NCBI GenBank assembly: GCA_018608565.1
Contig: JABAZT010000021.1
Location: 2,892 to 40,357, forward strand
Length of the DNA stretch: 37,466 nucleotides
Direction: 5' to 3'
Source: Candidatus Altimarinota bacterium
Lineage (GTDB): Bacteria > Patescibacteriota > Gracilibacteria > UBA4473
The notes under the pieces were generated by a model. That model worked only from the letters and a program-made list of their open reading frames with translations, was not told the origin of the DNA and ran no database searches. Of this stretch, positions 1 to 37,466 are shown in pieces; positions within the stretch are counted from its first letter, which is position 1; every line of letters begins with the position of its first letter. The translations under genes were made by a program, and so were the position numbers.

Positions 1-816
1 ACTTCCATCTGTTATTGCTACTGTATGAATTCCTGCTTCCATAAAATGCTTGGCAATTTCTCGCATGTCCCACAAATGTGATATCTCCGTCTGAGATGGT
101 ACCGAAATTAGCTCCCCACACCTTACTTGATCGTATTCTTTTCCTTCTAATGAAATTTTGGTAGCTTTTAAATTGGTAAATTGTTCTGCCTCCTCCTTAT
201 TAAGAATAAGAACATCCACTGACGGAAGAATTTCTCTGAAATATTCTAATCCTTTTTTAAATTGTGTTTTTCCTGGATTCCAACCCCAAACAGGAGTATT
301 TCCATTCGATTTTTTCCATTTTTCCGTTTCAAAAATTAAATTTTCACTGCAATCATACAGATGTGCTATATAGGCCCCGCGTGCATTTGGCATTTCTATT
401 GCCTTTGTATTACCGAAATCACAGCAAGTTGTCCGCTTATGAAATATGGTCCGTTCTCCTATATGTGAATTTAAGATGACTGAAAAACTACATGACTGGT
501 CCTTTGCTATTGTTAGATGCGATGTATCCACTCCTGCTGCCTCTAATTCGTGCAGGATAAATTTATGGTTGGCTTGGTCTCCAATTACTCCAAATGGAAC
601 TGCATTAAGCCCTAGTCGCTGAAATCCAGTGCTGCTATTACCAGATCCACCACCAAGACTCATAACTGACTCATCAACTCGGATCTTATCTCCCAATGGA
701 ATTTCCCATATCCCCTCCTCGATATCTAATCGTGTTGGACTATCCTCAGGAACTCTGACTATTATGTCGACCACGATGGATCCAAATGTAAGTATGTCGT
801 ATTTTTGTTTTGGCAT
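1..816 (-). CDS. PfkB-family carbohydrate/nucleoside kinase (3' end cut by window edge)
   Basis: This is a ribokinase/fructokinase-fold kinase that would transfer phosphate from ATP to a sugar or nucleoside in the cytoplasm; the substrate cannot be told. The reading frame is open for 272 codons from the ATG at 816 to the window edge with no stop. The N-terminus reads MPKQKYDILTFGSIVVD, and the PfkB signature 1 region follows at residues 53-62 (SLGGGSGNSS) and continues as RLG..VPFGVIGD and AAGVDTSHL, as in the family. The text ends at AITDGS, so the second signature (DTxGAGD), which carries the catalytic Asp, lies beyond the edge. The start is chosen because the family's first beta strand begins directly after it. 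A TATAAT box lies 8 bases upstream. Confidence 0.9.
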   Translation of the reverse strand, partial: MPKQKYDILTFGSIVVDIIVRVPEDSPTRLDIEEGIWEIPLGDKIRVDESVMSLGGGSGNSSTGFQRLGLNAVPFGVIGDQANHKFILHELEAAGVDTSHLTIAKDQSCSFSVILNSHIGERTIFHKRTTCCDFGNTKAIEMPNARGAYIAHLYDCSENLIFETEKWKKSNGNTPVWGWNPGKTQFKKGLEYFREILPSVDVLILNKEEAEQFTNLKATKISLEGKEYDQVRCGELISVPSQTEISHLWDMREIAKHFMEAGIHTVAITDGS

Positions 817-824
817 TTCCTCTT

Positions 825-854
825 ATTATAGCAGATTATATGATTTATTTCTAA
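825..854 (-). promoter_or_regulatory. Promoter of the PfkB-family kinase gene
   Basis: On the minus strand a perfect TATAAT (825-830) ends 8 bases before the ATG at 816. A weak -35 (TTAGAA, 849-854) lies 18 bases upstream. The predicted transcription start is at or next to the start codon. Confidence 0.55.
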
Positions 855-873
855 CCTGAATTATCAAATATAT

Positions 874-902
874 TTGACCTATCACCTCAAGAGCAATATT
901 AA
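874..902 (+). promoter_or_regulatory. Promoter of the small orphan gene at 907
   Basis: TTGACC (874-879), a 17-base spacer and TATTAA (897-902) match the sigma70 pattern. The box ends only 4 bases before the ATG at 907, so the transcript would start at or inside the start codon unless the real start is a downstream GTG (931). Confidence 0.45.
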
Positions 903-906
903 GAGA

Positions 907-1260
907 ATGATTAACTTAATTTTTTTAAAAGTGAAAAAAACATCAAAAGAGTCTGAAATTTCAAAACTTAAGCCTGGTGACGATATTGTCATAGATGAAA
1001 ATCCTTTCAAAATTTCTGAACTAGAACTCTCATTATTAGAGTTAAGATCTCTTGGTGAAACTAAGGTATTAACACTCAAAGATTTAACAAATGAAGAAAT
1101 TCGTCGAAGAGTTTTTTTTGATCCTAGCTCTGAAACTTTTAAGTCTTTACAATTGGGAAATGAAATTCACCTTGTAGATATTAATCAGATGACAGAAACA
1201 ACTGTGAGTTTTGTAGATTCAGAGAAAGAAAATGAAAGCTGGTATGACCATGTCTACTAG
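907..1260 (+). CDS. Hypothetical small protein, weak EF-P/eIF5A-like N-terminal pattern
   Basis: The gene encodes 117 residues if read from the ATG at 907. An in-frame TTG at 874 would add 11 residues but overlaps the -35 box, so 907 is preferred. No family is recognised with confidence. The segment KLKPGDDIVIDENPFKI is reminiscent of the first beta strands of EF-P/eIF5A-type KOW-like domains, but the hypusine/lysine loop is not conserved and the rest does not align convincingly. The C-terminus is acidic. It stands alone between the divergent sugar kinase and the convergent ftsK, which ends 4 bases beyond its stop. It is likely a real gene because of its own promoter and its protein-like composition. 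Confidence 0.6.
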   Translation: MINLIFLKVKKTSKESEISKLKPGDDIVIDENPFKISELELSLLELRSLGETKVLTLKDLTNEEIRRRVFFDPSSETFKSLQLGNEIHLVDINQMTETTVSFVDSEKENESWYDHVY

Positions 1261-1264
1261 TTTT

Positions 1265-3622
1265 TTATTCATTTCTTCCATAGATTTCCCGTGGTTTTGC
1301 TCCACGCGCAGGTCCTATGATCCCACGAGACTCCATCTGATCAAGTATCCTCGCAGCACGTGCATAACCAACCTCCAGCCTTCTTTGCAGATAACTTGCA
1401 GAGGCCTTGTTAGTATCGAGTATAACTTGAACTGCTTCTTCGTATTTTGCATCAAGATCATCATCTGAAACATCCTTATCCATCCCTGCGGTGAGAACCC
1501 CTCCTTTTGCCATTCCTTCGATAGATTGTTCTGTTATTTCATCATTGGCAATCATTTCAGGGAACTGGATCTTGATATGGTTTGTAACTCGATCAACTTC
1601 TTCGGTCGAGACATAGAGTCCTTGAACTCTCGATAGATCCCCAGAATTTCCGTCAAGATATAACATATCTCCAAATCCAAGAAGATCCTCGGCCCCAATC
1701 CCATCAATGATGGTTCTACTATCAATCCCTGTATTTACTCTGAAGGCAATACGAGCGGGCAGATTGGCTTTTATCAGACCTGTCACGACATCAACCGATG
1801 GACGTTGTGTTGCGACAATAAGATGCATTCCAACCGCTCGTGCCATCTGTGCTATTCTACAAATTGCCGCTTCTACATCTTTTCCTGCCACCATCATTAG
1901 ATCGGCTAATTCATCAATTACTATAACGATGAAAGGTTCTTTTTCTTCTGGAAATTTTTCATTGTATTCTTCGAGATTTCTTACCCCTTTTTCTGATAAC
2001 CTTTTGTATCGTCGATTCATCTCTGCTACTGCCCAGGCGAGGGCTGAAACTGATTTTTCTGGTTCTACAATTACGGGAGTCAGTAGATGTGGCAGATTAT
2101 CATAGGGCTTGAGCTCCACTCGTTTTGGATCAATAAGAATCAGTCGGAGCTGATCTGGAGAATTTTGCCAAAGTAGTGAAACTAAGAATGCATTCATTCC
2201 TACTGATTTTCCAGAACCTGTTTTCCCCGCGATAAGGAGATGTGGCATTTTTGCAAGATTGGCAACCACTGGTTTCCCAGCTACATCTCGTCCAAGAGCT
2301 AAGGTAAGTCTGGATTTCTTTGATTCCTTCTCCCAGGCCTCTGATTCGAGAATTTCGCGCATCGAGACAGTAGCCCGTTTTTTATTTGGAATCTCTATCC
2401 CCACGAGCTTTTGTCCTCGTATAGGGGCTTCTATCCGCAAGCTTGGAGCGGCAAGGGCGAGCGTAAGGTCATTCTTGAGAGCGGTAATCTTATTGAGCTT
2501 CACCCCTGGTGAAGGCTCAAGCGTAAACTGTGTTACCGTTGGCCCCACATGGACGGACTTCATAGTAACCTCCAAGCCAAACTGCTCTAACTTGTCTCTT
2601 ATTGCTTCTGCTTTTTCTCGTAATTTTTTTTCATTAACAGTTATGGTAGCACTCGCCTCACTCAATATATCAAGACTTGGAGGTTCCCACTCTCCAAATG
2701 TTTGGTTTTTATTTTTTGTTAATTCATCCTCTGGCTCAACCTTTATCGTATTTTCTTTTGGCTTTACCTTTGACTGATGGATGCTTGAATCCACAATTTC
2801 TAATTCATTTTTAAATCGTCCTTTTACTTCTTTTTTAGTCTCTACCTTTGACTCTTTTACTTTCTCTTTCTTTATTTTTGGTCCTTTCACTTCTATTCCA
2901 GGTGATTTGATAGAAGATTTTGTTGTATTAGATTTTTGCCGATCGACACTCTGTCTTACTAATATAGAACGACGAATGAGTTCTATGGGATTAAGCCCAA
3001 AACCGATTACTGCAGAAACCCAGAAGCCAGCCAGTATTAAGACCCATGCAAATAGATCCCCAAAGTATTCTCGAGGGAAAAATCCTATACTAAACCCGGC
3101 AGCTCCTCCGTATCGATGCGATTCGGAGAGTGATTCTGAATGAGGCACAAGTAAGTTAAAAATTCCCAGTAAAAATATATAAAATCCAATAAGAGCCACA
3201 ATTCTCTGTGGAGGGAATATCTCTTCTTTTCGGACAAACAGCAGAATTCCTAGTCCGACAAATATAACAGGAAGCACCCATATTCCCATTCCAAATACGG
3301 ATAAGAACCCACGAGTCACTGATTGACCAACTGAGGCCTGACTTGAAAACAATGCCACAAGAGTAATAGCCACAAAAATCCATATAGAAGCCCAGACCTC
3401 TCTTGAAACGCCTCCATAATAATACGATTCCCAGGTAGAGTCTTGATCTTTTTTTATTTCAACCTTACGTTTAGCTCTCTGCTTTGTTTTTTCTCGAGCG
3501 ATACGGTTTCGCTCTTTTTGTTCTTCTTTTTTCATGATCTGCTTTGCCATTTTTTGTGCTTCTTTTTTCAGCACCGCAGAAGGAATCTTTACGCTTGGAG
3601 ATTTTTTTCGTTTTTTTGCCAT
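1265..3622 (-). CDS. ftsK: DNA translocase FtsK
   Basis: FtsK pumps double-stranded DNA at the division septum and activates XerCD-type dimer resolution. The 785-residue protein has a Lys/Arg-rich N-terminal tail (1-57), four membrane helices between about 75 and 210, a charged linker (about 225-310), and the alpha/beta motor. Walker A is GKTGSGKS at about 464-471, and the Walker B region VIVIDELADL lies near 562-572. The C-terminal gamma winged helix that reads KOPS-like sites is intact (roughly the last 65 residues, with ASASYLQRRLEVGYARAARI). Length is usual for short-linker FtsK/SpoIIIE. On the minus strand a TACAAT lies 9 bases before the ATG. It stands as a single gene between convergent and divergent neighbours. 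Confidence 0.97.
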   Translation of the reverse strand: MAKKRKKSPSVKIPSAVLKKEAQKMAKQIMKKEEQKERNRIAREKTKQRAKRKVEIKKDQDSTWESYYYGGVSREVWASIWIFVAITLVALFSSQASVGQSVTRGFLSVFGMGIWVLPVIFVGLGILLFVRKEEIFPPQRIVALIGFYIFLLGIFNLLVPHSESLSESHRYGGAAGFSIGFFPREYFGDLFAWVLILAGFWVSAVIGFGLNPIELIRRSILVRQSVDRQKSNTTKSSIKSPGIEVKGPKIKKEKVKESKVETKKEVKGRFKNELEIVDSSIHQSKVKPKENTIKVEPEDELTKNKNQTFGEWEPPSLDILSEASATITVNEKKLREKAEAIRDKLEQFGLEVTMKSVHVGPTVTQFTLEPSPGVKLNKITALKNDLTLALAAPSLRIEAPIRGQKLVGIEIPNKKRATVSMREILESEAWEKESKKSRLTLALGRDVAGKPVVANLAKMPHLLIAGKTGSGKSVGMNAFLVSLLWQNSPDQLRLILIDPKRVELKPYDNLPHLLTPVIVEPEKSVSALAWAVAEMNRRYKRLSEKGVRNLEEYNEKFPEEKEPFIVIVIDELADLMMVAGKDVEAAICRIAQMARAVGMHLIVATQRPSVDVVTGLIKANLPARIAFRVNTGIDSRTIIDGIGAEDLLGFGDMLYLDGNSGDLSRVQGLYVSTEEVDRVTNHIKIQFPEMIANDEITEQSIEGMAKGGVLTAGMDKDVSDDDLDAKYEEAVQVILDTNKASASYLQRRLEVGYARAARILDQMESRGIIGPARGAKPREIYGRNE

Positions 3623-3734
3623 GTTGTTTCAATTGTACAGGAAAGATACAAAATAGAGAATATCAGAATCTTAATTTTTTTGAATATTAACAAAAAACAT
3701 TCTCTTCTATCTTAATTCTTTATGAAACCACTGT

Positions 3735-3763
3735 TTTACAAAAATCTGACTTTGTGTTATATT
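3735..3763 (+). promoter_or_regulatory. Promoter of the small ORF at 3784
   Basis: TTTACA (3735-3740), a 17-base spacer and TATATT (3758-3763) form a good sigma70 match in the gap between ftsK and the end of mutY. The predicted start is near 3770, leaving a short leader of about 14 bases before the ATG at 3784. Confidence 0.5.
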
Positions 3764-3783
3764 GCTATATTAATTTTATACAC

Positions 3784-3918
3784 ATGAAAGTATTTTTCTT
3801 CTCATTTATCATAGTAATATTAATGAGTTTATCTCATTTCCAGATTGATTTATTTGGCAACATCCTTAGTCTTGACATTGGCCTTAAGGCTGATGCAAAT
3901 ACCTCAGACTCTCATTGA
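3784..3918 (+). CDS. Putative 44-residue secreted or membrane-anchored peptide
   Basis: This short frame begins MKVFFFSFIIVILMSLSH, a basic start followed by a hydrophobic stretch of signal-peptide length, then a short polar tail. Its last 15 bases overlap the 3' end of the convergent mutY. The promoter at 3735-3763 supports it, but there is no Shine-Dalgarno sequence and no recognisable family. Function is unknown. A chance frame cannot be excluded. Confidence 0.35.
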   Translation: MKVFFFSFIIVILMSLSHFQIDLFGNILSLDIGLKADANTSDSH

Positions 3919-4974
3919 TTTCAATTTTCTTACCGCTTCTGCATTTGTTTTAAGGAACTTAATTTTCCCAAAATCAGATGGAAGAACCCATTTTATTTTT
4001 TGTTTTTCTAGTGGCGCTGGTTCTCCGGCTTGGATCTGACATCTATGAAATGTGAGAATCAGTTCTACATTTTCAAATTGATGTACACACTGAAGAAAAT
4101 GTGGTCGCACTGAAACATTAACCCCAATTTCTTCTTGAATTTCTCGTTTTACACACTCTCGATAACTCTCCCCTTTCTCTCTTTTTCCTCCTGGAAACTC
4201 CCACCATCCAGCAAAACTTTTTCCTTTGGGGCGTGACTGAATGAGATATTTCCCATCTTTATGAATACAAGCTATCCCCACTTCGATACGTTTTAGATCT
4301 GTATTAGGTACTAATTTTGAATCCGTATTTTTCTGCAGCTTTTTTCTTTTTGGTTTAAATTTTGGCAATATTTCTGGAGGAAAAAACTCATGTAAATCCC
4401 CCTCTATTGTGATACCTCGACGGAGACTGTCAGCAAGATCCATCATCGCAGAGTTCCAGATCCAACTGTCGGATGCATCTTTTACAAGTGTATGAGCCGT
4501 TTCTATTATATTGAACTCTGACCAAAGAATCTGAATTATCTTGGAAATATTTGTGTCTATGGCCGGAATCTCCTGATGAAGTGCAAAACTACAAATCGCA
4601 CTAGCCGTATACTTCCCAATTCCTGGTAGTTTTTCTAAACCTTCAGGCGTTTCTGGAAATTTTCCTTCATAGTGTTTTACGAGTATTTTAGCTGTTTTCA
4701 GTAGATTTTTTCCTCTCGAGTAATATCCCAACCCGTCCCACAAAGGAAATACGTCCTCCCATTCTGCTTTTGCTAATGCAAAAACATCTGGGAAGCGCTC
4801 AAGAAATTTTGGATAGAATCCGTCAGCAACACGTGTTATCTGTGTCTGCTGGCTCATTATCTCTGAAATCCATATCTGGTAGGGATCCTGAGTATGTCTC
4901 CACGGAAAGTCTCTCTTGTTGGCTTCGTACCAGTCAAATAAAGCTTGGTTGAACGAAGTAAAATTCGGATTCAT
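3904..4974 (-). CDS. mutY: MutY adenine DNA glycosylase lacking the Fe-S cluster, with an intact Nudix box
   Basis: MutY removes adenine mispaired with 8-oxoguanine. The catalytic Glu38 sits in WISEIMSQQTQ, the helix-hairpin-helix is LEKLPGIGKYTASA (113-126), and Asp140 is in AIDTN. The four cysteines that normally bind the [4Fe-4S] cluster after MMDLA (177-181) are absent, and the loop is shortened. The C-terminal domain (from about 230) usually resembles MutT but is catalytically dead. Here it carries a full Nudix box, G263-x5-E269-x7-REIQEEIGV (277-285), so it may also hydrolyse an oxidised nucleotide. Clusterless MutY proteins are known in some anaerobes; the combination with an intact Nudix motif is unusual. 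The start ATG at 4974 fits the family N-terminus. Confidence 0.92.
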   Translation of the reverse strand: MNPNFTSFNQALFDWYEANKRDFPWRHTQDPYQIWISEIMSQQTQITRVADGFYPKFLERFPDVFALAKAEWEDVFPLWDGLGYYSRGKNLLKTAKILVKHYEGKFPETPEGLEKLPGIGKYTASAICSFALHQEIPAIDTNISKIIQILWSEFNIIETAHTLVKDASDSWIWNSAMMDLADSLRRGITIEGDLHEFFPPEILPKFKPKRKKLQKNTDSKLVPNTDLKRIEVGIACIHKDGKYLIQSRPKGKSFAGWWEFPGGKREKGESYRECVKREIQEEIGVNVSVRPHFLQCVHQFENVELILTFHRCQIQAGEPAPLEKQKIKWVLPSDFGKIKFLKTNAEAVRKLKSMRV

Positions 4975-5077
4975 TTAGTCTTCTTTATCTTGGACTATCT
5001 CTTATCAAAACACAACTGTTTTCTCTTTCTATCTCTTCTATTTTTTAATACAATAGGTGAGAATTAAACACTATTTG

Positions 5078-5887
5078 ATGTCTCGACAAATAATAATCGG
5101 TGGAAACTGGAAACACAGCATGACAGAAGCTGATACTGTTGAATTTTGTGAAGAGATGAAACCACTCATCGAACAGAAACCTACCTCGGTAAAACTCATC
5201 ATTGCGGCGCCAGATCTATGCATTCATATACTTGAACGATATTTTGGAAAAGATGACCGAATTGAAATTTCGGTACAGCATTTTGATATTGGAGTTTCTC
5301 CTACAACTGGGGCTCGCACTGGAGCTACCACCCTCAACCAGATTGAAAAAAGTGAATCAAATATACAGTGGGTCATCATTGGACACAGTGAAGTGCGTGA
5401 ATATTCACATATTGATAATCGATACATTAACCAACAGCTCTTAGAACTTCAGGAATCAAAATCAGGGATTAGACCAATTTTATGTATAGGAGAGGATTTT
5501 GATATTAGAGAACAAGGAACTGAAGTCCTTAAAGACTATCTTAAAAAACAGCTAACCGAAGGATTGGCGGATATTTCTGCTGAGTTTATGAAGAAAATTG
5601 TTATTGCGTATGAGCCGATCTGGGCTATTGGTAAAAAAACTGATGGATCTGCCAAGGAATCCGCTACTTCAGATCAAGCGCAAGAATCTTGCAATATTAT
5701 TCGAAGCATAATCATAGAACTCTACAACCAAGAACTGGCGGATGGAATCACTATCCAATACGGAGGAAGTATGAAAGCAAAAAATGCAGAAGAACTTCTG
5801 TCTCAAACAGATATTGATGGTGGTTTGATTGGTGGTGCGAGCAAAGAGGCTCAGAGCTTGATAGATATCACGAAAGCGGCAAGCTAG
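5078..5887 (+). CDS. tpiA: Triosephosphate isomerase
   Basis: Interconverts dihydroxyacetone phosphate and glyceraldehyde 3-phosphate in glycolysis. The substrate-binding Asn and Lys are in GGNWKHS near the N-terminus. The catalytic His is in IIGHSEVREY (the family usually has GHSERR), the catalytic Glu is in IAYEPIWAIG, and the phosphate loop is GGSMKAKNAEEL followed by DGGLIGGAS. The protein has 269 residues, slightly longer than usual (about 250). A GTG at 5057 is in frame, but the ATG at 5078 places the first beta strand correctly (MSRQIIIGGNWK). It is divergent from mutY, and its stop codon overlaps the stop of the convergent permease gene in a CTAG palindrome. Confidence 0.95.
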   Translation: MSRQIIIGGNWKHSMTEADTVEFCEEMKPLIEQKPTSVKLIIAAPDLCIHILERYFGKDDRIEISVQHFDIGVSPTTGARTGATTLNQIEKSESNIQWVIIGHSEVREYSHIDNRYINQQLLELQESKSGIRPILCIGEDFDIREQGTEVLKDYLKKQLTEGLADISAEFMKKIVIAYEPIWAIGKKTDGSAKESATSDQAQESCNIIRSIIIELYNQELADGITIQYGGSMKAKNAEELLSQTDIDGGLIGGASKEAQSLIDITKAAS

Positions 5888-6765
5888 TTTTTCTTTCTTT
5901 TATTGAGCCCCCAGAGTCCGAAGAGAATCAATACTCCTCCGACTATTTTTTGGATGGACAATGGATCTTGCCACAACAGATATCCTCCGAACAAAACTAA
6001 TACTGGCTTAAGTAAAAGGAAAAAATTAAGTCTTGAGATAGGAAGATATTTGTGTGCTTCGAAGTGAAACATTTTAGCCAGAAGTGCATTACACATTAAT
6101 GCTACCGTAAAAAGTCCCCATGGTCTCCAATCTAGCGGCTCTAGATAACCAAGACTATAAAATATTAATCCCAATAGGATCGTGATAATTCCAGTACGAA
6201 GATATCCAAAAGAGTACCCATCAATATTTGGAGCTAACTTCTTGATGAAAAAACTCTGTAAGGCATAAAGCAATCGAGTCATAAAAATTAACCCAGCCAA
6301 TTCCCATGTAATCTCGCCCCTTAGATTCGAAATTATTATTATCCCGGCAACCATAACTGCCATAAACCCAAGTTCTTTTTTTGAAACTTTCTCGTGTAAA
6401 AATATACACCCCAGAAATAATGAAAATAGCACTTCTGAATTACTCAATAAAGACACTAATCCTGAGCTTGAATTTGATATTACAAAGAACCATAAGAATA
6501 CTCCAAGAGAGGTTGTGAAACTGGTTAATAATAATACTTTCCCATCTCTTTTTATTGTAGTTTTAGTTTTTTCTCTTTTCGATTTTATTCCAAGGAAATA
6601 GGGGCTCGCGACAATAAAAGATCCTAGGAATCCCCAAAATACAGCATTTTGTGGAGTCGTTTCTGGATAGGTCCGAAATGCTAAATCAGAGAGTAAGTAC
6701 ATAAGTGCCCCAAACAGAACACTTAACAACATTAGTATCTGACCTTTTTTTATTTCATCTACCAT
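5884..6765 (-). CDS. EamA/DMT-family transporter
   Basis: An integral membrane protein of 293 residues with about ten hydrophobic helices arranged as two EamA halves, typical of the drug/metabolite transporter superfamily. It is probably an exporter or permease of a small metabolite; the substrate cannot be inferred. The second half contains the usual LNFFLLLKPVLVLFGGYLLW stretch near the C-terminus, and the tail is basic (NKRKKN). Its ATG overlaps the end of the upstream penicillin-binding protein gene by 7 bases, so the two are likely co-transcribed and translationally coupled. That could hint at a role in envelope metabolism, for example precursor transport, but this is only an inference from position. 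Confidence 0.85.
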   Translation of the reverse strand: MVDEIKKGQILMLLSVLFGALMYLLSDLAFRTYPETTPQNAVFWGFLGSFIVASPYFLGIKSKREKTKTTIKRDGKVLLLTSFTTSLGVFLWFFVISNSSSGLVSLLSNSEVLFSLFLGCIFLHEKVSKKELGFMAVMVAGIIIISNLRGEITWELAGLIFMTRLLYALQSFFIKKLAPNIDGYSFGYLRTGIITILLGLIFYSLGYLEPLDWRPWGLFTVALMCNALLAKMFHFEAHKYLPISRLNFFLLLKPVLVLFGGYLLWQDPLSIQKIVGGVLILFGLWGLNKRKKN

Positions 6766-9700
6766 TCCAAACTTTTAGTAGGACTTTCATAAGGCCCTGA
6801 CTCTTCTTGATATTTACTCAAGAGTTGAATCGAGGCGGATCCCTCAAAACTCTTAGGAACCTGAATTTGAGCAAATTTAGTAACTTCGTCGATCTTTTGA
6901 TAGAAGACGATTTCCCCTTCTTGCGAGACGATGATTTCTGCAAATTCGATCTTTTCTGGAAAAGGAAAAACAAGCTCAACCATAGCTGAAGCTCTATAAG
7001 CATCTATCTTACTGATCATTGGCTTACTTTCGACAAAAAGACGTTCTCGCTCAAATATTACTGGTATAGATTTTTCAGTAATATTTCCGTGTACATCTAT
7101 CGCCACTGCCTTGATCGTATGCCTTCCCAACCTCCCTTGTGCTACAAATGAAGCTCCGTAGCTTCCGTTAGGGTTATTGTTAAGTGGGACTTCATCGAGG
7201 AAAAAGGAGAACTCTCTTACCGCTGAAGATCGGTCAAAAATGTTGGTAAGAATTTGGACGGTTGTGTTGTAGGGGATTTTTTGTCCTCCTAGTGGTCCAA
7301 GGAAAATTATCTCTGGACCAACCGTATCTACATCAATCTGAACCTCCACCTCGGCCTCGCTCGAACTTCCAGCTCTATCAAAAACAACCGCCTTAATAGT
7401 ATGAATTGACCCTAAATCTGTCTGAGTAGGAATTTCAAACTTACCAGTAAACGGGGCTATACTTGCACTATCTGCCAACCGACCATCATAATAAAACTCT
7501 ACCCCTTCAACTCCAAATCGTGCTGATGCGGCGACTTGTATTTCCACCTCTCCAGGAGCAAGATTACTTCCTTTTTTGGGCGAGATAATTGAAATTTTAG
7601 GAACATTTCTTCCTGATGGATCTATCACACTTGGATCTCGCGAAAGAATACGGGTATCCCATCGAGAGAGCCGACGTTTAGTTGGATTTGATGGATCGAG
7701 ACTTGCCAACTCATCATCTAAGAGTGCTAGTTCATCATCGCTATCTTCATCAAATATCACCCCGAGACTTGCAATGAATTTTGGATGATTCTTAATCCAT
7801 TCATCTACTGGGTTTTGCCAGTTTGCCATATCCGGTCTTATCGATTGAAGCTTTAATGTCTTCCTTTTTACCGTTGAAAAAGAAGTAAATCCATCCTCAA
7901 TAGGACGTCCAGTTCTTCTATCTATTTCTATTTCTTGGATTGAATCATCTAGCTCCGTCGGAATATTGAAACTCGCAAAATATTCATCAATTCTGAGTTC
8001 TTCTGGTGTCTCTTCTGTTGCTAACTTTCCAGAATACTTGTTGATGGTTTTGACGGTTAGCGGTTTTGGTTCGTTGTAGAGTTTCTTCGGATCGGCTCCA
8101 TTCTTGACTAGGATTTCGTGTGCGGCAAGGTTGAAAGACTTCCATATAGGAGCTGCCACAGCCAATCCAGTAGCTCCTGGATTCATTGGTTCTCCTCGAT
8201 TATTCCCAACCCAGACCCCCGTCACCAAATGTGGCGTAAACCCAACGGTCCAAGAATCCCCAGGGACGGTTATTAATTTAGGATTTTCGTCTTCATCCTC
8301 TGGCTCTTCTGGGTTAAATTCTGGATTTGCTGCAACCCTATTTGAGGTTCCTGTTTTAGCTCCGTTGTTATATTTTCCGAGATCGAGCAACTTGTTCCAG
8401 CTAAAATCATCGGTTGTTGGTCGTGTCGATGCATCCGTAATAATATTTCGTACGAGTGCAGCAATTTCTGGATCAAGCCCCTCTTTTTTCTTTTTCTGAT
8501 GATCTATTTTTTCTAGTACATTTCCTGCTGAGTCGTGTATCTCAAGAATGAAAGACGGTTCATAATACGAACCATCTCCTGCAAATGCCTGCAGTGAATT
8601 TATATGACTGAGTGGCTCTACCTCTGCCACCCCAACTCCGAGAGCTACATTGTGTTGCTTTGCGGTCCCTTCGTACTTAATTCCAAGCACCGTTGCTGTG
8701 TCTAATATTTTTTGTGGCCCAGCGAGATATGCCGCCTTAATGGATGGAATATTGAGACTTTCGTTCAGTGATGTTCGTAGTGACACTGGACCTTGGTATT
8801 CTCCGTTGAAGTTAGAGGGGCGGTAGTTCCCACCAAAATCAGTCTCTACATCAAACAATACACTTGCAGGACTGTATCCCTGCTCAAAAGCACTAGCGAA
8901 GACCAGTGGCTTAAAACTTGACCCAGGCTGTCTTCGAGAGGTCAGCACATCCACCTGTCCATCAATCTCCTTGTTAAAAAAATCTCTTCCCCCGATATAG
9001 GTTAGAATTTCTCCGTTATTGTTATCAATTCCGACAAGCGCTATATTTTGTGCTCCAAATTCTGGTCCGTAGTATTCGCCTTTTTGTGAGACAATTAATT
9101 CTGCCTCGTCTTGCATTTCACGATCTAGTGTTGTATAGATTTTGAGCCCTCCTTGTCTCAAAAACTCTTGTCCGTATTTTTGTTCTAGTCTCTCTCGAAC
9201 TTGAAATACAAAGTGCGGCGCTTTTATATCCGTCCGATAGGTAGTAAACTCCTTTGCTTTCGCCTCCCCCCAAGCCTGACTAAATTCCTCATCAGTGATC
9301 AGCCCCAATGCCAACATTCGCTGTAACACTAGATCTTTTCGTCCTTTTCGGTATCCGTACTTACCTGTTTCTTCATCATAATAGTTAGCCCCGAGAAGTA
9401 AGTCCTTATTCGCCCCAAAAGGACTAAATCGAGTTGGTGCGACTGGTAAACTGGCAAGAATTGCTGCCTCGGCAATAGATAGGTCTCGTGCAGATTTACC
9501 AAAAAAGGTCTTGGCTGCTGCTTCCGCCCCATGAGCGTTATTTCCGTATGGAATTTTGTTGAGATAGAGCTCTAGAATATCATCTTTGCTATAGGTTGCT
9601 TCGAGCTTAAAGGCGAGAAAAAGTTCTTTAAATTTCCGAGAAAAGGTTCGATCTCGGCTCAAAAACACATTCTTAGCAAGTTGTTGTGTGATAGTAGATC

Positions 9701-10148
9701 CTCCTCGCTTTGGCCCAATACCAAAAACCTCATGCATCACCGCTTTTACCAATCCTCCGATGTCAAATCCCAAATGACTATAAAAATCATCATCTTCTAT
9801 GGCCATAGTCGCTTTTGCCAGCCAAGGTGAAAATTCTTCAAGAGGAAGATACTCTCTATTTTCCTCTCCGTGAATGGTATAGAGCACATGATCTATTGGA
9901 TTGGCTCCTGGCTCTAGCGCTCCACGATCGTAGATAATTGTCGACTCGGCAAAAGCGAGTTCTTCTGAATTTTCACGATCTACCGGGGGGAGAAAATACA
10001 TCGTATATATAACCCCTAGAGCTATAAAAAATATGGCAAACCCAAGTCCTAGGAGGAGTATTTTTTTCCAATTACTTGGATGAAAAAATCCTATTAAACT
10101 AAGGAAATTATTTGGCTTGGATTTATAGTTGTGTCGCTTGAGGCGCAT
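6759..10148 (-). CDS. Class A penicillin-binding protein (PBP1-type) with C-terminal Ig-like domains
   Basis: A bifunctional peptidoglycan synthase of 1129 residues anchored in the membrane. One helix (about 29-52) is followed by a GT51 glycosyltransferase domain with the catalytic EDDDFYSHLGFD (118-129) and GGSTITQQLAKN (149-160). The transpeptidase domain has SSFK (Ser near 409), SLN and KTGTSN (near 597). After about residue 850 come two Ig-like segments (PKISIISPKKGSNLAPGEV and GPEIIFLGPLGG) and a further beta-rich tail, which makes the protein about 300 residues longer than standard PBP1A. The segment between about 690 and 850 is acidic and low in complexity. It overlaps the transporter gene downstream and is divergent from rpe. 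Confidence 0.95.
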   Translation of the reverse strand: MRLKRHNYKSKPNNFLSLIGFFHPSNWKKILLLGLGFAIFFIALGVIYTMYFLPPVDRENSEELAFAESTIIYDRGALEPGANPIDHVLYTIHGEENREYLPLEEFSPWLAKATMAIEDDDFYSHLGFDIGGLVKAVMHEVFGIGPKRGGSTITQQLAKNVFLSRDRTFSRKFKELFLAFKLEATYSKDDILELYLNKIPYGNNAHGAEAAAKTFFGKSARDLSIAEAAILASLPVAPTRFSPFGANKDLLLGANYYDEETGKYGYRKGRKDLVLQRMLALGLITDEEFSQAWGEAKAKEFTTYRTDIKAPHFVFQVRERLEQKYGQEFLRQGGLKIYTTLDREMQDEAELIVSQKGEYYGPEFGAQNIALVGIDNNNGEILTYIGGRDFFNKEIDGQVDVLTSRRQPGSSFKPLVFASAFEQGYSPASVLFDVETDFGGNYRPSNFNGEYQGPVSLRTSLNESLNIPSIKAAYLAGPQKILDTATVLGIKYEGTAKQHNVALGVGVAEVEPLSHINSLQAFAGDGSYYEPSFILEIHDSAGNVLEKIDHQKKKKEGLDPEIAALVRNIITDASTRPTTDDFSWNKLLDLGKYNNGAKTGTSNRVAANPEFNPEEPEDEDENPKLITVPGDSWTVGFTPHLVTGVWVGNNRGEPMNPGATGLAVAAPIWKSFNLAAHEILVKNGADPKKLYNEPKPLTVKTINKYSGKLATEETPEELRIDEYFASFNIPTELDDSIQEIEIDRRTGRPIEDGFTSFSTVKRKTLKLQSIRPDMANWQNPVDEWIKNHPKFIASLGVIFDEDSDDELALLDDELASLDPSNPTKRRLSRWDTRILSRDPSVIDPSGRNVPKISIISPKKGSNLAPGEVEIQVAASARFGVEGVEFYYDGRLADSASIAPFTGKFEIPTQTDLGSIHTIKAVVFDRAGSSSEAEVEVQIDVDTVGPEIIFLGPLGGQKIPYNTTVQILTNIFDRSSAVREFSFFLDEVPLNNNPNGSYGASFVAQGRLGRHTIKAVAIDVHGNITEKSIPVIFERERLFVESKPMISKIDAYRASAMVELVFPFPEKIEFAEIIVSQEGEIVFYQKIDEVTKFAQIQVPKSFEGSASIQLLSKYQEESGPYESPTKSLEW

Positions 10149-10289
10149 GTGATTTTTGTTTTAACAGAAAGATATTAGAGAAAGATGATGATTTGTGAAG
10201 CCTAAGCGATTATATGACTCGATTCCCAATTGGTTTAGTTTTTTATATTTTCCTCTAGAATCTAGTTATTAGTTTTTAGAAACGCTTTT

Positions 10290-10925
10290 ATGAAAATCTC
10301 GCCCTCTATATTAGACGCAAACTACCAATATTTTCAGTCAGAAATTGATTCAATTTCTACCGCAGACCGTATCCATTTAGATGTTATGGATGGTCAGTTT
10401 GTCCCAAATATCAGTTTTGGACCGCCCGTTTTCAAACAGATTAAGTTTCCGGTAGAGATTGAGGCGCACCTGATGGTGGATAATCCTGGTAACTTTTTTG
10501 ATATGTTTGAGGGCTTAGGATGCGTGGGAATTACGTTTCATATTGAAAACACAGGTGAGACGAAGGCTATTGAATTGTTAAAGAATTTAAAAAATCGAGG
10601 ACTCAAAGCTGGGATTTGTGTGGACGGAGATACAGAGATAGAGGTTCTAACGCCTGAAATACTAGAACTCTCGGATCAAGTATTACTGATGTCAATCAAG
10701 GCGGGATTTGGAGGACAACAGTTTCGTGACGTAACCTATGACCGGATCAAGTGGGTTCGATCTCAAGGATTTACAGGTGAAATCGAAATTGATGGAGGTG
10801 TAAATCTAGATAATGCACCGAAGCTGGCAGAAGCAGGAGCCGATATAGTAGTGATTGGTTCTGCCTTGCTAAAACAACCGATTGAAGATCGGGCTGGAAT
10901 TATTGAGCAGGTGCAAAGTTATTAG
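10290..10925 (+). CDS. rpe: Ribulose-phosphate 3-epimerase
   Basis: Interconverts ribulose 5-phosphate and xylulose 5-phosphate in the pentose phosphate pathway. The protein has 211 residues, usual for the family. Metal ligands are recognisable: His and Asp in IHLDVMDGQFVPN, His in EAHLMVDNP and Asp in EIEIDGGVN; the phosphate-binding end is IVVIGSALL. The flexible loop MSIKAGFGGQQF corresponds to the family motif MSVxPGFGGQ, with Pro replaced by Ala. A TAGAAA sequence ends 7 bases before the ATG, but no -35 element is clear. It is divergent from the penicillin-binding protein. Confidence 0.95.
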   Translation: MKISPSILDANYQYFQSEIDSISTADRIHLDVMDGQFVPNISFGPPVFKQIKFPVEIEAHLMVDNPGNFFDMFEGLGCVGITFHIENTGETKAIELLKNLKNRGLKAGICVDGDTEIEVLTPEILELSDQVLLMSIKAGFGGQQFRDVTYDRIKWVRSQGFTGEIEIDGGVNLDNAPKLAEAGADIVVIGSALLKQPIEDRAGIIEQVQSY

Positions 10926-10950
10926 TAATGAAAAATAATACACCTGCTTG

Positions 10951-10980
10951 TTGACTTTTTTCTATAACTTGCTTTATTGT
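10951..10980 (+). promoter_or_regulatory. Promoter of the orphan gene at 10987
   Basis: TTGACT (10951-10956), an 18-base spacer and TATTGT (10975-10980), ending 6 bases before the ATG at 10987. The transcription start would coincide with the start codon. Confidence 0.5.
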
Positions 10981-10986
10981 TCACCA

Positions 10987-11784
10987 ATGGCATTAGAACT
11001 TGTTATTGATAAAGACGCACAAGAAACCGCAGTAACCTCTGGAGGGGGAACCTATGAACATTTTCCTATGTTTATTCGTGTTCCAGATGAAAATGAAAAT
11101 CCTATCGAGATAGATATTCGAACACTCGAACCAAACCTAGATCAAGAAGATATTTCTCAAAATGGCGCAGAAACAGCAATATTTATACGCGATAATGGAA
11201 TTGAAACATCCGTATTAAACACTCTAAATCAAACTCCTTATCGAGAACGAATAATTCAAGCTGTAACATTTGGAATGCCAAGTGCTATCCAAGACTGTAA
11301 ACACTTAGCCCAATATGTGGCGGGAATTATTCCTCAATCTCTATTCTGTATGAGTAGTAAGGAGTGGGAATTCACACGAAGCGAATGGGCACAACTTGAA
11401 GATCATGATTTTTTTGCAATGACACCTGATGATACACCCAATGCAGACGAAGAAGATTCTCATGTTGGAATGCCTGTCGGTGATATTACGATTTCCAAAC
11501 TTAGTTTGAATCAGCTGGATCACATCATGGCCATCGCTCCCACCCAACTCGAAAATATATATCAGAAGAAAATACTTTGGTCTGTAACCCCTAGGCCCTC
11601 TGTACAAAAACGAGTGAATAATCTTGTTTTCCCTGAAGTTGTGGCTTATCAATCCATGATGGCCAAGTTCGATAAAATTACGGAGCTTACTAAGGATGAA
11701 TTAATGAATCTTAAATTGGAATTGGATACCTATCTATCTGCAGGATACAACCCTCTGCCAAACCCATTAGATGAATATATTTAA
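10987..11784 (+). CDS. Hypothetical protein, 265 residues
   Basis: No family is recognised. A TTG at 10948 extends the frame but lies upstream of the promoter, so the ATG at 10987 (MALELVIDKDAQ) is taken as the start. The protein is acidic, has no signal peptide or membrane helix and is probably cytoplasmic. It has a central Asp/Glu-rich stretch (TPDDTPNADEEDSH) and a C-terminal helical part (KFDKITELTKDELMNLKLELDTYL). It forms its own transcription unit after rpe. The 3' end overlaps a possible 39-residue frame at 11771. Confidence 0.75.
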   Translation: MALELVIDKDAQETAVTSGGGTYEHFPMFIRVPDENENPIEIDIRTLEPNLDQEDISQNGAETAIFIRDNGIETSVLNTLNQTPYRERIIQAVTFGMPSAIQDCKHLAQYVAGIIPQSLFCMSSKEWEFTRSEWAQLEDHDFFAMTPDDTPNADEEDSHVGMPVGDITISKLSLNQLDHIMAIAPTQLENIYQKKILWSVTPRPSVQKRVNNLVFPEVVAYQSMMAKFDKITELTKDELMNLKLELDTYLSAGYNPLPNPLDEYI

Positions 11785-11890
11785 AATATGGATTAATTCT
11801 TCTTTTTTCCCACAAGCACGCCTCACTCAAGAACTCAATCTGGGCGAATATTGTAGTTATTGGTTCGACGTTTATGAAGCCGCCAATTAG
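11771..11890 (+). CDS. Possible 39-residue ORF coupled to the preceding gene
   Basis: An ATG inside the last codons of the preceding orphan gene opens a 39-codon frame (MNIFKIWINSSFFPQARLTQ...) that ends at 11890. The composition is protein-like, with aromatic and charged residues mixed. There is no family match, and the frame is short enough to be chance. It could be a coupled small protein or the remnant of a larger gene. Confidence 0.25.
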   Translation: MNIFKIWINSSFFPQARLTQELNLGEYCSYWFDVYEAAN

Positions 11891-11925
11891 AATTCTTGAA
11901 GAGATACAGGTTTTTTAGTTTATTT

Positions 11926-11954
11926 TTGACAAGCCACATGGGTCGTACTAGTTT
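11926..11954 (+). promoter_or_regulatory. Promoter of the metallophosphoesterase gene
   Basis: A perfect TTGACA (11926-11931), a 17-base spacer and TAGTTT (11949-11954), ending 6 bases before the ATG at 11961. No ribosome binding site can fit, which indicates a leaderless message. Confidence 0.55.
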
Positions 11955-11960
11955 TGATGC

Positions 11961-12542
11961 ATGCTAGTCATTGGAGATACTCACGGACAATATGATAAAT
12001 ATTGCCGGATTATAGCCGATTCTGAAGAAGACACTTCTATTCAGGCTGGTGATTTTTCTATGAACAAAACTCATTGGTTGGATCATGAAAACTATCTTGA
12101 TTCAAGCAAACACAGGGTTCTCCGAGGAAATCATGATCCTCAACTTTTTGCCGCCAAGAGAAAATTTGATCTCGGTGATTATGGCGAATTTAACGGCGCT
12201 TTTTATATTCGTGGGGCTCAATCTGTTTCTCGTCCCCAGAAATCGAAAGGAATTAAATGGTATGAAGAAGAGGAATTGACTGAGAAGGAAGGAGTAATGG
12301 CGTTGGAAGCTTATGCCAAAGCAAAACCAGAAATAATGATAACGCATGATTGTCCTTGGGAAATAGCTCATGCCTTGTTTAATATTTCGATCAAGACACG
12401 AACAAATGTACTCCTTCAGCAAGCTTTTGAAATTCATCAGCCAGATTTATGGATTTATGGACATCATCACAAATCTGTCACAAAAACAGCAAATGGAACC
12501 CTGTTCCAGTGTTTGGGGATATTGGATTCGACGGTTATTTAA
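11961..12542 (+). CDS. Calcineurin-like metallophosphoesterase
   Basis: A 193-residue protein with the complete metallophosphoesterase motif series: GDTHG at the N-terminus, AGDFS, RGNHD, THDCPWE and GHHHKS near the end. These residues bind the dinuclear metal centre of phosphomonoesterases and phosphodiesterases. The substrate is unknown. The small size and lack of a signal peptide suggest a cytoplasmic enzyme. The ATG at 11961 is preferred over the out-of-frame ATG at 11957 because it begins directly with the first beta strand (MLVIGDTHG). Its TAA stop overlaps the stop of the convergent phosphohexomutase gene within a TTAA palindrome. Confidence 0.88.
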   Translation: MLVIGDTHGQYDKYCRIIADSEEDTSIQAGDFSMNKTHWLDHENYLDSSKHRVLRGNHDPQLFAAKRKFDLGDYGEFNGAFYIRGAQSVSRPQKSKGIKWYEEEELTEKEGVMALEAYAKAKPEIMITHDCPWEIAHALFNISIKTRTNVLLQQAFEIHQPDLWIYGHHHKSVTKTANGTLFQCLGILDSTVI

Positions 12543-13909
12543 ATTAACCCCCTCAATATTTCAACCAACTCCTTTCGTTTCTCCTCCAAACCTACCTCAT
12601 CCTGTGCCTCAATCCGCACCGATATTTTCGGAGAAGTATTGGAGCATCTAATAATTGCCCATTCGAGATTGCCGTAGTCTATACGTATTCCATCAACCGT
12701 CTTCGCTTCTGGATATTTTTCAAGCAATTGGCTTGTTACTTTTTCTAGGATTTTAAATTTATCTTCATCGGGAACGATGAATTTTTCCGCATATTCATAG
12801 AGCTCCGCCCAGCCAGTCGTCACCTCTGTTATGAGTGATGTATTTGTTTCTACTGCACTGAGAAATCGAAGCACGGCTAAAATCGCATCATCGTGCCCGT
12901 AGAAATTTTCCCCAAACATGAAATGTCCTGATTGCTCTCCTCCTAGGAGTGCTTTTTCTGATTTCATTGATTCTTCTATGAAGGAATGTCCAGTTGCACA
13001 CTGGATTGGGTTCCCTCCTAATGCCTTCACTTTTTCGACCAAAACAGAAGAACTCATAATATCATATATGATCTTTTCTCCTGGATTTCGACTCAGAAAA
13101 TCTGCGGCGAGGACGTAGTTGATTTTGTCGGCATTGAGGCACGTCCCTTCTGCCAGGATAATCCCCACTCGATCTCCATCTCCATCAAAACTAACTCCAA
13201 AGTCAGCTCCTACTTCGAGGACTTTGGCTCGACAATGTTCTAAATTTTCTGGTTCTTCGGGATCTGGCTGATGGTTTGGAAATCTAGTATCTAGATCACA
13301 GTAGAGTTCCACGACTTCATACCCAAAAGCCTCTAATATTTGTGGATACCAGAGCCCTGAAACTCCGTTCCCTGCATCTAATACTATTTCATTTTTTTCT
13401 TTTATTTGAATGATTGATTCTAGCTTTTGCAAGTATCTTGCTTCATATACATACTCCCCTAATTCAAGATCCTTGATACTTAATTCTTCTGCACCAAAAG
13501 TCTTTGCTATGTCTTTTATCTTCTGGATTTCATTACCACACACTGAACCGGATCGATCGTGTAGTTTGAGCCCGTTGTCATACCAGGGATTGTGCGAGGC
13601 AGAGAGTTGTATCGATGCATCAAAATCACCTGCATGAAACGCATAATAATTCATCGGTGTTGTTATGATACCTCCGAGCTCAACCTCACATCCTACATCT
13701 TGAAGCCCAGAAACCACGGCTGGAAACAGATCTTCCATAGACTGCCGTCCATCCCCTGATACAAATACTTTTATTTTTTTAGTCTTTAGTTTTTCCTGTT
13801 CGTAAATTCCAAATGCTTTTGCAATACAGTAAAACCCTTCCGCATCATAGTCTTCATAGGCTTTTCCTCGGATATCATAGGCACGGAATATTTTGTCAGA
13901 GAGAATCAT
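12539..13909 (-). CDS. Phosphomannomutase/phosphoglucomutase
   Basis: An alpha-D-phosphohexomutase of 456 residues that moves phosphate between C1 and C6 of mannose or glucose, supplying sugar nucleotides for surface polysaccharides. It shows the phosphoserine loop QLSASHNPWYDNGLKL, the Mg-binding DGDGDR, and the sugar-binding loop GGEQSGHF. The C-terminal phosphate-binding loop appears as RCSNTSPKISVRIEA. All four domains are present. The N-terminus MILSDKIFRAYDIRGK matches the ManB/AlgC type. A TAAAAT lies 9 bases upstream of the ATG. It follows trmB on the same strand after a 75-base gap. Confidence 0.93.
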   Translation of the reverse strand: MILSDKIFRAYDIRGKAYEDYDAEGFYCIAKAFGIYEQEKLKTKKIKVFVSGDGRQSMEDLFPAVVSGLQDVGCEVELGGIITTPMNYYAFHAGDFDASIQLSASHNPWYDNGLKLHDRSGSVCGNEIQKIKDIAKTFGAEELSIKDLELGEYVYEARYLQKLESIIQIKEKNEIVLDAGNGVSGLWYPQILEAFGYEVVELYCDLDTRFPNHQPDPEEPENLEHCRAKVLEVGADFGVSFDGDGDRVGIILAEGTCLNADKINYVLAADFLSRNPGEKIIYDIMSSSVLVEKVKALGGNPIQCATGHSFIEESMKSEKALLGGEQSGHFMFGENFYGHDDAILAVLRFLSAVETNTSLITEVTTGWAELYEYAEKFIVPDEDKFKILEKVTSQLLEKYPEAKTVDGIRIDYGNLEWAIIRCSNTSPKISVRIEAQDEVGLEEKRKELVEILRGLI

Positions 13910-13984
13910 GGATGAGAAATTTTAATTCCCTTGAATCATAACTGATTCTTATTCTTGATAAAGGAAATCCTTATATATTATTTT

Positions 13985-14599
13985 TTAGGAATTTAGTTTT
14001 TCCCCCTGTTTAAACTTCATTCGATAAATTGTATTTCCTTCTGATACCTTTGCTGATTCCCAGTCCGTCTGAAGTCCATAAGGCGATGTATCAAAATACT
14101 CAATCGTTGAATATGAAGATTCCTGCAAAACTTCGACCGTTTCTTCAAATAAAAATTGCTGATCGGTCTGAAAAACAAATTCTGTTTCTGACGGAAGCCA
14201 CTTGGCCGTTTTTTCTAAAAACTTAGAACTTATAAATCTTCGTTTTTTGTGTCGATCTTTGAACCAAGGATCTGGAAAATTTACAAAGATTTGTTCAATT
14301 TTTGCTCCTTGCTGAATACAAGGCTCAAGAATATTTTGAAAGTTTAATCCGGCATCTCCATGAAAAATGACACAGTTATCTCTTCCTTCAAATCTTTTTC
14401 TCAAATCCTCAGCGATTGGACGTCGAATCTCAAAAAGAATAAAATTGTGATCTGGGAATTGCAGAGACAAATCATCCATAAACTCACCTCTATAGGCTCC
14501 AACATCAACAAACACAGGATGATCATTTCCGAATCCTTCAAAATGAAATTCTTCTGTAATCGAAAGTGGATTTACGTGTGCGCGAACTCGTTTACTCAT
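13985..14599 (-). CDS. trmB: tRNA (guanine-N7-)-methyltransferase
   Basis: Uses S-adenosylmethionine to methylate G46 in the variable loop of tRNA. The SAM-binding motif is FVDVGAYRGEF, followed by FEIRRP and the diagnostic FPDPWFKDRHKKRR. The C-terminal signature EGNTIYRMKF is present. The protein has 204 residues. An in-frame TTG at 14608 would add three residues, but the ATG at 14599 (MSKRVRAHVNP) is the natural start. It lies 42 bases after the pilin-like gene on the same strand and may be co-transcribed with it. Confidence 0.93.
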   Translation of the reverse strand: MSKRVRAHVNPLSITEEFHFEGFGNDHPVFVDVGAYRGEFMDDLSLQFPDHNFILFEIRRPIAEDLRKRFEGRDNCVIFHGDAGLNFQNILEPCIQQGAKIEQIFVNFPDPWFKDRHKKRRFISSKFLEKTAKWLPSETEFVFQTDQQFLFEETVEVLQESSYSTIEYFDTSPYGLQTDWESAKVSEGNTIYRMKFKQGEKLNS

Positions 14600-14641
14600 C
14601 AAAAACAAGCTAACTATTAAGTAAAAACTAGCAACTATTCA

Positions 14642-15766
14642 CTAGTCGAAAATCACATATTTAAAGTTTTGATTAGCGACTTCTTCTTTGAGTTCTATTT
14701 CAATTTTTTGATTAAAACTCCCTAGATCTACGACCTCTGCAATGATTGTATAATAGGGAAGTGGAACATCCTTGGAGGTCTCAATAACATATGGAATCCC
14801 TCGCATTTTTTTCCCATCCGTCCCTTCAAACGAAACAAGACCTGTATTGAAACTCACCATAAAATCTTTGTATGGGGCATCCGGGGGAGCTCCTCCATTT
14901 TCAAATTCTCTTCCATTTGTGAAGTCTGTCATCTTGTATGGAGCTCCGCTGTTGGATTCGTCTAATTTATGATTCTTTTTAAACCCAACCGTCCCACCAC
15001 CATTAAGGCCTATTTCATCATCCAATGTGATTTCCATTATGGCGCCTTCATTATAATCCGACTTGCAGAAATTATGAGTTTTGGCCCCATCTCCGCAGTG
15101 TTTCCTTGTTTCCTCATCTTCTGCTACCGCAAACTGCTCTGTTCTTCTTTTGGAGATACGAGTTAGACCCCAATCAAGGAAAATCCCATCATCGGGCTCA
15201 TTGTCCGCATTTTCCTCTGGAAAATTTATCACCCTTGTGAGTTTTCCATATTTTTTTTCAAATGCAGCTTGATCTGTTCCTAGGTCTCCGGAGGTTTTGT
15301 GAAATGAAGCTGTAAAATTATTTTTTCCAAACTGATCTTTACTTCCCTCGCTGTCTTTGTTTGGATAATTTATAGGCGCATCCTTGAGACTTGTAGCGCC
15401 ATCCCAATGCAGTGGTATATCTACGGCCTCCCCCTCTCCCAGCAGGCCTAAATATTTCTCATTATGCCCTCCTCGACCATTTACCGTCCATTTCACATCC
15501 ATATTACTGCTATACATCTGTAGTATCTGTTCTGCATTTTGATCTGGAAAATGAACCCCTCTTCCTCTGGCCTTCTTATGAAATAACGCCGCCTCAATTC
15601 CAGCCTCAGATCCATAAAAAAACTTAATTGAATTTTCAATGTCTTCTGATCGCTGATGGGATCTTTCCACAGAGGTTATTACAGCCATAGCCATAGCCAT
15701 CACTAGGAGAGAGGCTCCAAGTGATACCAAGAGTGATATACCTTCTGCTTTTTGTTTTAGGTTCAT
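14642..15766 (-). CDS. PilX-like type IV pilus minor pilin
   Basis: The protein has 374 residues from the ATG at 15766, where a GGAG lies about 8 bases upstream; the open frame extends 62 codons further upstream but that part has no support. The N-terminus, MNLKQKAEGISLLVSLGASL, has a short basic leader, a Gly before a long hydrophobic helix, and a polar helix with SEAGIEAAL. This is the layout of PilX/PilK-type prepilin-like proteins cut by PilD. The remaining 300 residues are a polar beta-rich domain of unknown fold with two cysteines in HCGDGAKTHNFC. No other pilus gene is nearby. Assignment rests on the N-terminal helix only. Confidence 0.65.
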   Translation of the reverse strand: MNLKQKAEGISLLVSLGASLLVMAMAMAVITSVERSHQRSEDIENSIKFFYGSEAGIEAALFHKKARGRGVHFPDQNAEQILQMYSSNMDVKWTVNGRGGHNEKYLGLLGEGEAVDIPLHWDGATSLKDAPINYPNKDSEGSKDQFGKNNFTASFHKTSGDLGTDQAAFEKKYGKLTRVINFPEENADNEPDDGIFLDWGLTRISKRRTEQFAVAEDEETRKHCGDGAKTHNFCKSDYNEGAIMEITLDDEIGLNGGGTVGFKKNHKLDESNSGAPYKMTDFTNGREFENGGAPPDAPYKDFMVSFNTGLVSFEGTDGKKMRGIPYVIETSKDVPLPYYTIIAEVVDLGSFNQKIEIELKEEVANQNFKYVIFD

Positions 15767-15850
15767 TTTGTTTGCTCCATTGTAATGGAAGGTGAAAAGA
15801 AACAACAGATTTTCCTTGTAGGTGATGAAAGAGCCATTTAAGATAGAGGT

Positions 15851-17401
15851 ATGAAGAAAAAAATAATGCTTATCATCCTTGATGGTTTTGGAGAAGGAAA
15901 GCCTACTCCAACCAACGCTGTACACATGGCTAAAACTCCATTCATTGATCAACTTCGAAAAGATTATTCAAACACGCTCATAGAGCCTGGAGGTGTTCAC
16001 GTTGGAGTACTAGAAAAGATGTTTGGAAGTAGTGGCGTCGGACATAATACAATTGGAACTGGAACTTGTGTGAGACAAGCGATTAAGGTGATTGATGATG
16101 CTCTCAAGAGTGGTGAATTTTTTGAGAATTCAGCCTTGATAGGAGCTATAAAACATGCAAAAAAGAACGACTCAAATCTTCACCTTTTTGGAATTGGGGC
16201 TGATTCTATGCTTCACGCCTACAAGCCATTTATTTTTGGTCTTTTAGATATCTGTAATCAGCAAGATTTCCCCGGAGATAGAGTGTTCCTCCATCTAGCT
16301 ACTGATGGCCGAGATAATCCGCCCAACCAAGGGATTGAGGATTTTGCACATATTGAACGCGTATGCCAAGAAAAAGGAGTGGGGAAAATTGCTTCTATTG
16401 TTGGACGAATCTTCTACGACCGAGGACAAGATTGGCCTAGAACAGAAGCTCTTTATGATCTTTTTACAGACCCAACCCATGAGACTATAACGGACCACCA
16501 GGCCTTTCTCCGAGAGGAATATAAAAATCAAACATGGGATCAGATGCACCAACCAAAAGCGATTGCCGATGAAAATGGTATACTTCCTCGAATGAAATCT
16601 GGAGATGCTATTATAAATTTTGCAATTCGAGCTGACCGTGGAAGACAACCAACTGAGGCGATTGCTAATCCTGATTTCGATGGATTTGAAAGGAAACACA
16701 AACTTGAGAATATTTATTTCACCGGTCTCATTCCCTATGACCATGCCTATGACAAATTTGCCCATTATGGATTTGAGGAAGACATCTGTACGATCTGTCT
16801 TTCAGAGGTGGTAGATAAGGCAGAATACAGACATCTTCATATTGCTGGAAAAGAAAAATTCATCTTCGTAACCTATAATTTCAACCGTTGTGCGAATTTG
16901 AACCTCCCAGGAGAAACGTTTGTCCAAGCTGATCAAACAAAAGACGTTGATACATTTGATCTAAATCCTGAGATGTCAGCCCCAAATGTAACTAAAACGT
17001 TACTAGAAGAGCTGGAAAAAGGAGAACAAGATCTGTATTTCATTAACTATGAAAACCCTGACCAGGTTGGACATACGGGAGATCTACAGGCGGCGATAGA
17101 GGCTTGTGAAGCCGTAGAATTAGGACTTTCTCAGGTAGTCCCAAAAGCTCTTGAAAAAGGATTTGAAGTACTGATAACCGCGGATCATGGAAATGCGGAC
17201 GAAATGGTTGATGATCAGGGACGCCCACATGTGGCTCATACGTTCAATCCGGTTCCGTTTATCTTTGTTTCAGATACAAGAAAACCACAACTCCGATCGG
17301 ATGGAGATCTAGCTGATATCGCTCCGACCATTATTGATATGTTGGATCTAGAGGTTCCGGAAGAAATGACTGGATCGAGTTTGATTGATAAGAGTGATTG
17401 A
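15851..17401 (+). CDS. gpmI: Cofactor-independent phosphoglycerate mutase (variant nucleophile loop)
   Basis: Interconverts 3- and 2-phosphoglycerate with a two-metal phosphatase-like site. The protein has 516 residues, as usual. Metal ligands are all visible: Asp11 in IILDGFG, Ser61, Asp and His in NPDQVGHTG, Asp-His in TADHGNADEM, and His in VAHTFNPVPF. Substrate-binding residues include TDGRDNPP and IRADRGR. The nucleophile loop reads FGSSGVGHNTIGTGT instead of the almost invariant MGNSEVGHLNIGAGR, so the Asn before Ser61 and the Glu after it are changed. It is divergent from the pilin-like gene. The stop is TGA, showing that TGA is not recoded. Confidence 0.93.
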   Translation: MKKKIMLIILDGFGEGKPTPTNAVHMAKTPFIDQLRKDYSNTLIEPGGVHVGVLEKMFGSSGVGHNTIGTGTCVRQAIKVIDDALKSGEFFENSALIGAIKHAKKNDSNLHLFGIGADSMLHAYKPFIFGLLDICNQQDFPGDRVFLHLATDGRDNPPNQGIEDFAHIERVCQEKGVGKIASIVGRIFYDRGQDWPRTEALYDLFTDPTHETITDHQAFLREEYKNQTWDQMHQPKAIADENGILPRMKSGDAIINFAIRADRGRQPTEAIANPDFDGFERKHKLENIYFTGLIPYDHAYDKFAHYGFEEDICTICLSEVVDKAEYRHLHIAGKEKFIFVTYNFNRCANLNLPGETFVQADQTKDVDTFDLNPEMSAPNVTKTLLEELEKGEQDLYFINYENPDQVGHTGDLQAAIEACEAVELGLSQVVPKALEKGFEVLITADHGNADEMVDDQGRPHVAHTFNPVPFIFVSDTRKPQLRSDGDLADIAPTIIDMLDLEVPEEMTGSSLIDKSD

Positions 17402-17426
17402 CTTTTATCTTGAATTAACGCATTTG
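17398..17426 (+). promoter_or_regulatory. Possible promoter of the orphan gene at 17435
   Basis: TTGACT (17398-17403) overlaps the gpmI stop codon. After 17 bases a poor -10 (CATTTG, 17421-17426) ends 8 bases before the ATG at 17435. The spacing fits the leaderless pattern, but the -10 match is weak. Confidence 0.3.
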
Positions 17427-17434
17427 TGTGCCAC

Positions 17435-18148
17435 ATGGTTTACACAGTGCCTTCTTCACTCGATTCAATACAGGATGTCCGATGGGCCAGAAAATCTACA
17501 GATGAAATTCTTGTAAATTGGAAGGATATTTGTGACAATGATTTCCATGAACAGAACGAAGATGCTGAGACCTTCGACTGTATTGAAGTGTGTCCACATC
17601 GACCTAAAAGTGGTTTATGTGCGCACCCCAATCATCAGGGAAGTTTGAGAAAAGGTCGTTTGGATCCTTATTACACCTTTAACTCCAAACAAAAACTATT
17701 AGATATTGTGACGCTTTTAGTGGAAAAAGAAAAATTTAAGGATGATCTAATATTGAATAATGCCGAACAACTGTACGGATATAATTCACTAGCAGATGGT
17801 ATTAAAGCCTTTAAAGCGAGAGGGCTAAGGACAATTGATCCATCGGAGGATATTAAACCTAAGAATTCTATCCTAACCTCATCGGGAAACTTTGTTCCAC
17901 AATTCGAAGATAAACTTCAATTTTTGCTCTATCGATGCTGGATGATCGTGGACGAACCTTCTCAGGAAGAGGTATTTGAAGCACTTTATAATCAGATAAA
18001 GTACAGCCTTTTTGCTCGTATATATTTACTCAAACAAAGAGTATTAGAAGCGCTCGATGAAATTGAAAAAGAAATGTTACAAACACCTCAGCCCCAACCA
18101 ATAGAACCTGATTGGACAACTTATCGTAATGACATGCTATGCCCTTAG
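17435..18148 (+). CDS. Hypothetical protein with an N-terminal Cys/His cluster
   Basis: The protein has 237 residues from the ATG at 17435; a GTG at 17426 would add three. No family is recognised. Around residues 45-65 it has C-x3-C-P-H and then C-A-H-P-N-H, a spacing that could bind zinc. The rest is mainly helical and charged (VEKEKFKDDLILN, LKQRVLEALDEIEKEML) with a Pro/Gln-rich tail. There is no signal peptide or membrane helix. It sits between gpmI and the thrS leader and ends 10 bases before the thrS promoter. Confidence 0.75.
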   Translation: MVYTVPSSLDSIQDVRWARKSTDEILVNWKDICDNDFHEQNEDAETFDCIEVCPHRPKSGLCAHPNHQGSLRKGRLDPYYTFNSKQKLLDIVTLLVEKEKFKDDLILNNAEQLYGYNSLADGIKAFKARGLRTIDPSEDIKPKNSILTSSGNFVPQFEDKLQFLLYRCWMIVDEPSQEEVFEALYNQIKYSLFARIYLLKQRVLEALDEIEKEMLQTPQPQPIEPDWTTYRNDMLCP

Positions 18149-18157
18149 AGCTCTTCG

Positions 18158-18185
18158 TTGACATTTTATTGAGCCCCAATATATT
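18158..18185 (+). promoter_or_regulatory. Promoter of the thrS attenuator transcript
   Basis: A perfect TTGACA (18158-18163), a 16-base spacer and TATATT (18180-18185). Transcription should begin around 18191-18193, a few bases before the leader peptide ATG at 18196. Confidence 0.7.
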
Positions 18186-18195
18186 GAATCATGAA

Positions 18196-18237
18196 ATGAA
18201 AAGCACAACGACGACTACCACAACAACGACCGAATAA
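18196..18237 (+). CDS. Threonine leader peptide (attenuation of thrS)
   Basis: A 13-codon frame reads MKSTTTTTTTTTE and stops at TAA. It contains nine consecutive threonine codons using all four codon types (ACA, ACG, ACT, ACC). It lies directly after a strong promoter and directly before two alternative hairpins and thrS. This is the structure of an amino-acid-sensing leader peptide: ribosomes stall on it when charged Thr-tRNA is scarce. The use of mixed codons makes a simple nucleotide repeat unlikely. An overlapping ATG-AAA-TGA at 18191 is out of frame. Confidence 0.88.
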   Translation: MKSTTTTTTTTTE

Positions 18238-18242
18238 CATCG

Positions 18243-18272
18243 GAGGTTTTAGTGCAAGTTGCTCAAGACCTC
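18243..18272 (+). promoter_or_regulatory. Antiterminator hairpin of the thrS attenuator
   Basis: GAGGTTTT (18243-18250) can pair with AAGACCTC (18265-18272) over 8 bp, counting one G-U pair, with a 14-base loop. It starts 6 bases after the leader stop codon, so a ribosome sitting at the stop would mask its 5' arm, while a ribosome stalled on the Thr codons would leave it free. Its 3' arm is the 5' arm of the terminator, so the two cannot form together. Confidence 0.75.
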
Positions 18273-18289
18273 GACTCGGAGGTTTTTTT
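18265..18289 (+). terminator. Attenuator terminator upstream of thrS
   Basis: AAGACCTC (18265-18272) pairs with GAGGTTTT (18279-18286) around the loop GACTCG, followed by a run of T to 18289. The 3' arm repeats the sequence of the antiterminator's 5' arm exactly. It is 54 bases before the thrS start codon, so it would stop transcription before the gene when Thr-tRNA is plentiful. Confidence 0.8.
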
Positions 18290-18342
18290 ATTACCATAAT
18301 TTCAATCTTTCCCCCCTCTCTATCTCTCAATCTAAACTGTCT

Positions 18343-20100
18343 ATGTCAAAAAAACCTGCCGATTACGAAGGACGACGAAAACACACTGCCTCACATGTAA
18401 TGTCTGCGGCCGTCATGATGCTCTGGCCAGAGACAAAGCGTGGAGTTGGTCCTTGGACGGATGACTCATTTTATCAAGACTATGATTTTGGGGACGCAGA
18501 AGTTTCGGACAAGGATTTTAAGAAAATTCAGAAAAAAATGCGATGGATTGTGAATAAGAATTTCAAAGTAGAGAAGCGAATGCTCAAAGAAGCTGAAGCT
18601 CGATCTGCTTTTCCGGGAGATGAATATAAAGAAGAATTGATTGATGGGATTGTGGAACGAGGGGAAGATATTTCGTTTTATGATTTTGTGGATGAAACGG
18701 GGCGGATCGTTTATACAGATCTCTGTGCCGGTCCGCATGTGGAATCTACTGGAGAAATTGGTGTTTTTGAACTTACCAAGCTCGCAGGATCTTATTGGCG
18801 AGGCGATAGTGACAATGCAATGTTGACGAGGGTTTATGGAGTGGCGTTTGAAAATGAAGAGCTAATGGCTGAATACAAGCACTTCCTCGAGGAAGCCGCT
18901 AAACGAGATCATCGAAAACTCGGAAAAGAACTCGATCTCTTTACCTTTAGTGACAAGGTTGGTTCTGGGCTTCCACTCTTTACTCCAAAAGGAACGTTTC
19001 TCCGAGAAACTATCGCGAACACAATTCAAGATATTCAAGCAGAATTTGGATATGAACGAGTCAACATACCGCATATCTGCAAGAAAGATCTCTATGAAAC
19101 CTCTGGTCACTGGGATAAGTTCAAAGAAGATCTCTTTCACGTAAAAGGGAAGGGTGATACTGAATTTGTGATGAAGCCAATGAACTGTCCGCATCATACG
19201 CAGATCTATGCAAGTCAGATGCGATCGTACCGAGATCTTCCAATCCGATACTCGGAAGTAACCACTTGTTACCGAGATGAACAACCAGGAGAACTCCTAG
19301 GTCTTTCAAGAGTTCGGTCTCTGACACAGGACGATGGACATGTGTTTTGTCGGATTGATCAGGTAAAGGAAGAAGTAAAAAATATTACAAAAGTGGTGCA
19401 GGCGTTTTATGGAAAACTGGGAATGTACGAACCAGGACGATTTTGGGTATCGCTCTCTGTCCGTGATCCGCAAACTCCAGAAAAATATCTAGGAGATCCT
19501 GCAGAATGGGATAAGGCGGAACAATTCCTCAAGGAAGTTTCTGAGGAACAAGGACTTGATGCCGTAAAAACCGAGGGAGAGGCGGCGTTCTATGGTCCGA
19601 AGCTTGATTTCATGTTCAAGGATGCGATTGGTCGCGAATGGCAGCTGGCGACAGCTCAGATTGACTTCGTACAACCTGAACGATTTGGTCTGGAATATAT
19701 CAATGAAAAAGGAGAGAAAGATCGTCCGGTCATGATTCACCGAGCCATTGCTGGATCGTTGGAGCGGTTCTTGTCTGTCATTATTGAGCACTTCGCAGGA
19801 GCATTTCCGGCTTGGCTCTCTCCAATACAGGCTCATATCATACCAGTAAATGAAGCGCATGAGGCGTATGCGAAAGAACTTCAACAAAAGCTTAAATATG
19901 CTGGCGCACGGATAGAGTACTATGATGCGTCTGATAGTCTGGGGAAACGGATCCGAAATGCTCAGAAATCGAAAGTCCCGTTTTCGATTATTATCGGAGA
20001 TAATGAGGTTGAGTCTGGAAATCTAACGATTCGAAAATATGGAGAACAGAAGGATCAGAGCGTGAGTGAGGAAGAGTTTTTGGAACTACTTGAAAGTTAA
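18343..20100 (+). CDS. thrS: Threonyl-tRNA synthetase
   Basis: Charges tRNA-Thr with threonine. From the ATG at 18343 the protein has 585 residues and lacks the N-terminal TGS domain of the usual ~640-residue enzyme. The editing domain is present with HTASH (14-18) and CAGPH (128-132). The class II core has zinc ligands Cys282 (MNCPHH), His333 (DDGHVF) and His466 (MIHRAIAGS), and motif 2 is TCYRDEQPGELLGLSRVRS. The anticodon-binding domain is at the C-terminus. A TTG at 18259 is in frame but lies inside the attenuator hairpins, so it is rejected. Expression is probably controlled by the threonine attenuator at 18158-18289. Confidence 0.96.
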   Translation: MSKKPADYEGRRKHTASHVMSAAVMMLWPETKRGVGPWTDDSFYQDYDFGDAEVSDKDFKKIQKKMRWIVNKNFKVEKRMLKEAEARSAFPGDEYKEELIDGIVERGEDISFYDFVDETGRIVYTDLCAGPHVESTGEIGVFELTKLAGSYWRGDSDNAMLTRVYGVAFENEELMAEYKHFLEEAAKRDHRKLGKELDLFTFSDKVGSGLPLFTPKGTFLRETIANTIQDIQAEFGYERVNIPHICKKDLYETSGHWDKFKEDLFHVKGKGDTEFVMKPMNCPHHTQIYASQMRSYRDLPIRYSEVTTCYRDEQPGELLGLSRVRSLTQDDGHVFCRIDQVKEEVKNITKVVQAFYGKLGMYEPGRFWVSLSVRDPQTPEKYLGDPAEWDKAEQFLKEVSEEQGLDAVKTEGEAAFYGPKLDFMFKDAIGREWQLATAQIDFVQPERFGLEYINEKGEKDRPVMIHRAIAGSLERFLSVIIEHFAGAFPAWLSPIQAHIIPVNEAHEAYAKELQQKLKYAGARIEYYDASDSLGKRIRNAQKSKVPFSIIIGDNEVESGNLTIRKYGEQKDQSVSEEEFLELLES

Positions 20101-20130
20101 AAACCAAACAGATAAAAGTGAAATCTAAAC

Positions 20131-20160
20131 CTCCCGGTCTTCAGTGTCGGGAGTTTTTTT
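20131..20160 (+). terminator. Intrinsic terminator after thrS
   Basis: CTCCCG (20131-20136) pairs with CGGGAG (20148-20153), followed by seven T. It lies 30 bases after the thrS stop. On the minus strand the stem is not followed by a good T run, so it mainly serves thrS. Confidence 0.85.
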
Positions 20161-21370
20161 AATACTTTTTCGCCAACTCCGCCAAAATCTTCTCCTCTTC
20201 CCATGAGATATCTTGTCCTTTCAATTTTGCCGTAGTAAGAGAATCTACTCCATCACCTTCTACTACATTTCGAGACATTTCCCCACCCATTCCTGTGGCG
20301 AGCACGACATCTCCTTCCTTGGCTATCTCAAGTGCTTTCTTGAAAGCATCCATTCGATTCTCGATCCGTACCACTTCCCCGTTGAATGTGTCTGGGATTC
20401 CAGACTCAATCATGTCCAAGATCTGATCCAAAGGTTCTCCATAGGACTCATCATCCGTGAGAATTATCGTGTCTGCGTAACGTGAAGCTATTTCTCCGAG
20501 AATAGGTCTTTTTTCCGTGTCTCGCCCTCCTCCTGCCGAACCAAATACATGAATAATTTTTCCCTCAGGATAATTTTTTCTTGTCGAATCATAGATCGCC
20601 TCAAATGCTCCTGGTGTAAGAGCGTAATCTACGAATATATGCCTCCCTTTTGTATCTGGAACTCGTTGCATCCTCCCCACGATTCCTTGGAAAGTTTTTA
20701 ACCCGTTCAATATTTTTTCCTCTGAAATTTTTAGAATTCTTCCAACTTCGAATACTACGGCTGCGTTCTCGTAATTATACGAACCCTCCATCTGCAATGT
20801 ATTTGCAGGTATGTTTTCTGAGTGGTAGTAATGGACCTTGGTCACTCCATTTTCCCAATGAGCGAAAGCCGAAGGAAGTACGGCAAATTCTGCGCCCCAC
20901 ATGATTTTTCTTTTACATTCTTCATAGTGCTCCATAGTTCGATGATAGGCGAGCTCTTCACGAGTTATGTTAGTGAGGCATGCAATGCTTGGTCTCATTC
21001 CGGCAATCCGCTTCTGATGTAATGCGATACTACTTGCCTCAACGATGACGTATTCTACTTTTTCTTCACGACACTCTTTTAGAAATTTTTGCATTGATCT
21101 CGGAGGCAATGACGTCATTTTTGTTTTATTTCGATACTGTCCTTTTTTTGGAGTGGCAAACCACACCGTTGAAGCAAGGGCGACTTTTACTCCACTTTCT
21201 TTGAGTACATGATAGATCATATTGCAGGTGGTGGTTTTTCCATCTGTTCCTGTTACTGCAATGATTTTGAGATCTTTGGCGGGATATCCATGAAGCACCG
21301 CATAGTAGTGACTTCGAGCGGAATGAAATGCAGGCCGAAGGTGATGTTTGATGTTGGAAATAAGACTCAT
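20159..21370 (-). CDS. murE: MurE-like Mur ligase lacking the N-terminal substrate domain
   Basis: An ATP-dependent ligase of the muramyl-peptide family, probably adding the third residue of the stem peptide. The P-loop is TGTDGKTTT (40-48), the segment TREELAYHRTMEHYEECKRK holds the lysine that is carbamylated in MurE, and the C-terminal domain contains GSAGGGRDTEKRP. With 403 residues it lacks the roughly 90-residue N-terminal domain that binds the UDP end. The motif that selects diaminopimelate (DNPR) or lysine is replaced by TDDESYGEP. The exact amino acid added is therefore uncertain. A TATACT ends 8 bases before the ATG. Confidence 0.85.
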   Translation of the reverse strand: MSLISNIKHHLRPAFHSARSHYYAVLHGYPAKDLKIIAVTGTDGKTTTCNMIYHVLKESGVKVALASTVWFATPKKGQYRNKTKMTSLPPRSMQKFLKECREEKVEYVIVEASSIALHQKRIAGMRPSIACLTNITREELAYHRTMEHYEECKRKIMWGAEFAVLPSAFAHWENGVTKVHYYHSENIPANTLQMEGSYNYENAAVVFEVGRILKISEEKILNGLKTFQGIVGRMQRVPDTKGRHIFVDYALTPGAFEAIYDSTRKNYPEGKIIHVFGSAGGGRDTEKRPILGEIASRYADTIILTDDESYGEPLDQILDMIESGIPDTFNGEVVRIENRMDAFKKALEIAKEGDVVLATGMGGEMSRNVVEGDGVDSLTTAKLKGQDISWEEEKILAELAKKY

Positions 21371-21378
21371 GTGTTAGG

Positions 21379-21407
21379 AGTATAGTAAAACTTATTCGTC
21401 CTCAGAA
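21379..21407 (-). promoter_or_regulatory. Promoter of the murE-like gene
   Basis: On the minus strand TATACT (21379-21384) ends 8 bases before the ATG at 21370. A weak -35 (TTCTGA, 21402-21407) lies 17 bases upstream. Confidence 0.45.
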
Positions 21408-21453
21408 ACCATTGTTATTGCAAAAAATATATAAGTTTTTATTTTATCACTCG

Positions 21454-21681
21454 ATGAGCAAGGTAAACACTACTATTTCTGTTGCAGAGGCTTATACGAA
21501 AGGCATTAATGGTTCTACTGAAGTATGGATTATCCCCTCTGATACAAAGGGGCCCAGAGCTGCTGTTTTTAAGCTCATTGATTTTCCAGAGCTAGAACAA
21601 GACTCTGTATCTGATTTAGTTGGAAGAACTATCTCTTACCAACGAGCTAGTTTTGGAGATAGAAATCCTCAAGTTCTATAA
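21454..21681 (+). CDS. Hypothetical small protein, 75 residues
   Basis: Not recognised. The protein is soluble-looking, with a probable beta-rich core (STEVWIIPSDTKGPRAAVFKLIDF). The ATG at 21454 (MSKVNTTISVAEAYTKG) is preferred over a TTG at 21412. It is divergent from the murE-like gene, and its last 6 bases overlap the end of the convergent yigZ-like gene. It may be real because it fills the gap exactly and has a protein-like composition. Confidence 0.5.
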   Translation: MSKVNTTISVAEAYTKGINGSTEVWIIPSDTKGPRAAVFKLIDFPELEQDSVSDLVGRTISYQRASFGDRNPQVL

Positions 21682-22095
21682 CTGTTTTAATAGAATTTTT
21701 ACTGCATCCTGAACATGCCTAAATCGATCCCCTTGTAATTTTATACCACCAAACCATCGAGTTACACAGACAACTGAATTTATCATTCCTGCTTTTTGCA
21801 TTTGTCTAAGAATCACCATACCGGCGCCAGTCTCCCCGTCGTCATTTTTGGTCTCAAAAATACGTCCGTCTTTTTCTAATCTTGCTGCCCAGCTATTATG
21901 TGTGGCTTTTGCATATTTTTTCTTTGATTTGAGTTGCTTGAGAAACTTTTGCACATCTTCCCTATTCAAGGCTTTTCCTCCCGATACGGAATATTTTGAT
22001 CCTCGATCCGTTATTATATTTTCAAGCAGTATAAATTCTTCTGAAATTTTCAGATCTTCATCGAGTGCGATTTTGATCTGAGTGTCGTTGAGCAT
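21676..22095 (-). CDS. YigZ/IMPACT-family protein
   Basis: A 139-residue member of the UPF0029/IMPACT family, homologous to E. coli YigZ and the N-terminal part of eukaryotic IMPACT, which is linked to translation stress. The diagnostic run is NDDGETGAGMVILRQMQKAG followed by VTRWFGGIKLQGDR. The C-terminal ferredoxin-like domain of full-length YigZ (about 205 residues) is missing, so it is a single-domain form. The ATG follows the stop codon of the upstream peptidase gene directly (TAA-ATG), so it is the last gene of a three-gene operon. The molecular role is not known. Confidence 0.88.
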   Translation of the reverse strand: MLNDTQIKIALDEDLKISEEFILLENIITDRGSKYSVSGGKALNREDVQKFLKQLKSKKKYAKATHNSWAARLEKDGRIFETKNDDGETGAGMVILRQMQKAGMINSVVCVTRWFGGIKLQGDRFRHVQDAVKILLKQL

Positions 22096-23166
22096 TTAGG
22101 ACTTAATTATGATCAATTCCTTTGGTGTATTACTCAACACTTCACATCCATCTTTTTTCACAATAACCAGATCCTCAATCCGTATCCCAAACTTCCCCTC
22201 GTAGTAAAGTCCTGGCTCCGAAGTCACGACTTCGTTTTCGAGCAATATTTCTTTTGACCTTCCTGATAGATTTGGTGCTTCATGAATCTCTAGCCCGACC
22301 CCGTGCCCATAGGAATGTGTAAAACTTTTTTCCTCTTCCCCAAGCAGCTCTCGGCAAATTTTGTCTATGTTTTTCACTTTCACTCCAACCTTTATTTCTT
22401 TCATACTTTCTACCTGAGCATGAAGTAGCAGATCATACTTTGATTGAAACTCAGGATCTACTTTCCCACCGAACCAAAAATTTCGTGTCATATCACTGCA
22501 ATATCCATCATATGTTGCTCCGCAGTCAATTAGGACATTTTCATTTAGTCTCAGTTTCCGATTTTGAGCATGATAATGCGGACAAGCAGAATTTTCACCA
22601 AATGCGATTACGTACTCAAAAGCATGTCCAAATTTTCCTTCAGCCTCAATTGCGTGTTTAAGCTTATATTCAATCTCTTTCTCTGTAACTCCGACTTTGA
22701 GATGTTTTTGAAAAAAGTTGCGAAAAATATCGTCGACGTTACTTTGTGCCGTTGCAATTTTTTGCAATTCGTCTTTTGACTTTGATCTCCGAAATCCTTC
22801 GATCTTTTGTGAGAGAGACCTCCACTTTATTTGTGGAAAACTCTTTTCTATATTTTTGAGTTGAGCAATCGTAAGTGAATCCTCAATGGCATAAACTGAT
22901 CCAGAAAATTCTTTTTTAATATTCTCTTTGAAGTTCTGGTCATAACAAAAGAAATCAAAATCTTTTCCTTTGGATAATTTTTTTGCAAAAGTCGAATACC
23001 GACTATCGGTTATGAGGAGATTTCTTCCTTTCTTTTGAATCAACACAATCCCAAAATGTCCTTCATAACCGGTTAACCATCTGACATTCTCAGGTTTTGT
23101 AACCCAGTATCCACTGAGTCGTTTTGTTTCGAGCCAAGATTGTATTTTTTGGATATTAGTGATCAT
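22096..23166 (-). CDS. M24B metallopeptidase (Xaa-Pro aminopeptidase/dipeptidase type)
   Basis: A 356-residue cytoplasmic peptidase with a creatinase-like N-terminal domain and a pita-bread catalytic domain. The five metal ligands are visible: Asp in LIDCGATYDG, Asp in CSDMTRNFW, His in SYGHGVGLEIHE, Glu in VTSEPGLYY and Glu in IRIEDLV. Substrate histidines are in CPHYHA and HEAPNL. It would cleave peptides with proline at the second position. Its ATG overlaps the stop of the upstream hydrolase gene by 4 bases, and its stop touches the ATG of the yigZ-like gene, which indicates translational coupling. PepP and PepQ cannot be separated by eye. Confidence 0.92.
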   Translation of the reverse strand: MITNIQKIQSWLETKRLSGYWVTKPENVRWLTGYEGHFGIVLIQKKGRNLLITDSRYSTFAKKLSKGKDFDFFCYDQNFKENIKKEFSGSVYAIEDSLTIAQLKNIEKSFPQIKWRSLSQKIEGFRRSKSKDELQKIATAQSNVDDIFRNFFQKHLKVGVTEKEIEYKLKHAIEAEGKFGHAFEYVIAFGENSACPHYHAQNRKLRLNENVLIDCGATYDGYCSDMTRNFWFGGKVDPEFQSKYDLLLHAQVESMKEIKVGVKVKNIDKICRELLGEEEKSFTHSYGHGVGLEIHEAPNLSGRSKEILLENEVVTSEPGLYYEGKFGIRIEDLVIVKKDGCEVLSNTPKELIIIKS

Positions 23167-23720
23167 GGATTTTGCTTGATTATTAGGTCTCTAAGTTCTG
23201 GAAATGAAGTATATCCCGCAGTTGCGTTAAAGTGTCCTTGTCCTGATTTAAAGTTTAAATTTACTCCTAGCTTTTCTGCTATTAGTTTTCCGTTTCCCAG
23301 ACAAATATAGGGATCATCGTCTGAGTGAAAAACCTCTATATTTTTTGCATTTTTTCGAATCTTTTCCCATTGGAAAGAATTTTCAATGAACGGCTGATCC
23401 CCTTCCCAGTTTAGTATTGGTTTTACTCCTGCTGGAGCAGAAATGAGATAGGCAGAATAAATTTTAAATCTTTCTAATACTCGCAATAAAAATGCCCCAC
23501 CAAGACTGTGACCAATAAATACGGTGTCTTCGTTAATTCTATCTTTGTAGTTTTCTAATACCTTGAACCAGTTTGCAGGAGTTTGCTCTACTCCAGGAGT
23601 TGGAAACTGTGGTATATAAACTTGGAATTTTTTAGTACTTTCTAGTTCCTTTTTCAACCATGGAAACCAATTTTCCCCTGGATGGCCCTCTGTCCCGTGA
23701 ATGATGAAAAGATTTCTCAT
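23163..23720 (-). CDS. RBBP9/YdeN-family serine hydrolase
   Basis: An alpha/beta hydrolase of 185 residues. It starts MRNLFIIHGTEGHPGENWFPW, has the nucleophile elbow GHSLGG, Asp in FHSDDDPYI and His in GQGHFNATAGY, so the Ser-Asp-His triad is complete. Members of this family act on unknown small esters or peptides. It is the first gene of the operon with the M24 peptidase and the YigZ-like protein. The 4-base overlap with the peptidase start suggests they are made together, but no shared pathway is known. Confidence 0.9.
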   Translation of the reverse strand: MRNLFIIHGTEGHPGENWFPWLKKELESTKKFQVYIPQFPTPGVEQTPANWFKVLENYKDRINEDTVFIGHSLGGAFLLRVLERFKIYSAYLISAPAGVKPILNWEGDQPFIENSFQWEKIRKNAKNIEVFHSDDDPYICLGNGKLIAEKLGVNLNFKSGQGHFNATAGYTSFPELRDLIIKQNP

Positions 23721-23769
23721 TTTCTATAGTCTAGAAAAATCCCAGCAGAATACGAAGATAATTTCCCGA

Positions 23770-23797
23770 TTGACAATTCCTTCAATGCAAATATTTA
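23770..23797 (+). promoter_or_regulatory. Promoter of the orphan gene at 23810
   Basis: A perfect TTGACA (23770-23775), a 16-base spacer and TATTTA (23792-23797). An alternative -10, TTTAAA, is at 23794-23799. The gap to the ATG is 10-12 bases, so the leader is only a few bases long. Confidence 0.5.
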
Positions 23798-23809
23798 AAC
23801 GCTTGAATT

Positions 23810-24775
23810 ATGAAAGAAAATGCAGAAAGAACCGAAGAGTTACTCGACTGGCTAGTGGCCCAACTGAACGCAATATCGGCTAGTATTGCTACTGGTAACC
23901 ATTTCGACCCACTCCCTATAGACATAGCTCGCGTAGAATCTCTTGAAGCCGCAATCAGATTATACCGAGAGGCGGTGGCAATTTCTGGAGATGTAAGCCC
24001 GAATTTGAGCGCGCTCATACATAATCCCCCAAACACTCCGTCGTGCATTGGCTGGGTGTCACCCGTGACTATGAGTGAGGCGATGACTAACATGTTCTAT
24101 CCGTTTGAAAATTTAAAGATCAATGAAGCTATTTTACTGCTAATGGTCTATTTCGAATGGCTTGAGGAAAAAAAGATACTCGACGCAACAACCATCAGAA
24201 AATTTCTGTCAGACAACTTTGGGCTCATGACTACCAATATCAATGGAATGTTAAATGCTGAGTGTGAGAAAGGAAATATATTAAAAATACAGGAGGATCC
24301 TTTGCAGTTTACTTTAACAGATCAAGGAAGAATTTATACCGCTCAAAATCTTTGGAATCCACAGGTAAAAGATGCTGATGATAAATATTATATTCCTCCC
24401 GACCAGTGTGTGAAAATGAAAAATTTCTTTGATTTTCCTCGCATTCAAATTGAAAAGAATATTACCCTTGGGGATTATTTTTTGATTGCATTGTACTACA
24501 TGCAGGAATATGACAACGAGAAGGACCTAACTCCCACTAATATTGGAAATTTTATGAGAGAAAAATTTGGTAAAAAAATGACAAATCCCTGCTCACAGGC
24601 TGATCATCTGGCATCAGACTCGAGCAAAAGGGGTGGTCCCAGTCTCTGTTTTCTTGAGAACTCTCAACACAAAATATGCAAACTGACTGAGACTGGTAAG
24701 CAGTATTTAGCTCGAGAACTTTGGAATTCAGCGGTAATAGATCCTGCTTATAAAATAAAACTTCCTTCTCCCTAA
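23810..24775 (+). CDS. Hypothetical protein with two repeated winged-helix-like units
   Basis: The protein has 321 residues. After an N-terminal helical part (1-95), two units of about 85-90 residues look related: residues 103-186 and 218-309. Matching pieces are TTIRKFLSDNFG against TNIGNFMREKFG, and FTLTDQGRIYTAQNLWN against CKLTETGKQYLARELWN. The pattern of helices followed by a beta-strand and an LT..G..Y end resembles winged helix domains, so nucleic acid binding is possible but unproven. There is no signal peptide. The gene is a single transcription unit ahead of rnpB. No named family is recognised. Confidence 0.75.
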   Translation: MKENAERTEELLDWLVAQLNAISASIATGNHFDPLPIDIARVESLEAAIRLYREAVAISGDVSPNLSALIHNPPNTPSCIGWVSPVTMSEAMTNMFYPFENLKINEAILLLMVYFEWLEEKKILDATTIRKFLSDNFGLMTTNINGMLNAECEKGNILKIQEDPLQFTLTDQGRIYTAQNLWNPQVKDADDKYYIPPDQCVKMKNFFDFPRIQIEKNITLGDYFLIALYYMQEYDNEKDLTPTNIGNFMREKFGKKMTNPCSQADHLASDSSKRGGPSLCFLENSQHKICKLTETGKQYLARELWNSAVIDPAYKIKLPSP

Positions 24776-24802
24776 GAATCGCTACGGGGAAAAAGCCATG
24801 TA

Positions 24803-24830
24803 TTTACTTCTGTCTTGAATTTGTTATATA
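24803..24830 (+). promoter_or_regulatory. Promoter of rnpB
   Basis: TTTACT (24803-24808), a 16-base spacer and TATATA (24825-24830). This places the RNA 5' end near 24833-24837, at the base of helix P1. Confidence 0.55.
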
Positions 24831-24832
24831 TG

Positions 24833-25172
24833 GAATGCTCTTTTGGATGATGTGTCGCTCTGCATTGCAGAGAGGAAAGTCCGAGCTACGCAAATCGTAC
24901 ATTTACGCCTAACAGGTGTTGCGTAGGGCTTCGCCCTACGACGGAAAGTGCCACAGAAACTACACGATCCTTCGGGAGGTCGGTGAAAAGCACAGCGGTC
25001 ATACGTTGTTGGCCTATGGCTCAAGTCATAGGTTCGGTAAACCCAAGTGGTAGAGAGGTCGGTGGCTTGAACTCTGAGAGTAATACGATTTTTACTTTGA
25101 CCAGAGGAATATCCGACTGCTAAGATAAATGACACACTCGACAAAACTCGGCTTATGATTTCGAGAGAGTTC
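24833..25172 (+). ncRNA. rnpB: RNase P RNA (bacterial type A-like)
   Basis: The catalytic RNA that matures tRNA 5' ends. Conserved landmarks appear in order: GAGGAAAGTCC near the 5' end, CCACAGAAACT, GGTTCGGTAAACCC, then GATAAATGAC and ACTCGGCTTATG near the 3' end. The ends are set by helix P1: GAATGCTCT (24833-24841) pairs with AGAGAGTTC (25164-25172) with a single G-A mismatch. The length of about 340 bases is normal for a type A fold. The expected ACAGAAC before CGGCTTA reads ACAAAAC. It is followed immediately by an intrinsic terminator. Confidence 0.95.
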
Positions 25173-25181
25173 AAAAATTTC

Positions 25182-25207
25182 CTCCTTGGCAACAGGGAGT
25201 TTTTTTT
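25182..25207 (+). terminator. Intrinsic terminator of rnpB
   Basis: CTCCTTG (25182-25188) pairs with CAGGGAG (25193-25199) over 7 bp with one G-U pair, closed by a GCAA tetraloop of the stable GNRA class and followed by eight T (25200-25207). It ends 14 bases before the dnaG start codon. Confidence 0.85.
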
Positions 25208-25214
25208 GTACAAG
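25186..25214 (+). promoter_or_regulatory. Putative dnaG promoter embedded in the rnpB terminator
   Basis: TTGGCA (25186-25191), a 17-base spacer and TACAAG (25209-25214) end 7 bases before the dnaG ATG at 25222. The -35 element lies in the loop side of the rnpB terminator hairpin and the T run is the spacer. A TATAAT at 25218 overlaps the start codon and is in the wrong place to drive a full-length message. Confidence 0.45.
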
Positions 25215-25221
25215 TAGTATA

Positions 25222-26922
25222 ATGAATGATCGTTTTGTAGAAGACCTCAAAAACCGTGTGAACCTCGTAGAAATTGTCGGAAAATATACCGAACTCAAGA
25301 AGTCTGGAAAAAACTTCATGTGTCGAAGTCCTTTTAGAAATGAAAGAACTCCCAGTTTTTCTGTAAGTCCTGACAAACAGGTTTGGTATGATTTTGGAGC
25401 GAGTGAAGGGGGGGATGTGATTCGGTTTGTAGAAAAGATTGAAAATCTTAGTTTTGGAGAAGCGATAGAGTTTCTTGCCGATATAGCCGGAATGGAAATT
25501 CCTAAGAACGTAAAACTTGAGGGACCTTCTCAACAAGCCAAGAAAGATATTTATGCGTTACATGAGAAAGCGGTGGAGTATTTTGCCACAGAACTGAAAA
25601 ATGATCCAAAAGCCTCAGCCTATCTCAAAAAAAGAGGATATAGCGCTAAAGCCATTAAAGACTGGAATCTTGGATATGGAGGAGAAGCTAAAGACGGACT
25701 TACGAAATTCCTACTAAAAGCTGGATTCAGTGAAGCTATGATTTCTCAGTCTGGAGTCGCATTCGAACGAAGTTTTGGAGATAAAAGTATGATGGATCGA
25801 TTCTGGGGACGAGTCATGATTCCCATCTGTGAACCAAGAAATAGTGATATTATTGCCTTCTCTGGACGAGATATCCTCGAACGGGAAAAAGTCGGGAAAT
25901 ACGTAAATAGTCCTGAAAACCCGGTGTATAACAAATCTGCTACTCTTTTTGGTCTTGATAAAGCACGGAAATCAATCCGAGACAAAGACTATGTGATATT
26001 GGTAGAGGGAAATTTTGATGTGGTGACGATGCATGACAAAGGATTTGATATGACGGTGGCCACCTGTGGAACTTCATTAACGGAGGATCATCTGAGAATT
26101 TTACAACGACTTACCAAAAATATTGTTCTTGCTTTTGACAATGATGTAGCTGGGAAAAAAGCAACGCTCCGATCGGTTGAGATGTGTCTCGAAATGGATT
26201 GTAATCCATTTATCCTGAGTACAGACGAAGGAAAAGATCTAGATGAATTTCTACAAACAAAAGGAAATGAAAAGGTATTGCAAAAAAACATAGATGAAAA
26301 ACAGAATGCATTAGAATTTTTACTCGAACGTTTTGCTACTAAGTTTATTCCACTCGGAATCGAAGGACAAAAACAGTTCCTGGCGCACTTCTTCTATTTT
26401 CTTCAGATTTGCCCTCGTCCGATTGAAGTTGATCATTTTTTAGGAGAATTGGCTAAGAAACTCAATACGGGAAAATCCGTTCTCCAGGATGAATTTGCCA
26501 AACATCAAAAAGCGAATCAAAAGCCATCTGCGGTTCAAAAGAAACTACAACCTGAGGAAAATGAGGTCAAAAATCTATCAATTGAAGAAAGTTTTGTTGG
26601 ATTTGTTTTGTCGAACTGGGATACGTTTGCTCCTACCTTTCATCCAGAAGGAGAGGCCGCAGAAAAGATACTCGATCTGCTCAATGGTCATACACAGACA
26701 TTACTTCGAAAAAAGATATACGGACAAAAGATTTCTGAAGCACAGGCTGATACGCTCCGTGGCTGGGAACTCTATAATGATAATCTCTATGGGGCTGATA
26801 TTGATGTAAAAATCCTCAAGGAAGACCTTGTAACTTTTGTACAGCAACTGACCGCCATCTCTATGAAAAAACAACGAGAGGAGCAAGCTGAAGAGGTAAG
26901 AAAGAAGTTAGGAAAAAGATAG
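25222..26922 (+). CDS. dnaG: DNA primase DnaG without zinc ligands
   Basis: Synthesises RNA primers at the replication fork. The protein has 566 residues from the ATG at 25222. The N-terminal domain keeps the CHC2 fold sequence (SPFRNERTPSFSVSPDKQVW, 36-55, and FGASEGGDVIRFV), but the zinc-binding residues are changed: Cys to Ser36, His to Arg39, and both later cysteines to Asp57 and Ala60. The catalytic core has the TOPRIM Glu in VILVEGNFDVVTMHD and the Asp pair in LAFDNDVAGKKA. The C-terminal helicase-binding part is divergent. An upstream in-frame GTG or TTG would start inside the rnpB terminator and is rejected. Confidence 0.93.
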   Translation: MNDRFVEDLKNRVNLVEIVGKYTELKKSGKNFMCRSPFRNERTPSFSVSPDKQVWYDFGASEGGDVIRFVEKIENLSFGEAIEFLADIAGMEIPKNVKLEGPSQQAKKDIYALHEKAVEYFATELKNDPKASAYLKKRGYSAKAIKDWNLGYGGEAKDGLTKFLLKAGFSEAMISQSGVAFERSFGDKSMMDRFWGRVMIPICEPRNSDIIAFSGRDILEREKVGKYVNSPENPVYNKSATLFGLDKARKSIRDKDYVILVEGNFDVVTMHDKGFDMTVATCGTSLTEDHLRILQRLTKNIVLAFDNDVAGKKATLRSVEMCLEMDCNPFILSTDEGKDLDEFLQTKGNEKVLQKNIDEKQNALEFLLERFATKFIPLGIEGQKQFLAHFFYFLQICPRPIEVDHFLGELAKKLNTGKSVLQDEFAKHQKANQKPSAVQKKLQPEENEVKNLSIEESFVGFVLSNWDTFAPTFHPEGEAAEKILDLLNGHTQTLLRKKIYGQKISEAQADTLRGWELYNDNLYGADIDVKILKEDLVTFVQQLTAISMKKQREEQAEEVRKKLGKR

Positions 26923-26965
26923 GGAAAAGGAATAATATTTTATGCCCAGCATCCTTTCTTTGTTA

Positions 26966-27271
26966 TCATTTAAGCATTTTAGATCCTATCACACATCTGA
27001 CACAGGCCGTCCAAGACAGGACGGAAATTCCGGCGAATACTAGAGGCGCATAAGGCTGTATTTCTGGTGGAATGGAGAGCCCGTCTAGATCAGGTTTTTC
27101 TATGCACGAATAGACAGATGCACAAGTTGAGAAAAGAGCTACTCCCCCTGTAGAGGGAACCCCAAGTATATAGACTGCATCCATTATTGATCTCAATCTT
27201 TCTTTTTGCTTGTATAGAATTTTATCATCGATGTCACTCTCAGGAGCCTCATAAGGATTTTCTTTACTCAT
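26966..27271 (-). CDS. Small two-helix membrane protein with an NPYEAPES N-terminus
   Basis: From the ATG at 27271 the protein has 101 residues: MSKENPYEAPESDIDD, a polar stretch, then two hydrophobic segments (about 35-55 and 76-95). Many small bacterial membrane proteins of unknown function start with an NPYxAPxS-like motif. A TTG at 27295 would add 8 residues but overlaps the -10 box, so ATG is preferred. It faces the convergent dnaG and is divergent from the small membrane protein at 27358. No function can be given. Confidence 0.6.
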   Translation of the reverse strand: MSKENPYEAPESDIDDKILYKQKERLRSIMDAVYILGVPSTGGVALFSTCASVYSCIEKPDLDGLSIPPEIQPYAPLVFAGISVLSWTACVRCVIGSKMLK

Positions 27272-27293
27272 TATTAAATCATTAATTTTAATC

Positions 27294-27321
27294 AAAATAA
27301 ACTATAAATAAATATTGTCAA
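27294..27321 (-). promoter_or_regulatory. Promoter of the NPYEAPES small membrane protein gene
   Basis: On the minus strand TTGACA (27316-27321), a 16-base spacer and TATTTT (27294-27299). The gap to the ATG at 27271 is 22 bases, so this gene would have a short leader, unlike most neighbours. Confidence 0.45.
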
Positions 27322-27357
27322 TGCCATTGTTTGTTATATTTGTACTATTATTAAACT

Positions 27358-27603
27358 ATGGATTCACAAACACTTCTCTGGGTTATCCTCGGAGCGCTCA
27401 TCGGAATAATGGTATTGATCTTGTTATTGATCGTGACGATACGATTTTTCCTAGCGACGATATTGATCCGTGTCGGTCAGAAATTTGTAAAAAAGGTTGT
27501 TACAGACGTAAAAACAGAATTTACTGATACGGTTACAGAGTTTGCTAAACAGGGAACCGAAACCGCAAAAGAAGAATTTGGAAAGGTTAAACGGAAAGGT
27601 TAG
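27358..27603 (+). CDS. Small membrane protein with an amphipathic tail, 81 residues
   Basis: One long N-terminal membrane helix (about 6-36, LLWVILGALIGIMVLILLLI and following) is succeeded by a charged, Thr/Lys/Glu-rich helical tail (VKTEFTDTVTEFAKQGTETAKEE) ending in KRKG. This layout is that of small inner-membrane proteins with a cytoplasmic coiled tail. No family is recognised. It begins 87 bases from the divergent small membrane protein and precedes smpB. A TATTAT ends 6 bases upstream of the ATG. Confidence 0.65.
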   Translation: MDSQTLLWVILGALIGIMVLILLLIVTIRFFLATILIRVGQKFVKKVVTDVKTEFTDTVTEFAKQGTETAKEEFGKVKRKG

Positions 27604-27634
27604 GTTGTTTTTTGAATCACACGGAAGATTCGAG

Positions 27635-27663
27635 ATGACAGTGTTATTAATTTAGAGTATAAG
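27635..27663 (+). promoter_or_regulatory. Promoter of smpB
   Basis: ATGACA (27635-27640), a 17-base spacer and TATAAG (27658-27663), ending 7 bases before the ATG at 27671. This predicts a leaderless mRNA. Confidence 0.5.
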
Positions 27664-27670
27664 TTTCCTG

Positions 27671-28111
27671 ATGACGGTCTTATTCGATAATCGACAAGCG
27701 AGATTTCACTACGAACTCATAGAAGAATATGAGGCCGGTATTTCGTTGCTCGGATGGGAAGTGAAATCAATAAAGGCCAAACATGGAAACCTCAAGTCTT
27801 CATGGTGTAAAGTCAGTAATGGAGAAATCTTCTTGGAGAATTTCAAGTTGGGTCAATGGCGATTTAGTACCAACCCACAAGAACTCGTCCGATCTAAAAA
27901 ACTCCTCCTCAATAAAAATGAAATCCTTCGTCTAGAAGTAAAATCTAAAGAGGGAAATTTTACGATTGTGCCGGTGAAAATTTTTCTCCTAAAAGGAAAA
28001 CTTAAGTGTAAGATTGCTCTGGCTAAGGGGCGGAAAAAATTTGAAAAAAAACAGGTTCTCAAGGAGCGAGACCTCAGGAGAGAAGCACAGAAAGCAATGA
28101 AACAATATTGA
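27671..28111 (+). CDS. smpB: SsrA-binding protein SmpB
   Basis: Binds tmRNA and brings it to stalled ribosomes for trans-translation. The protein has 146 residues, as usual. Family landmarks are FHYELIEEYEAGISLLGWEVKS, IFLENF, RSKKLLLNKNEI, VPVKIFLLKGKLKCKIALAKGRK and the Lys/Arg-rich C-terminal tail that reaches into the ribosome decoding site. The tmRNA gene itself is not in this window. The stop codon is TGA. Confidence 0.95.
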   Translation: MTVLFDNRQARFHYELIEEYEAGISLLGWEVKSIKAKHGNLKSSWCKVSNGEIFLENFKLGQWRFSTNPQELVRSKKLLLNKNEILRLEVKSKEGNFTIVPVKIFLLKGKLKCKIALAKGRKKFEKKQVLKERDLRREAQKAMKQY

Positions 28112-28153
28112 TATATCCATTAGACACTTAGCCCTGGAATCAAAAATACTTTA

Positions 28154-28184
28154 TTGATGCGTAATCATCGAATCCCTTTATACT
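28154..28184 (+). promoter_or_regulatory. Promoter of nrdR
   Basis: TTGATG (28154-28159), a 19-base spacer and TATACT (28179-28184), ending 6 bases before the ATG at 28191. The spacer is long, but the -10 is good. Confidence 0.45.
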
Positions 28185-28190
28185 AAACCT

Positions 28191-28637
28191 ATGAAATGTT
28201 CTTCCTGCCAAAGCGACCAAACAAAAGTTATTGATTCTCGACTCTCTGACGGAGGAACCTCTATTCGTAGACGAAGAGAATGTGAAGACTGTGAATTTCG
28301 ATTTACGACATTTGAGCGATATCAGACAGTAAACCTTACAGTGCGAAAAAAAGATGGAGTTACGGAGCCCTATGATCGTGAAAAACTAGAAAAAGGAATC
28401 CTCATTGCCTGTGGGAAACGACCCGTCTCTGTCGAATCAATCAGAGAAAAACTAACGGAACTCGAAGAAAAATGGGGAAGAGATAAGAATAAAGTCGTGG
28501 AATCAAAGAAGATTGGAGAAGATGTCGTCGAGATGCTTCGCGAGATTGATGATATTGCCTTTATTCGTTTTGCCTCTGTATACAAACAATTCAAGGATGT
28601 TGAGAGTTTTAAGAAAGAGCTGGAAAAGATTCTTTAA
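28191..28637 (+). CDS. nrdR: Transcriptional repressor NrdR
   Basis: A nucleotide-sensing repressor of ribonucleotide reductase genes. The 148-residue protein has a zinc ribbon with Cys3, Cys6, Cys31 and Cys34 (MKCSSC and RECEDC), followed by the ATP-cone domain (VRKKDGVTEPYDREKLEKGI to IAFIRFASVYKQFKD). Length and both domains match the family. No ribonucleotide reductase gene is nearby, so it acts in trans. Its end is 2 bases from the end of the convergent SLH/CAP gene. Confidence 0.96.
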   Translation: MKCSSCQSDQTKVIDSRLSDGGTSIRRRRECEDCEFRFTTFERYQTVNLTVRKKDGVTEPYDREKLEKGILIACGKRPVSVESIREKLTELEEKWGRDKNKVVESKKIGEDVVEMLREIDDIAFIRFASVYKQFKDVESFKKELEKIL

Positions 28638-28639
28638 TC

Positions 28640-29788
28640 TTACTTACCCGTCAGTAATACCACTACATGTCCTCCATTGGGTTCTTTTACCACTCCCACT
28701 CCCGCATTAATAAATTCTGGATTCTTTATGTTATTCCAGTGTATGGCTGATTTTTTCCACCAATCAATAGCCTTTACTGGATCTTGATTTCGCCATACGA
28801 TACTCTCGGCTACGAACTTTGTATATCCTGCATCTTTTACTCTATCAAAAGGATCGTTTCCATACATATCAGAGTGAGAATAGACTCCATTTATAACTAG
28901 ATGTTCTGCGAACTGTTGTGCTAATTGCTGAAGCAACTGATTATTTTTCATGGCTGATGCCGACGCGCCAACTCTTGCTTGATTTACGGATTTCAATATT
29001 TCATCCCTTGTCGAATTAATGCTTTCTGGCTGAGTTGCAATATTATTGAGACTTGCTGGATAGGATGCTTTTTGCCATTGAGCATAACTCGTAATATATC
29101 CTCCTGTGACTTCCTTTCCTGGGTGCCGAGTTGTTACTACTTTTAGTGGTGCCATAGAAAAATCATCTTCCATATTTCCTATTTCTACTTCTCCAACATT
29201 CATAACTTGTACCATCATGTATGCCATCTCTCCACGGGTCATTGAATCACTTGGCTTCATCCCGTTTCGAGGCGTCGCGCCAAATTGCTCCATCAAACAC
29301 GTATAAAATGCGTACCAGGGCTGATTTAATGAATGATTTTTTATATTGGTACAAATCGAGGGCAAAGAATCTGATAATTGATTTTCAAGAACTAGATAGG
29401 TTATTTTACTGGCTTCTGCGTAGTTGATTGTTTTTGATGGTTTAAAACTTCCATCTAGGTAGCCCTCTACTATGTCTAGTTCTGAGGCTGCAACCACATA
29501 CACTCCATACCAAGATCCAAAGGGTGTATCTGAATAATAATCAGGAAGATCGTGTGCTACGAACCGATTATGAATATCTAGAAATGAGTTTGATTCTAGG
29601 AGTATTTTTAGGAATTCTACTCTATTGATTGTTTGATCTGGTCGATAGGTTCCATCACTATAACCTTCTACGACATTTTGTGATTTGAGTTCTATAATTT
29701 CGTCTCTATATGGAGAGGATGATATATCTTTAAAGGCATGTGCTGATACGAAGCTGAATGTGAGAATCAGAAATAGTAATTTTTTCAT
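28640..29788 (-). CDS. Secreted SLH-domain protein with a C-terminal CAP domain
   Basis: A 382-residue surface protein. A signal peptide (MKKLLFLILTFSFVSAHA) is followed by three SLH repeats (about 19-66, 76-130 and 150-196) with motifs such as VVEGYSDGTYRPDQTINRVE, IVEGYLDGSFKPSKTINYAE and MKPSDSMTRGEM. The C-terminal part (about 260-382) is a CAP/SCP domain with VNQARVGASA, YSHSDMYG, AESIVW and IHWNNIKNPEFINAGVGVV, keeping the typical His and Glu cluster. SLH repeats bind cell-wall polymers, so the CAP domain would be displayed on the wall. It is divergent from another SLH protein gene. Confidence 0.9.
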   Translation of the reverse strand: MKKLLFLILTFSFVSAHAFKDISSSPYRDEIIELKSQNVVEGYSDGTYRPDQTINRVEFLKILLESNSFLDIHNRFVAHDLPDYYSDTPFGSWYGVYVVAASELDIVEGYLDGSFKPSKTINYAEASKITYLVLENQLSDSLPSICTNIKNHSLNQPWYAFYTCLMEQFGATPRNGMKPSDSMTRGEMAYMMVQVMNVGEVEIGNMEDDFSMAPLKVVTTRHPGKEVTGGYITSYAQWQKASYPASLNNIATQPESINSTRDEILKSVNQARVGASASAMKNNQLLQQLAQQFAEHLVINGVYSHSDMYGNDPFDRVKDAGYTKFVAESIVWRNQDPVKAIDWWKKSAIHWNNIKNPEFINAGVGVVKEPNGGHVVVLLTGK

Positions 29789-29893
29789 TAAAATAAGGCT
29801 ATTGAGTGAAGACTAGTACGCAACCGCGAAAGCTTTTAATTTCTGAATCCGTATTATCTAAGCTACATTCTATTTAGAATTAATTACGCTCAA

Positions 29894-32320
29894 ATGCATA
29901 AACCAATCACGTCTCTTGTTGTACTCTTTTCATTTCTTTCTGTTGCGTCAGCCCTCCCTGCCTACTATGAACCGAGTAATGGGGAGGTTTTTAATGATGT
30001 ATATGAAAGCTATGTCTATGAAGAAGCCATCAAGACGCTGAAAGCTGATGGTGCCATCACTGGTTACCCTGACGGATCATATAAACCACAAGCACGAATC
30101 AACCGTGCCGAACTTGTCACGCTTATGATGCGTGGAACGGACCAAGAACTCTCTGGAGGTGATTGTTTTAGTGATGTGAAAAATGAATGGTTTGCACCAT
30201 CTGTTTGTACCGCCAAGCGACTTGGATATCTAAAAGGATATGAAGATGGAACGTTTCGTCCGACAAAGTATGTGAATTTTGCTGAAGCCTCAAAGATCAT
30301 CAGTGTCGCATTTGAAGGGGCGCAAGATGAAAATGGAGCCGCTTGGTATAAAGCCTATGTCGATACGCTCGCAGCCAAAAAAGCAATTCCCCTCTCAATT
30401 ACGCAAGCGGAAAATGATATAACTCGTGGAGATATGGCGGAGATCATATGGCGGATCAAACACGATGTTACTGATAAAGCTTTTCAAGATTTTGATCTTC
30501 TTTCTACTGATCTCCCAAATGCGCCGAGTTGTGACTATCTTCATGATAAGATTGAGCAGGGTTCCCAAGGTGGATTTCCTCAGTATAGGATGATGGATGA
30601 CATGGTCATGATGGAGTCGGACATGGCAGCTCCTATGGCCGGAAATAGCCGAGTGGGTGGAGGAGGAGCTACTGAAAAATCTTTTACGCAGACAAATGTA
30701 CAAGTCCAAGGGGTTGATGAAGGGGATACCGTCAAAACTGATGGTGAATATCTCTATATCAAAGGAGAACAATCGATACAAATTGTGAAAGTGGGAAATG
30801 ACATGCAACCTACTGCGAAAATTAAAACCGCAGATAAGAATGTTCGAGATCTATATGTGACTGATGGGAAATTGATCGTGATTAGTGATCTATATCATCG
30901 AGGAGATCTCTATCCTGTTCCAATGGATGAGCCGGTATCGAGTCGAATGATATGGCCAGGATTTCGAGATCAGACCACTGAAGTTGCTATCTATAATATT
31001 AGTGATCAAAGCAATCCTGAACTAATTGGAACCCAGACTATGGATGGAAATCTCATCAGTAGTCGTCGAGTAGACGATCAACTCTATGTCGTGACCAATA
31101 AAAACGTCTACTACTGGCAGAATAACAAAAACCAGCCGGCTCCAGTTCCAACCGTGCGGATTGGAAACCAAGAACCAGAGGCGCTGGTTGGATGTGGTGA
31201 TGTACGTATCTTTCCTGGTCCCAGCTATCAGAACTACACGACTGTTGCTGCCATAGATATTGATAATATTGATCAAAAACCAAAAGCTGCGGTCGTCCTC
31301 GCACCACATGGCTCTACTGTCTATGCCAATAAACAACATCTCTATCTCGCCGCCCAAACCTATGGGGATGGATACTATACTGACTGGGACTGGAAACAAG
31401 ATCATACCAAGACACGAATCTTTCGGTTTCGACTCAATGGCGATAACATCAAGCTCGATGATACTGGTGTGGTAAAAGGCTCGCTGATCAATCAATTTTC
31501 TCTCGATGAGACTAGGGGGTATCTCAGAGTGGCAACCACAACTCAGGGCGAAACTATGGCCAACCATGTATGGGTCCTAGATGCTAACATGGAGGAAGTT
31601 GGGAGCATTACTGATATCGCCCCAGGAGAGAAGATTTACTCTACGCGTTTTATGGGTGATCGACTCTACATGGTGACGTTCAAGACCATTGATCCGCTCT
31701 TTGTCATAGATCTCAAATATCCAAAGAATCCTAAAATATTAGGGAAACTCAAAATTCCTGGTTACAGTGATTATCTTCATCCGTACAAGGAAGGATTTTT
31801 GATTGGATTTGGAAAAGAAGCGACGGCCTCAAAAGATGGAAAAACGGCTTGGTACCAGGGTATGAAAGTCGCGCTATTTGATGTCCGAGATGTAGCCAAC
31901 CCAAAACAACTGCACGAAGTCATCATCGGAGACCGAGGGACGCAGAGTGAACTTCTGCATAATCACAAAGCCCTCATGTGGGATCCAGAAAATAATCTCA
32001 TGGCATTTCCAGTAACAGTTCACAAGCTCACAGATGAACAAAAACAAGCCCAATCAGAAAACCAATGGGCGTGGGGACAAGCAGAATTTCAGGGAGCACA
32101 TGTCTATAAAATAGATGAAAATTCAGGCTTTGATCTCGTAGGAGCTCCGACGCATTATGATGCGGAAACGTTGCTCAAGATGGGGGATTATTTCCCGCAG
32201 GACTACCGACAGACAATCCAACGAATTTTCCGGATCGGAGATGAGATCTATACGATCAGCCCTGGGAAAGTTGAAAAACATAATATGGATGTAGAAGAGA
32301 TTGAGGCCGTTGAGTTATAA
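29894..32320 (+). CDS. Secreted SLH-domain protein with a beta-propeller domain
   Basis: A large surface protein of 808 residues. A signal peptide (MHKPITSLVVLFSFLSVASA) precedes three SLH repeats (to about 200) with ITGYPDGSYKPQARINRAE, LKGYEDGTFRPTKYVNFAE and ITRGDMAEI. A short Met/Gly-rich linker leads to the start of a secreted beta-propeller domain, recognised by TNVQVQGVDEGDTVKTDGEY and by blade-like repeats such as RDLYVTDGKLIVISD and DQLYVVTNKNVYYW. This corresponds to the family annotated as C-terminal beta-propeller secreted proteins in archaea and bacteria. It may bind ligands at the cell surface. Its neighbour, transcribed in the opposite direction, has the same SLH module. Confidence 0.88.
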   Translation: MHKPITSLVVLFSFLSVASALPAYYEPSNGEVFNDVYESYVYEEAIKTLKADGAITGYPDGSYKPQARINRAELVTLMMRGTDQELSGGDCFSDVKNEWFAPSVCTAKRLGYLKGYEDGTFRPTKYVNFAEASKIISVAFEGAQDENGAAWYKAYVDTLAAKKAIPLSITQAENDITRGDMAEIIWRIKHDVTDKAFQDFDLLSTDLPNAPSCDYLHDKIEQGSQGGFPQYRMMDDMVMMESDMAAPMAGNSRVGGGGATEKSFTQTNVQVQGVDEGDTVKTDGEYLYIKGEQSIQIVKVGNDMQPTAKIKTADKNVRDLYVTDGKLIVISDLYHRGDLYPVPMDEPVSSRMIWPGFRDQTTEVAIYNISDQSNPELIGTQTMDGNLISSRRVDDQLYVVTNKNVYYWQNNKNQPAPVPTVRIGNQEPEALVGCGDVRIFPGPSYQNYTTVAAIDIDNIDQKPKAAVVLAPHGSTVYANKQHLYLAAQTYGDGYYTDWDWKQDHTKTRIFRFRLNGDNIKLDDTGVVKGSLINQFSLDETRGYLRVATTTQGETMANHVWVLDANMEEVGSITDIAPGEKIYSTRFMGDRLYMVTFKTIDPLFVIDLKYPKNPKILGKLKIPGYSDYLHPYKEGFLIGFGKEATASKDGKTAWYQGMKVALFDVRDVANPKQLHEVIIGDRGTQSELLHNHKALMWDPENNLMAFPVTVHKLTDEQKQAQSENQWAWGQAEFQGAHVYKIDENSGFDLVGAPTHYDAETLLKMGDYFPQDYRQTIQRIFRIGDEIYTISPGKVEKHNMDVEEIEAVEL

Positions 32321-32328
32321 ATAATTTG

Positions 32329-32799
32329 TTATTCCATAACAGTAAGTACTCCGAATTCCGTACTCGAAGAAGAATCTGCCGTTATGGGAACCGGATTAAA
32401 CCTGTCTGGACATACCATTCGCAAATGTCCTCTAAAATCAGGATCTTCAGAATGAGTAGTAGTTTGTATCTCTATTTCAAATACTCCAACTCCTCCATTT
32501 TTTTTAATAGTAAATTCTATTTGTTTTTGAAATTCAGAACTTACATAGCCTAGGAATTGTTTTGGGGTTCCATCTTTATCCATTGGTGGGGATGAGGTTT
32601 TTGGTTCTGCCTTCTCTTCTAGTAATTTTGAAATTTCACTTGAAGGAATAACTCTGTAGGGCTTTTGTTTTTGCTGAAGTACATTTATTACCCCAATCCC
32701 TTCTCCTCTTCGGATTGGAATTCCAAATAATACACACTCCCCATATGGATCATTTTCTACTATTTCTGGCTCAACAATATCTAACTCTAAAAAACTCAT
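32329..32799 (-). CDS. Hypothetical protein, 156 residues
   Basis: Not recognised. The protein is soluble and acidic. It has an N-terminal part with GECVLFGIPIRRGEGIGVINV, a Lys/Glu/Pro-rich middle, and a C-terminal part that looks beta-rich (GVGVFEIEIQTTT, RGHLRMVCPDRFNP). Its 3' end is 8 bases from the end of the SLH beta-propeller gene. It follows the TraG-like operon on the same strand after a 102-base gap but has its own promoter. Confidence 0.65.
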   Translation of the reverse strand: MSFLELDIVEPEIVENDPYGECVLFGIPIRRGEGIGVINVLQQKQKPYRVIPSSEISKLLEEKAEPKTSSPPMDKDGTPKQFLGYVSSEFQKQIEFTIKKNGGVGVFEIEIQTTTHSEDPDFRGHLRMVCPDRFNPVPITADSSSSTEFGVLTVME

Positions 32800-32806
32800 T
32801 AAAACA

Positions 32807-32834
32807 CTAATATCCTAATCTCCTAATATTGCAA
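32807..32834 (-). promoter_or_regulatory. Promoter of the 156-residue hypothetical gene
   Basis: On the minus strand TTGCAA (32829-32834), a 16-base spacer and TATTAG (32807-32812), ending 7 bases before the ATG at 32799. Confidence 0.45.
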
Positions 32835-32901
32835 ATCCTATCTAAAATAAGACTATCCCCTATATTAATCGACTCACTCTATTTACTCAAACAACTCAGA
32901 A

Positions 32902-33150
32902 TTATTGTTCTGTTGTCATTAAGATGAACTCAATTTTTTCTGTGTATATTTCATTTACCCGTCTAATTTCTGTTTCCGTAAAATCTGTTTCCTCGTTCAC
33001 TACTTTTTTCCATAAATTCATTTCCTCCTCATCTAAGAGCCATTGTTGTAGACTGGTTATTACTGGGCCACAATAATTTGCCCAATGATTCGGGCTGATC
33101 CACTTGGGCCAATTTGGAAAGTAAGAATCTGAGGAATATCGTTCTCCCAT
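32902..33150 (-). CDS. Hypothetical small protein coupled to the TraG-like gene, 82 residues
   Basis: Not recognised. The N-terminal half is rich in Trp, Pro and Asn (YFPNWPKWISPNHWANYCGP), and the C-terminal half is helical and acidic (LLDEEEMNLWKKVVNEETDFTETEIRRVNEIY). Its ATG follows directly after the TAG stop of the TraG-like gene, so it is almost certainly co-translated with it. A role linked to that ATPase is an inference from position only. Confidence 0.65.
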   Translation of the reverse strand: MGERYSSDSYFPNWPKWISPNHWANYCGPVITSLQQWLLDEEEMNLWKKVVNEETDFTETEIRRVNEIYTEKIEFILMTTEQ

Positions 33151-35604
33151 CTATACATCCAATCGAGCAAATATTTCTTTCTCTACAAACTTCTTAGACC
33201 TTCCATAGGTGAGTCTTGATATCTGCTTTAGGGCAGCTCCCATTTTTGGATCTCCAGGTTCAAGCCATGGCTTTGGAACATTCATAGAGAATGGTCGTGA
33301 GGGCTGTCCGTCGATCGCGAGTTTTATCACTGATTTAAATGAATCGGTACTAATAAGATCTTGATCTGAGAAAACTGGTGCGAACTCCTTGGTCATGATC
33401 TCGGTATCTTGTGCCCCAATCTTATAGGCCATGATCGTTCCCACATTCCCAAATACCGCATCTTTTAGATTTACGCCTCCCTTCTGTCCTGACTGATCAA
33501 TCTGAGAAATATACTGATGTGCCATACACAGACCAAGACGATATTTCCGTGCCTCAGAGAGGATGGATTCAATTGAGTCAGAAACGTAATTTTGAAATTC
33601 ATCGATATACATGAAGAAATCCTTTCGATCTTCCTTTGCCATGGATTGTCGACGCATTGCAGCGATCTGGATCTTGGATGTGATGATGAGCCCCAGTAGT
33701 TTTGAATTTACATCTCCTACTGTTCCTTTAGACAGATTCATAAGAAGAATCTTCTGATTATTCATCACTTCACCAAAATTGAACGACGACTTCGTCTGCC
33801 CAATAATGTTCCGCATCAACCCATTGGTGATAAATTGTCCAAATTTTGCGGCGAAATATGGTACAATCTCTTGTTTTTCTCTGGCTCCAGTTTTGGCCAT
33901 TTGATTGGTCCAAAAACTTTTTACGACCGGATTGGTGATATGCTTTACTTTGGCACGCTGAAATCCATCATCCGTAAATAATCGCATGATATCAGTCAGA
34001 GCCCCGCCTTCTGGATCTGCCATAAGCGTCAATACTCCATTTCGGAAATAATCCTGAATCCGTGGCCCAAACGTCTCTTCATCAAAGATCTTAAGCATTA
34101 TGTTCATAGCATCCATCGCGACTGCATCCATTTCCTCTGGAGTTGCAGCTTCGAGGATGTTGATCCCCATTGGTCGCTCTGTATCTGATGGATCGAAGAT
34201 GATGACATCATCAATTCGTTCTTTTGGAACATACGGTAACAGATCCTCAATTAGACTTCCATGTGGATCCACTACGCAGACTCCTTTTCCATTTCGGAAA
34301 TCCTGTCGGATCATCGTCTGCATAATTGATGATTTCCCTGTCCCTGTTTGTCCGATCACGTAGAAATGTCGGAACCGATCCTCATTCTTCATGTAGATCG
34401 GCGTGGTTTTTCCTCGATAAACATTATGCCCTATCAGAATACCTTCTTTAGGAACATTCACCGGACATTTTACGACTTTAAATTTTTGCCATTTTACTCC
34501 TGGAACTTCGTTATATTTTACGTGAGGAAAGTGAAAAAGTGATGCCAGCTCTTCAGTCGAAAGAAGCATTTTGTAATGCGGCTTCCAAGATCGCTGGAAT
34601 GACCTGAATAGTAGATTTTTTATAAGTGTCCGTTTGAAGTGCCATTTTTCTGGAGAAAAACTATTGAGACTTGGCGTTCCATACTGTGTAAATACATTGA
34701 GAATATTGGAAAGATTTCCTTTTGATTCATGTAATGAAGTCGCAGATGTCACACATCTAATAATCGTCTCAAATCCTGCTTTTTCGGATTTTTCTTCCAT
34801 GGTTTTAATGAGATCTTGCGATTCATTGTCTTTGTCATCATCTCCTCCCGATTGATTTTCATCACCGGTTCCGCGGATCATTGTCTCAAAAAACCATCCC
34901 AACCAACTCAGTGGATTGTACCATTTTAGTGTTTTTTTTCCGCCTTGTAGCTCTTTTGATTTGTCTCTCACTTTTGATTGCCATTTGTTGGCTTTTGGTC
35001 GTATCATTATCTGTAACGCGGCTGTTGCAGACTCATCATCTGTCGCATGGTAGAGCGCATTGAGGACATTGTTTATCGGATCATTACTTTCAAATTTCTG
35101 ATATGTCTTGAAAGGCGCCTCAAAAGATTTTGAAGCTACTAAGTATCCTGTAGATTGTTTTGCTCCTTTATGAAAAAGCTTCGGTGCATCAACTGGCTCC
35201 ACAATTGCATCTGGATAATACGTTGTGATCTGTTTATCAATCAATCCTTGTAATTCACGAGGACATCCAACTATAAATTGGACTTCGTTCCCAGTCGCAA
35301 TGTATTCGAGAGACAGATACTCTTCGGCTTTGAACACCGCCCCAATTCCTCCATCAAAAATTCCGTATAACGAGGAAAAAAATTCTTCAGCTACATTTAC
35401 TACTTTTCTAACTTCTCCGGTCTGATCCCTATCTCGCTCCATTTCATCTTTTGAATCTTTCTTGGGCACAAGTACCTGAAGAAAGACAAAGTCTAAACTT
35501 CGTTTTCGATCGGCCGCACGTCTCATACCCCATATCAAAAACAATACGCACAATACCACCAGGATGGTGGCGGTAACGACTGTAATGATGAGTGAGAGTT
35601 CCAT
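33151..35604 (-). CDS. TraG/VirD4-like membrane-anchored DNA-transfer ATPase
   Basis: An 817-residue protein with one N-terminal membrane helix (about 5-28), a cytoplasmic domain of about 350 residues with an acidic insert near 250-270 (GGDDDKDNESQD), and a coupling-protein type ATPase. Walker A is GQTGTGKS (about 417-424) and Walker B is FFMYIDEFQNY (about 660). The text VCVVDPHGSLIEDLLPYVP and IAAMRRQ fits the TraG/TrwB/VirD4 and HerA-like group. Such proteins pump DNA or couple substrates to a type IV secretion channel. No relaxase or other secretion gene is in the window, so it may serve DNA uptake or pilus-associated transfer. CATAAT ends 6 bases before the ATG. Confidence 0.88.
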   Translation of the reverse strand: MELSLIITVVTATILVVLCVLFLIWGMRRAADRKRSLDFVFLQVLVPKKDSKDEMERDRDQTGEVRKVVNVAEEFFSSLYGIFDGGIGAVFKAEEYLSLEYIATGNEVQFIVGCPRELQGLIDKQITTYYPDAIVEPVDAPKLFHKGAKQSTGYLVASKSFEAPFKTYQKFESNDPINNVLNALYHATDDESATAALQIMIRPKANKWQSKVRDKSKELQGGKKTLKWYNPLSWLGWFFETMIRGTGDENQSGGDDDKDNESQDLIKTMEEKSEKAGFETIIRCVTSATSLHESKGNLSNILNVFTQYGTPSLNSFSPEKWHFKRTLIKNLLFRSFQRSWKPHYKMLLSTEELASLFHFPHVKYNEVPGVKWQKFKVVKCPVNVPKEGILIGHNVYRGKTTPIYMKNEDRFRHFYVIGQTGTGKSSIMQTMIRQDFRNGKGVCVVDPHGSLIEDLLPYVPKERIDDVIIFDPSDTERPMGINILEAATPEEMDAVAMDAMNIMLKIFDEETFGPRIQDYFRNGVLTLMADPEGGALTDIMRLFTDDGFQRAKVKHITNPVVKSFWTNQMAKTGAREKQEIVPYFAAKFGQFITNGLMRNIIGQTKSSFNFGEVMNNQKILLMNLSKGTVGDVNSKLLGLIITSKIQIAAMRRQSMAKEDRKDFFMYIDEFQNYVSDSIESILSEARKYRLGLCMAHQYISQIDQSGQKGGVNLKDAVFGNVGTIMAYKIGAQDTEIMTKEFAPVFSDQDLISTDSFKSVIKLAIDGQPSRPFSMNVPKPWLEPGDPKMGAALKQISRLTYGRSKKFVEKEIFARLDV

Positions 35605-35610
35605 GAATTG

Positions 35611-35638
35611 ATTATGGGAATTTCAAATTTTTTGGCAA
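35611..35638 (-). promoter_or_regulatory. Promoter of the TraG-like operon
   Basis: On the minus strand TTGCCA (35633-35638), a 16-base spacer and CATAAT (35611-35616), ending 6 bases before the ATG at 35604. The -35 box overlaps the -35 box of the divergent methyltransferase promoter. Confidence 0.5.
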
Positions 35639-35661
35639 ATACGATGTATTCCCTTTATTAT
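35632..35661 (+). promoter_or_regulatory. Promoter of the methyltransferase gene
   Basis: TTGGCA (35632-35637), an 18-base spacer and TATTAT (35656-35661), 9 bases before the ATG at 35671. A second possible -10, TATACC (35659-35664), leaves 6 bases. Confidence 0.45.
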
Positions 35662-35670
35662 ACCATAGAA

Positions 35671-36294
35671 ATGACTTCTGATCTAGTTCAAATAACAATA
35701 AAATCATACGACCAAACTGTTGATCAGTATGTTGAAAATGTATCGCCGCAGCTAATGAATCAATGGCATGAGAAATTTATGGAATTATTACCTAAAAATG
35801 GTCGTATTTTGGATTTAGGTTGTGGTTTTGGTCGAGATGTAGAGATTTTTGCAGAACATGGATTTGAAAGTCATGGAATTGATCTCTCATCTAATATGAT
35901 AGCCCGAGCTAAAGCAGAGGTTTTGGATGGAAAATTTCTAGTACAGGATATTCGTGATCCTGGATATGAGGATTCGTATTTTGATGGGCTTTGGGCAAGA
36001 GCTTCTTTACTTCACATTCCTAAAGCAGAAATAGCAAACACATTGCAAAAATGGAGTAAATTAATTAATAATAAGGGAATTTTATTCCTAAATATAAAAA
36101 AAGGATCAGGAGAAGGACTTGAATCTGATACTCGATACCAAGGACAAGAAAAGTTCTGGTCTTATTTTTCTGAAACAGAAATTATAGATTTTTTACAAGC
36201 AGCTGGATTTAATATTCTTGAAAAGAAAACCAAAGCTTCTGATGAAAAATATAATGCGTTTCCATTTTTATGTTTTCTGTGTCAGGCTCAATAA
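35671..36294 (+). CDS. Class I SAM-dependent methyltransferase
   Basis: A 207-residue Rossmann-fold methyltransferase. The SAM-binding motif I is ILDLGCGFGRD, followed by the acidic end of strand 2 in HGIDLSS, the motif VQDIRDPGYEDSYFDG and the strand-4 segment LWARASLLHIP. The substrate is unknown; similar proteins act on small molecules or act like UbiE/Coq5 and tellurite-resistance type enzymes. The frame is open from 35608, but the promoter and the match to the usual N-terminus support the ATG at 35671. It is divergent from the TraG-like gene and precedes the histidine-phosphatase-like gene by 45 bases. Confidence 0.85.
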   Translation: MTSDLVQITIKSYDQTVDQYVENVSPQLMNQWHEKFMELLPKNGRILDLGCGFGRDVEIFAEHGFESHGIDLSSNMIARAKAEVLDGKFLVQDIRDPGYEDSYFDGLWARASLLHIPKAEIANTLQKWSKLINNKGILFLNIKKGSGEGLESDTRYQGQEKFWSYFSETEIIDFLQAAGFNILEKKTKASDEKYNAFPFLCFLCQAQ

Positions 36295-36304
36295 CTAATT
36301 GTTT

Positions 36305-36332
36305 TTGACAATTCCTTGTTAAGATTTATAAA
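36305..36332 (+). promoter_or_regulatory. Promoter of the histidine-phosphatase-like gene
   Basis: A perfect TTGACA (36305-36310), a 16-base spacer and TATAAA (36327-36332), ending 7 bases before the ATG at 36340. This is one of the clearest leaderless arrangements in the window. Confidence 0.6.
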
Positions 36333-36339
36333 GTAATCA

Positions 36340-37371
36340 ATGAGTATTGACAATGGTCCATCTATTGCGGATTTAGAACATGAACTGTTTTCCTTGGTTG
36401 AGTCTCAATCAGTCGAAGGAGTAATTGACTGGTGTCGATTAATGCACACAGTTGCAAATAATGATGAGGAACGAAATATTGTCCCCATTGTTTTAGTAGA
36501 ACATGCAAAAAGTACCATAGATGTTGCTCCTGAAAAAATGAAAAAAGGTGGTGTAACCGAAATACAAAGATTTTGGTCTAATCGATTATTTTCGAGTGGG
36601 GCAGATGAAAAAACTGTTATAAATGCTATTAAAACTGATCCAACAGGAAAAATAGGACTAGACCCTGGACTAGCTCAGATAGGGATCGAAACATCCCAAA
36701 AACTAGCTCCAATTTTTGGAACTTTAAAATCTGAAGGACTCCTCTCTCGTACGTCATACTCTTCCACCCACCAACGTCCACTTGAAACCGCGTATTGGGG
36801 AGGGTTTGGGGCTTGCCATGAGTTATATGAACTCGTTGAACGAATAACTCCAGCACTTCATTTACTTACAAAGAGTGAAATTACTGAAAGATATCCTGAC
36901 ATTGCCAAAGCACTTAAGGATGGGAAAGAAATTGTACACCCAGATGTTGAACCAATGGATTGGTTCACTCATCGTGTCTTGAGTGGTGTCACAAGAGTTT
37001 TATATGAGCAAGTTGGAACTATAAATAAAATGCCAATTGTTCCAATTGTTGCTCATCAAACGGTTATTAAAGTCATACTTTCTCAACTATTTAATAGTGA
37101 AGTCTCACCATTTAGTTTTGATATCAATAATACAAGCTTAACTTTATTAATAATCAAAGCGAGAAAGAAGACTTTTAAAGAAATAGGGTCTGATTCAGAG
37201 CTTGATGTATGGAAACCACTTCAAGGCTCGCCCATAAAGCTAAATACTGAAGATTTAGTAAGAACTGAACATTTCATAGGTGGATTTTCTCCTCTTATGA
37301 CCAACTACACCCCTGCTGGAGTTGTTGTTGATATAAATAATTTAGACCACTTAACCCCAAAGCCTGCTTAG
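36340..37371 (+). CDS. Divergent histidine-phosphatase-like protein
   Basis: The 343-residue protein resembles the phosphoglycerate mutase/histidine phosphatase superfamily in layout. A first strand IVPIVLVEHAKST (His55) stands where the family has the catalytic RHG, then LDPGLAQIGIETSQKLAPIF matches the LTxxGxxQA helix. SYSSTHQRPLETA (Arg146) matches the SSPxxRAxET segment, and IVPIVAHQTVIKVIL (His239) matches the second catalytic His strand. The Arg and Gly of RHG are changed to Glu54 and Ala56, so catalysis may be altered or lost. There is no signal peptide. The family call is an inference from pattern, not from a search. Confidence 0.6.
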   Translation: MSIDNGPSIADLEHELFSLVESQSVEGVIDWCRLMHTVANNDEERNIVPIVLVEHAKSTIDVAPEKMKKGGVTEIQRFWSNRLFSSGADEKTVINAIKTDPTGKIGLDPGLAQIGIETSQKLAPIFGTLKSEGLLSRTSYSSTHQRPLETAYWGGFGACHELYELVERITPALHLLTKSEITERYPDIAKALKDGKEIVHPDVEPMDWFTHRVLSGVTRVLYEQVGTINKMPIVPIVAHQTVIKVILSQLFNSEVSPFSFDINNTSLTLLIIKARKKTFKEIGSDSELDVWKPLQGSPIKLNTEDLVRTEHFIGGFSPLMTNYTPAGVVVDINNLDHLTPKPA

Positions 37372-37427
37372 CATTCTACGACTTAAAAAGCTCAACCTTT
37401 TATCTTTATTTTAAGGAATTTTTATAT

Positions 37428-37466
37428 CTACTTGATTAATGCCATAATAGCTGGCATTCCCTCTGG
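37428..37466 (-). CDS. Possible C-terminal end of a gene entering from the right edge
   Basis: On the minus strand the frame from the window edge reads PEGMPAIMALIK and then a TAG stop at 37428. Only 12 codons are visible, so this is a guess based on an open, protein-like frame. No product can be named. Confidence 0.25.
   Translation of the reverse strand, partial: PEGMPAIMALIK

Follow-up and report, generated by a model that had tools for sequence, protein, structure and literature searches.

A threonine-rich leader peptide and a predicted transcription attenuator in front of thrS in Gracilibacteria-like Patescibacteria

The 37,466-nucleotide stretch of DNA that was analyzed (hereafter, the window) carries a short reading frame dominated by threonine codons a short distance upstream of thrS, the gene for threonyl-tRNA synthetase. 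This arrangement raises the question of whether the frame senses the supply of charged tRNA-Thr and passes that information on to thrS. The answer that we favor, with a probability of roughly 0.93, is that a ribosome-mediated transcription attenuator controls thrS according to tRNA-Thr charging. The window organism is a Gracilibacteria-like member of the Patescibacteria whose assembly comprises 43 contigs totaling 1.66 Mb. In a public collection, the named genomes closest to it are three of Candidatus Gracilibacteria (68-70% ThrS identity). The genome of the window organism had been described as reduced and CPR-like; at this size, and with a thrC gene scoring above the family cut-off, it is not so reduced. 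TGA serves as a stop codon in three genes of the window, indicating that the organism uses the standard code. The thrS gene is monocistronic, and the next gene lies on the opposite strand.

The features that mark an attenuator are found at this locus (Table 1): a short translatable Thr-rich ORF near the predicted 5' end of the transcript, an intrinsic terminator between the leader and thrS, and a mutually exclusive antiterminator that uses the 5' arm of the terminator and is kept in relatives. The original prediction had placed here a TTGACA/TATATT promoter, a 13-codon frame with nine consecutive Thr codons, and two copies of GAGGTTTT competing for a single AAGACCTC. All of these are present where it placed them; the promoter hexamers match the consensus at 11 of 12 positions, and both helices covary. 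The stop codon does precede the first pairing element, at a spacing of 5 bases and not the 6 that had been given. Two features had been overlooked: the start codon nearly coincides with the predicted transcription start, and there is a third pairing, between the Thr-codon stretch and the segment 2 region. A run of (ACN)7 occurs at only one place in the entire genome.

Table 1. Features of the thrS locus, in window coordinates.
Feature	Position	Strand	Basis
Gene upstream of the leader	17426..18148	+	
Sigma-70-type promoter, TTGACA-16-TATATT (TTGACA 18158-18163, 16-nt spacer, TATATT 18180-18185)	18158..18185	+	sequence; equivalent boxes in relatives
Predicted transcription start	18191..18192	+	spacing alone, ~6 nt past the -10 hexamer
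Minimal frame ATG AAA TGA, sharing ATGA with the start of the leader	18191..18199	+	sequence
Leader peptide ORF MKSTTTTTTTTTE (MKST9E), 13 codons; ATG at 18196, stop TAA at 18235-18237	18196..18237	+	sequence; 13/18 family regions have a Thr-rich leader at this position
Nine consecutive Thr codons (ACA ACG ACG ACT ACC ACA ACA ACG ACC), putative sensor	18205..18231	+	genome-unique run; Thr specificity
1:2 hairpin, Thr codons 18210-18233 paired with 18240-18264	18210..18264	+	minimum-free-energy fold
Segment 2, GAGGTTTT, antiterminator 5' arm	18243..18250	+	sequence, linker shuffles, covariation
Segment 3, AAGACCTC, common to antiterminator and terminator	18265..18272	+	sequence, linker shuffles, covariation
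Intrinsic terminator, followed by its T's (T-run at 18283-18289)	18265..18286	+	
Segment 4, GAGGTTTT (18279-18286), running into the T-tract	18279..18289	+	covariation, terminator analysis
thrS, threonyl-tRNA synthetase, ATG at 18343	18343..20100	+	Pfam; TIGR00418, 657 bits

The start codon lies 6-10 nt past the best -10 hexamer in 13 leaders of the window's family, a range within which the window's own ATG sits, and in most of these 13 leaders a TTGACN is found 15-17 nt further upstream of the -10. TTGACN/TANNNT boxes stand at equal distance before most leaders of the family, and most of them, not all, have promoter scores that reach significance on their own (L091, L095 and L106 are weak). 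None of the 13 leaders has a recognizable Shine-Dalgarno sequence. Given this position of the start codon and the lack of a Shine-Dalgarno sequence, the leader is probably read from a leaderless or nearly leaderless transcript. The minimal frame ATG AAA TGA starts at the predicted transcription start. It was not seen as a conserved feature, and it could be either a ribosome feeder for the leader or a product of chance.

In the mechanism that we propose, RNA polymerase would start almost at the start codon of the leader. When Thr-tRNA is plentiful, the ribosome would reach the stop codon and cover segment 2, whereupon segments 3 and 4 would pair and transcription would end near 18289. When Thr-tRNA is scarce, a ribosome stalled in the Thr run would mask segment 1, and the resulting 2:3 pairing would block the terminator and allow thrS to be transcribed. 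Were translation absent, segment 2 would be taken up by the Thr codons, leaving the terminator to form. The predicted fold of the leader RNA, which combines the 1:2 hairpin with the terminator, has z = -3.4 relative to dinucleotide shuffles, and because the Thr-codon stretch pairs with 18240-18264, the untranslated leader is also predicted to take the terminating form. The 1:2 hairpin is found in most relatives, where a test that randomized synonymous Thr codons gave it modest support beyond the codon constraint (Fisher p 0.004).

We computed the fold at each ribosome position with a model that gives equilibrium values for the RNA left free by the ribosome and assumes a 12-nt ribosome overhang. 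For the window, the modeled terminator probability is 1.00 with no ribosome, 0.67 with a ribosome stalled at the first Thr codon, 0.05 in mid-run, 0.98 at the last such codon, and 1.00 with the ribosome at the stop. The corresponding means for 17 leaders are 0.61, 0.30, 0.26, 0.66, and 0.99, and stalling at the last Thr codon often yields the terminator in this model. Within the model, the way in which ribosome position decides the hairpin follows the classical logic of attenuation. Conservation, covariation and the fold model thus support, as a predicted mechanism, the earlier proposal that a ribosome at the stop codon favors the terminator and that stalling on Thr codons favors readthrough.

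For the antiterminator, we compared the pairing of the linker (last Thr codon to terminator) with the 5' arm of the terminator to that of shuffled linkers in 22 leaders. The real linker beats its shuffles at p < 0.05 in 21 of the 22 (Fisher p about 2e-29); the exception, L119, is close to L120 but is without a stretch of the linker. Restricting the test to leaders outside the window's own family gives a Fisher p of about 8e-13, and the window's antiterminator pairing alone gives a shuffle p of 0.013. In most of the 22 leaders, the stop codon lies 28-33 nt before segment 3, a distance that suits the masking of segment 2 by a terminating ribosome. Among 17 sequences, and on registers set by hand on the helix cores, which biases the count upward, the antiterminator (2:3) and terminator (3:4) helices have changes on both sides at 7/7 pairs. 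Covariation on these registers is 0.87 and 0.82 against a shuffled mean of 0.28, about threefold, and sliding the partners by one column destroys the signal. Registers were set by hand because MAFFT did not align segment 3 across all of the f1 leaders; the linker-shuffle test is free of this bias.

Our family sample consisted of 20 genomes with 18 informative thrS upstream regions, window included, and a search at the level of the order gave the same 20 genomes. A Thr-rich leader precedes thrS in 13 of the 18 regions, with peptides such as VRNITTTTTTTHP, MKNTTTTTTTITE, MINVTATTTTT, VKTIATTTTTYTD, and MFVSCTCTTTRTTG. The residues other than Thr vary within the family, whereas the pairings are kept, and such divergence accords better with a sensor than with a functional peptide. 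A recognizable attenuator is missing in 5 of the 18 regions; L094, L097, L100 and L101 lack a Thr-rich leader, and L096 holds at most a leader remnant.

The leaders are specific for threonine. We scanned 108 thrS upstream regions for short ORFs in which four or more residues in a stretch of eight are identical and which have a terminator 8-60 nt past the stop. Such an ORF was found for Thr in 33 regions (a mechanical count that includes L177, which lies far from thrS and is outside the family leader list), for Leu in 9, and for any other residue in 3 or fewer. When five identical residues in eight were called for, Thr still gave 27 regions and no other residue gave more than 1. Neither the antisense strand nor three shuffles of the 108 regions yielded a single Thr ORF with terminator. 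Within the window's family, cognate leaders were absent before trpS (20 regions), ileS (16), and pheS (18). Likewise, targeted loci in the window organism's own genome (proS, serS, hisS/glyS-like, thrC, and pheS, the last with a partly masked upstream region) have no leader.

In the class as a whole, we detected thrS in 270 of 288 genomes. Seven families besides that of the window have Thr leaders with attenuator hairpins downstream: f2 (MKHIFTIIKTTPTTP), f5 (MHVLTTTATTTAR in L202; MSQRATTTTTTTTSR in L205, the latter read by eye), f6 (MNTVSTTSTTTTTLLSPEVV), f10 (MSYSTTTTTTTTTD, MKQLRTFTTTTTTMCQLW and others), f14 (MDLAQLVTTTTTIF and others), f15 (MFHIIITTTGTITTQ), and f22 (MAKLRTNTTTTRPDTREES, plus weaker ones). 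Related genomes had been named as the place to look for the Thr run and for both pairings with compensatory changes, and these recur in eight families of the class. In f10, f14 and f22, many thrS genes contain an in-frame TGA, as would be expected if they use the UGA=Gly code that occurs in part of the Gracilibacteria-like group. The alignment of ThrS proteins of these same three families to the window protein often begins only near residue 93-128, indicating that a different ThrS N-terminus also sits behind the same type of leader.

Other thrS genes carry T-boxes instead. A covariance model detects them in f2 (L149, E 8e-8), f11 (L150, E 1e-7), and f23 (L148), and a motif search adds f9 (L153, L210); those of L148-L150 were recovered only by a permissive covariance search and are missed at the Rfam gathering score. 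The T-boxes before Patescibacteria thrS (L148, L149, L150, L015, L019, L023, L024) score 24-53 bits, below the RF00230 gathering score of 93, so standard annotation misses them. Patescibacteria that do not belong to the class contributed 72 thrS regions, of which none has a Thr leader with terminator and 20 have a T-box motif. Weak Thr-containing ORFs at L032, L037, L051, L059 and L089 were dropped from consideration, as they have no terminator at the right distance.

These results bear on several other readings of the locus. The hairpin might simply terminate the upstream gene and the Thr run might be due to chance, and indeed a same-strand gene ends at 18148 and the terminator is of the intrinsic type. 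A promoter intervenes between the end of that gene and the hairpin, however, and the Thr run is the only one of its kind in the genome, belonging to a leader that recurs before thrS together with both of its covarying pairings; we regard this reading as very improbable. A T-box reading uncharged tRNA-Thr directly has in its favor that T-boxes precede thrS in related families (L149, L150), but neither an RF00230 match nor the GGTGGAACC motif was found in the window or in the attenuator-bearing family, and the leader RNA of the window is only ~100 nt long. Of the alternatives, we give this one the least credence.

Two further readings keep the conserved region but assign it another role. In one, ThrRS itself would use the leader region as its operator and the Thr frame would be incidental, as in the autoregulation known for E. 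coli thrS and mentioned in PMC2965389. What is conserved, however, is a translatable Thr frame that ends 28-33 nt before segment 3 and an exchange of antiterminator and terminator, and the sequences of the pairings change freely, as those of a protein-binding site would not. Repression of E. coli thrS needs the N-terminal domains of ThrRS, and the E. coli operator is an anticodon-like hairpin at the ribosome-binding site that is bound by a TGS-bearing enzyme. In contrast, the window ThrS has SAD, class II core and anticodon-binding domains, and a Pfam search of it gave no match to TGS. We regard a ThrRS operator as highly unlikely. In the other reading, a small Thr-rich peptide acts in trans and the terminator is incidental or partial; S. 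meliloti peTrpL is a precedent for a trans-acting leader peptide (PMC7298713). Apart from Thr, though, it is the pairings and not the peptide sequence that are conserved in the family, leaving a trans-acting peptide with very little probability.

The favored reading, attenuation by a translated Thr leader, is of a known kind. The leader of the E. coli thr operon (thrL) likewise encodes a Thr-rich peptide and has an alternative antiterminator and terminator; the predicted switch of the window differs in that it would control an aminoacyl-tRNA synthetase gene and not biosynthesis, that a Thr run alone suffices, and that the start is probably leaderless or nearly so. The window has no match to Rfam Thr_leader at the gathering score, nor any other Rfam match. 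A leader peptide controls pheST in E. coli, and this attenuator (pheM) likewise places a cognate-amino-acid leader on a synthetase gene; the window differs in amino acid and taxon, a sequence relation having been checked through Rfam only.

Synthetase leaders are also described outside the Proteobacteria, for other amino acids and in other phyla than that of the window: leuS and trpS are predicted leader-peptide targets in Streptomyces (PMC1262725), and His leaders precede hisS paralogues in Bacillus, in a study that also covers the exchange of T-boxes and leader peptides (PMC2965389). A Thr leader on thrS had been said to appear unusual, with no description known. It is indeed a little-described target, but a weak proposal exists, since a leaderless thrL-thrS attenuator is listed for Streptomyces lividans TK24, with an 18-residue peptide that holds two Thr and without a clear terminator (PMC8079986); in the window there are nine Thr along with both a terminator and an antiterminator, and the arrangement is conserved across the class. 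Leaderless leaders thus have precedents in the Actinobacteria, both there and in mycobacterial polycysteine short ORFs (Canestrari 2020, as cited in PMC13236596), in which a single-amino-acid run in a leaderless frame likewise serves as sensor. The amino acid there is cysteine, and obvious terminators are absent for actinobacterial cys leaders (PMC1262725).

We found no leader peptides for Patescibacteria in the literature within reach of our search, which took in few subscription papers. We consider it likely that this is the first ribosome-mediated attenuator of the Patescibacteria, a class-wide and probably leaderless Thr-leader switch on thrS, spanning standard-code genomes and families with in-frame UGA, and replaced by T-boxes in sister families. 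What would be new is the class-wide thrS target and a phylum seemingly without a prior description. Very little is known of gene regulation in Patescibacteria, and a conserved attenuator offers a concrete regulatory circuit. If the reading is correct, transcription and translation would be tightly coupled in these uncultivated bacteria, and two unrelated sensors of tRNA charging would have been exchanged repeatedly at one gene. Leader peptide and T-box would then form a natural comparison of tRNA-charging sensing in one class and at one gene.

Some leaders depart from the common pattern. In one genus of the window's family (L096, L099, L102), the attenuator appears to be decaying, with fewer Thr codons and a degraded terminator; L099 and L102 keep the antiterminator and have a terminator without T-run or stem. 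Ahead of the Thr run, the f14 leaders (L141, L179-L181, L183-L186, L189, L190) have in common an N-terminal motif of the type M-x-LA-x-L-[VE]-T, which may be kept because its codons form the 1:2 hairpin. Finally, the leader of L161 (MVALLVTSIVTTTSFK) is poorer in Thr, has a clear antiterminator and terminator, and lies ~600 nt before thrS. This leader precedes a response-regulator-like ORF, an arrangement that suggests a two-gene operon behind the leader.
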